Assembly: GCA_029258725.1 (NCBI GenBank)
Contig: JAPDKE010000005.1
Span: forward strand, 1-44,265
Length of the DNA: 44,265 nt
Source: a bacterium
Lineage (GTDB): Bacteria > Hydrothermota > UBA3072 > JAPDKE01
Reading direction: 5' to 3'
A program made the position numbers and the translations under genes. Below are positions 1 to 44,265 of the stretch, one piece after another. The first letter of the stretch is position 1; each line of letters opens with the position of its first letter. The notes beneath the pieces are model-generated. The model did no database searches, was not told the origin of the DNA, and saw nothing but the letters and a program-made list of their open reading frames with translations.

Positions 1-165
1 ACAACAGCAGTGGTTGAAGGGTATCACAGAAAGATAAAACTCCTCCAGAGGATAAGCTATGGAATTAGAAACTGGGACACCTATCACAATAAAATGCTCC
101 TTGGTCTCTGGGGGGACCATAAGTTCAAAGAGAAAATCAAAAGGAAAATAAGGAGGTGCGCATGA
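1..165 (+). pseudogene. 3' end of an ISL3-like transposase (cut by window edge)
   Basis: An open frame enters from the window edge and stops at 163-165, giving 54 residues. The segment VVEGYHRKIKLLQRISYGIRN matches the C-terminal signature of ISL3-family (IS204/IS1001/IS1165) DDE transposases, where the last catalytic Glu lies in an N/V-x-x-E-G motif followed by a basic K-x-(K/Q)-R-x-x-Y-G-x-R-N helix. The end is rich in Lys and Arg, as is usual for this family. Whether the upstream part is intact cannot be seen, so it may be a working insertion sequence or a remnant. I could not identify a terminal inverted repeat downstream. Family assignment rests on this motif alone. Confidence 0.6.
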
Positions 166-467
166 AAATCAAAAACCTCGTTAAAAACAGCCTTTCAAAA
201 ATCTATCAGATATTCTTGACAAAGAGCCCCTGCCGACTTTCCTCAGGATTTTTTCAGAGTTCAGATCCGATAGCAGTATTATATTTGATTACCAGTCTCT
301 CTACAGGGGTTATAAAAATTAAAGGATATGCACCTTATGTTCAGAAAGACCTCTCAAGCCAAAAGATTACCACGAATAAAACTTACCCCAAAAGGTTCTC
401 CTTACTTGGGGGCACGTTTCACCTTCTTCCATTTTACAGAAACATTGACCTTGACAGGCAGAAATGA
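162..467 (+). CDS. Small hypothetical ORF behind the transposase (doubtful)
   Basis: ATG at 162 follows a strong AGGAGG site (151-156) with a 5-nt gap, and the start overlaps the transposase stop. The 101-residue product begins MKIKNLVKNSLSKIYQIF, is basic, and has a mildly hydrophobic stretch around residues 37-50. I recognise no family. It could be an insertion-sequence passenger, a relic of a disrupted gene, or chance. The 166-504 stretch contains nothing else convincing: a TTGACA at 451-456 has no good -10 at a normal distance, and no RNA gene is visible. Confidence 0.25.
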   Translation: MKIKNLVKNSLSKIYQIFLTKSPCRLSSGFFQSSDPIAVLYLITSLSTGVIKIKGYAPYVQKDLSSQKITTNKTYPKRFSLLGGTFHLLPFYRNIDLDRQK

Positions 468-504
468 GTATGGCATGATTTATAAAAACACAGGGAGGTC
501 CTGT

Positions 505-1092
505 ATGTTAATTGTTTATCTACTTTTAATGGGAGCAGAATCTAAAGGAGAGGTATCTATCGCAGGAGGGATGGGCTTTTACACTCCCGACGATTTCGTT
601 TTTACAGCGGTGGGAGGTGATGCAGAAACGAGCCTCAGTCCAGTATTACTCTTGGAATCGGGAAGGGTGTTCAAAAAATACGTTGGACTTGGATTGGGAG
701 CAGGTATTATAAAGACAACCGTAAAAGGAACTATTGGAAAGGTGGAATACCTCACTCTGCCTCTTTATGGATATGCAAAGGCTCAGCTCCCCCTCTCAGG
801 ACTTTTACCCTACCTCAGATTTGACTTTGGTCTCCCCTATTTTTTCACCACATGGTCTCCTGGCATAGGAACTGACCAGAAGGAGCATCTCAACGGTGGG
901 GGATTATGTGCAAGGATTGTAGCAGGAGTCATTCTGGGTAAAGGAGACGTGAAATTACATCTCATTACAGGTTACACCGCATACACCTTCACCCTGGAGG
1001 TTACATATTCAGGGATCATAAATTATACAATCACACAAGATGCAGGTCTTTCAGGATTTGAAATTATGGGAGGTGTAACCTTCACACCTTAA
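505..1092 (+). CDS. Small exported beta-barrel-like protein, function unknown
   Basis: The start is the ATG at 505, five nucleotides behind a GGGAGGT site (493-499). The frame stays open further upstream but lacks a comparable site. The 195-residue product begins MLIVYLLLMGAESKGEVSIA, a short signal-peptide-like segment. The rest is a run of alternating aromatic, aliphatic and glycine-rich strands (for example YVGLGLGAGIIKTT, LPLYGYAKAQLPL, LLPYLRFDFGLPYFF) and ends near a terminal F (FEIMGGVTFTP). This pattern fits a small outer-membrane beta-barrel of the OmpA/OmpW-like size class. I do not recognise a specific family. It is the only clear plus-strand gene in the left 42 kb and is convergent with the exported protein ending at 1134. 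Confidence 0.6.
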   Translation: MLIVYLLLMGAESKGEVSIAGGMGFYTPDDFVFTAVGGDAETSLSPVLLLESGRVFKKYVGLGLGAGIIKTTVKGTIGKVEYLTLPLYGYAKAQLPLSGLLPYLRFDFGLPYFFTTWSPGIGTDQKEHLNGGGLCARIVAGVILGKGDVKLHLITGYTAYTFTLEVTYSGIINYTITQDAGLSGFEIMGGVTFTP

Positions 1093-1100
1093 AACTTAAA

Positions 1101-1123
1101 AGCCCCGGGCATTGCCCGGGGCT
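1101..1123. terminator. Strong GC hairpin terminator between convergent genes
   Basis: Two perfect 10-nt arms, AGCCCCGGGC and GCCCGGGGCT, flank an ATT loop. Read on the minus strand the hairpin is followed by TTTAAGTTTT, a reasonable U-rich tail, so it should end the minus-strand transcript of the gene finishing at 1134. On the plus strand the tail (ATCCTTAGGTTT) is weaker, but the hairpin sits 8 nt after the stop at 1092 and probably serves both genes. Confidence 0.8.
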
Positions 1124-1133
1124 ATCCTTAGGT

Positions 1134-3944
1134 TTACTTCATGAACATTATCTTACGCGTGATAACCTTCTCTCCTGCCTCCATCCTCACATAGTAAATT
1201 CCCGGAGGAACTGTCGGTCTCCATGTCACCATGTAGATTCCCTCCTTCTTTTCACCCTTCATTACAGTCTCAACCTTCCTTCCCATCGCGTTGTATATAC
1301 TCACGTTCAGGCTCATTCTCTCGGGAAGTGAGATGTAGAAGGTTGTTCCATCGTTAAAGATAACGGGCTTAACCATGAATGCGAGAACGGGTTTCTTGAC
1401 CACCGGTGCTCCCTCAAATGTGTATCCGAAGAACTCAAGTATTCTCTGCATCACCACATCCTGACGGGTATAGTATCCCGGAGGACCGTCTATTGCCTCG
1501 AATGGGAACGGGAAGTAAATCACCTTATACGTTGTCTCGTCTCCGTACCTCACTGCACCCGGCAGTCTCACAACTGCACCACCGGTATCCCATCTGTAAA
1601 AGTACATTGTATCCGCACCATTTATGGGATTCACTATATCAGGAGACTCGGTATTACTGGCTCCACCAAAGATTCCTGCAATAAAGATACTGTCAATAAC
1701 ATTTCCACTCTCATCCCTGTAAACGAGTTTGCGCTGTGCAACTGCATTTTCTATGATTGTATCCACCATTCCCACAACCTCTGCATGGAGATACTCGGTC
1801 ATGAATGTATCGTTCCCTATCTCCTCGGCAAGATACTGGGAGGAAAGGAAGAGATTGTATCCCGCGCCTCTGTTAAGGAAGGACTTTAATGAATCTATAT
1901 CCTCGGGCAGGAAGGGGAAGGTATCCGTTCCAGTAAACCATAGGACCGTCTTATACGCAGGATTCCGTATAAGGTATCTTGCGCTTCCCATATCCCAATT
2001 AACATATACCAGACCGAGCGCATCAAGAATTTTTGTGTAGAAGGTATCCAGTTCCGCATCCTCCGATGTATTTACAAGGACTATTTCCTCAGATGGCGTT
2101 CCTATATGGAAAACATAAGGGGTAGGGTGGTCATAAGGATCGTAGGCAAAGTTATCAGAGCCGTCGTATGCCACTATCCAGTAGATAATCCTAGAAGGAT
2201 AATACTGGACCGGTATGGTCCCGAGGTACTCATCCGGGTCCGTCGTGGGGAACATTATGGTGTAGGTGGTTTCCAGTTCGGAGTCTATATACCAGAGCTC
2301 CACCCTTTTGACATACCCGTATCTGTCTTTAACCCTTGTCACAACATCAAATGGACCCACTGCTGAAGTATCCGATACCGTAGCAGTACTCTCAAAATAT
2401 GGAGGGAATGTATCCAAAATCACGCACTTATAAGGACTTGCAGCTCCGGAGGAAGGATCAAACCCCAGGTTTCCATTTGTGTCTTCTGCTGCCAGGTAGT
2501 ACTTCAGCGTGAGAGGCAGAATCATTGTGGAATCCACAAAAGAGGGTATGGTGTAATAGTAAGTATCTGCCACAACCGAATCGTGAGAAACCCCGGTGTA
2601 TCCTGCACCATAGTCATAGTAGAGGGTATCCCATCCAATTCCGAATATATCCGTGATAACAGATTTTACAACATACGGTCCAAATGAAGGTGTGGAGTCC
2701 GGAAGAGTAAAAGTTACAAACACAGGAGGATCTATATCCCTTCCCTTTACAATGTATGCATAGCCAGGATTTGACCATGTTCCCACACCCACATCACCTA
2801 TTCCATCCTCGTTTATATCCCCAAGATAAGCAATAGCGTGTCCAGCATGATCCCCTGAATTTGGCGATGTAAACTCAAGGTCTGCATATCTATCCAGGTT
2901 ATCATGGGTGAGATATGCATAAACAGCATCTCCAGAAGGATAACTTATCACAAGTTCTGGAACACCATTACCAGTAACATCCCCTATCTCCACATCATAT
3001 CCAAAATCTCCACTTCCGCTGAAGGTATAATCACAGTCTGTATTAAACGGGTCGCCTCCGTAATAAACATAAACATTTCCAAACTGATCCGCGACCACCA
3101 GGTCATTGACACCATCTCCGTCAACCTCGCCTATGCATATCTCTCTTCCAAAAACCGCCCCGTCCGTTGTTCCGTACATAACCACATCCGCTACACTATC
3201 AATAAGAGCCCCTCCATAGTATATTTTAACCAGACCGGGATACGACACGGTGTTTCCATACCCACCAGCCACGATATCACATGCACCGTCACCGTTCACA
3301 TCTCCAAGGTCCAGTCCAAGTCCAATAGCCTCTCCTGCACTATCCGGATATATAACCATTGTATCACCCCAGAAAATTGTTCCACTGACCACGCTATCCA
3401 CAAAGAACACGTATATCCTTCCATCCAGTGCAAAAGACGGTGCAGCTGGTGCAGTAATAACCAGGTCTGCATACCCATTTCCATCCACATCCCCTGCTCC
3501 AAACCTCCATCCAAATACATCCGCAACATTCTCACCGGTAAAAATCACATCCGGGAGCGTATCCATATCTGCACCACCAAAGTAGATATAAACCCTTCCG
3601 GTGTAGCTCGCGTATGCCCTGGACCACACTCCAAAGTCCTCATACCCATCCTGGTTTAGATCCCCAAGTCCCTTGAGGCAATATCCAAAAGAATCCGTGG
3701 AAGTTTCTCCTTCAAATATCTTGTCCGGGAGTGTATCCATTGTGGCTCCACCATAGAAGAGATACGCCAGGTTCTCACCCGGTGATCCCACAATCAGGTC
3801 CGGTATTCCATCCCCGTTCACATCCGCTTCTCCAACTGCTTCACCAAAAAGTTCGCTTCCTTCAAAAGCCTTGAATACCTCCCACGGAGTCTGGGCAAAA
3901 ATCGGCAAAAAAAACAGGAGAAGGAACAGCACTGACTTCCTCAT
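1134..3944 (-). CDS. Giant exported FG-GAP beta-propeller protein with C-terminal sorting domain
   Basis: 936 residues. Residues 1-18 are a signal peptide (MRKSVLFLLLFFLPIFA). Residues about 35-390 hold seven FG-GAP/integrin-alpha-like repeats with calcium-loop motifs such as DVNGDGIPDL, DLNQDGYEDF and DVDGNGYADL, the right number for a closed seven-bladed propeller. Residues about 410-625 look like Ig-type strands. Residues about 630-830 form a flavodoxin/GATase-like alpha/beta segment (EEIVLVNTSEDAELDTFY onward), also seen in three other exported proteins here. The last 80 residues (YNAMGRKVET ... GIYYVRM ... KIMFMK) resemble the T9SS/FlgD-like C-terminal sorting domain. The start has AGGAGG 4 nt upstream and follows the 3956-6574 gene by 11 nt, so they are co-transcribed. 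Likely cell-surface; substrate unknown. Confidence 0.85.
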   Translation of the reverse strand: MRKSVLFLLLFFLPIFAQTPWEVFKAFEGSELFGEAVGEADVNGDGIPDLIVGSPGENLAYLFYGGATMDTLPDKIFEGETSTDSFGYCLKGLGDLNQDGYEDFGVWSRAYASYTGRVYIYFGGADMDTLPDVIFTGENVADVFGWRFGAGDVDGNGYADLVITAPAAPSFALDGRIYVFFVDSVVSGTIFWGDTMVIYPDSAGEAIGLGLDLGDVNGDGACDIVAGGYGNTVSYPGLVKIYYGGALIDSVADVVMYGTTDGAVFGREICIGEVDGDGVNDLVVADQFGNVYVYYGGDPFNTDCDYTFSGSGDFGYDVEIGDVTGNGVPELVISYPSGDAVYAYLTHDNLDRYADLEFTSPNSGDHAGHAIAYLGDINEDGIGDVGVGTWSNPGYAYIVKGRDIDPPVFVTFTLPDSTPSFGPYVVKSVITDIFGIGWDTLYYDYGAGYTGVSHDSVVADTYYYTIPSFVDSTMILPLTLKYYLAAEDTNGNLGFDPSSGAASPYKCVILDTFPPYFESTATVSDTSAVGPFDVVTRVKDRYGYVKRVELWYIDSELETTYTIMFPTTDPDEYLGTIPVQYYPSRIIYWIVAYDGSDNFAYDPYDHPTPYVFHIGTPSEEIVLVNTSEDAELDTFYTKILDALGLVYVNWDMGSARYLIRNPAYKTVLWFTGTDTFPFLPEDIDSLKSFLNRGAGYNLFLSSQYLAEEIGNDTFMTEYLHAEVVGMVDTIIENAVAQRKLVYRDESGNVIDSIFIAGIFGGASNTESPDIVNPINGADTMYFYRWDTGGAVVRLPGAVRYGDETTYKVIYFPFPFEAIDGPPGYYTRQDVVMQRILEFFGYTFEGAPVVKKPVLAFMVKPVIFNDGTTFYISLPERMSLNVSIYNAMGRKVETVMKGEKKEGIYMVTWRPTVPPGIYYVRMEAGEKVITRKIMFMK

Positions 3945-3955
3945 GATAGCCTCCT

Positions 3956-6574
3956 TTATTTTACCATAACAAGTTTATACACATGAGTGGATGCACCCTC
4001 TATCCTCAGGAAGTAAACCCCGGATGCAGCTCTCTCGCCATTATCTGTTTCTCCATTCCATACAAATTTATGGATACCCTTATCAAGCATACCCCTGAAC
4101 AGTGTTTTTACCTTTCTTCCCATCACATTGTATATTTCTATTTTCGCCTCCTTTCCTTCACCCGGTACGATAAGATTTACAGTACCATGGAAGGGGTTGG
4201 GGAATACCTTTACAGCATCCTTCTCAACCACTCCAGAAGGAACCCCAAACCTATGAACTCCTGCAACCGGCTCTGCATAGTAACTCTCCTCTCCAGAAAA
4301 TCCCACCGCGGTAACTGTCCAGAAGTAAAGAGTATCCGGAGGAACATCAGTATCTATGAAGGTATTATAACCTGCAGGAACCTCACCAATAAAGGTATAA
4401 GGACCGAGCTTACTCCTCCCACGATATACACGATATGCTACTAAGTTCCTGGGGAAGTTGGGATCCCACGAAACCACCATACCAATTGCACTGTCGTTGA
4501 CTGCTACATTTCTGGGAGCAGGTATACCTGGATTAATGAACCCAAGCACCCTCGATACAACCGTATCTCTCAGTGCCTGATCAGATACCAGAGTATCGAG
4601 AGAGGTCATTGCCTCAAGCAGGAAGGATGTCACAACAAGAGTGTAATCTCCACGATATGCTATACCGATGGGGTCTGTTCCTCTCTTCCAGAATACGGCA
4701 CATGCCTCAGAATCAGGATATATAAGGTCTGTATTATCCCATCCGAAGTTATTTCCATTAAGAGGCGAGAAGTACAGTCTTGCTTTTAAACCATAAACAA
4801 ATGGGGCTCCATCTCCAACCACCGTATCACACCTTGCATCCTTCACATAGGAATCAACATGGAGATATGCAAGGAAGAGAGAATCAAGAAGCGGGTTTGC
4901 AGGGTCAAATATGTTCTGTCCTGCAAGCCAGAGTTTTCCACCATGCCTGAGATACCCGAGTATCGCTTCTATCTCTGCCGTATCAAGGGGTGCATATCCA
5001 CTATAAAGCCTGTTGGGATAATCAGAACCTACCGTCCAGATAACCGCACCATGTCTCATCAGGTAGAGAGAGTCAGGAATTCCCTGAATACTGGTATGTA
5101 TCACATTGTATCTGTATCCGGAGGCTGCAAGTGCAGCATCCCAGTACTTATCCCAGTCAACACCATTCACATCGTACGCCTCTGCATCGTCATCAACAAG
5201 GAGTATCTCCTCAGGAGGAGGGAAGCCTCTTGGATACTTTCCAAGCACCGTCACATTGTCTATGTACATCGGTCCCGCAAGGAGTTCATCAGGGTCAGGC
5301 ATAACCATTATTCCAATCCTTATCTTTTTGCCTATGAATTCGCTCGGTATCTCAAATCCAACTCTCACCCATCCTGGAGTGCTCCCTACATATACATACC
5401 CCGTGGTAAAAATCCATGTCTTTCCATCATCCTCAGAAACCCAGATAGAGTAACAATCGAAGTCACCACAGTCTCCCTCGTTTATATCCCAGAAATCATA
5501 CTTTGCATCAAAGTAAAGAGAACAGGGGCGTGTTGTAAGAAGTCCTGAAAGATCTATAACAGGTGACCCAGCGAGATTCAGCAATCCACATGGAATGTAT
5601 GTTTCTGTGGAGTCAGAGCATACAAGGGAATGAGTGGGTGAGGAACAGTCATTCTCAGTAAGATGCCAGTAGTTCCCCTTCGGAACCTTGCACTGATATG
5701 TCCATCCATCATCCCCATCCTCAAAGTCCTCGTAGAATAACACAGTGGTACCAGTAGAAGAAATATCCACTATCCGAAGTGTATCTATCCACCATCCACC
5801 ATAAGGACCTCCATCAGCATCGGACTCAGCCGGGTCGGAGAGGAACGAAAATCTTATCATAACAACATTCCCTATATAAGGTGTGAGGTCAAATCCATAC
5901 TCCTTCCAGTCTCCATTTGTTCCACCCCATCCAGGAACATCAATTCCACAGTTTTTCCAGCATTCATCCCATGGTGCATTGTAAAACCATGCATAGGACT
6001 TGGTAAAAACATACCCGGTCCCCGGCCATCTCAGGGTATCAGGATAGAGAATCTCCCATGTATTTCCTGAATCGGTGGAAATCCAGAGGTTGAGACAGTC
6101 CCATCCATTGAAGGGCCCCCATGTTCCCGGCGCCTCTATATTGTAGTACTGCCAGTAAACAAGAAGCACCGTATCCCCTGCGGGAATGGATGTAAGGTCT
6201 ATGTAGGGGGTCATTGCATGCTGAACCCAGCCATTGGAGTATCCGTAAGGATTATTCCACCAGTCAGGTGCATATCTTCCACACCAGAGGCAGGAATCGC
6301 CCTGAAAAACTTTCATCGTATCAACATGCCAGTAAACTGTATCATGTCCTTCAAAGGCTATGTAATGACCATCCTTCGGAAAAAATACCTCCGCATCCTG
6401 AGCAGTAAAGTCATGAAAGGTCCACTCGAGACTCTCCCCTTCAAAATCCTCAAAGTACACCGTATCAAGGAAGGCACCTCCCTTGGGTAAGAATGCATCT
6501 TCTGTTCCTTTTTCCAAAACCTGAACGTTGCCTGGCTGGATGCTTACCGCCAGAAGCACCATCAACCCTATCAT
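3956..6574 (-). CDS. Giant exported protein: jelly-roll modules, GATase-like domain, Fn3, sorting domain
   Basis: 872 residues. The N-terminus MIGLMVLLAVSIQPGNVQ is a short signal peptide. Two jelly-roll/MAM-like modules follow (about 40-270 starting YFEDFEGESLEW, and about 275-440 starting LFYEDFEDGDDGW), of the type common in immune-inhibitor-A-like secreted proteins. Residues about 455-690 (EEILLVDDDAEAYD ... RHGGKLWLAGQNIF) form the GATase/flavodoxin-like segment shared with neighbouring exported proteins. Residues about 695-775 are a fibronectin type III domain (PRNVAVNDSAIGMVVSWD ... LYFWTVTAV). The last 85 residues are a T9SS-type sorting domain (VFPNPFHGTVNL, YNVMGRKVKTL, ASGVYFLRI). 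First gene of a two-gene unit behind the promoter at 6601-6629, with an AGGAGGTG ribosome site. No catalytic motif is evident. Confidence 0.8.
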   Translation of the reverse strand: MIGLMVLLAVSIQPGNVQVLEKGTEDAFLPKGGAFLDTVYFEDFEGESLEWTFHDFTAQDAEVFFPKDGHYIAFEGHDTVYWHVDTMKVFQGDSCLWCGRYAPDWWNNPYGYSNGWVQHAMTPYIDLTSIPAGDTVLLVYWQYYNIEAPGTWGPFNGWDCLNLWISTDSGNTWEILYPDTLRWPGTGYVFTKSYAWFYNAPWDECWKNCGIDVPGWGGTNGDWKEYGFDLTPYIGNVVMIRFSFLSDPAESDADGGPYGGWWIDTLRIVDISSTGTTVLFYEDFEDGDDGWTYQCKVPKGNYWHLTENDCSSPTHSLVCSDSTETYIPCGLLNLAGSPVIDLSGLLTTRPCSLYFDAKYDFWDINEGDCGDFDCYSIWVSEDDGKTWIFTTGYVYVGSTPGWVRVGFEIPSEFIGKKIRIGIMVMPDPDELLAGPMYIDNVTVLGKYPRGFPPPEEILLVDDDAEAYDVNGVDWDKYWDAALAASGYRYNVIHTSIQGIPDSLYLMRHGAVIWTVGSDYPNRLYSGYAPLDTAEIEAILGYLRHGGKLWLAGQNIFDPANPLLDSLFLAYLHVDSYVKDARCDTVVGDGAPFVYGLKARLYFSPLNGNNFGWDNTDLIYPDSEACAVFWKRGTDPIGIAYRGDYTLVVTSFLLEAMTSLDTLVSDQALRDTVVSRVLGFINPGIPAPRNVAVNDSAIGMVVSWDPNFPRNLVAYRVYRGRSKLGPYTFIGEVPAGYNTFIDTDVPPDTLYFWTVTAVGFSGEESYYAEPVAGVHRFGVPSGVVEKDAVKVFPNPFHGTVNLIVPGEGKEAKIEIYNVMGRKVKTLFRGMLDKGIHKFVWNGETDNGERAASGVYFLRIEGASTHVYKLVMVK

Positions 6575-6600
6575 ATCACACCTCCTTTTTGTTTAAAAAG

Positions 6601-6629
6601 ATTTTAAACCACAAAAATCTGAATGTCAA
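6601..6629 (-). promoter_or_regulatory. Sigma70-like promoter for the 6574-1134 exported-protein pair
   Basis: On the minus strand TTGACA (6629-6624) and TAAAAT (6606-6601) are separated by exactly 17 nt, a near-consensus promoter. The predicted transcript starts about 20 nt before the ATG at 6574, with AGGAGGTG in between. The promoter lies in the 71-nt gap after hdrB, and no hairpin terminator is visible between hdrB and it. Confidence 0.75.
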
Positions 6630-6645
6630 GAGAAAAAGAACCCCC

Positions 6646-7503
6646 TCAAACCTTTGCAAGTAAATCCTTCGGTTTTACCCTGTTAAGATTGAACCCGAGC
6701 TCCTCAGGAGGTATTCCAAGTGCAAGTCCAAGAAGCTGGGTGTAGTAAAGAACAGGAATTCCATACTTTGTATCAAACGTCTTTTCTATCTTACGCTGAT
6801 TCCCCTCGTACATCACCGTGCAGAAGGGACATATTGAAATAAGGGCATCAACCCCTTCCTTCTTCAGTGCATCAAGTTTCACCTTTGACATCGCAAGGGC
6901 TATGCCTTCCTCTATTCCCAGTATTCCTCCACCACAGCAATGGAGTTTCCTATCATACCATACACTTTCAGCACCTGTTGCCTCAATGAGCGCATCAAGG
7001 GAAACAGGATTTTCAGGATCATCAAATCCATACACCTCCGAAGGCTTTATATAATGACACCCATAGTGTGCACCAACCCTTATACCGCTGAGGGGCTTTG
7101 TAATCTGTTCTTTCAGTGCCTGAGGTCCTACCTTTTCCCAGAGAATCCTCACAAAGTGATAAACCTCTATGGTTCCATTGTAAGGGATATCCAGTTCCTG
7201 GTTTATTATGTTTCTGAGTTCCTCATCCTCCTTCAATGCCTCGTTTGCCTCAGCAAGAACGGAAGCACATGCACTGCAGAGCGTTACCAGGTCAAGCCCT
7301 TCCTTTTCAGCAAGTGCAAGATTCTTTGCAGAAAGGACGAGGGCTGTTTTTATATCAACGCTTTTAACAGGAAAACCACAGCATGAAAAATCAGAAATAT
7401 CAACCAGTTCTATTCCAAGCCTGTCGGCAACCTTTCTTGCAGAGAGTTCGTAGTTCATTCCCCTTACGGGGACAGTACATCCCAGAAAAAGTGCGTACCT
7501 CAT
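6646..7503 (-). CDS. hdrB: Heterodisulfide reductase-like subunit B (HdrB)
   Basis: 285 residues, the usual HdrB length. Two complete cysteine-rich CCG domains are present: C9, C41-C42 (SCCGFP), C76, C79; and C149, C189-C190 (HCCGGG), C225, C228. These are the ligands of the two non-cubane [4Fe-4S] clusters that, in methanogen HdrB, bind and cleave a disulfide. All ligands being present argues for a working catalytic subunit. In methanogens the substrate is CoM-S-S-CoB. A bacterium should lack those cofactors, so the substrate here is unknown. Last gene of the 11-gene operon; its ATG overlaps the hdrC stop by 4 nt, consistent with translational coupling to HdrC. Confidence 0.9.
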   Translation of the reverse strand: MRYALFLGCTVPVRGMNYELSARKVADRLGIELVDISDFSCCGFPVKSVDIKTALVLSAKNLALAEKEGLDLVTLCSACASVLAEANEALKEDEELRNIINQELDIPYNGTIEVYHFVRILWEKVGPQALKEQITKPLSGIRVGAHYGCHYIKPSEVYGFDDPENPVSLDALIEATGAESVWYDRKLHCCGGGILGIEEGIALAMSKVKLDALKKEGVDALISICPFCTVMYEGNQRKIEKTFDTKYGIPVLYYTQLLGLALGIPPEELGFNLNRVKPKDLLAKV

Positions 7504-8000
7504 TTCTCCTCCTTTATGTGCTCAAGAATTCCTGTCCGCTCAAATATCCTGGTCATCTCCTCGGGATTCCTCTTTATCTCCGGAAGTCCAAGTTTTGCTC
7601 TCTTTTTGTTGTCAAAGTCGGCTATTTCATAAAGACCACCATGGGTTTTAAGTGCATCAACCTGCGCAACAAAGGAGGGATGAATGTATCCATATTTCAC
7701 TGCAAGGTTTTTGAGCGCGGTCATGAGATCCGTTATCTTCACATCCTGGGGGCACCTTTCATGACAGGTATAACACGCAGAACAGAGCCAGATAAAATCA
7801 CTTTTTAATACCTCTTCCTTCATTCCAAGCAAAACCATGTGGATTATTTTTCTGGGATTGTATCGCTCATCTATCTCCCTCACCGGACACCCGGCAGTGC
7901 ATGTTCCACAGGCAAAGCACCTGGTTATGTTCTCCCCGCCGGGCTGTTCCATCACCTCAAATTTGAACTTTGGATCAAGTTTCTTCACATTTACAGGCAT
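7500..8000 (-). CDS. hdrC: Heterodisulfide reductase-like subunit C (HdrC)
   Basis: 166 residues with two [4Fe-4S] motifs: C28, C31, C34, C38 (CFACGTCTAGCP) and C73, C76, C79, C83 (CSACYTCHERCP). HdrC relays electrons from HdrA to the HdrB active site. The ATG at 8000 has GGGAGGT 4 nt upstream, and the coding sequence starts 26 nt inside the end of the protease gene. The approximately 80-residue tail after the clusters (KYGYIHPSFVAQVDALKTHGG) is typical of the family. It belongs to the soluble HdrABC type: no cytochrome b (HdrE) gene is nearby. Confidence 0.9.
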   Translation of the reverse strand: MPVNVKKLDPKFKFEVMEQPGGENITRCFACGTCTAGCPVREIDERYNPRKIIHMVLLGMKEEVLKSDFIWLCSACYTCHERCPQDVKITDLMTALKNLAVKYGYIHPSFVAQVDALKTHGGLYEIADFDNKKRAKLGLPEIKRNPEEMTRIFERTGILEHIKEEK

Positions 8001-8475
8001 AGAGACCTCCCATATCCTTTATTATTTCATCAACGATCTGTGGCAGCCTTTCCTCAAGTTCCCGGGAGAGGCTTTCCCTCCATCTTATATCATTCACCTC
8101 TATCCCGTATATCCTTATCACCTCAGGCATTTTATACCCGAGTTTCTTCCCGAGCTCTATCGCTCCCCGGAGGCTTATGGTGTGGGGAGAGGTAAGATGT
8201 ATCGTCCCCTCCAGGTCATCGGGGGAGAGAACGTGGATTCTGCCCGGATTTTCTCCTGCCATTGCATCCACAATAACAACCACATCATAACCCGAGAGGA
8301 CATCCAGTATCTTCAACCCGCCAACACTTCCGGTCTCAAAAACAACCCCCTCCCCCTTCCATCTTTTCTTCATCTCCTCAACCACCCTTATCCCCACACC
8401 ATCATCCCCCAGGATGGGATTTCCAAGTCCAAAAACAAGAACCCTATCTTGAAATGACCTCAAGCAGTTCTCCAT
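7975..8475 (-). CDS. [NiFe]-hydrogenase maturation protease (HycI/HyaD/FrcD family)
   Basis: 166 residues from the ATG at 8475. A longer frame to 8493 exists, and neither start has a clear ribosome site, so the start is uncertain; it lies inside the end of mvhA. Family motifs are present: VFGLGNPILGDDGVG (acidic residue of the GDDG motif), VIVDAM and SPHTIS, which correspond to the three Ni-sensing ligands (acidic, Asp, His) known for HybD. The enzyme removes the C-terminal peptide of the hydrogenase large subunit after nickel insertion. The adjacent mvhA product has a 25-residue extension after its DPCxxCxxH motif, which is the expected substrate. Confidence 0.88.
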   Translation of the reverse strand: MENCLRSFQDRVLVFGLGNPILGDDGVGIRVVEEMKKRWKGEGVVFETGSVGGLKILDVLSGYDVVVIVDAMAGENPGRIHVLSPDDLEGTIHLTSPHTISLRGAIELGKKLGYKMPEVIRIYGIEVNDIRWRESLSRELEERLPQIVDEIIKDMGGLYACKCEET

Positions 8476-9916
8476 GGTGGTCGTAAATCTCAATCCTTAT
8501 CGGCATTGTTCCGGGAAGGGTATGGGTCGCACAGGAGAAGCACGGGTCGTATGCCCTGAACGCCATCTCTACCATGTTAAGTATCCCCTCATCCACCTTT
8601 CCGTTCTTTATCAGAGCCTTTGCTGCCCTGTTTATGGACATGTGCATTCCCGCATAGTTGAATGCGGTTGCAACAATAAGGTTGAGTTCGGTAACAATAC
8701 CGTTCTCATCTGCCCTGTAGTGATGTATGAGTGAACCTCTTGGTGCCTCCACTCCTCCAATTCCCTCTCCTCTGTAATTCTCAGGATGGGGAATGGCCCT
8801 CACATTGGGATCCGTTATCTCCGGATCTCTTGCAAGTTCAAGAACACGCTCTGCTGCATAGAGTGCCTCTATTGCCCTTGCCCAGTGGAAGGTGAGGGTG
8901 TTGTGAACGGGCTTTCCTCCCATGAACTCAAAGAACTTCTCATAAGCCTCCTGAGCCTTCGGGGTTGCCATTCCATCTGCTGCATTCAGTCTTCCAAGGG
9001 GTGCAGCCCTCATTATTCCTGAATCCTTACCCTCAACAAATCCCTTCCATCCTATATCTTTAAGATAAGGGAACTTGAGATAACTCCAGGGCTCAACATG
9101 CTCCCTTATGTGGTCAAGATAGTCCTCCGGCTTGAACTTCACTATCTCCTTTCCTTCAGGATCAACAACCCTGAATTCTCCCTCATAGAAGTTCACCCTG
9201 TTCCTGTCATCAACCAGCCCTATGTAGTTTGTCTCGTGGTAGTATATCTCCTTGCTCATTATCAGGTCCAGGTATTCCTTATTCTGGAGAATTATCTTGT
9301 CCACAACCTCATCCAGGGTGAAGCAGCAGAAGTCAACAAGCTCCTGCGCCATCTTTTCTATTTCTTTTCTGTCCTCCTCCTTTAGAGGATGAGAGACTCC
9401 TCCGGGAATTGCATAAACCGGATGCGTTGACTTTCCTCCAAGCATATCCTCTATCTTCACTGCATAAGCCCTGTTCTTTATCACCGTCATTCCTATATCC
9501 ATTCCAACCTTCTCAATCACACCAAATATATTCCTCTTCTTCGGGTCTGCCTTCGGTCCAACTATGAAGTCAGGAGCAGGACCCAGTGCATAGAAGTGCT
9601 CAAGATGGGACTCAAGGAAGTGGGCACAGTATCCCATCTCCCTCAGCTTCTTTCCTGCTGGAGGAGGCTCAACTCCAAAAACACCATCGGTTGCCTTTGC
9701 CGATGCTATGTGGTGCGCCCATGGACAGACACCGCAGAGCCTTGTGAGAATCCTGGGAAGCTCCTCAACCGGTCTTCCCTTGCAGAACTCCTCAAATCCC
9801 CTGAGCTCCACTATCTGGAAGTATGTATCATCAACATTTCCCTTATCATCCAGGAATATCACTATTTTTGCGTGTCCCTCAAGCCTTGTTACTGGCTCTA
9901 TTCTTATCTCCTTCAT
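8444..9916 (-). CDS. mvhA: [NiFe]-hydrogenase large subunit, MvhA-like (group 3c)
   Basis: 490 residues from the ATG at 9916, which has AGGAGGTG just upstream; an in-frame start at 9940 is less likely because it precedes that site. The N-terminal L1 motif is C61-G-V-C64-P-W-A-H and the C-terminal L2 motif is DPC459-F-S-C462-A-T-H465, giving four Cys ligands for the Ni-Fe centre. A 25-residue tail follows H465 and should be cleaved on maturation. Relatedness to F420-non-reducing hydrogenase is supported by the MvhG, MvhD and HdrABC neighbours. It oxidises or evolves H2 in the cytoplasm as part of a hydrogenase-Hdr complex. The stop region overlaps the maturation protease gene. Confidence 0.92.
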   Translation of the reverse strand: MKEIRIEPVTRLEGHAKIVIFLDDKGNVDDTYFQIVELRGFEEFCKGRPVEELPRILTRLCGVCPWAHHIASAKATDGVFGVEPPPAGKKLREMGYCAHFLESHLEHFYALGPAPDFIVGPKADPKKRNIFGVIEKVGMDIGMTVIKNRAYAVKIEDMLGGKSTHPVYAIPGGVSHPLKEEDRKEIEKMAQELVDFCCFTLDEVVDKIILQNKEYLDLIMSKEIYYHETNYIGLVDDRNRVNFYEGEFRVVDPEGKEIVKFKPEDYLDHIREHVEPWSYLKFPYLKDIGWKGFVEGKDSGIMRAAPLGRLNAADGMATPKAQEAYEKFFEFMGGKPVHNTLTFHWARAIEALYAAERVLELARDPEITDPNVRAIPHPENYRGEGIGGVEAPRGSLIHHYRADENGIVTELNLIVATAFNYAGMHMSINRAAKALIKNGKVDEGILNMVEMAFRAYDPCFSCATHTLPGTMPIRIEIYDHHGELLEVISR

Positions 9917-9920
9917 CTCT

Positions 9921-10934
9921 TCACCTCCTGTCCTCAACAACCCTCCTCAGGAGGGACCTGGGGAGTGAGAACCTGTAAAAGCATCCAAGCGGGTCCTTTA
10001 TCTGGGATACAAGTTTCTCTATCTCCTCTTCCGATATTTCTATCTCGTCCTCTCTTATACCGAGAATGGAGGCAATTGCAGAGAGCATGGAACCACCCTG
10101 GTCCATCACCCGTGATGTTGGTCCCATGCATCCCCTGCATGGCATGTTTGCCTCAATACAGGGAGCACCGCATCCCGCCCTGGTTGCAGGTCCGAGGCAG
10201 AGTATTCCCTGCTCAAGGAAGCACTTATCAGGATCCGGATTTACCTCTGATATGTATCTTATCCTGTCAACCTTTATGTTCTTCTCCTTACCGGGATTTC
10301 TCGGACACTCGTCGCACAGGGTCTTTTCCTCTGCTATAACCGTTCCCTTTGGCGGAAGCTCCGCCTTCCCCTCAACCCACGCCTTTATGAGTTCAAGTAT
10401 CTGCATGTTCATCTTGTGGGTTGGAGGACATGCAGGGACATAGTAGTCAACATCAACTATATCATCAAGTGCATATACCTCATCAAAGAATTCAGGGAGA
10501 GTGAGGGTCCTTCCCTTCTCGTCCTTCCACTCCGTCTGCGGATATACTCCCTCCGGATTTTCGGTTGAGAAGGTCTTTTTATAGACCGTCTCAAATATCT
10601 TCTCACGGTTGGAAACATTGGCAAGCCCAGGAATTCCTCCCATGTGAGCGCAGGCACCATAGGCAATCAAAACCTGGCACTTTTTCCTCATCACCTCTGC
10701 AAGGTGTGCATTCTCAGAATTCCTGACAGCCCCGTGATAGAGACCTATGGTTATGGACTTGTCGGGCATTGCCTCAAGGTCCTTGTACTTCACATCTATA
10801 AGGGTGGGGGAAAAGACCACATCCGCAATTTCAAGCAGTTCAAAGAGTTTTTCGCTGAAGTTCACCACCGCTATATCACACCCAACGCAACTTGCCCCCC
10901 TCTTCAGGGCAAGGGTTATCTTTTTCTTAGCCAT
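9921..10934 (-). CDS. mvhG: [NiFe]-hydrogenase small subunit, MvhG-like
   Basis: 337 residues. The proximal cluster begins with C16-V-G-C19; further ligands are in IAYGACAHMGG and VPACPPTH. The C-terminal part holds CDECPRNPGK and the run CFLEQGILCLGP/CGAPCIEANMPCRGCMGP for the medial and distal [4Fe-4S] clusters. There is no twin-arginine signal, so it is cytoplasmic. It passes electrons from MvhA to MvhD. The start overlaps the mvhD stop by 8 nt, with GGAGGTAAGG upstream, and mvhA follows 4 nt after its stop, consistent with stoichiometric expression. Confidence 0.92.
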   Translation of the reverse strand: MAKKKITLALKRGASCVGCDIAVVNFSEKLFELLEIADVVFSPTLIDVKYKDLEAMPDKSITIGLYHGAVRNSENAHLAEVMRKKCQVLIAYGACAHMGGIPGLANVSNREKIFETVYKKTFSTENPEGVYPQTEWKDEKGRTLTLPEFFDEVYALDDIVDVDYYVPACPPTHKMNMQILELIKAWVEGKAELPPKGTVIAEEKTLCDECPRNPGKEKNIKVDRIRYISEVNPDPDKCFLEQGILCLGPATRAGCGAPCIEANMPCRGCMGPTSRVMDQGGSMLSAIASILGIREDEIEISEEEIEKLVSQIKDPLGCFYRFSLPRSLLRRVVEDRR

Positions 10935-11361
10935 GTTTCCTTACCTCCTTCTTTATCTGCCTGTAAGGGCTTGGCCCCAGTTTCTTTATCTCATCCACAA
11001 ACTCCCTTATCACCTCTGCAAACTTCTGCCCTTCTCCTGCGGATATCCACTCAAGCCTGAACCTCTTCGGATTGAGCCCGAACTGCTGGAGAAGGAGTTT
11101 CAGGAGTGCCATCCTTCTTCTTGTCCGGTAGTTTCCACCGATGTAGTGGCAGTCACCCGGATGACATCCCGCAACCATCACCCCGTCCGCTCCGCGCTGG
11201 AAGGCTCTCAGAACAAACTCAGGGTCAACCCTTGCAGAGCACATTACCCTTATTATCCTGAAGTCCGGGGGCATCTGAAGCCTGGAGACACCTGCAAGGT
11301 CTGCCCCCGCATAACTGCACCAGTTACATGTAAAAACTATGATTTTTGGTCTCCACTCCAT
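10927..11361 (-). CDS. mvhD: MvhD-like [2Fe-2S] electron-transfer subunit (copy 1, short form)
   Basis: 144 residues, the normal MvhD length. The five family cysteines are present: C12, C15 (TCNWCSYAGAD), C41 (VMCSARVDP), C66 and C71 (GCHPGDCHY). MvhD binds a [2Fe-2S] cluster and bridges MvhG to HdrA. Lying between hdrA and mvhG, it is the better candidate for the classical bridge. A strong AAGGAGGAGAGG precedes the ATG at 11361. A second, longer MvhD-like gene sits on the other side of hdrA. Confidence 0.9.
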   Translation of the reverse strand: MEWRPKIIVFTCNWCSYAGADLAGVSRLQMPPDFRIIRVMCSARVDPEFVLRAFQRGADGVMVAGCHPGDCHYIGGNYRTRRRMALLKLLLQQFGLNPKRFRLEWISAGEGQKFAEVIREFVDEIKKLGPSPYRQIKKEVRKHG

Positions 11362-11372
11362 TCCTCTCCTCC

Positions 11373-14300
11373 TTACTCTTCAAGTGCGGCATCTATCATT
11401 GCATATATCTGGTCGGATGTGAATCCTTTCTGTTCCATGGCACCGGATGGACATGCTGCTATACATCCACCACATCCCTTACAGAGCGCCTCGTTAACCT
11501 TTGCAAGTTTTATCTCTTTATCATCAACAACCTCAGTTACTATCTCAATTGCACCAAACTCGCACACTCCCTCACATATTCCACATCCATCACACAGGTC
11601 TTCGTTGACAGCAGCAATCTTGGGCTCTGCTTTGTATTTCTCCTTGGAAAGGACCGTCTGTGCCCTTGCTGCCGCCGCCTGAGCCTGTGCAATGGTCTCC
11701 TCTATATGCTTGGGGGAGTGAGCAAGCCCACAGAGGAAGACACCCTCGGTGGCAAAGTCAACGGGCCTGAGCTTGACATGTGCCTCAAGGAAGAATCCAT
11801 CCTCATTGAGAGGAACCTTGAAGAACTTGGAGAGTTCCTCGTTGTTTTCTCTTGACGCAACAATACCTGCGGAGAGAACAAGGAGGTCAACCGGTATCTC
11901 AACAGTGTCTCCCAGGAGTTCATCATAAACAGAGACAACCAGCTCTTTCCCCTTCTTCTTCACCTGAGGTGGCTTCTCCTCATCGTATCTTATAAACACG
12001 CATCCCTTCTCCCTGAGTTCGTTGTAGAACTTCTCCCTGAATCCGTATGTCCTCATGTCCCTGAAGAGAATGTAAATCTCTGCCTCTGGATTCTCATCAA
12101 GGATGCGGTTGGCATTCTTTACTGCCTGGGTGCAGCATATCCTGGAACAATATGGATGCTCATCATTTCTGGAGCCCACACACTGTATCATAACCACCCT
12201 TCCGAGTTTCTTCGGGTCTATTTCTCCCTTTGCAATCTTCTCTTCAAATTCTGCCTGGGTGAGAACCCTCTTATCCTCTCCGTACATGTATTCCTTAGGT
12301 ATGTATTTATCCGCACCCGTTGCTATTATTGCAACTCCATGTTCAAGAACAACCTCACCCTCGGGAGTCTCCAGGGTGGTCTTGAAATTACCAACAAATC
12401 CCTCAACCTTTTTTATCTGTGAATTGAGATATACCTTTATCCTGGGTTCAAGCTCTACCTGATTTATGAGGGATGCAAGGAAGGACTGAATATCCGGGGA
12501 CCAGTTTGTGTAATAGATGCCTCTGAGATGACCTCCCAGATGCTCTGACTTTTCAACGAGATATACCTCGTATCCTCCCCTTGCTATTTCAAGTGCTGCA
12601 ACCATTCCCGCAAGCCCACCACCTATGACCAGTGCGCGCTGGGTTATGTCAAGGTAAAATTCCTCAAGCGGGAAGAGCTTTGCGGCCTTTGCAACCGCCA
12701 TTCTCACCAGGTCCTTTGCCTTCTGGGTTGCCGCCTCCTTATCATGCATGTGTATCCAGGAGCACTGCTCCCTGATGTTCGCCATCTCAAAGAGGTATGG
12801 ATTGAGCCCTGCCTCCCTGAGGGTTTCCTGGAAGAGGGGCTCATGTGTCCTGGGTGTACAGGACGCAACCACAACCCGGTTGAGTTTCTCACGCTCTATT
12901 ATCTCCTTTATCCTGTTCTGGGTATCCTGGGAGCATGTGTAGAGGTTATCCTCCGCATAGACAACGTAGGGAAGCGTCTTAGCATACTCAACAACCTCCT
13001 TCACATTCACATACGCCCCTATGTTTATGCCGCAGTGGCATATAAATACGCCTATTCTCGGCTCCTCTCCCGAGACATCCCTCTCAGGAGGATACTCCTT
13101 CTTCTTTATCTGTGTCCCTCTCACATTCCTGAGCAATGCTGCAATCCTTGCAACAGCACCACTTCCCTGGGTTACGGATTCAGGAATATCCTTGGGTCCC
13201 TGGAATGCTCCCGCAACAAATATCCCCTCCTTTGATGTCTCAAGCGGGGAGCGGAAGAGTGTATCAACAAATCCATAGGGGTTGAGTTCTATTCCAAGTT
13301 TCTGTGCGAGTTTCTCAAAGTTCCTTGGAGGTGTCAGACCGACCGAGAGAACAACCAGGTCAAATCTCTCCTCTTTGAGTTTTCCATTCTCTTCATACTT
13401 TATAATGAGGTCCTTTGTCTCCGGATCCTCTCTCACCTCTGACACCCTGCACCTTATGAATCTTACTCCCTGGTTCTTCTTCGCATTCTGATAGTACTGC
13501 TCAAATCCCTTACCATAGCACCTCATATCCATCATGAATATCGTGGGCTCTATGTCCGCCTCATGCTCTTTGGTCATCACAGCCTGCTTTATCGCATACA
13601 TGCAGCATACCGACGAACAGTACTCCCTTCCATCCTTTATATCCCTTGAGCCAACACACTGTATCCATGCTATGCGCTTCGGTATCTTTCCATCAGAAGG
13701 TCTCTGCACGTGTCCCTGGAAGGGTCCGGATGCGGAAAGGATTCTCTCATACTGCATGGATGTAACCACATTTTCATATCTTCCGTATCCATACTCCGGC
13801 TTTCCTGTGGGGTCATAGGGGGTGAATCCGGGAACGAGAAGGATTGCACCAACATGGAGCGTTTCTGTTTTTTCTTTGTCGTCATACTTTATAGCCCTTG
13901 CAAGACAGAGATTTTCACAGAGTCCGCATCCTATACATGCATCTCTATCTATAACATAGCTTCTGGGAACCGCCTGAGGATACTTGACATACACTCCTTC
14001 CCTCAGGTCCAGTCCCTCATTGTATTCATTTATGGCCCTTACCGGACAGTTCCTTGCACACTCACCACATCCGGTACATTTCTCAGGGTCTATGTATCTC
14101 GGATACTGCTTTATCACGACCTCAAAGTTTCCCGCCTCCCCTCTCACCTCCTCTATCTCCGCCATAGTGATTATGTCTATGTTCAGGTCCCTTCCACACT
14201 CAACCAATTTGGGAGCCATGATACACATGGAGCAGTCGTTGGTGGGGAAGGTCTTGTCAAGCTGGGCCATAACACCGCCAATTGCAGTGGAACTCTCAAG

Positions 14301-14444
14301 CATGTAGACATGGAAGCCATTCTGGACCAGGTCAAGGGCTGCCTGCATCCCTGCAATGCCACCACCAACGACAAGAACAGAACCAACCTCTTTTCTTGCA
14401 GTTACAGGTTTTCCTTTTAGCGTTCTGAATCTATCCTTTACCAT
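11373..14444 (-). CDS. hdrA: Double-module HdrA-like flavoprotein (bifurcating core)
   Basis: 1023 residues, versus about 650 for methanogen HdrA. Module 1 has the FAD loop GGGIAG (27-32), the HdrA motif DKTFPTNDCSMC (C71, C74, with C83 following), and two ferredoxin motifs (C123-C133 and C170-C180). The HdrA linker CHCG (470) and SCTPRTHEPLF (529-538) leads to module 2, whose second FAD loop GGGLAG is at 608-613. The C-terminus has two more [4Fe-4S] motifs (C951-C961 and C988-C998). In methanogens the HdrA FAD is the bifurcation site that splits electrons between ferredoxin and the HdrB disulfide. Module 2 lacks the DKTFPT...CSxC segment, so the flavins may have different jobs. The ribosome site is GAGGTGAGGG. 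Confidence 0.88.
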   Translation of the reverse strand: MVKDRFRTLKGKPVTARKEVGSVLVVGGGIAGMQAALDLVQNGFHVYMLESSTAIGGVMAQLDKTFPTNDCSMCIMAPKLVECGRDLNIDIITMAEIEEVRGEAGNFEVVIKQYPRYIDPEKCTGCGECARNCPVRAINEYNEGLDLREGVYVKYPQAVPRSYVIDRDACIGCGLCENLCLARAIKYDDKEKTETLHVGAILLVPGFTPYDPTGKPEYGYGRYENVVTSMQYERILSASGPFQGHVQRPSDGKIPKRIAWIQCVGSRDIKDGREYCSSVCCMYAIKQAVMTKEHEADIEPTIFMMDMRCYGKGFEQYYQNAKKNQGVRFIRCRVSEVREDPETKDLIIKYEENGKLKEERFDLVVLSVGLTPPRNFEKLAQKLGIELNPYGFVDTLFRSPLETSKEGIFVAGAFQGPKDIPESVTQGSGAVARIAALLRNVRGTQIKKKEYPPERDVSGEEPRIGVFICHCGINIGAYVNVKEVVEYAKTLPYVVYAEDNLYTCSQDTQNRIKEIIEREKLNRVVVASCTPRTHEPLFQETLREAGLNPYLFEMANIREQCSWIHMHDKEAATQKAKDLVRMAVAKAAKLFPLEEFYLDITQRALVIGGGLAGMVAALEIARGGYEVYLVEKSEHLGGHLRGIYYTNWSPDIQSFLASLINQVELEPRIKVYLNSQIKKVEGFVGNFKTTLETPEGEVVLEHGVAIIATGADKYIPKEYMYGEDKRVLTQAEFEEKIAKGEIDPKKLGRVVMIQCVGSRNDEHPYCSRICCTQAVKNANRILDENPEAEIYILFRDMRTYGFREKFYNELREKGCVFIRYDEEKPPQVKKKGKELVVSVYDELLGDTVEIPVDLLVLSAGIVASRENNEELSKFFKVPLNEDGFFLEAHVKLRPVDFATEGVFLCGLAHSPKHIEETIAQAQAAAARAQTVLSKEKYKAEPKIAAVNEDLCDGCGICEGVCEFGAIEIVTEVVDDKEIKLAKVNEALCKGCGGCIAACPSGAMEQKGFTSDQIYAMIDAALEE

Positions 14445-14447
14445 CCC

Positions 14448-15221
14448 TCACCTCGCTTTTATGGTTGCCTGATATTTTGGTGCTCTATCTTCCCACCCAA
14501 CAAGTTCTATCTTTGCCTTGCGCTTCATTTCCACAATTGCGGAGAATATCTCCCTGGGACTCTTTCCTATAACCTTTGAAAGCTCAACCGGTGTCATGGG
14601 CTTATCCTTGGTATAGTATGCAATCTGGGCAATAAGGAACTGGTCTTCCAGTCTCCTTTCAAGAATTTTCTGGAAGTCCTCCTCAGGATAGGGTTCTCCA
14701 TAAACGTTCTCAAGAGTAACAAGTGTCCATTCTCTTCCAACAAGCCACTTTATATCCTCATCAAGAAGGGTGAGGTCTATTATCTCCCATATGTAACCCA
14801 GTTCTTCCTTTTTCTTTCCTATCTCCTCACCGATGGGACCGAGTTTTTTCACGTAGTCCCGGTATTCTTCATACACCTGGAGAATTTCGGTATCGGACTC
14901 AAGGTTAAGTCTCACCCTGTCAGGATTTATTCCAAACATGGAGAGGACGTAACGATATGCCTTCACAACCCTCTCCGCCTGATAGTTTCCTGTCCTGTAG
15001 TTACAGTCCCCCTTCCTGCAGCCCATTATGAGTACTCCATCAGCACCTTTTCTGAATGAGTAGGTGATGAGTTCAGGGTTTACCCTTCCAGAACATGTAA
15101 CCCTTATGAAGTTTGCCTTTTTTGGGAAAAAGAGGCGTGTGAGTCCGATGAAGTCTGCTGCCTGGAGGGAACACCAGTCACATACAAATGGAACAATAAG
15201 GGGATTGAATTCGTTCTTCAT
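14448..15221 (-). CDS. Extended MvhD-like subunit (copy 2) with extra C-terminal domain
   Basis: 257 residues. Residues 1-140 align with MvhD and keep all five cysteines (C14, C17, C43, C68, C73: VCDWCSLQAAD, VTCSGRVNP, GCRKGDCNY). Residues about 145-257 are an added domain: two helices rich in charged residues, then a stretch around 195-250 (KPMTPVELSKVIGKSPREIFSAIVEMKRKAKIELV, read in overlapping parts) that has the look of a winged-helix or small helical docking module. The function of the extension is unknown; it could anchor the NAD(P) flavoproteins or the ferredoxin encoded just upstream. The start overlaps the ferredoxin stop by 4 nt, and hdrA begins 3 nt after its end. Confidence 0.85.
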   Translation of the reverse strand: MKNEFNPLIVPFVCDWCSLQAADFIGLTRLFFPKKANFIRVTCSGRVNPELITYSFRKGADGVLIMGCRKGDCNYRTGNYQAERVVKAYRYVLSMFGINPDRVRLNLESDTEILQVYEEYRDYVKKLGPIGEEIGKKKEELGYIWEIIDLTLLDEDIKWLVGREWTLVTLENVYGEPYPEEDFQKILERRLEDQFLIAQIAYYTKDKPMTPVELSKVIGKSPREIFSAIVEMKRKAKIELVGWEDRAPKYQATIKAR

Positions 15222-15880
15222 CTGGATACCTCCACGAGTTTGTCCACGGTTTCAAATGCCTTTTCATCCGTAAAGTAGTTCATGGTTATTGCATCCCTGG
15301 GACATGAGGCTGCACATATTCCACATCCCCTGCAGAGGTCCTTGTTTATCACTGCCTTTCTTCCCTTCTCGGTTTCCTCAAGCCTTATCGCACCCCTGAG
15401 ACAGAGGGACTCACACAGACCGCACCCGATACAGCGGTCATGGTTCACCTCGTAAACCTCCTCAAATACAAGAACCTCATTTGGACATGCCTGGACGCAT
15501 GCAGGAGGTCTCTCCATCATGCACTTATCACACTTGAGAACCCTGTGCCCCTCAACATCCGCAAGGATTGCACCGTAGGAGCACATCTTGAGGCAGGTCC
15601 AGCATCCAACGCACTTGTCATAATCAACCAGAACCATTCCTGTTTCAGGGTCCCTGTGCATTGCACCGGTGATACATGCAAAGAGGCATGTCGGGTCCTC
15701 ACAGTGCCTGCACTGGATGGGCATGGGTTTCGTCCCACCCATGGACACACCGACATGCATCCTCCTTGCAGTCAGGATAAGTTCCTCATCCTTCCCCCTC
15801 CCCTCCTCCTTATGTTTCTCTGCACATGCAACCTCGCATGCCCTGCATCCAACACACTTGTCTATTTCTGCAAGTATCAT
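15218..15880 (-). CDS. Six-cluster ferredoxin-like electron transfer protein
   Basis: 220 residues from the ATG at 15880, which has GAGGAGGT 4 nt upstream; the frame opens further 5' but without a site. Six four-cysteine groups are visible in order: CVGCRACEVAC, CRHCEDPTCLFAC, CVGCWTCLKMC, CDKCMMERPPACVQAC, CIGCGLCESLC and CRGCGICAASC. The first four follow the DmsB/HycB/CooF four-cluster layout and the last two are a typical 2[4Fe-4S] ferredoxin, implying up to six [4Fe-4S] clusters. It lies between the NAD(P)H-type flavoproteins and the Mvh/Hdr subunits, so it is a natural electron wire between them. Cytoplasmic; no signal peptide. Confidence 0.85.
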   Translation of the reverse strand: MILAEIDKCVGCRACEVACAEKHKEEGRGKDEELILTARRMHVGVSMGGTKPMPIQCRHCEDPTCLFACITGAMHRDPETGMVLVDYDKCVGCWTCLKMCSYGAILADVEGHRVLKCDKCMMERPPACVQACPNEVLVFEEVYEVNHDRCIGCGLCESLCLRGAIRLEETEKGRKAVINKDLCRGCGICAASCPRDAITMNYFTDEKAFETVDKLVEVSR

Positions 15881-15890
15881 GCCGACCTCC

Positions 15891-17111
15891 TCAGTATATG
15901 AAAGTGGCCTTATCCTCAAGAAGGGAGGACTTTATATTCTCAACATCTATTCTTCTCCTTAAAAGCCTGTTGAGTCCTCCCACATTCACCGTTCTCCCAA
16001 TGATAGCAGCACCCCTTATTCTTCCGTTCTCAAGAATTATCCTCTGGTATATGTTGCGCTTTATATCCCTCTCCACAATCACCTTATATCCTTCCTTAAC
16101 CGTTTTAACATCGCCCATCACAATACAGGAAACCCCCTCAAAATCCAAGGAATTCATCCGGTGTGCACCTATGTATTCTTTCCTGAAGCCCGCCATGTTG
16201 AGACCCGCATAGTGCCCCTGCTCACTCGCCCTGGGCCATACCGCAACGGTATTGCTTCCACCGGTGAGAATGTCATAGGATTCGGCAACATCCCCTGCTG
16301 CGTAAACATCGGGGACAGAGGTCTGCATGTACCCGTCCACTATTATTCCAACATTTGCCCTTATCTTCCTTCTATCTATGAAGTCAAGGGCAGGGGTAAC
16401 TCCCTTTCCTATAATAACAAGGTCAGCAGGCAGTTCATCTCCGTTGTCCAGAATTGCCTTCTTCACAAACCCATTCCCCCTGAATTCAACAACACTCGTT
16501 CTCGTCATGAGTTTCACACCGGATTCAACGAGTTTGCGCTCAAGGAGAGAGGCTGACTCCGCATCAAGAACCTGGGACATAACATGGGGGGAGGAAACAA
16601 GAACGCTCACCTCAATCCCGCTGTGATGTGCAAGGGAAAGAGCGGCTTTGAGTCCAAGTGGTCCTCCTCCAAGTATGAGTGCATGTTTCACACGGGGAAG
16701 GATTTTCATTATCTTCTCAACATAAACAAGGCTTGTGAGATAGTAAATCCCCTCAAGGTCAAGCCCCTTTATCTTCGGCTCTCTGGGCTTCCCACCGGTT
16801 GCTATGAGCAGTTTATCGTATGCAACCCTTCTTCCACTTGCAAGGACAACAAGTTTTCTGTCCACATCTATTTCTATCACGGGTTCTCCAAGGATGGGTT
16901 TTACACCATAGGTATCGTAGAAATCAGGGGGTCTGAAGAATACATCCTCATATTTTATGGTTCCACCTATGATGAATGGAAGGAGAGGTTTTGAATAGGG
17001 TCTGTATGGTTCTCCGTTTATGTTTACTATCTCTCCCTCCATATCAACCTTTCTTATTGCCTCAATCGCTGATACTCCAGCAGGTCCATTTCCTATGATT
17101 ACATACCTCAT
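15891..17111 (-). CDS. FAD/NAD(P)-dependent oxidoreductase (paralog B, NirB/rubredoxin-reductase type)
   Basis: 406 residues from the ATG at 17111, preceded by GAGAGGTGG; the GTG at 17117 is an alternative start. FAD-binding VIIGNGPAGVSAIEAIRK lies at the N-terminus, the second dinucleotide fold ALILGGGPLGLKAAL near residue 145, and the FAD-contact motif YAAGDVAES near 280. The region EPYRPYSKPLLPF replaces the redox-active cysteine found in CoA-disulfide reductases and NADH oxidases, so it resembles NirB/rubredoxin-reductase-type proteins passing electrons to a partner. At the end of the second strand of the nucleotide fold it has VLVSSPH where paralog A has VVEIAER, which could mean NADP(H) rather than NAD(H). 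It is 10 nt upstream of the ferredoxin gene. Confidence 0.82.
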   Translation of the reverse strand: MRYVIIGNGPAGVSAIEAIRKVDMEGEIVNINGEPYRPYSKPLLPFIIGGTIKYEDVFFRPPDFYDTYGVKPILGEPVIEIDVDRKLVVLASGRRVAYDKLLIATGGKPREPKIKGLDLEGIYYLTSLVYVEKIMKILPRVKHALILGGGPLGLKAALSLAHHSGIEVSVLVSSPHVMSQVLDAESASLLERKLVESGVKLMTRTSVVEFRGNGFVKKAILDNGDELPADLVIIGKGVTPALDFIDRRKIRANVGIIVDGYMQTSVPDVYAAGDVAESYDILTGGSNTVAVWPRASEQGHYAGLNMAGFRKEYIGAHRMNSLDFEGVSCIVMGDVKTVKEGYKVIVERDIKRNIYQRIILENGRIRGAAIIGRTVNVGGLNRLLRRRIDVENIKSSLLEDKATFIY

Positions 17112-17120
17112 ACCCACCTC

Positions 17121-18341
17121 TCAGTATGCAAAGATGAATTTTTCCTCAAGCAGGTTTTCCTTGTAGACACCGACCTTCACCCGCTTCCTTATAAGCCTGT
17201 TCATTGCACTCATGTTTATGAATCTCCCAACGGTTATTGCTCCGCGCACAACATCGTTTTCCAGGATTATCTTGTGATAAACATACTCCTCGGGAATCTC
17301 CTTGACCAGGATTTCATAGTGGGGTTTCTCCGTGAATATGTCACCAACGGAGATGCATGATATCCCGAAGAAGGAAACGGAGTTCATTCCATATCCACCA
17401 ATGTATTCCTTCTTAAAGCCCGCCATGTTGTATCCTGCCGTGTATCCCTGTTCACTCGCCCTTGGCCATACCGCTGAAAGGTTGCTCATCCCGGTTATAA
17501 CGTCCTTTGATTCGGTGACATCTCCTGCTGCGTATATGTTGGGTTCTGTTGTCTGCATGTAGTTGTCAACGATGACCCCTATGTTAACCCTTGCCTCTGT
17601 CCCCTTAAGGAAGTTGAATACAGGTCTCAATCCTGCTGCAAGGATGACAAGCTGGCACGGGATTCTTTCACCATTTGAAAGCCTTGCACCCACTATTTTC
17701 CCATTCACCCTCTCTATCTCATCAACGCTCGTCCTGAGATGGAACTTTATTCCGTTTTCTTCCATCACATGCTGCAGGAACTCACTTGCCCTTGCATCGG
17801 TTGCAAAGGGCATTATTCTCTCAGCAATCTCAACAACGGTAACGTCAAGCCCTCTTATTCTCAGTGCCTCTGCTGATTTGAGCCCTATGAGTCCCGAACC
17901 TATAACCAGAACCTCTTTTGTATCCGGAAGGCAGGAGAGGATTCCCCTTGCATGATCAAGGGAGGTTAAGGGATAAACCCCCTCACCCTCAAGCCCCGGA
18001 ATCGGGAGTTTTACAGGCTTTCTTCCTGTTGCAACGAGCAGGCGGTCGTAGTAAATTTTCTTTCCACTTTTCAGAACAACCCACTGCTTTTTTGAATCAA
18101 CCTCCACAACCTCATCTCCAAGAATGGGCTCAACCCTGTGGTCCCGGTAAAAAGTCTTTGGTCTTATGTATATCCTTTCCTCATCCACCTTTCCTGCAAC
18201 GAGATAGGAAAGGAGCGGTCTGGAATATGGAAGGTATGGTTCATCTGCAATATTCACAATCCTTCCCTTCTCATCCGCCTTTCTTATCGCCTCTATGGCA
18301 TTTACCCCTGCGGCAGAGTTTCCTATAACCACATATTCCAT
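17121..18341 (-). CDS. FAD/NAD(P)-dependent oxidoreductase (paralog A, first gene of the Hdr-Mvh operon)
   Basis: 406 residues. FAD fold YVVIGNSAAGVNAIEAIRK at 3-21, nucleotide fold VLVIGSGLIGLKSAEALR near 145, and YAAGDVTES near 280. Like its tandem paralog, it lacks the redox cysteine (EPYLPYSRPLLSYL). The glutamate in VVEIAER at the end of the second strand predicts NAD(H) specificity. Both share the C-terminal ending (NLLEEKFIFAY here) and many exact segments, such as VWPRASEQG and NMAGF(K/R)KEYIG, so they arose by duplication. As first gene it sits 64 nt downstream of the predicted transcript start, behind a Rex-like operator. Its ribosome site is weak (GGGGGC). Likely role: NADH exchange with the Hdr/Mvh complex (inference from context). 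Confidence 0.82.
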   Translation of the reverse strand: MEYVVIGNSAAGVNAIEAIRKADEKGRIVNIADEPYLPYSRPLLSYLVAGKVDEERIYIRPKTFYRDHRVEPILGDEVVEVDSKKQWVVLKSGKKIYYDRLLVATGRKPVKLPIPGLEGEGVYPLTSLDHARGILSCLPDTKEVLVIGSGLIGLKSAEALRIRGLDVTVVEIAERIMPFATDARASEFLQHVMEENGIKFHLRTSVDEIERVNGKIVGARLSNGERIPCQLVILAAGLRPVFNFLKGTEARVNIGVIVDNYMQTTEPNIYAAGDVTESKDVITGMSNLSAVWPRASEQGYTAGYNMAGFKKEYIGGYGMNSVSFFGISCISVGDIFTEKPHYEILVKEIPEEYVYHKIILENDVVRGAITVGRFINMSAMNRLIRKRVKVGVYKENLLEEKFIFAY

Positions 18342-18371
18342 GATACGCCCCCAGGTTTGTTTATTTTTTCA

Positions 18372-18395
18372 CCCACTTCCCTCTGTGGAAAGGGG
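18372..18395 (-). other. Possible hairpin in the 5' leader of the Hdr-Mvh operon
   Basis: On the minus strand CCCCTTTCC and GGGAAGTGGG can pair around a 5-nt loop, with one mismatch and one G-T pair. It lies between the predicted transcript start (about 18405) and the ATG at 18341. It is followed by A-rich rather than U-rich sequence, so it does not look like a terminator. It may protect the 5' end or be incidental. Confidence 0.3.
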
Positions 18396-18413
18396 TTGTG
18401 CTTTTTTTCACAA
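18396..18413. promoter_or_regulatory. Rex-like operator over the Hdr-Mvh promoter
   Basis: TTGTGCTTTTTTTCACAA matches the established Rex consensus TTGTGA-N6-TCACAA at 11 of 12 fixed positions, in an inverted repeat with the correct 8-nt spacing between TTGTG and CACAA. It overlaps the downstream end of the predicted -10 box and covers the start-site region, the expected place for a repressor. Rex is released by NADH, so binding here would couple the operon to the NADH/NAD+ ratio. No rex gene lies in this window. Site identification is by pattern, function is inference. Confidence 0.7.
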
Positions 18414-18440
18414 TGTAAACCATGATGGAATTTTTGTCAA
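18412..18440 (-). promoter_or_regulatory. Sigma70-like promoter of the 11-gene Hdr-Mvh operon
   Basis: On the minus strand TTGACA (18440-18435) is followed after exactly 17 nt by TACATT (18417-18412). The predicted start is near 18405, giving a leader of about 64 nt. All eleven downstream genes to 6646 are spaced by at most 11 nt or overlap, so this is the only evident promoter for the operon. Confidence 0.72.
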
Positions 18441-18456
18441 GGGGTTTATCCACTAT

Positions 18457-19845
18457 TTAACTTCCGTAAAAAAGAAGGTAAATACCGAAGAAGAGGAAAA
18501 GGAGAAAGGTCAAAAACTTCACAGGGACCACATTTCTTTTGAGAAGGGAGTTCATTCTCTCCTGGGTGGTCCCTGCATAGGCAAGTAAGAATACAAAAAC
18601 AAGTGGAAGGATAAAGCAGAGGTTGTATACAAGGAGGAAGAATATTGCCCTGGTGCGGAGTCCAGGGGTTGAGGACACGTATGCAATGGTCGGGAAGTAA
18701 ACCTGACCCGTGCAGGAAAATTCAAAAAGGGAAACAAAAAATCCCATGAGAAAGGAGGGGAGAATCACTCCTGCCTTCCCGTACCTTCTTATACTCTCCT
18801 TTGCTTTTTCCCTCATCGCCTCGGGAAGTTTCAGGACCATATCCTCCACCCTCCCGCTTTTTGCAAGATAAAAGTCCCTGAGGGAGAGGGCAGCAAGAAC
18901 AAGAGTCCCTGCACCAAGGATGCGGTAGAATATGATGGATGCAATTTTCATGGATGAGAGAAAGTGTATTATCCTGAACAGGAAAACACCTATGAGAAAA
19001 TAGGTTATGAAAACTGCAAGGATAAAGAACGCACCACAGGAAAGCAACTCCTCCCTTCTTCTTCCCCTTATGGAAAGATAGGTTACAAGGAATATAATGG
19101 TTGCAAAAGCACAGGGATTCAGTCCATCAAGCAATCCTGCAAATGCAACCCCAAGAACCCCGAAGGTTTTGAATCTCTCAATGATACTCTCTTCTCCTTT
19201 TTCAAGTCTCTTCCAGAAGGGAGATGCTCCCTTCTTTCCAAGGAACTCAAGTATTTTTCCAAGGGTATCACCCTTCAATTCAAAAAGATAGAATTTATCA
19301 ACAATAAGGACAGGAACAAGCAATCTCTCCTTTTCCGGAACCCCGATGGAATCCTCTATTGCCTCAAGCAGAGCCATGTTGTCCCCCTCATATAAATTGT
19401 ACCGGTGGACCCTGAATCCCTTATATGTCCTTTCATAATACCTCAATCCATGTTCAAACCTGTCACACTCAGCACACCTTGGGTTGTAAAAATAGGCTGC
19501 ATGAACCTCATGTTCAAGGACATACCTCTCCCTCTTTCCTTTCCTCCATTCTGTCTCCTCAACCCCGCGCTCAAGCAGGGGAACAAGTTTTTGGGCTATC
19601 TCCCTTTCATTTCCCAGGATATGGCTTCCTATCACCATCACCGGGAGGGAATTATCGTAATCCTGGAATTTTTTCTCTATCTCCATCAAAAGTTGCATAT
19701 TTTCAGGGGTATCAACGGGAAGATACTCAACCTCAAGGTGATATTTTTTAATAACCGGAGGCAAAAATTTCTCCTTTATCTCCACACACACCGAACACTC
19801 AGGGGAGTAGAAGAAGAGGGCACGGATTGAGAGGAGAAATATCAT
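18457..19845 (-). CDS. Thioredoxin-thioredoxin-CcdA fusion membrane protein (DsbD/ScsB-like)
   Basis: 462 residues. Two thioredoxin-like domains come first: one with CSVC (C17, C20) in FFYSPECSVC, the other with CAEC near residue 136 (AYFYNPRCAEC). The C-terminal half is a CcdA/DsbD-type membrane domain of about six segments with the family cysteines in DGLNPCAFATIIFL and EFSCTGQVYFP. Such proteins move reducing equivalents across the inner membrane through dithiol exchange. In DsbD the order is different, so this is an unusual architecture. The hydrophobic N-terminus (MIFLLSI) is very short because the first thioredoxin fold starts at once, so the side of the membrane for the thioredoxin domains is unclear. 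The ATG overlaps the apgM stop by 4 nt. Last gene of the arsR operon. Confidence 0.8.
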   Translation of the reverse strand: MIFLLSIRALFFYSPECSVCVEIKEKFLPPVIKKYHLEVEYLPVDTPENMQLLMEIEKKFQDYDNSLPVMVIGSHILGNEREIAQKLVPLLERGVEETEWRKGKRERYVLEHEVHAAYFYNPRCAECDRFEHGLRYYERTYKGFRVHRYNLYEGDNMALLEAIEDSIGVPEKERLLVPVLIVDKFYLFELKGDTLGKILEFLGKKGASPFWKRLEKGEESIIERFKTFGVLGVAFAGLLDGLNPCAFATIIFLVTYLSIRGRRREELLSCGAFFILAVFITYFLIGVFLFRIIHFLSSMKIASIIFYRILGAGTLVLAALSLRDFYLAKSGRVEDMVLKLPEAMREKAKESIRRYGKAGVILPSFLMGFFVSLFEFSCTGQVYFPTIAYVSSTPGLRTRAIFFLLVYNLCFILPLVFVFLLAYAGTTQERMNSLLKRNVVPVKFLTFLLFLFFGIYLLFYGS

Positions 19846-21047
19846 GCCCCAAACTTGTCAAGCCTCCCTGCATGGGCAAGGAGAAGGGAGGTTACATATA
19901 ATGCAGGGAACCTGCCCAGGATTCCCTTTGCACACTCCCTTTCGGTAAATGCCCTTGCATCGTCCGGGAGTGCAAACCCGGAGTGCAGGATAAACGGGAC
20001 AGGATGCCAGGAGTGGCTGCGCATGAGTGCAGGGGTTGAATGGTCCCCGGTCACGGCAAAAACATCAGGAGAAAGTGAGAGAATCTCAGGGATTATCCTG
20101 TCAACCTCCTCAAGCATGTGAACCTTTCCATCAAAGTTTCCATCCTCACCGTATGAATCTGTCTTTTTCACATGGAGATAGAAGTAATCGTATCTCTGCC
20201 AGAGTTCGCGGAGTGTGTGAACAAGGTCCTGCGGGGTCTCTCCCGCAGGATAAACCTCCATTCCAACCAGTCTTGCAAGCCCCCGATACATGGGATAGGT
20301 TGCAATACCGCATGCCTTTATTTTATACGTATCGGGGAAAAGGGGGATGTCGGGCATTCCTGAAAATCCACGCAAAAGGACGAAGTTTGCGGGTTTCTCA
20401 TTCTTCAGTATCTCCCTCACCCTTGAGAGAAACTCATTCACAACCCGTGCGGTTTTCTCCCCTTCCGGGGCGGTTGCCCTGCATGAAAGAACCCTTTCTT
20501 TTTCCTTGTGAGGGTCCGTATCCGTTACCCTATCAGAGAGCCCTGGTCCCCTTAAAAGGAGAACGAACCTGTGTTCCCTTCCGCTTTTTAAAATCACCTC
20601 AACATCCTCTATTCTTTCTATTTTACTTTTCAGGCGTTCTATCAATTCTCTGTTCTTCTCAGTCGGTATCCTTCCTGCCCTTCGGTCAACAACCACATCT
20701 CCCTCAACCGTGCAGAAGTTTCCCCTTGCGGTTACATCCCCTCCCTTAACCTCAAGGTCAACACCGAGAGCCTCAAGTATTCCCCTTCCTATGTTGTACT
20801 TTATGGGATGATAACCAAAAAGGGCAAGGTGCCCTGGACCGCTTCCAGGGGTAAGCCCTGGAAATACCGGTTCAATCAATCCGCATGAACTCTCCCGTGC
20901 GAGTTTATCAAGTTCTGGAATGTCTGCTCTTTCAAGTTCTGTCTTTCCATTAACGGGAAGACCACCAACCCCGTCTATAACAAGCAGGACTATCTTTGTT
21001 TTTCCTTCCTTCACAATCTCCTTCAGGACAGGAATTGGGTCAATCAT
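19842..21047 (-). CDS. apgM: 2,3-bisphosphoglycerate-independent phosphoglycerate mutase, archaeal type (ApgM)
   Basis: 401 residues, the usual ApgM size. Alkaline-phosphatase-superfamily motifs are visible: KIVLLVIDGVGGLP (metal-binding Asp), TPGSGPGHLALFGYHP (region of the phosphorylated residue), DTDPHKE, and VTGDHSTPALMRSHSWHPVP (metal ligands Asp and His). It interconverts 3- and 2-phosphoglycerate in glycolysis or gluconeogenesis. Its placement between a TPR protein and a CcdA fusion behind arsR-radical SAM genes is odd for a glycolytic enzyme; it may have been co-opted, but nothing in the sequence shows another substrate. It overlaps both neighbours by 4 nt. Confidence 0.88.
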   Translation of the reverse strand: MIDPIPVLKEIVKEGKTKIVLLVIDGVGGLPVNGKTELERADIPELDKLARESSCGLIEPVFPGLTPGSGPGHLALFGYHPIKYNIGRGILEALGVDLEVKGGDVTARGNFCTVEGDVVVDRRAGRIPTEKNRELIERLKSKIERIEDVEVILKSGREHRFVLLLRGPGLSDRVTDTDPHKEKERVLSCRATAPEGEKTARVVNEFLSRVREILKNEKPANFVLLRGFSGMPDIPLFPDTYKIKACGIATYPMYRGLARLVGMEVYPAGETPQDLVHTLRELWQRYDYFYLHVKKTDSYGEDGNFDGKVHMLEEVDRIIPEILSLSPDVFAVTGDHSTPALMRSHSWHPVPFILHSGFALPDDARAFTERECAKGILGRFPALYVTSLLLAHAGRLDKFGA

Positions 21048-21721
21048 AGCTCCTCCAGGAGTTTCAATGCCTCCGGTCTGTCCTCAAGATAAAAATCCGC
21101 AGGATGCGTTGGTTTTTCAACCGAAAGGCATCTCTCAAGAACCTCCTTCGCAAGCTCTTTTTTCTTTTTCTTCATATAGCACTTTGCAAGCCCTATGTAT
21201 GCCTTTGTGTAGTTTGGATCTATCCTGAGGGCATCCTTGTAGTACTCAATTGCCTTATCCACACTCCCACCTGCAAATCCCGGAAGTTCGTAGTAGATTG
21301 AGGCAAGTAAAAGTCTTGCACCAACATGAAGGGAATCAAGGGAAAGAACAGTCTCTGCCTCCCTTTTCAGGTCATCAACCATAAACAGGGATCTCAAAAC
21401 CCCTTTCTCCTTCCCCATCCTCCCCATGTTCACCGCATAGAAGAAGTGGGCCTCTGGATTTCTCGGATTTATCTCCATTGCCTTTTTCGCATACTCCATT
21501 CCCTGCTCGTAGAGTTTTATCCTCTCCTTTTTATCCTTCATCTTCTTCGCACGCTTGTAGCACATGAAGGAAAATCTCCAGAGGACCTCATCCTGGGGAA
21601 TTCCTTCCTTTCCGAGCATCTCCCCGAGGAGGCTTTCCGCCCTCACAATCGCAAGCGTATCCACATGCCTTATATCGTAAAGAGAATCAACAACGTGAAA
21701 GAAGGAAAGAAGAAAAATCAC
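21044..21721 (-). CDS. Exported TPR-repeat protein
   Basis: 225 residues if started at the GTG at 21721, which overlaps the upstream stop (GTGA) and gives the signal-peptide-like start VIFLLSFFHVVDSL. The frame is open to 21790, but that longer start lies deep inside the radical SAM gene. Residues about 70-220 contain TPR helices: KLYEQGMEYAKKAMEINPRNPEAHFFYA and, near 165-205, DKAIEYYKDALRIDPNYTKAYIGLAKCYMK (each shown in part of a longer repeat). TPR proteins serve as protein-binding scaffolds. It resembles RMD1-type exported TPR proteins in outline, but no specific partner can be named. Confidence 0.7.
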   Translation of the reverse strand: MIFLLSFFHVVDSLYDIRHVDTLAIVRAESLLGEMLGKEGIPQDEVLWRFSFMCYKRAKKMKDKKERIKLYEQGMEYAKKAMEINPRNPEAHFFYAVNMGRMGKEKGVLRSLFMVDDLKREAETVLSLDSLHVGARLLLASIYYELPGFAGGSVDKAIEYYKDALRIDPNYTKAYIGLAKCYMKKKKKELAKEVLERCLSVEKPTHPADFYLEDRPEALKLLEEL

Positions 21722-23172
21722 TTCTTTACCCCTGCAAGTTCTGGCTCTATGTAGTGCTTCTTCCACACCTCCTCGGTTATTCCCTTCCACTTCTTATCGT
21801 ACTCAATCATTCCTTTGTGATAGACCCTGTCGTGCATCGCCTGACGTGCATCCTCATCTATGGGATATGGCTTGCATTTCATGAGAACCTCAACGAATTT
21901 GTCGTGATTGTCCCTTATGAAGCATGGAGCAAGCCAGTTTCCATGCTCATGGGGTGGTTTTGCGTATCCATACTCATCCTGCCACTTCCTTATCTCCCTG
22001 AAGAATTCGGAGTTGAGAACATCCATGAGGGTCCCGCCCTTCTTGTAAATCTCAACTATGTTATCCACCGCATAGGGAACAAAAACGCATGGAGCAACAT
22101 CACCATCCCAGTTTATGTAGAAGTATCCTCCTGCCCTTCCTGCTGCAATGCATCCATCGGATGAGGTTGCAGAGTTCCAGAAATCTGCAAGGAATATGCA
22201 CTTTTCCCTCACAAGCTTCCACTCCCATTCAAACAGCTTCCAGCGCTGTTCAGGTGTGGGCATGAGGTCGAGGGTGTATCCCCTTCCTATGGGCATGTAC
22301 TGGAATATCCATGCATAGAGGGCTCCCATCTTTTCAAAGTAGAAGTCCATGAACTCATCGCTCATTATAACATCCACGTTGTACCTGTGTGCGGTTATGG
22401 AGATTCCAAAGGGAACTCCGTACTTTCTCAGGTTTTCCATTGCCCTGATTATCGCATCAAAAACCCCCTTTCCCCTGCGCTCGTCCGTTTCTTTTCTCAG
22501 TCCCTCAACCGAAATTGCAGGGGTAACATTTCCCAGGTCTGACATCCTTTCTGCAACACTGTCCTTTATAAGAGTTCCGTTTGTGTACATGAGGAAGTAA
22601 CAGTCCTGGTGCTTCTCATAGATATCAAGTATTCCCTTTCCATCACTCCTGTAAAGTAAGGGCTCACCACCGGAGATAACGAAGAAGTTCATTCCCCATC
22701 CTTCCTTCGCCTCCCTTATAATTCTATCAAGAACATCCCAGGGGAGTTTGTTGTCAAACGAGGCCTCGGATGCGGCATAACATCCTGTGCACTTGAGATT
22801 GCATGCCTTTCCAGGGCTTATCGTCATAAAGAGAGGGGGTCTGTATCCGTGCTCCTCCACAAACTTCTTTCTTTTATAAAAACCGCCGAAGAAAACATTT
22901 CCAAGGAAGATATCTATGAGTCCCCTTGTTGCCTTTTTTGAGGCAAGCCCCCGCCTTATAGCCCAGTCTATCCTCCTCAAAAGTGCCCTTCCCATATAGT
23001 ACTTATCCTCCTGAACCTTCCTTGGTCTCCCGTAGGGATTGGCAAGGGTAAGGTCCCGATACATCCGGTATTCTATCTGTTTTATGAGAAACCTTCTCAC
23101 AGCGTCATTTCTCACTGCTGCATCGGTAAGGGAAAGCAAAAACTTGACGGTCATGTCCTTTACGATTTCCAT
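21718..23172 (-). CDS. Radical SAM protein with SPASM-like C-terminus (second of a pair)
   Basis: 484 residues. A 115-residue N-terminal helical extension precedes the radical SAM core with C124-x3-C128-x2-C131 (ACNLKCTGCYAAS) and the SAM-binding FFVISGGEPLLY. C-terminal cysteines in SSDGCIAAG, GDVAPCVFVP and NWLAPCFIRD could hold an auxiliary cluster in a reduced SPASM/twitch arrangement. GGAGGAG precedes the ATG at 23172, and the start overlaps the upstream radical SAM gene by 13 nt. Enzymes of this class often modify peptides or make cofactors; no substrate peptide gene is visible here. The pair probably acts together. Confidence 0.82.
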   Translation of the reverse strand: MEIVKDMTVKFLLSLTDAAVRNDAVRRFLIKQIEYRMYRDLTLANPYGRPRKVQEDKYYMGRALLRRIDWAIRRGLASKKATRGLIDIFLGNVFFGGFYKRKKFVEEHGYRPPLFMTISPGKACNLKCTGCYAASEASFDNKLPWDVLDRIIREAKEGWGMNFFVISGGEPLLYRSDGKGILDIYEKHQDCYFLMYTNGTLIKDSVAERMSDLGNVTPAISVEGLRKETDERRGKGVFDAIIRAMENLRKYGVPFGISITAHRYNVDVIMSDEFMDFYFEKMGALYAWIFQYMPIGRGYTLDLMPTPEQRWKLFEWEWKLVREKCIFLADFWNSATSSDGCIAAGRAGGYFYINWDGDVAPCVFVPYAVDNIVEIYKKGGTLMDVLNSEFFREIRKWQDEYGYAKPPHEHGNWLAPCFIRDNHDKFVEVLMKCKPYPIDEDARQAMHDRVYHKGMIEYDKKWKGITEEVWKKHYIEPELAGVKK

Positions 23173-24602
23173 GCAAACTCCTCCTTCTTTTCTCTGAGTT
23201 CATAGTAAAGCTCCCTTGTAAACATGCACTCAGGGTCTGGACCCATCAGGTTTCCGGTGTAAACAAGAGCCCTTGCCCTGCATCCACCACATACGGCAAG
23301 GTAAGGACAGTCACACTCCGTCTCCTCCCTTCTTTTCAGCTGCTGCATTGCCGGATGTTCATCCCAGAGGTAATCAAAGGAATCCTCAAGGATGTTGCCT
23401 ATGCTGAGGTCGGGCATGTAAACGCATGGGGTTACGGTTCCATCGGGCTGGATTGTGAAATAGCACCTTCCGGCCCCACATCCACCGATTACATCCGCAA
23501 TAACCCCAAGTTCTTTCACCTTAAGGTCTGCATAGTGAGCAAGAACGATGGATGGGGCGTTGTGCATCTTGCAGTATGCACCGAAGGCAGGAGACGTTGT
23601 TGCAACCACATGGTGTCCTGCATCAAGCTCATCATACATCCACTTCCAGAGTTCCTCCCTTTCCTCAGGTGTCGGGTCATTTTCCATATCTCCCCTGCCA
23701 ACAGGTATGAAGTTGTAAACTATCACCTTGTAAGCCCCGAGTTCCTTCCTGAGTTTGAGAATCCCCGGGAACTCTTTATGGTTCCATCTCATGTGGGTGT
23801 ATGCGATGCAGGTTATAACACCAGCATCTATCAGGTTTTTTATCCCCTGAATGGACCTCTCCCACATCCCCGGAACTCCTCTGAAGGAATCATGTTTTTC
23901 CGGAGATGCGGCGTCAATTGAAACCTGAACATATCCAAATCCAATATCGGCTATTTTTCTTGCAACCTCCCTGGTTATCAGGGTCCCGTTGGTTGCTATT
24001 GAAAGATATATCCCCTTCTCCTTTGCATAAGCAGCAACATCAAAGAACTCAGGTCTTATGAGAGGCTCTCCCCCGGAGAAGAAAAGGGAAGGTATGTCCC
24101 TCTCTGCAATTATGTCAACCACCTTAAATTTCTCCTCGGTTGTGAGCTCCCTCACCTGTGGCTTTCCACGCAGAACCCCGGCATCCTGATAACAGTGCTT
24201 GCATCTCAGGTTACACTGATTCGTGAAGTTCCACACTATCATCAGGGGGTCGGCAAAAGCCTGGGGTGTTCCAAGACCGTATTTTTCAAGAGACCTTATT
24301 GCATTTCTGAATATCTTCCTTATGGTTGGATGTTTCAGTTCCTTCCTGAAGGTCTCGTGGTCCCTGTTGAAAGACCTTCTTATAACATCAAGCAGTTTAA
24401 AAACAGGATAGTATCTTATCTTCCATGCTGGTGGAATGCTGTTGTCCGCATATGCATCAAGCAGTTCCTCAAATAGGTATTTTCCATTATTCGTCTTCGT
24501 CGTCAGGACCTTCTTCATGAGTGACTTTGAAAGGCTGGAGTCAAGCACCCTTTTGAGCCTTGCCACATCAAACCTTGTCCTGGATACGACCCAGAGTCCC
24601 AT
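23160..24602 (-). CDS. Radical SAM/SPASM protein (first of a pair)
   Basis: 480 residues. A roughly 115-residue N-terminal extension is followed by the radical SAM motif C130-x3-C134-x2-C137 (NQCNLRCKHCYQDAG) and SLFFSGGEPLIRPE. The C-terminus is a full SPASM domain with CGAGRCYFTIQPDG, TPCVYMP, CDCPYLAVCGGCRARA and PDPEC, which normally binds two auxiliary [4Fe-4S] clusters. Relatives include heme d1/AhbC-D-like and peptide-maturing enzymes, so the reaction cannot be named. AAGGAGGT precedes the ATG, 14 nt after the arsR stop. The similar length and extension in the next gene suggest duplication and division of labour. Confidence 0.82.
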   Translation of the reverse strand: MGLWVVSRTRFDVARLKRVLDSSLSKSLMKKVLTTKTNNGKYLFEELLDAYADNSIPPAWKIRYYPVFKLLDVIRRSFNRDHETFRKELKHPTIRKIFRNAIRSLEKYGLGTPQAFADPLMIVWNFTNQCNLRCKHCYQDAGVLRGKPQVRELTTEEKFKVVDIIAERDIPSLFFSGGEPLIRPEFFDVAAYAKEKGIYLSIATNGTLITREVARKIADIGFGYVQVSIDAASPEKHDSFRGVPGMWERSIQGIKNLIDAGVITCIAYTHMRWNHKEFPGILKLRKELGAYKVIVYNFIPVGRGDMENDPTPEEREELWKWMYDELDAGHHVVATTSPAFGAYCKMHNAPSIVLAHYADLKVKELGVIADVIGGCGAGRCYFTIQPDGTVTPCVYMPDLSIGNILEDSFDYLWDEHPAMQQLKRREETECDCPYLAVCGGCRARALVYTGNLMGPDPECMFTRELYYELREKKEEFAWKS

Positions 24603-24615
24603 AATTTACCTCCTT

Positions 24616-24873
24616 TTACTCGTCAAAAACAATTTCCTTTGCGATGCATCTCAGTAACTCCCGGTTGAGGGAATAAAGAACAGACTGTCTGTATCTCCGT
24701 GAGATAACAAGCCCCACCTGCGAAAGAACCTTGAGGTGGTGTGATATGGTGGGCTGGGTGAGTCTGAACCTGGATACGATGGCAGAGACAGACTTCTCCC
24801 CACCCGCAAGAAACTTTAAAATCTCAAGCCTTGTTTTTGAGGACAGTGCCTTGAAGATTTTCTCCAGTTCCAT
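24616..24873 (-). CDS. ArsR-family winged-helix transcriptional regulator
   Basis: 85 residues, near the minimum for the family. The fold is visible as IFKALSSKTRLEILKFL, then a recognition helix LTQPTISHHLKVLSQVGLV and the wing ISRRYRQSVLYSL. The classical CxC metal motif in the recognition region is absent and the only cysteine is C76, so it is not a canonical arsenic or zinc sensor; it may sense redox state or act through a partner. It has no obvious ribosome site although its predicted leader is only about 17 nt. It is the first gene before the radical SAM pair, and the palindrome just upstream is a likely autoregulatory operator. Confidence 0.87.
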   Translation of the reverse strand: MELEKIFKALSSKTRLEILKFLAGGEKSVSAIVSRFRLTQPTISHHLKVLSQVGLVISRRYRQSVLYSLNRELLRCIAKEIVFDE

Positions 24874-24878
24874 GGTTA

Positions 24879-24896
24879 TATAGATGGTTTTCTATA
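24879..24896. promoter_or_regulatory. Palindromic operator candidate for the ArsR-type regulator
   Basis: TATAGATGGTTTTCTATA is an inverted repeat with 6-nt arms TATAGA/TCTATA around 6 nt. It lies directly downstream of the -10 box, over the predicted transcript start, and 5 nt before the regulator's ATG. ArsR-type repressors bind such AT-rich imperfect palindromes. Confidence 0.55.
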
Positions 24897-24924
24897 AATA
24901 TAATGAGTTTTTTAAGGTTGTCAA
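24897..24924 (-). promoter_or_regulatory. Sigma70-like promoter of the arsR-radical SAM operon
   Basis: On the minus strand TTGACA (24924-24919) and TATATT (24902-24897) are separated by 16 nt. The -35 box overlaps the stop codon region of the WbqC-family gene, so the two units abut without a terminator. Confidence 0.65.
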
Positions 24925-25556
24925 GGTGGAGTGAGGGTGAGTGTTTTTTTGCCATTTTCCATAAGTTCTGGAAGAATGGACCCGGAAGGAGGGAGGGAGA
25001 AGAAGTGAAGGTATATCCCCTCTCTTTTGAATGCCTCCTCATCCACGTATTTTCTTCCCCCTTCCCCGGAAATATACACATCCCCCCCGCATGCCTTTAC
25101 TATATTAAGGACCTTTTCCTCTTTCTTCCCGGGAACATTTAAATCGGAGGAGAACACAAACCTTCTTTCTATTCCAAGGTAGGCACATATTCTTTTTATG
25201 AGTTCCACATTGAAGTCCATGAGGCGCTGCCACTCCATTTCATAGACCTCTTTTATCATCGGGAAGATTTCGTTGAAGTGGAGAGCGTTGTGAAATAACT
25301 GTTCTATGGTCCTGAGATGCTTTTTCTTCCATATCCTGGTGTTGTCTATCTCAACATCCCTTATTAACTGCCCAAATCTTCCCTTTGTGAGAACAGGGAC
25401 CGTTAACCATCCATCTCCAAGGCGGGTCCTGTTTGTGTATGAGCCCTTTGAAAAGGGAACATCGTCAAGAAATACAAATATCTCACACATTCTTATCTTC
25501 AAAAAGAATCCCTTCCAGGGAAGGAAGTTTGGCTGATGTATTGCTACATATGCCAT
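24921..25556 (-). CDS. WbqC-family protein
   Basis: 211 residues. The N-terminal signature VAIHQPNFLPWKGFFLKI and the following FVFLDDVPFSKGSYTNRTRL are characteristic of the WbqC family (Pfam WbqC), found in O-antigen and other glycan gene clusters. The biochemical role of the family is poorly defined; links to amino-sugar modification have been proposed. The context of a PIG-L deacetylase and two glycosyltransferases fits surface glycan assembly. The start overlaps the deacetylase stop by 13 nt and has GAGGTGGTGAG upstream. Last gene of the long tRNA-led run. Confidence 0.82.
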   Translation of the reverse strand: MAYVAIHQPNFLPWKGFFLKIRMCEIFVFLDDVPFSKGSYTNRTRLGDGWLTVPVLTKGRFGQLIRDVEIDNTRIWKKKHLRTIEQLFHNALHFNEIFPMIKEVYEMEWQRLMDFNVELIKRICAYLGIERRFVFSSDLNVPGKKEEKVLNIVKACGGDVYISGEGGRKYVDEEAFKREGIYLHFFSLPPSGSILPELMENGKKTLTLTPP

Positions 25557-26158
25557 CTCACCACCTCAAACGCCTCTGCATATTCACCATCTGCCTGCAT
25601 TCCCCTCAATTTTGCAAGGGATTTTATAAACTCAGGGTCAAAGTATTTCCTCCTTTTCTGGGTATGATAGAAGGAAAGTGCCCTGATTTTGCGCTCAACG
25701 TCTTCCTGGGTAAGCAAAATAAAACACTGGGGGTGAAAGTCTTTTGTATTCCATGGCTGTTCATATCCCAGGATGGAAACCTTCCTGAACGCCCTCAGGG
25801 CTTCCTTATGTATAACCTCATGGTCCTGATGAACATCGGATGATGAGGGAACAAAAACAAGGTCTGGAGAAAACTCCTCCCTCATCTTCACCAGTTCCTC
25901 AAGTATCTCCTGTCTGTATTCTGGAAACTTTCTGACCGGATATTCCAGAATTTTATAATTACCTATTCCAAGAAACTCCATTGCCCGTTTCATTTCTTCT
26001 ATGAGCGCATCTTCAGGGAAGTCAGGGGGTACTGATTCCCTGGCGGGAGAGAATGCAACCACCATTATCTCCCTTCCATCCCTGATCATCTTTGAAAGTG
26101 TCCCACCACATCCAAGTTCCACATCGTCAGTGTGAGGTGAGAGGAAGAGAACTTTCAT
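25544..26158 (-). CDS. PIG-L/LmbE-type zinc-dependent N-deacetylase
   Basis: 204 residues from the ATG at 26158, which has AGGAGGTT 3 nt upstream; the longer frame lacks a site. Zinc-binding motifs are intact: SPHTDDVELGCGG (H-x-D-D) and SSDVHQDHEVIH (H-x-D-H). The family removes acetyl groups from N-acetylglucosamine-type sugars on small glycosides or glycolipids. With two glycosyltransferases and WbqC around it, a surface glycan or glycolipid substrate is likely. It starts 32 nt inside the end of the upstream glycosyltransferase gene. Confidence 0.86.
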   Translation of the reverse strand: MKVLFLSPHTDDVELGCGGTLSKMIRDGREIMVVAFSPARESVPPDFPEDALIEEMKRAMEFLGIGNYKILEYPVRKFPEYRQEILEELVKMREEFSPDLVFVPSSSDVHQDHEVIHKEALRAFRKVSILGYEQPWNTKDFHPQCFILLTQEDVERKIRALSFYHTQKRRKYFDPEFIKSLAKLRGMQADGEYAEAFEVVRWHM

Positions 26159-27245
26159 ATAACCTCCTGAGTTTTTCAACTCCCTTTTTCAGAGAAAAGA
26201 CCTCCTCCGCACATCTTCTTGCCCTCTCCCTCATCCGCTCTATTTCCTTTTTATCTATTTTAGGTTTTTCCCTCTCCGGGTCAACCACCACTCCACATTC
26301 ATATTTTTCAACCACCTCCACAGCCCCTCTGACATAGGGAGTAACCACAACAGGGACCCCGCACGCAAGGTATTCTGGAAGCTTTGTCCCCATTGCTATG
26401 GGTGTGGTTAAAGACTCTCCTTCAAGCAGGGTTCCAAGGTCTGCCTCTCTTAAATACTCCACAACTTCCTCCCTTTCCACCCTCTTTATCTCGTATTCCT
26501 TTACTCCTTCCCTCTCAAGAACCTCTTTTATGTACTCAAAATTTTCAGGACAGGGATGGAGAACGTAAAGAAAGGCACGAAGAGAAGAGGCAAGTTTTGC
26601 AACAAGTTCGCAGTCGGAAAGATGTCCGAAGTTACCAAGGTGAACAACAACCCATCCTTTTCTTCTTTTCTTCTTTCCCGGAGTGAATTTCTGAGTATCG
26701 ACCAGCGGTGGAATAAATATCGTTCTCTCTCCAAGTTCCCTCACATGGGGCATGGATACCCCTATTTTTGCCCATGCCCTTTTTATAAAAAGTCTCTCAA
26801 GTCTTTTCCATATTTTATAATCTCTCTTTCTAAATCTCCCCATCATCAAACCTTCTTCGGGATACCTTCCCCGGGGGTCAAATAAAAATCGATAGGGAAA
26901 GACATAGGAGCCAAGCCAGGCAAGTAAAGAGGCGGGATATGAACGTGCATGAACAAGAGAGGGTCCTGTGAGTAAAAGAATAAAAAGAAAAATGGGAAGG
27001 TTGAAAAGGATAAAGAAAGGAATGTGAATGGCACCAAGATGGAAATCCCGGTATCTTAAAGGATAAAGCAATGGAAAAATCCATACTCCATGAGGTCTTT
27101 TTATCCTGCGGAGGAAAAAATCCCTGGGATGAACAAGGGAAACAACCTTTGCCTTTCCCGTGAGTTTCGCAGGAAGGATGGTCTGGGTATAAACCAGAGA
27201 AGATGGCAGAGGATTTTCAATTGCGGTAAGGACGAGAACCTTCAT
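26127..27245 (-). CDS. Glycosyltransferase, GT-B fold (GT4-like, divergent)
   Basis: 372 residues from the ATG at 27245 (MKVLVLTAIENPLPSSLVYTQ); upstream in-frame TTG and GTG are possible starts, and no strong ribosome site is visible for any. The N-terminal half contains a hydrophobic stretch (FFILFNLPIFLFILLLTG, about 75-95) that may associate with the membrane. The C-terminal half has the nucleotide-sugar-binding features VVVHLGNFGHLSDCE and KLPEYLACGVPVVVTPYVRG. The E-x7-E motif is less clear than in the neighbouring gene. Probably transfers a sugar in the same glycan pathway. Confidence 0.75.
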   Translation of the reverse strand: MKVLVLTAIENPLPSSLVYTQTILPAKLTGKAKVVSLVHPRDFFLRRIKRPHGVWIFPLLYPLRYRDFHLGAIHIPFFILFNLPIFLFILLLTGPSLVHARSYPASLLAWLGSYVFPYRFLFDPRGRYPEEGLMMGRFRKRDYKIWKRLERLFIKRAWAKIGVSMPHVRELGERTIFIPPLVDTQKFTPGKKKRRKGWVVVHLGNFGHLSDCELVAKLASSLRAFLYVLHPCPENFEYIKEVLEREGVKEYEIKRVEREEVVEYLREADLGTLLEGESLTTPIAMGTKLPEYLACGVPVVVTPYVRGAVEVVEKYECGVVVDPEREKPKIDKKEIERMRERARRCAEEVFSLKKGVEKLRRLYESSLPLTSH

Positions 27246-28359
27246 GGAGCACACTCTCAAAGATTTTTTCAAGCCTTTCTTTGTAAACTTCCCTTGAAAA
27301 CTCCCTCTCTGCCCTCTTTCTTCCCTCTCTTCCCATTTTCTCTCTTAACCTTTCATTTTCCAGCAAAGTGAATATTGCGGATAAAACCTCTTTTTTATCC
27401 TCGGGGTCAACAAGCAGTCCTGTTTTACCATGTATTATCGGTTCCCTCGCCCCTCCTTTTTTACTCCCGATAACAGGCTTCCCGCATGCAGACGCCTCCG
27501 CATAAACTATTCCGAACCCCTCCACAGCAACGGTTTTTTCCCTCTTTATCTCCCTTGAAAGCATGATGTAAACATCCGTTGCAGCCATAACCTCGTGAAT
27601 CTCCTCATGAGGAATAAATCCGGTAAATACCACATGTTTCCTTACCCCAAGATTTTCAGCAAGGGATTCAAGCCGGGGTCTGTCGTCACCATCTCCAACA
27701 AGAAGGTAGAGAGCATCGGGAAATTTTTTGATGATTTCAGGCATGAGTTCAATAACCACATCCTGTCCTTTATGTCCTTGCCTTGCATCCATCCTTGCTA
27801 TGGTCGTGAGAACAAGTTTCCCTGAAAGCCCGTATTTTTCCCTTATCTTCCTTCCATCAACCCCCGGGTTAAATCTTTTAACATCCACCGGAGGATAAAC
27901 CTTCTCTATCTTTCTCTCATCCACACCCAGTTCTCTCACCATGTACTGCTTTGGATACTCACTCAGGGCTATTATCCTGTCTGCATGTCTCATGAGGAAG
28001 GAAAATATTTTTTTGTATCTTTTATCCATTATCTCAAGAGCATAGGTGTAGATGATGTATGGAATACCGTAGAGTTTTTTCAGCATCCATCCACACGGGG
28101 CGGTTAGAATGTGACCTGCAATGGTCAGTTCTGAGCGGTGGGGGAAGGAATATACCAAAAATAAGGGAAGGTGGAGTTTCCTGGGAAGGGATGGGATTTT
28201 CGGGATTCTTACTGTTTTTATTCCAGAAGATAAATCAAATTCCTTCCATCCAGGGGACCTGAGGGTTATGACCACGGGAGAAAAAAGCAAAGAAAGTTCG
28301 TGAAGGATTCTCTGTATCCCTCCCTTCTGGGGAGGAAAATCCGGGGTTATAAGGGTCAT
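27217..28359 (-). CDS. Glycosyltransferase family 4 (GT4)
   Basis: 380 residues. The N-terminus LITPDFPPQKGGIQRI is typical of GT4 enzymes, with the glycine loop that contacts the donor. The C-terminal half includes LTTIARMDARQGHKGQDVVI, LLVGDGDDRPRLE, HVVFTGFIPHEEIHEVMAATDV and the catalytic E-x7-E motif in EGFGIVYAEASACGKPVIG. It uses a nucleotide sugar donor; acceptor unknown. The ATG overlaps the upstream PASTA gene stop by 4 nt. Not BshA: the BshA N-terminal signature is absent. Confidence 0.86.
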   Translation of the reverse strand: MTLITPDFPPQKGGIQRILHELSLLFSPVVITLRSPGWKEFDLSSGIKTVRIPKIPSLPRKLHLPLFLVYSFPHRSELTIAGHILTAPCGWMLKKLYGIPYIIYTYALEIMDKRYKKIFSFLMRHADRIIALSEYPKQYMVRELGVDERKIEKVYPPVDVKRFNPGVDGRKIREKYGLSGKLVLTTIARMDARQGHKGQDVVIELMPEIIKKFPDALYLLVGDGDDRPRLESLAENLGVRKHVVFTGFIPHEEIHEVMAATDVYIMLSREIKREKTVAVEGFGIVYAEASACGKPVIGSKKGGAREPIIHGKTGLLVDPEDKKEVLSAIFTLLENERLREKMGREGRKRAEREFSREVYKERLEKIFESVLHEGSRPYRN

Positions 28360-29054
28360 TTCTCTCCAACAACAAGAGAGACCGTATCTCCGTATGTAAC
28401 CTCAACACCTGCCATTGGAGATTGTAAAAGAACCATACCCGGGGGTCCCTCCGCATATTTTATCTCGCCAAGAACAAGCTCATACTTCTCAAGTATCCTT
28501 TTCACCTCTTCCATGCTCAATCCTATGAGATTTGGCATGAGAAAGGACTCCTTTGCCTCCTCACTCACATATATTCTTATCTTTCCTGTCTTCTCCATGA
28601 GTTCTCCCTCGGCAGGGGAGGTCTCTATCACAATCCCTGGCTCGTATTCCTTTGTTGGAACCTTTATAACAAGCCTGTTTATAATACCCGCCTCCTCAAG
28701 CAGTTTCTCCGCCTCCTCCAGTGTCAATCCCTTCACCTTTGGAACCTCTATTCTCTCTGCCCCCTTGCTCACCGTGAGGTATATCCTCCTCCCCATCTTC
28801 ACCCTTCTGCCGGGTTCAGGGGTATGGGAAACCACTCTCCCTTTCTCTATCTTTGATGAATAAACCGAATCCTTGACCACACCTTTCAGATTAAGGGACC
28901 TCAAAAGGTCAAGGGCGTCATCAACCAGGAGATTCTCAAGATTGGGAACCTCGACCTCCCTTCCAAGCCTCACAAGGAGGGGCATTCCAAAAAAGAATAT
29001 GAGAAATCCAAGGACAAAAAGTCCAAAAAGCCCAAGGGCAAACTTCCACTTCAT
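28356..29054 (-). CDS. Membrane-anchored protein with three PASTA domains (copy 2)
   Basis: 232 residues. One transmembrane segment at about 5-28 (FALGLFGLFVLGFLIFFFG) is followed by three PASTA repeats starting at VEVPNLENLLVDDALDLL, IEVPKVKGLTLEEAEKLL and FLMPNLIGLSMEEVKRIL. PASTA domains bind peptidoglycan or beta-lactam-like ligands and usually form the outer part of PASTA kinases or penicillin-binding proteins. No kinase or transpeptidase domain is attached here. It shares its first nucleotide with the last of the previous PASTA gene. Confidence 0.85.
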   Translation of the reverse strand: MKWKFALGLFGLFVLGFLIFFFGMPLLVRLGREVEVPNLENLLVDDALDLLRSLNLKGVVKDSVYSSKIEKGRVVSHTPEPGRRVKMGRRIYLTVSKGAERIEVPKVKGLTLEEAEKLLEEAGIINRLVIKVPTKEYEPGIVIETSPAEGELMEKTGKIRIYVSEEAKESFLMPNLIGLSMEEVKRILEKYELVLGEIKYAEGPPGMVLLQSPMAGVEVTYGDTVSLVVGEK

Positions 29055-29812
29055 CAGTAGGTCCCTGCCTCTGCATTCACGGTTACATTCACCTTACTTC
29101 CCTTTGGAACTGAAGAACCTCCCTTTGGAGACTGACCTATTATTATATCAAAGGGTCTTTCAACATCGGTGACATAATTCACACTTCCGAGTTTGAGTCC
29201 CCTTGCTTCAAGGATTCTTCTTGCAGCAGATACTGTCTTACCGTAAAGGGATGGAACCGTAACAAGGGGAGCACCCTCACTCACAACGAGTTCAACACTG
29301 AATCCCTCGGGAACCTTTGAACCTGCTTCAGGAACGGTCCTTATCACTATATCTTTATCATACCGGGTTGAGCGCTCATACGTAACCTTCCCTGGATTGA
29401 GACCCTTCTCCGTTAAAAGGACCTTTGCCTGGGAGAGGGTCATCCCGGAAAGGTCCGGGATAACCACCTCCTCCTTTTCCTCAGGAGGGGGTCCCTTGCT
29501 CACGATAACCTTCACAATCTCTCCTTTTTTCAGTTCACTTCCTGGCATCGGATTCTGAAAGATTATCTTTCCCTTCTCAACCGTGGGGTCCTCCCTCTCT
29601 CCCTCAACGATGAGCATCAATCCTTTTGATTCCACAAGGAGTTTTGCAGTCTCAACGTCTATGTTCTTGAGATTTGGAACCTCAACCTTCTTTCCTCCCT
29701 TCTCAAGCATGGGAGCAAGTTTCCAGAAGGCGAAACACACGCCCACGGATACAATAAGGGATGTAAAGAAAGATATAAGGAATGCCTTTGGTCCCTCTGA
29801 ATGGTAATACAT
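29054..29812 (-). CDS. Membrane-anchored protein with three PASTA domains (copy 1)
   Basis: 252 residues. Short cytoplasmic tail, transmembrane segment about 9-32 (AFLISFFTSLIVSVGVCFAF), then three PASTA repeats starting at VEVPNLKNIDVETAKLL, VVIPDLSGMTLSQAKVLL and VTVPSLYGKTVSAARRIL. A Pro/Glu-rich linker (GPPPEEKEEV) separates the first two. AGGAGG lies 5 nt before the ATG. With the neighbouring copy this is a tandem duplication downstream of rsmB, the position where many bacteria carry a PASTA kinase, which may point to loss of the kinase part (inference). Confidence 0.85.
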   Translation of the reverse strand: MYYHSEGPKAFLISFFTSLIVSVGVCFAFWKLAPMLEKGGKKVEVPNLKNIDVETAKLLVESKGLMLIVEGEREDPTVEKGKIIFQNPMPGSELKKGEIVKVIVSKGPPPEEKEEVVIPDLSGMTLSQAKVLLTEKGLNPGKVTYERSTRYDKDIVIRTVPEAGSKVPEGFSVELVVSEGAPLVTVPSLYGKTVSAARRILEARGLKLGSVNYVTDVERPFDIIIGQSPKGGSSVPKGSKVNVTVNAEAGTY

Positions 29813-29813
29813 T

Positions 29814-31100
29814 TTATCCTCCTTTTTTCTTTAACCTTGCACCAAAAACACCATCCATACCATGAATATGAGGATAGGTCGCAAGATACCCATCCCTCAC
29901 AACCTCCTCTGGCAGGAACTCCCCTGCATCCTCCACCTCCCAACCATTTTCCTCTTCAAGAAACCTCTTTATAAGCAACTCATTCTCATAAGGCTCAACC
30001 GTACAGGTAGAGTATACCAGAACTCCTCCCTTTTTCAAGTACCGTGAAACATTTTTCAGGATTGCAAACTGGAGTTCAACGAGCCTTGGTATGTCCTCTT
30101 CTTTTATGTTCCATCTCAAATCAGGTCTTCTTCTCAGAACCCCAAGTCCACTGCAGGGGGCATCAATCAGAATCTTATCAAATTTTTTCCTGAATGCTAT
30201 GTTCCTTCCATCTCCCAGGACAGGATATATCCCTGAAAGACCAAGCCTCTCTGCACCCTTAACCACCATGGAAAGCCCCTCTTTATCTGTATCAACCGCA
30301 ACAACTTTTCCTCCCTTTTCCGCTATATGCGTTGTCTTCCCTCCCGGGGCGGAGCATACCTCAAGAATCCCATCCCCTGGTTCGGGCGAAAGTAGTTCAA
30401 CAACAAAACTCGATGACTCATCCTGGACCGTGAATAACCCTTCCCGCATGAATTTTGTTTCCAGCGCCTTTCCTTCAACCCTCAAAGAATACGGAAGATA
30501 CATTCCCTTTTCAACCTTTATTCCCGAGCGCCTTAAGAGTGAAACAAGTTCCTTCGGGGTTGTCTTTTTGAGATTTACCCTTATTGAAAGAGGGGGAGCC
30601 CCGTTTGATGCAATTAAAAATTTCTCTGCGTCCTCACCAAAGAGTTCAAAGGCTCTTGCAACAATCCATTCGGGCAAAGAATAGTAAACTGAAAGTCTCT
30701 CTATATCCTCCTCAGGATACTCAACCCTGTCCTCTATTCTTCTCAAAACAGCATTCACAAGCCCTGCAACTCCCTCGTGTCCGTATCTCTTTGCAAGTTT
30801 CACACATTCTGAAACTGCTGCATATCTCGGGGTTTTCATAAATAGAATGGAGTAAACCCCTATTCTCAGGATGTTCCTTATGTAGGGGGTTAAATCTGAA
30901 AGAGGGGTTTTGAGATAGTGGGAAAGGATGTAATCGAGCCTTTTTCTCCAGCGTGTTACCCCGTAGGTTAATTCCGTTGCAAGTGCCTTATCCTTCTTCT
31001 TTACACCGTACTTCTCAAATACTGCATGGAGGGCATTCTGCGCCCTCTTCCCTTTTTCTATTGCAACAAGAGCAAGCAGTGCTCCTGTTCTTCCCTTCAC
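29814..31100 (-). CDS. rsmB: 16S rRNA m5C967 methyltransferase RsmB
   Basis: 428 residues. The N-terminal 130 residues are the NusB-like RNA-binding domain (VAIEKGKRAQNALHAVFEKY). The methyltransferase part has the SAM site VCSAPGGKTTHIAEKG, the catalytic DAPCSGLGVLRRRPD (motif IV, Pro-Cys) and STCTVEPYENE (motif VI, Thr-Cys). It methylates C967 of 16S rRNA in E. coli numbering. The start is GTG at 31100, overlapping the cysS stop (GTGA), with GGAGA upstream. Housekeeping gene, co-transcribed with cysS. Confidence 0.92.
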   Translation of the reverse strand: MKGRTGALLALVAIEKGKRAQNALHAVFEKYGVKKKDKALATELTYGVTRWRKRLDYILSHYLKTPLSDLTPYIRNILRIGVYSILFMKTPRYAAVSECVKLAKRYGHEGVAGLVNAVLRRIEDRVEYPEEDIERLSVYYSLPEWIVARAFELFGEDAEKFLIASNGAPPLSIRVNLKKTTPKELVSLLRRSGIKVEKGMYLPYSLRVEGKALETKFMREGLFTVQDESSSFVVELLSPEPGDGILEVCSAPGGKTTHIAEKGGKVVAVDTDKEGLSMVVKGAERLGLSGIYPVLGDGRNIAFRKKFDKILIDAPCSGLGVLRRRPDLRWNIKEEDIPRLVELQFAILKNVSRYLKKGGVLVYSTCTVEPYENELLIKRFLEEENGWEVEDAGEFLPEEVVRDGYLATYPHIHGMDGVFGARLKKKGG

Positions 31101-32425
31101 TCAATTCTCCAGTGGGTTCCCTCTTTTGTATCCTCAAGCACAACTCCCTTCTCTTTCAGTCTTTCCCTTATGAGGTCCGCAAGTTCCCATTCCTTCCTCT
31201 TCCTGAGTTCACTCCTCACATCAACAAGTATCTCAATAAACTCCTTCCCCTCAAGTTTCTTCCTCTCCAGTCTGAACCCCAGTATCTCCATAGCCCTTCT
31301 CACAGCCCCCCTCATTCTTGGCTCAAGTGAGGGTTCTGTATTCCCCTTCCTTATCATGTCAAACACAGCAGCAAGTGCCCTGGATGTATTGAAGTCGTCG
31401 TCCATCGCATGTTCAAACTCCGAAAGGTCTTCCTTCAGAGGTTCCTCCTCCTCTCCCCTCTCAAGGAAGTTCCTTATCCTCTCATATGAGGATTTTGCCT
31501 GCTCAAGCAGTTCCCCGGAGTAGTCTATGGGGCTCCGGTAGTGGGAGGATACAAGAAAGTATCTTATAACATCGGGTTCGTATTTCTGAAGCAGTTCCTT
31601 CACAGGAACAAAGTTCTTGAGGGACTTTGACATCTTGTCTCCTTTTATGTTCACCATCGCATTGTGGACCCAGTATCTTGCAAATGTCCTGCCTGTTGCT
31701 GCCTCTGACTGGGCTATTTCGTTCTCGTGATGCGGGAATATAAGGTCGTTCCCTCCTCCGTGTATGTCAAATGTCTCACCGAGATAGTGCATGGACATTG
31801 CAGAGCATTCTATGTGCCATCCAGGTCTTCCCTTACCCCAGGGGCTCTCCCAGTAAGGTTCTCCCTCCTTTGCACTTTTCCAGAGAGCAAAGTCAAGGGG
31901 GTCCTTTTTCTTGGGGTCAACCTCAACCCTTGCACCTGAGATAAGTTCGTCTATGTTCCTCCAGGAGAGTTTACCGTAATCCTTAAAGGCACGCACCCTG
32001 AAGTAAACATCCCCCCCAACCGCATATGCAAATCCCTTCTGTTCAAGTTTCTGTATGAGTTCTATTATCTCCTTTATATGCTGGGTTGCACGGGGAAAGA
32101 GGAGGGGTCTCTTTATGTTAAGTGCATCGGAAACCTCCATGTATTCCCTTTCAAACTCCTGGGTTATTACCCTGTAATCCCTTCCCTCCTCCCTTGATTT
32201 CTCTATCACCTTGTCGTCTATATCCGTGAAGTTCTGGATGTAGGTTACCTCGTATCCCTTGTACTCAAAGTACCTTCTCATAACATCGGCAAATATAAAA
32301 GCCCTCATGTGCCCAACATGGGGAGACTCCTGTAGGGTCATTCCGCAGAAGTATATTTTGACCTTCCCATCCTCCACAGGTTGAAATTCCTCTTTTTTTC
32401 TTGTGAGGGTGTTATAGATTACCAT
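31097..32425 (-). CDS. cysS: Cysteinyl-tRNA synthetase
   Basis: 442 residues from the ATG at 32425, which has GGAGGG 4 nt upstream; an ATG at 32437 contains that ribosome site itself and is less likely. Class I motifs are present: HIGH-like PHVGHMRAF, zinc ligands in YFCGMT, HIECSAMSMH and FPHHENE, and KMSKS in GDKMSKSLKN. It charges tRNA-Cys in the cytoplasm. The start overlaps the end of the upstream gene by 7 nt. Confidence 0.95.
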   Translation of the reverse strand: MVIYNTLTRKKEEFQPVEDGKVKIYFCGMTLQESPHVGHMRAFIFADVMRRYFEYKGYEVTYIQNFTDIDDKVIEKSREEGRDYRVITQEFEREYMEVSDALNIKRPLLFPRATQHIKEIIELIQKLEQKGFAYAVGGDVYFRVRAFKDYGKLSWRNIDELISGARVEVDPKKKDPLDFALWKSAKEGEPYWESPWGKGRPGWHIECSAMSMHYLGETFDIHGGGNDLIFPHHENEIAQSEAATGRTFARYWVHNAMVNIKGDKMSKSLKNFVPVKELLQKYEPDVIRYFLVSSHYRSPIDYSGELLEQAKSSYERIRNFLERGEEEEPLKEDLSEFEHAMDDDFNTSRALAAVFDMIRKGNTEPSLEPRMRGAVRRAMEILGFRLERKKLEGKEFIEILVDVRSELRKRKEWELADLIRERLKEKGVVLEDTKEGTHWRIE

Positions 32426-33042
32426 GGAACCCTCCATTCAACCTTCATGGAAAGCCCATCCCTTTCAGGGAGAAGATATATCCCGGAGGGTTTATTTTTC
32501 ACAGGGAGGCTTGAGAGCAGGGCTGATATCATCCGGTTGAATATTGCAACAGCAATCATGTTTGCTGCATGCTGTATATTTTTTCTTTCAGAAAACCTTA
32601 TCTCCCGGTACTCCGTCTGTTTTTCCTCATCCTCCCATTCCCACGTGCATTCATCGGGAAGGGAGTGCTCCTCCACATATATTTTCTGGGAATCCGGATT
32701 GTCGGGATAGTTGTATCTTGCCTCCTCCAGGATGTGCTCGTCGTATGCATCCCTTGATGGCCAGTCCTCCATTGCCAGAAGATAATCCTCACTCATTGCC
32801 TCCCTGTTTGCCCCGGCATACAGGCATGCAAATCCCTGTGCTGCATTGCGCCTCTGGTATGCATTCCACCGGAACCATGCCCATCCTGCCCACGTCAGAC
32901 CCTCTGCAGCCATAAACGCATATCCCCTTTTCCTTCCGAGTTTAACATCACCAAGTCCGGGAAGCACAAGGGAATAAGCCGCAGCCTGAGCAGGAGATAT
33001 GGTATTGGACACAAGCAGTGATGCGGATAAAAGAAATATCAT
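32419..33042 (-). CDS. Small exported or membrane protein, DUF5683-like
   Basis: 207 residues from the ATG at 33042, which overlaps the upstream stop (ATGA) and has GGGAGGT upstream. The N-terminus [20 protein letters not shown] is a signal peptide. The following SLVLPGLGDVKLGRKRGYAFM resembles the P-G-x-G-x-x-x-x-G-(R/K) start of DUF5683-type membrane proteins, with one hydrophobic segment after it (AAEGLTWAGWAWF). The rest is acidic and rich in Tyr, Trp and Glu (SLPDECTWEWEDEEKQ). Function unknown. Its position just after the metalloprotease suggests a role in the envelope. Confidence 0.6.
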   Translation of the reverse strand: MIFLLSASLLVSNTISPAQAAAYSLVLPGLGDVKLGRKRGYAFMAAEGLTWAGWAWFRWNAYQRRNAAQGFACLYAGANREAMSEDYLLAMEDWPSRDAYDEHILEEARYNYPDNPDSQKIYVEEHSLPDECTWEWEDEEKQTEYREIRFSERKNIQHAANMIAVAIFNRMISALLSSLPVKNKPSGIYLLPERDGLSMKVEWRVPW

Positions 33043-36000
33043 CTTACCTCCCATCTTGCAATTCCAAAAACCTTTTTATCTTTTATGGTTTTTTCCCCAT
33101 CCTGTATCTCTATATAGAGTATATAGACACCATTTGCAAGTGAGGAGACATCAATCGGAACATCGTTCACACCCGCATTCGTGGTTCCCTCTCCCTCAAT
33201 GAGAATATCTCCTGCCATGCTGAAGACAATGTACCTGACGCTCCTAACTCCCTCCTCAAGGGTGTATCTCAAATTCACCCTGTTTCCCCTTCCCGGATTT
33301 GGATAGATGTAGAACTCCTCAAGGGATTGAAAGGTTGTTGTGGGAGTTACCGGAATATTGTAAACCATCCAGTGTTCCGGGGTTCCGTATGCCATGTTCC
33401 ATCCTTCTTTTAAGGAAGAAAATACCCTCCATCCATACAGGTATCCATCCTCGGACCCCACAAATATCTCTGAGGTTGATGGGTCTCCATCGTAATCGCA
33501 CACAAGGGGTGTTGAATAGGTCTTTCCTCCTGTCCCGAGGGGGAATCCGTATATTCTATCTCCATTCCCGTTGAATGCATACACTCCACCATCAGGAGAT
33601 GTGAACAGGATGTCCACCCTCCCATCATCGTCAACATCGAAAAGAACGATTGATGACTGGATGTATTCCTGTGAATCTATCTCCACGGGAAAGTTATCAA
33701 GCACGCATCCATTGTGGTCCACTGCGTATATCTTATTCTTTGCAGCAAGGACAAGTTCGGGATAACCATCCCCGTTCACATCTCCCAGTGCAGGGGATGA
33801 GAAGAAGTTTGTATCAGGAATGGACCTCTCCCAGAGAATACTTCCGGGCTCTGATACACAGTAAACCAGTCCGTATCCGGTTATACACAGAATCTCTTTA
33901 AGCCCATCCCCGTTTATATCCCCCATCACCGGGGAGGATGTCGTGAATGCAAGAGATTCCTTTCCTTTCCTCCAGACCTTCCTTCCGTTCTCATCAAACC
34001 TCCACAGGGTTCCATCACCACTCAGAACATAAACCGCATGCTCATAAAGGAGGGGGGTTGACCAGATCATCTGTCCAAGCCATACGGGATACCCATCCTC
34101 CAGGACCAGGGAATCCTGAAATTCAAACAGGTAAACATGCTCATCGTTTGATGCTATGGCTATCTCCTTTTTCCCATCCACATCAACATCGTAAACGGCA
34201 GGGGAGCCTATAACAGAACCACCGAGTTTATATCGCGCAAGGCATACCCCGTTGGGAGAGAATACATAAACGTTCCCTCCCAGGTCCGCTGTTATTATCT
34301 CCTCCTCCCCATCCCCATTCACATCAGAGACAGCAGGAAGGGAGTAGGTTGAATCCTCAAGGGAAAAGAGACTCTCACCGTCAGCAAAGTAAATTCCAGG
34401 GAAGGTTCCCTGGAGGATTCTTCCGTCTTTGAGTTTAACCGGTGAGATAACATCCATGGGCAATCCGAGTTCCTTCGGGAATCCAGGCACACTTCTTTTA
34501 AACTTCACATCAAACGTCATGGACTTTCCAGGTGATGAGATATTTTCTATGCTTATGAAGGTAAATGCGTGGGTGTTGTCCTCGGTTGATGGGTCTGTAT
34601 TTTCTGTGAATTCAGAAAGGTATCCTCCTCTGAAGAATACATCGTAGGGAGTTCCGTAGAAAGTTGCGTATATGTCTTCAACCCACCAGAAGTCCTTTTC
34701 AAAGTCCTGTATTCCATCCGCCTCTTCCATGTCAACCCCGTGAGGGAAACCTGCGTTTATCATGTTCAACGTATCGTATTCCTTTATCTTATTTTCATCT
34801 ATGTGCCAGATTGCAAGTCCACCTGAGTTTATGTCCGGGGGGAGGGAGACATCCCAGTCGTTTACATCAACAAGAACATTGTCCTTCCATACCCTGAAAC
34901 CATTTGAGTCAACCCTGGCGGTGCAGGGGTCTGCGTATCTCATCGTATCCGGATTCATGTATGTATATCTGTTTTCTATGAGAAAATACTCGTGTGAGTT
35001 TATCGGGATTTTGTAAACCCTGGGCTCTGAATCTGAACCAGCCCAGTGAATCACCAGTCCGGTTGTATCATGGTCTATAACGACCGGGGTATCAAACCCC
35101 ACCTTCACCCTGTGCCATACAGAAACCCTTGGGGGAACAAGCCCGAGCATGTTCCAGTTTCCGGTTCCCATCAATGCCCATCCACCGCATCCCATTGTCT
35201 CCATGGATGTATCGTAAAGGTCAAGGAATCCGAGCTGGTGTCCGAATTCGTGACACAATCCTCCCTGCATGAAGGCAACGGTTCCATCCTCTTTGAATCC
35301 TGTCTCTGCATAGATTATTCCGTCTGTTATTGTATCGGTTCCATTGTTTGCCAGGATTGGCTCACCGAAGAAAAGCTGGGCATCTCCCACATATACCGCA
35401 GGGATATCGTATTCACCAACCCAGGGATTACTCTGCCACATTGCCCCCGCATGGAATATGATGTATGCATCGTAATCGGAGAAATCTATATCAATCGGGT
35501 CCCTGTCTGCTGCGGCTATTGCATCTTTTAAGAGAGAAAACAGTCCAAAAATCCAGTTGTCCGGGTCCCCGTAGTAGAGCATGGTATGGGGTAAAACATA
35601 TCCCGTATCCGGGGTTTCAGGAACCATCTTCCATTTTATGTAGAGTTTGCCGTGGGAAACATCCAGGTAGTAGTTTCTCAGTGCTTCAAGGAGGCGGTGG
35701 AAGTAAATGGAGTCATGGGGCGGGTCGTAGTAGAGGTTTCTCTGGATGATGGTATCGTAGGCTGTGCTGTCCTCGTTTGCCACCACTACAGTTTCGCACG
35801 GGCATCCTGTGGGTTCAAGTTTGAATCTTCCGTTTCCTGTTGTGAGGGATGAAGTATCTTCCTGAAATTCAACCCTTATCACAAGAACCTTTATCGTATC
35901 CGGTCCCTTTGTCCTGGTTATTTTCTCAAGGAGATTTCTGGATGGATTTCTTATGAATTTTCTGTATTCAGGATGCAGGGAAAATACTTTTTCCCATGCA

Positions 36001-36071
36001 CGCTTTGCCTCCACTCCCCTTTTTACTCCCTCCTCCCTCAGGGATAAAAAAGAAAAAAGGAGCCATATCAT
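33039..36071 (-). CDS. Exported M6-like metalloprotease with FG-GAP repeats and sorting domain
   Basis: 1010 residues. A short hydrophobic N-terminus ([11 protein letters not shown]) may be the signal. Residues about 55-320 are an M6/immune-inhibitor-A-like peptidase with the zinc site H274-E-F-G-H278-x2-G-F-L-D284 and a Met-turn-like [10 protein letters not shown] soon after. Residues about 535-900 contain at least five FG-GAP/VCBS-type units ([55 protein letters not shown]). The last 95 residues are a sorting-like domain ([28 protein letters not shown]). Likely secreted and surface-attached, degrading extracellular protein. It begins 20 nt after tRNA-Ser, with AGGAGAT as ribosome site. Confidence 0.87.
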
Positions 36072-36091
36072 CTACATCTCCTTTCTATTCA

Positions 36092-36179
36092 TGGCGGAGG
36101 GAGAGGGATTCGAACCCCCGGACCCTTGCGGGTCACACGATTTCGAGTCGTGCGCCTTCGTCCACTCGGCCATCCCTCC
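36092..36179 (-). tRNA. tRNA-Ser (anticodon CGA)
   Basis: 88 nt including an encoded 3' CCA. Acceptor stem GGAGGGA/TCCCTCC, discriminator G, anticodon stem-loop CACGA-CTCGAAA-TCGTG (anticodon CGA), a long variable arm (GACCCGCAAGGGTC) as expected for serine, and the T loop GTTCGAATC. The first 47 nt also encode the last 15 codons and the stop of tadA, an unusual overlap. The M6 protease gene starts 20 nt downstream. Confidence 0.95.
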
Positions 36180-36618
36180 GCCTTTTGAAGAATTCTTTCA
36201 TAAGTTTTGCCGCCTCTTCTTTAAGAACACCCTTTTCAACCTCAAACGAATGGTTCCACTTCCCTTCCCTTATATCCATTACAGAACCAAGTGCACCGAA
36301 CTTGGGGTCATCTGCACCGTAAACAATTTTGTCTATCCTTGCAAGGATGGATGCCCCTGCACACATGAGGCAGGGCTCAAGGGTAACATAAAGTGTTGCA
36401 CCCTTCAGTCTCCAGTTTCCAAGTTTATTCGCTGCTGCTGAGAGTGCAATTATTTCTGCATGGGCGGTTGGGTCTTTCAATGCCTCTGTTCTGTTATGCC
36501 CCCTTCCTATAATCTCCCCATCCTTCACCACCACCGCCCCGACAGGAACCTCCCCCTCCTCAAATGCCTTCCTTGCCTCCTTCAGTGCCTCTATCATCCA
36601 CCTTTCTTTTTCATTCAT
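36133..36618 (-). CDS. tadA: tRNA adenosine(34) deaminase TadA
   Basis: 161 residues from the ATG at 36618; the frame extends to 36645, but that codon lies inside tRNA-Lys, so the downstream start is preferred even though its ribosome site is weak. Zinc-deaminase motifs are intact: H53-A-E55 ([10 protein letters not shown]) and P82-C83-L-M-C86. TadA converts A34 to inosine in tRNA-Arg(ACG), the gene for which lies about 100 nt upstream. The C-terminal sequence [15 protein letters not shown] is read from the 5' half of tRNA-Ser, so this tail is not under ordinary protein constraint and may have been acquired by loss of an earlier stop codon. Core length is normal. Confidence 0.93.
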
Positions 36619-36634
36619 TGTCTTTTTATTAAAA

Positions 36635-36711
36635 TGGTGCGCCACGAGGGCTTCGAACCCCCGACCCGCGGATTAAGAATCCGCTGCTCTACCGGGCTGA
36701 GCTAGTGGCGC
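36635..36711 (-). tRNA. tRNA-Lys (anticodon CTT)
   Basis: 77 nt with an encoded 3' CCA. Acceptor stem GCGCCAC/GTGGCGC, discriminator A, D-stem GCTC/GAGC, anticodon stem-loop GCGGA-TTCTTAA-TCCGC giving anticodon CTT, T loop GTTCGAAGC. Six nucleotides separate it from tRNA-Arg. Confidence 0.95.
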
Positions 36712-36717
36712 ACTCAA

Positions 36718-36791
36718 CGCGCCTGGAGGGACTCGAACCCCCAACCCACGGATTCGTAGTCCGTTGCTCTATCCGATTGAGCCACAGGCGC
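36718..36791 (-). tRNA. tRNA-Arg (anticodon ACG), CCA not encoded
   Basis: 74 nt. Acceptor stem GCGCCTG/CAGGCGC, discriminator G, D-stem GCTC/GAGC, anticodon stem-loop ACGGA-CTACGAA-TCCGT giving ACG, T loop GTTCGAGTC. The genome sequence continues TTG after the discriminator, so CCA must be added. A34 is the expected TadA substrate. Its 5' end is only 9 nt from the -10 box of the promoter. Confidence 0.95.
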
Positions 36792-36799
36792 TCACCTTT

Positions 36800-36827
36800 A
36801 ATATAGTAAAATTTGAAATTTAGTCAA
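36800..36827 (-). promoter_or_regulatory. Promoter of the tRNA/tadA operon
   Basis: On the minus strand TTGACT (36827-36822) and TATATT (36805-36800) are separated by 16 nt. Only 8 nt lie between the -10 box and the first base of tRNA-Arg, so transcription should start at or within a nucleotide or two of the mature 5' end. The -35 lies 5 nt from the stop of the upstream exported protein gene (36833). Confidence 0.7.
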
Positions 36828-36832
36828 GAGGT

Positions 36833-39568
36833 TTATCTCACAATAAGAACCTTTCTTATTGCCTCGTCCTTCTCCGTCTTCAGCCTGATGTAGTAGAATC
36901 CAGGTGGAAGTTCTCCACCGTAACTCACACCATACACGCCCCTGTCCTTCTCACCGTTCTCAAACACATGCACCCTTCTTCCTGAAATATCGTAAAGAGC
37001 AAGATACACATGGGTCCTCTCAGGTATCCCGTATCTAAAAGAGAACTCACAGGAGGCAGGATTTGGAACGGGTGAGGAAAGGAAGAAACAGACCTTTTCC
37101 AGTGCATCCTGAGGAGAAGAAACCTCAACCACAAAAGGTATCACAGAGGTCTCCTTTGAAGGGTCGTTTGTATAGAAAACCCCCCGTGCATAGAGAGTCG
37201 TATCAGAAGTAATGGAACTCCCATCCACGAGAACCTGAACCGCAACACTGTCCTGTGGAGGAACCGTATCCTGAGCAGGAGCAAAAGAAAGCCAGGGTAT
37301 ATCTGCTTTAACTCCCGTCACCATCACATCATCAACATACCAGCCCTCAAAATCATTGTAGTTCGCATCAGGAACATCAAAGGAGAACCGGATGTTGACA
37401 TAGTGCCCACAGTAAGGACTTATATCAAGGGATACATTCCTCCATAAACCACCTGTCCCATCACTCTGATAAAGTGTATCCCAGGTGTTCCCGTAATCGG
37501 TGGAAATGAGAACAACACCATGCTCATAAGGGCTGCCCTCACACTCAAGAAAGTGAGAGAAGGAAAGGGTGGCAGAGGAATATGAGAGAAGGTCTATAAG
37601 AGGAGAAGTCAGAGCACCCCTGTTCGCATCCCCGGTATCATAATTCCACACTCCCTCAATACCATAATACCAGGACATCGTATCACTTGAATACCTGTGA
37701 GATGTGAGATGCCAGAGACCGTAACTTCCCCAGTCATTCTCCCCGGACTCCATATCATCATAGAAAACCGTATCCACAGCCTTGGTGGAAATACCCTCGT
37801 TCAGGGTGTAAATGAGAGGATAATCCCCAACATTCTTCACCCAAAGGGTCCCTGTTTTTACCTCACCAGGAGAGATGGAGAGACGAAAACTATCCGGCAA
37901 AACGGCAGCAGGGGCAGCCACATGAACCCCCACAGGAAGGTACACTGCGGATGTACCCGGAACATTATGTAAGAAAGCCCCATAGGCTTTATATGTCCCG
38001 CCAGGGAGCCCAGATGTGTTCACAACCACAGGAAGAACAAGAGTATATCCTGGAGGAACAACAACGTAAGAAAACGGAAAGGAAAGCCAGGCAGGACGTC
38101 CCATCGTTGCCCACACTATCGCATTTCTTATTATCTGTCTATTATTCTCATACTCATTCTCCAGCCAGGAGTAGATGGATTGTCCAAATATCACCGCCCT
38201 TCCGGTATCTTCCTTTGCAACCGCAAAGATATTCCCGAGTGTATCTTTCACAAGCCAGGTTCCATCACTTATGGTATAAGCATCACCCGACCACGAGGAT
38301 ACCGAATATATGGTATCCAGGTCCCTTGAAATAAAATGGTCTGGGTTTGTCATTCCTCCATCTATGGAGGCATCAAAAACACCGGATATACCGAAGATGG
38401 GAAAGAGATAGTCCTGAACGGCAGGAGCCACCTCGTCCAGATCATCCATTCCCATAACAACTCCCTTTCCCTGCCTCCAGAACTTCACAAGTGCCTCTGC
38501 CTCGGTGGCTGTGATACTTGCATCGTCATTATCAACCACAACACCATCGTATCCCTCAAGGTCCTCAAAAGTCCACCCGTTTCCTATGAAGTCAAATTTA
38601 AAATACCTGGAAAGGGAATCGTCGTCTCTGAGCAGAGGATATGAGTATGCGGGATTCCATCCCTCGCCCACCACTGCTATGGAGAGTTTACCGGTATGTA
38701 AAGCCCTGAATATATCAAATCTGAGGGTGTCGGTTCCGTTGTTGGTGATGCTTATATACTGGGTGTCATTCCTTCCAGGATACATCAGGAAATACAGACT
38801 ATCCGGAGCAAGGGATATTTCGGGTCTCTTCAGGTATATATCAAGACTCAGAGTCTCTCCCTCTGTAACCTCCACGCTTTCCCTGGCAGTAAAATAGTGT
38901 GGGTGTGTACATATAACCTCCGTATTACCCACCGCAATGTACATCAAATATGCTCCTGAGGCATCGGTGGTATCCGGGAAAGAAACATCACTCATTACGA
39001 CCGCACCCGATACAGGAGCTCCGGTCTTTGCATCGTAAACATGCCCCTTAATAAAACCTGCAGGAACATCCCTCACATAAACCGAATCAACATAGGCTGC
39101 GTCCCAACTTTCAGTCCCATCCATGCATGCACGAAATCTCACCCCCAGACCTTTTATGGGATTATAGATTCCAAGATTCACTTTTTTCTTTATCCATCCG
39201 GGATCATATCCCGTGAGAGAATCTATGGTATGCCATTCCCCATCGTAAACCTCAAGCCATACCCATTCTCCCTCACTCCCATACAGGCTCCATGTCCTCC
39301 AGTAAAACGAAAGAACAGGTATCCCTGTAACCCCGGAAAGATCAAGATAAACATCCGCACAGGAAGTGGAGTATGGCCCCCATGCAGAACATGTGAGAAC
39401 CATCACTGAATCACCCTCAAGTGCCCCACCGGTCCCATAAGAACCCGTGCTGGTCCGAACAACCCCATTGTAAGTCGTGGTTATCACCCAGTTACCAAGA
39501 CCCCCCTCAAACCCATCATAAAAAGGAAGAGAAAGTGTATCCTGTGAAAGAAGCAACAAAATCAACAT
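36833..39568 (-). CDS. Giant exported protein: jelly-roll modules, carboxypeptidase-regulatory-like and GATase-like domains, sorting domain
   Basis: 911 residues. A short signal peptide (MLILLLLSQDTLS) is followed by a jelly-roll/MAM-like module (about 15-165, FYDGFEGGLGNW), a carboxypeptidase-regulatory-like domain (about 170-245, IKGHVYDAKTGAPVSGAVV), an Ig-like strand set, a GATase/flavodoxin-like segment (about 295-500, KLSIAVVGEGW ... FWRQGKGVVMGMDD ... AVIFGQSIYSW), a second jelly-roll module (about 620-775, DTVFYDDMESGENDW) and a T9SS-type sorting domain (PVPNPASCEFSFRYG, YDISGRRVHVF). The second jelly-roll module is closely similar to one in the adjacent 39580-42618 product. Follows that gene by 11 nt, so co-transcribed. 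No enzyme motif is clear. Confidence 0.8.
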   Translation of the reverse strand: MLILLLLSQDTLSLPFYDGFEGGLGNWVITTTYNGVVRTSTGSYGTGGALEGDSVMVLTCSAWGPYSTSCADVYLDLSGVTGIPVLSFYWRTWSLYGSEGEWVWLEVYDGEWHTIDSLTGYDPGWIKKKVNLGIYNPIKGLGVRFRACMDGTESWDAAYVDSVYVRDVPAGFIKGHVYDAKTGAPVSGAVVMSDVSFPDTTDASGAYLMYIAVGNTEVICTHPHYFTARESVEVTEGETLSLDIYLKRPEISLAPDSLYFLMYPGRNDTQYISITNNGTDTLRFDIFRALHTGKLSIAVVGEGWNPAYSYPLLRDDDSLSRYFKFDFIGNGWTFEDLEGYDGVVVDNDDASITATEAEALVKFWRQGKGVVMGMDDLDEVAPAVQDYLFPIFGISGVFDASIDGGMTNPDHFISRDLDTIYSVSSWSGDAYTISDGTWLVKDTLGNIFAVAKEDTGRAVIFGQSIYSWLENEYENNRQIIRNAIVWATMGRPAWLSFPFSYVVVPPGYTLVLPVVVNTSGLPGGTYKAYGAFLHNVPGTSAVYLPVGVHVAAPAAVLPDSFRLSISPGEVKTGTLWVKNVGDYPLIYTLNEGISTKAVDTVFYDDMESGENDWGSYGLWHLTSHRYSSDTMSWYYGIEGVWNYDTGDANRGALTSPLIDLLSYSSATLSFSHFLECEGSPYEHGVVLISTDYGNTWDTLYQSDGTGGLWRNVSLDISPYCGHYVNIRFSFDVPDANYNDFEGWYVDDVMVTGVKADIPWLSFAPAQDTVPPQDSVAVQVLVDGSSITSDTTLYARGVFYTNDPSKETSVIPFVVEVSSPQDALEKVCFFLSSPVPNPASCEFSFRYGIPERTHVYLALYDISGRRVHVFENGEKDRGVYGVSYGGELPPGFYYIRLKTEKDEAIRKVLIVR

Positions 39569-39579
39569 GATATCCTCCT

Positions 39580-42500
39580 TTATTTTACAACCGCAACCTT
39601 TATTACCTTCACCTTATGCTCCTCAGGAACATCAAACCTCACAAAGTAAATCCCGGAAGGAACATTCTCAAGATTCCAGGATACCCGGTAATATCCAGGC
39701 TTCCTTCTTCCATCCACAAGCGATACAACCCTTCTCCCGGCAACATCATACACATTGAGAATAACCCTCCTCTCCTTCGGAACACCATACTCAAACCTGA
39801 AAACATCGGAAGACATAACGGGGTCAAGCAGTGAGATGAAAAACCTGCCAGGAACCTTGGAACCAATCCCTTGCGAAACAGTTGAAACAGTAACATACGC
39901 AAACCTCACAGGCTCATTTATATCATTACTCTTCACCACCAGAGCAGCCCTGTAAACCGTATCAGGAACCATGTAAGAACCATCAACAGTAACAATGACC
40001 GCAACACTCTCACCCTCCATTGCCTTTCCGGATGAAGGAGATGCACTCAACCAGTCAGCCTCAAAGGGTGAACCGGCAATCAGGATATCATCTATGTACC
40101 AGCCCTCAAAATCATTGTTATTACTATCCTGAGTATCAAATAAAAACTTCAACCTGAAGTTACCAGTGCCAACCCAGTCATCCAGGTCCACAATCTCCTG
40201 AAGCCACTGACCACCTGTTGAATTCTTTTCCCATATAACCTCCCATGAACCCCCACCATCCCTGCTCGCCATCAATACACCATGCTCATATGGAGCACCT
40301 TCAGCATCCAGGAAATGCCAGAAGGAAAGAACAGCATCCTCATATGTAGAAAGGTCTATCCTTGGAGTAACCAGAGCACCCCTGTTCGCATCCCCGGTAT
40401 TGTAGTTCCATACATCCTCTATCCCATAATACCAGGAACTTGAATCACTTATAAACCTGTGTGATGTCCTGTGCCAGAGACCATAATACTCCCAGCCGTC
40501 TGCATCGGACTCAACATCATCATAAAATATCGTGTCAGGAAGCAATTTTGAAAAAACATAGGGTCCCTCATCCACCGTGAACACAAGTTCCCCTTCCCCT
40601 GCATTCTTCACCCACAGAGTCTCCTGATAGAGGGTATTCACAGGAATGCTTATCCTGAATGAATCAGCGCTCAAAGATATCCGGGGAATCCTGACATAAA
40701 GATAAACAGGCACATCAACAGGAGAGGTATCAGGAGCATTTGAGGTAAACCTGAGAATGGCGGTGCAGAGAGTCTCGGATGGGAAGTCTCTTGCAGAAAA
40801 GGTGAGTTCAACAGGAACACTATCACCAGGAGGAACCCTGCCCTCCCTGGTATCCTCATCCATCCAAGTAACTCCCCACCTTTTTATGCCCACCACAACA
40901 TCGTCTATGAACCAGCCTGTACCGCCTCCCCAACCACCACTTGCGAGTCTGAATCTTATATAAACCGTATCCCCGATGTAAGGAGAGAGGTCAAGAACAG
41001 CCTCCTTCCATCCATAACTCTCTGCAGTAACACCACTTCTGAGTTGATACCCGTTAACCCCATCCCTTGATATTTCAACATATCCGAAATCATACCCATA
41101 GTACAGGCTATACCATTCCCAGAAGGAGAGATAGGCGGAGGTTGCATACTCGGGTATGTAAATGGGAGGAGTAATAAGGGCATTATCCAGATTCTGAGGA
41201 TAGTCACCTGTGGATGTATCTCCGCAATACCAAGAAAAAACAGGACTGTGATACCAGGGAGAAACAGCGGGATGTGTATCCACTCGCATCCAGTAATTCC
41301 CGATGCCACTGTAATCAACAGTTACCCAGCCATCTTCTCCCCCCTCCATATCATCAAAGAAAAGTGTCTCACCCCACGCTGCCGAAGGAGAAACAGCGGT
41401 ATCCATCTCCTCCAGTGAGAAAAACAGGGTATCAACCCCGGTATTCCTCACCCACAGTGTTTCAACACCACTCCAGAAAGGAGCCACATACCCCACAACA
41501 GTATCAGGATTAAAAGAAATCACCGGAGGAGAAACCGTGGAAACCCTGCCAGCATTCTCAATCACACCCACCTCACTGTCAGCATCCACAGCGTAAATGT
41601 TTACATAGTAAACCCCGGAAGTGGATGGAGTCCGCCAGGAACCACCATACACGCCATCTCCCGCACCTCCATCCCCATGAAGCCCATCATCGTAAAGAAA
41701 AGCAGTATCCACGACACCACCAGAAGGAACTCTTATCTCAGCAAAAACATCTATCAGAGACTCAGGAGAAAATGCCCTTACAGTTATAAAGACACTGTCA
41801 CCGGGAGAAAGAGAAACAGGAGTTACATTCGCATCCTTCACAAGAGGAACAGGAACAAGATACCTGAGAACCCTCCTCATAACCTCTATCCTCATTGGAA
41901 GCGTATCTATCGCCTCAAAACCAAAAGAGAAATAAACAAGCCTGTAAGTCCCCTCATACCTTATACCACCAAACATGCGTTGAGGGTCATCGTATTTGAA
42001 CACAGGAACAGAACCATTAAGTGTATCTATTACACTCGGATACCACTGATTATTCGCGCCATCCCCTCCCTTTATTGAGAAAGAAAGCCCATCGCCAATG
42101 GGGTCTCCGGGCATTCCGGTGATGTCATAGAAATTCGCATCATCACTCAGATACAAAGCATGAAGATAGTCAAGATAAAAGTCCACACCGAGTCCACATT
42201 CCACAAGGTCAAATCCTATGTCCTGTCCGGTTATAAACAGATTGCCTCCTCTATTCAGGTATTTACTCAGTACCCACTGTTCTGGGGAGGTTATGGTATA
42301 GTTACTATTCCCCCCTGTCATCCATATAATAACAGGATACTGGAAGATAAGGGCGGTGTCATCACCCGAGGAATTCACATCGTACGCAACTCCAAGGCTA
42401 TCAAGGGTAGCGGTGAAATAGGAAAGATAGATGTCATCCTTTGCTATGATGAGAACCCGGTTAAGCGTCCATTCTGGAGAATTAGACTTCTCATCACCAG

Positions 42501-42618
42501 AGGCAACGATGGGCAAACTTTCCTTTTCTCCTTTTATACTGGTTCCCTCCATCTGGTTTACAGCATGAAGAGAACCAGAATGGAATGCTATGAGGGATAG
42601 AAATAAAAAAGATATCAT
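39580..42618 (-). CDS. Giant exported protein: GATase-like domain, two jelly-roll modules, sorting domain
   Basis: 1012 residues. Signal peptide about 1-19 (MISFLFLSLIAFHSGSLHA). Residues about 50-255 form the GATase/flavodoxin-like segment (RVLIIAKDDIYLSYFTATLD ... LNRGGNLFITGQDIGF), here nearest to the N-terminus. An Ig-like domain (about 260-365) precedes two jelly-roll modules (about 420-580, LFFDDMEGGEDGW; about 690-850, DTIFYDDVESDADGW). The last 85 residues are the sorting domain (LDPVMSSDVFRFEYG, YDVAGRRVVSL, SGIYFVRFD). GAGGAGGT precedes the ATG by 5 nt. First gene of the two-gene unit behind the promoter at 42641-42670. Probably a surface-exposed binding or structural protein. Confidence 0.8.
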   Translation of the reverse strand: MISFLFLSLIAFHSGSLHAVNQMEGTSIKGEKESLPIVASGDEKSNSPEWTLNRVLIIAKDDIYLSYFTATLDSLGVAYDVNSSGDDTALIFQYPVIIWMTGGNSNYTITSPEQWVLSKYLNRGGNLFITGQDIGFDLVECGLGVDFYLDYLHALYLSDDANFYDITGMPGDPIGDGLSFSIKGGDGANNQWYPSVIDTLNGSVPVFKYDDPQRMFGGIRYEGTYRLVYFSFGFEAIDTLPMRIEVMRRVLRYLVPVPLVKDANVTPVSLSPGDSVFITVRAFSPESLIDVFAEIRVPSGGVVDTAFLYDDGLHGDGGAGDGVYGGSWRTPSTSGVYYVNIYAVDADSEVGVIENAGRVSTVSPPVISFNPDTVVGYVAPFWSGVETLWVRNTGVDTLFFSLEEMDTAVSPSAAWGETLFFDDMEGGEDGWVTVDYSGIGNYWMRVDTHPAVSPWYHSPVFSWYCGDTSTGDYPQNLDNALITPPIYIPEYATSAYLSFWEWYSLYYGYDFGYVEISRDGVNGYQLRSGVTAESYGWKEAVLDLSPYIGDTVYIRFRLASGGWGGGTGWFIDDVVVGIKRWGVTWMDEDTREGRVPPGDSVPVELTFSARDFPSETLCTAILRFTSNAPDTSPVDVPVYLYVRIPRISLSADSFRISIPVNTLYQETLWVKNAGEGELVFTVDEGPYVFSKLLPDTIFYDDVESDADGWEYYGLWHRTSHRFISDSSSWYYGIEDVWNYNTGDANRGALVTPRIDLSTYEDAVLSFWHFLDAEGAPYEHGVLMASRDGGGSWEVIWEKNSTGGQWLQEIVDLDDWVGTGNFRLKFLFDTQDSNNNDFEGWYIDDILIAGSPFEADWLSASPSSGKAMEGESVAVIVTVDGSYMVPDTVYRAALVVKSNDINEPVRFAYVTVSTVSQGIGSKVPGRFFISLLDPVMSSDVFRFEYGVPKERRVILNVYDVAGRRVVSLVDGRRKPGYYRVSWNLENVPSGIYFVRFDVPEEHKVKVIKVAVVK

Positions 42619-42640
42619 AGCACACCTCCTCTTTTGAAAG

Positions 42641-42670
42641 ACTGTAACAGAAGAAATCCATCTGTGTCAA
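42641..42670 (-). promoter_or_regulatory. Promoter candidate for the 42618-36833 exported-protein pair
   Basis: On the minus strand a perfect TTGACA (42670-42665) is followed after 18 nt by TACAGT (42646-42641). The -10 box is weak, but the position is right: it ends 23 nt before the ATG at 42618, with GAGGAGGT in between. Confidence 0.5.
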
Positions 42671-42687
42671 GACCCGATCCTCCTCAA

Positions 42688-42855
42688 TTATCTCTCATGG
42701 TTCTTTATTACCTCTATATCCTCTCTTGCGCTCATGGCGTCGCAGAGGGAACATTCTATGGACTTTTTCAGGTGGTAAAAGTTCCAGAAACCGCTCCCAT
42801 TGTGATCTGCAAAAGATTCCCTATTTCTTCTTATCTGAGGGAGACGCATATCCAT
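42688..42855 (-). CDS. Doubtful 55-residue small ORF
   Basis: ATG at 42855 follows a GAGG with a 6-nt gap. The product begins MDMRLPQIRRNRESFADHNG, contains WNFYHLKKSIECSLCDAMSA with two closely spaced cysteines, and ends in EDIEVIKNHER. The composition looks protein-like, but there is no family match I can make, and another frame of the same strand also looks protein-like before a stop. It could be a small protein gene or a relic of a longer one. Confidence 0.22.
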   Translation of the reverse strand: MDMRLPQIRRNRESFADHNGSGFWNFYHLKKSIECSLCDAMSAREDIEVIKNHER

Positions 42856-42930
42856 TAATTGCCTCAAGCCCTATTACAGCCTCCATCCGGGGTATTCCAC
42901 GAATTATCCGGGTTTTTCGGGTATCAACCC

Positions 42931-42956
42931 TTGAAAATCATTCCCACCCCTATAAA
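42931..42956 (+). promoter_or_regulatory. Weak promoter candidate upstream of the B12-type radical SAM gene
   Basis: TTGAAA (42931-42936) and TATAAA (42951-42956) are only 14 nt apart, shorter than normal. TATAAA lies 8 nt before the ATG at 42965, and no ribosome site is present, so a leaderless transcript is possible. Confidence 0.3.
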
Positions 42957-42964
42957 CTTTTCCC

Positions 42965-44137
42965 ATGAAACTATCGGTTATATGGAGATACGAGTATCCA
43001 TCGCGATATGCATTCGTTGCACTCTCCGCATACATGGAACAGGAACTGGGAGAGGATATTGATGTTTTCTATGCATCGGCGGATGAACTCCCTTCCCTCA
43101 TCTCTTCCATCCCGGGTTTGAAACTCATTGGCTTCTCATTCTATTCCCATGAAAAAGAAAAAATAAAAAAAGAGGTTGAAAGAATAAAGAAAACAGAAAA
43201 TATCATTCTCATCGCAGGAGGACCCCATCCCTCAGGAGACCCATACGGGACACTCAGGATGGGATTTGATTATGTGTTCTTTGGGGAGGGGGAGGTATCT
43301 TTTGTTTCCTTTCTCCGCAGAATAATGAAAGGTGAAAGACCCGGGGAGAAAATAATAAAGGGAGAAAAAATCGGGCTTGACTTTTTTCCATTTCCAAGGA
43401 AAAAGAGAAGATTCTCACCCATTGAAATAACACGCGGATGCCCATCAGGATGTTTCTTCTGCCAGACATCGTATCTTTTTGGAAAGAAATTCCGACACAG
43501 ACCGGTTGAGGTAGTGAAGGAGGCAGTGAAATTTGCACTTGATGCGGGCTTGAAAGACATGAGATTCATATCCCCGAATTCGTTTGCGTATGGGTCAGAA
43601 GGTAAAACCCCAAAACCCGATGCAATTTACAGCCTTCTTTCTTCAATCCATGAACTTGTTCACGCAAGAGGAAGAATATTCTTCGGTTCCTTTCCATCAG
43701 AGGTGGGTCCTGAATGGGTAACCCCTGAACTTGTCTCCATGGTAAAAAAATTCTGCTCAAACGACAACTTAGTAATAGGTGCACAGAGCGGGAGTGAAAG
43801 GATACTCAAAGCAATACACAGAAGCCATGGGGTTCAGGAAATCTACCGGGCTGCTGAGTGTGTCCTCTCACAGGGACTCAGGGCTTATGTTGATATAATA
43901 TTCGGTCTTCCTGGAGAGACCGAAGAGGATATGTATGAGACATTCAAACTCATGGAAAATTTAATTAAAATGGGTGCAAGAATCCATGCCCATTACTTCA
44001 TGCCCCTTCCCGGTACCCCATTCGCCCGGAAAAAACCGGTTCCCTTACCACCATCCCTTTTAAAGGACATAAGAAGGCTTGTCTCAAAAGGAAAAGTCTT
44101 TGGGGATTGGGAAAAACAGATGCATTACTCTCTTTAA
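42965..44137 (+). CDS. B12-binding domain/radical SAM protein (MJ1487-like)
   Basis: 390 residues. The N-terminal about 125 residues have the fold of a cobalamin-binding domain (LIGFSFYSHEKEKI, IILIAGGPHPSGDPYGTL, FDYVFFGEGEVSF), although the DxHxxG histidine motif is not evident. The radical SAM core has C159-x3-C163-x2-C166 (RGCPSGCFFCQTSYLFG), then VIGAQSGSERILKAIHR and YVDIIFGLPGETEEDM, as in methylthiotransferase and B12-radical SAM families. It resembles the MJ1487-like group, known mainly from archaea and anaerobes; substrate unknown. There is no ribosome site before the ATG. Its stop overlaps the stop of the convergent antiporter gene. Confidence 0.8.
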   Translation: MKLSVIWRYEYPSRYAFVALSAYMEQELGEDIDVFYASADELPSLISSIPGLKLIGFSFYSHEKEKIKKEVERIKKTENIILIAGGPHPSGDPYGTLRMGFDYVFFGEGEVSFVSFLRRIMKGERPGEKIIKGEKIGLDFFPFPRKKRRFSPIEITRGCPSGCFFCQTSYLFGKKFRHRPVEVVKEAVKFALDAGLKDMRFISPNSFAYGSEGKTPKPDAIYSLLSSIHELVHARGRIFFGSFPSEVGPEWVTPELVSMVKKFCSNDNLVIGAQSGSERILKAIHRSHGVQEIYRAAECVLSQGLRAYVDIIFGLPGETEEDMYETFKLMENLIKMGARIHAHYFMPLPGTPFARKKPVPLPPSLLKDIRRLVSKGKVFGDWEKQMHYSL

Positions 44138-44265
44138 GATATCTCTCCTGCGCGGTGGAGGGCAATCTTTACAAGGGGTGGTCCCAGGAGTTCATAGATT
44201 ACGGTTGTTACTATTATTGTGCTCAGGATAAGGTCACCTCCCTGAGGGAGGGATATTTTTGCAAT
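44134..44265 (-). CDS. C-terminal end of a cation:proton antiporter-like membrane protein (partial)
   Basis: The last 43 residues are visible, with the stop at 44134-44136. The sequence LPQGGDLILSTIIVTTVIYE followed by LLGPPLVKIALHRAGEI is typical of the final transmembrane helix and tail of CPA-type Na+/H+ or K+/H+ antiporters (Na_H_Exchanger family), where a charged or polar segment precedes a hydrophobic helix ending in E-L-x-G-P. The gene enters from beyond the window. It ends in a 4-nt overlap with the convergent radical SAM gene. Confidence 0.65.
   Translation of the reverse strand: MAKISLPQGGDLILSTIIVTTVIYELLGPPLVKIALHRAGEIS

Follow-up and report, generated by a model that had tools for sequence, protein, structure and literature searches.

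A predicted Rex-type operator at the promoter of an Hdr-Mvh operon in a Hydrothermota draft genome in which rex was not found

Introduction

The window analysed here, the whole stretch of 44,265 nucleotides of contig JAPDKE010000005.1 (assembly GCA_029258725.1) from a bacterium of the Hydrothermota, contains an operon for an NADH-linked Hdr-Mvh complex with a palindrome at its promoter. The palindrome resembles the operators of Rex, which responds to NADH/NAD+. This raised the question whether the operon belongs to a Rex-type regulon, and which protein would read the site. The palindrome, related sites in the same genome and in genomes of the same class, and the search for rex are described in the following.

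The Hdr-Mvh Operon

The operon was found to be organized as described in the first-pass annotation, with flavoproteins of the NAD(P)H type in the lead, followed by ferredoxin, FlpD, HdrA, MvhD/G/A, a protease, HdrC and HdrB. Its genes are the following:

17121..18341, minus strand: gene 1, FAD/NAD(P)-dependent oxidoreductase, PadH-like NADH-oxidising subunit (Pyr_redox_2 and Rubredoxin_C), with an ortholog in G008 that is 71% identical
15891..17117, minus strand: gene 2, PadH-like oxidoreductase, a paralog of gene 1
15218..15919, minus strand: polyferredoxin-type electron-transfer subunit
14448..15221, minus strand: FlpD/MvhD-like subunit with a C-terminal extension
11373..14444, minus strand: HdrA, 1023 aa
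10927..11361, minus strand: MvhD/VhuD-like subunit
9921..10934, minus strand: MvhG/VhuG-like hydrogenase small subunit
8444..9940, minus strand: MvhA/VhuA-like [NiFe] hydrogenase large subunit, sharing 80% identity with those of G008 and G009
7975..8493, minus strand: HycI-type hydrogenase maturation protease
7500..8000, minus strand: HdrC
6646..7503, minus strand: HdrB

The C-terminal extension of the FlpD/MvhD-like subunit comprises about 125 residues and is also present in the ortholog from G008; part of the extension there has a weak match to the winged-helix-type domain HVO_A0114. HdrA is longer than the HdrA models of 760-780 aa that it matched, and two separate FAD/NAD-type Rossmann regions were identified in it, around residues 20-60 and 600-645. 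Two large proteins with C-terminal FlgD_ig / Por_Secre_tail sorting domains are encoded after HdrB, at 1134-6574 of the window; they are probably exported and apparently unrelated to the Hdr-Mvh complex.

The Palindrome and the Promoter

Upstream of gene 1, two features were identified:

18412..18440, minus strand: sigma-70-type promoter, with TTGACA at 18440-18435, a 17-base spacer and TACATT at 18417-18412
18413-18396, minus strand: predicted Rex-type operator palindrome TTGTGAAAAAAAGCACAA; the plus strand reads TTGTGCTTTTTTTCACAA at 18396-18413

Transcription is predicted to start about 7 bases downstream of the -10 box, approximately at the centre of the palindrome. The end of the palindrome is followed after 54 bases by the start codon of gene 1 (18341). 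The overlap with the -10 box of the TTGACA-17-TACATT promoter, claimed earlier, was confirmed and consists of two bases, 18412-18413, which are also the last two of the box. A recount against TTGTGA-N6-TCACAA likewise reproduced the earlier value of 11 out of 12 fixed bases. Compared to the published 18-bp Rex consensus TTGTGAANNNNTTCACAA, which is quoted in PMC6391272 and PMC5317091, TTGTGAAAAAAAGCACAA agrees at 12 of the 14 fixed bases, with both mismatches in the right half. The promoter matches its own consensus at 10 of 12 bases; since shuffled sequences yield 0.8 such sites per 500 bases, this match is weak by itself.

Further Sites in the Same Genome

The genome is available as a 2.11-Mb draft of 53 contigs which is 95% complete. 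A matrix was trained on eight sites, all from Rex-bearing relatives and hand-chosen among the motif hits there, and was used to scan 2.02 of the 2.11 Mb. At a score of at least 16, five matches were identified in promoter zones, as set by simple open-reading-frame calls, and all of them precede anaerobic redox enzymes. With column-permuted palindromic matrices a mean of 0.32 promoter matches was obtained, and five were reached in none of 300 cases. One of the five matches is the site at the promoter of the Hdr-Mvh operon, with a score of 17.44 under this relatives-only matrix. The other four lie before fermentation and redox genes; a scan for further sites before fermentation or hydrogenase genes had been proposed in the first-pass annotation:

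C10:47533: site before glutamate dehydrogenase (gdh)
C1:45179: site before pyruvate synthase PorC-PorD-PorA
C2:92164: site before indolepyruvate ferredoxin oxidoreductase (ior)
C5:8993: site before L-glutamate gamma-semialdehyde (P5C) dehydrogenase

The sites of gdh and of the Hdr-Mvh operon had already been known when the matrix was trained, while those of pyruvate synthase, ior and P5C dehydrogenase had not. All five overlap the -35 box, the spacer, the -10 box or the start region. The gdh site is a perfect TGTGA-N6-TCACA and is located 24 bases before the gene, compared to about 25 bases in the Rex-bearing G001. A sixth match (L210:230, AAGTGAAATCATTAACAA) was dropped, as it lies within an open reading frame whose first part resembles a signal peptide, and matches within genes (L217:2443, L165:10891, L115:3299 and others) were dropped as non-promoter.

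Sites in Related Genomes

Rex is encoded in eight of nine genomes of the same class, in two of which it was confirmed by NCBIfam. The motif was identified before rex in G004 and G002 and before the second rex of G008, and it is also present before the rex gene cluster of G008 and at the corresponding uvrC end of G009. In addition, it precedes the glutamate dehydrogenase genes of G001, G008 and G009 and a sulfhydrogenase-type hydrogenase operon of G008. The geometry found in the window, with a site that overlaps the -10 region downstream of a TTGACA, recurs at several of these places.

For the Hdr-Mvh operon, an orthologous operon was identified in G008, a Guaymas MAG (record QNDZ01000060.1). 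The gene order of the window is kept there from gene 1 through gene 2, ferredoxin and FlpD to the start of HdrA, and MvhA and the remaining genes are on a separate contig. The promoter region of 257 bp holds two Rex-type sites, TTGATAAAAAAATCACAA and TTGTGAAAAAGTTAACAT (L001 3351-3368 and 3475-3492), with TTGTGAAAAAGTTAACAT located a few bases after a TATAAT. Among 20,000 sequences simulated with the composition of this region, none had two sites as good as these. The conservation in related genomes, on which the first reading had been made to depend, is thus given for the presence of the motif in the promoter of this operon, but not for its place, since the exact promoter position of the window site is not conserved in G008.

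The five-promoter result of the matrix, together with the sites in the operon and gdh promoters of Rex-bearing relatives, makes it very likely that the genome harbours the regulon of a Rex-type repressor. For the palindrome in the window, the assignment as a predicted Rex-type operator is well supported by these results and by the occurrence of the motif before rex, glutamate dehydrogenase and hydrogenase genes in relatives.

The Search for rex and the Identity of the Regulator

The search for a rex homologue elsewhere in the genome, on which the first reading had also been made to depend, gave a negative result. No rex was found in the 95%-complete draft by Pfam PF06971, a search of the draft with a ten-sequence Rex alignment matched only Rossmann-domain enzymes, and a local N-terminal Rex HMM with all filters off identified no Rex on the stretches taken. 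In G008, the rex neighbourhood has the order uvrC-thioesterase-ferritin-rex. Here, the gene next to uvrC is thiD and the thioesterase gene is succeeded by recX-mnmE, both well inside contigs. Neither rex nor the ferritin-like gene was found, so that rex is not at the place it has in G008. Since rex was not found in the draft and its neighbours in the relative are apart here, Rex is either encoded in the missing 5% of the assembly, or has been lost, or has been replaced.

The most probable reading, to which we assign a probability of about 0.62, is that the palindrome is the operator of an NAD(H)-responsive Rex-family repressor which is not in the draft, and that the block exerted on the operon and on four co-targets would be relieved by NADH. 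The earlier view of the site as a Rex operator is partly supported: it gains from the promoter regulon of the genome itself and from the sites in Rex-bearing relatives, and it loses from rex not having been found in the draft.

Alternatively, the operators may be real, but Rex may have been lost in this lineage, with another regulator binding them or with the sites persisting as recent unbound relics. The negative search for rex, the rearranged neighbourhood without rex, and the differences of the genome's own sites in the outermost bases are consistent with such a loss. However, five intact promoter sites speak against decay, and no candidate for a replacement regulator was found. Moreover, G003, the other genome of the class without detected Rex, has neither a site before glutamate dehydrogenase nor more sites than expected, so that the sites seem to disappear when rex does. 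This comparison suggests that sites vanish along with rex, which makes an undetected Rex in the present genome somewhat more likely; it is a weak argument, since it concerns one genome and since some Rex-bearing genomes are also without a glutamate dehydrogenase site. A loss of Rex is for these reasons considered unlikely, though it has to be kept in mind. Still less likely is a swap of regulators, in which rex would have been lost while the whole set of Rex-type operators was kept and is now read by an unrelated regulator.

Binding by a regulator of the CRP/FNR family has to be considered because TGTGA-N6-TCACA, to which the gdh site conforms perfectly, is also the CRP-type consensus, and one protein of the genome contains a cyclic-nucleotide-binding domain together with a weak match to HTH_Crp_2. 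The helix-turn-helix of this candidate, however, is below the Pfam cut-off. In the recognition helix of CRP, Arg-Glu...Arg reads TGTGA; the candidate's helix is without these residues, as judged by eye from the translation. The other sites have GTTA halves, which are typical of Rex, the same motif is located before rex genes in relatives, and the sites are placed like those of a repressor. A CRP/FNR-type regulator is accordingly regarded as highly improbable.

Just as improbable is a chance origin, in which an A-tract next to an AT-rich promoter would happen to form an inverted repeat: with up to 2 mismatches to the 14-base consensus there are 13 places in the genome versus 8 for the reversed control, and about 0.2-0.3 such places are expected in the 44-kb window, but a site as good as this one in its 115-bp intergenic stretch has, under a matrix from the Rex-type sites of relatives, a P of about 0.00015, before allowing for the many other motifs that might have been noticed, and the functional coherence of the five promoters and the sites in the promoter of the orthologous G008 operon also speak against chance. 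TTGTG-N8-CACAA occurs three times in the genome, and the two occurrences besides the window site fall within genes. The consensus counts are near background and were therefore not used as support for the Rex reading.

A Model for the Regulation of the Operon

From the computed site, the promoter geometry, the five-promoter regulon and the sites in the operon of a Rex-bearing relative, we infer binding, repression, the identity of the regulator as Rex and its response to NADH. At a low NADH/NAD+ ratio, a Rex-family repressor would occupy the palindrome and would block RNA polymerase at the Hdr-Mvh promoter, as suggested by the position of the palindrome, which has its centre at the transcription start and reaches into the -10 box. 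A buildup of NADH would release the repressor, so that the operon for the PadH-like-Hdr-Mvh complex (NADH/ferredoxin/H2) would be transcribed, along with the genes for glutamate dehydrogenase, pyruvate synthase, indolepyruvate oxidoreductase and P5C dehydrogenase. The earlier proposal, in which a buildup of NADH turns the operon on, follows from the known behaviour of Rex and may be taken as a working hypothesis. High-NADH control of NADH-producing enzymes, like glutamate dehydrogenase and P5C dehydrogenase, does not correspond to the textbook logic, and since the regulon includes such enzymes, the physiology appears to be less simple than this proposal.

Comparison to Known Rex Systems

The targets of Rex in Caldicellulosiruptor bescii include hydrogenases and pyruvate:ferredoxin oxidoreductase (PMC6391272). 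The regulon described here is similar in having 18-bp palindromes near TTGTGAANNNNTTCACAA in promoters and pyruvate:ferredoxin oxidoreductase/hydrogenase targets. However, C. bescii has a rex gene, gel shifts demonstrated binding, and its hydrogenases are of the Ech and [FeFe] types (PMC6391272), whereas the present case concerns a PadH-like-Hdr-Mvh operon, rex was not found, and the site is predicted from sequence. For Caldithrix abyssi, a Rex site has likewise only been predicted, before a rex-[FeFe]-hydrogenase cluster (PMC5317091); there, rex is the first gene of the cluster, whereas no rex is nearby in the present case. A predicted Rex site was also reported on the operon of the bifurcating hydrogenase Hnd of Solidesulfovibrio fructosivorans (PMC10084766). 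In both cases, the operon with the proposed Rex site links NAD(H), ferredoxin and H2, but Hnd is a different, [FeFe]-type enzyme with no Hdr or Mvh.

This is a solid regulatory assignment whose kind is known already, with a regulator that is missing without explanation. Through it, an NADH-linked Hdr-Mvh complex of the electron-bifurcation type, from a bacterium of an uncultured lineage, is connected to a type of regulon which senses NADH and which also holds enzymes of amino-acid fermentation. From this shared regulon it might be guessed that, in the course of that fermentation, the complex transfers electrons among NADH, ferredoxin and H2.

Other Palindromes near rex and Hydrogenase Genes

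In G008, the sulfhydrogenase-type hydrogenase genes (beta, gamma and delta; L132:190-2905, G008:C90) are preceded by two Rex-type palindromes. Downstream of the second rex of this genome (L136:1495-2649, G008:C36) there is a gene which, as judged by eye, encodes an MnhE-like antiporter subunit. Upstream of this rex there is a long perfect palindrome, TGTGAAAGTTAAAACTTTCACA, which overlaps the -10 region of the rex gene. A different perfect palindrome, GTGCAAGTTTAAACTTGCAC, is conserved before rex in two genomes of the same phylum, G018 and G029 (L022 and L023), and is possibly a variant Rex operator.
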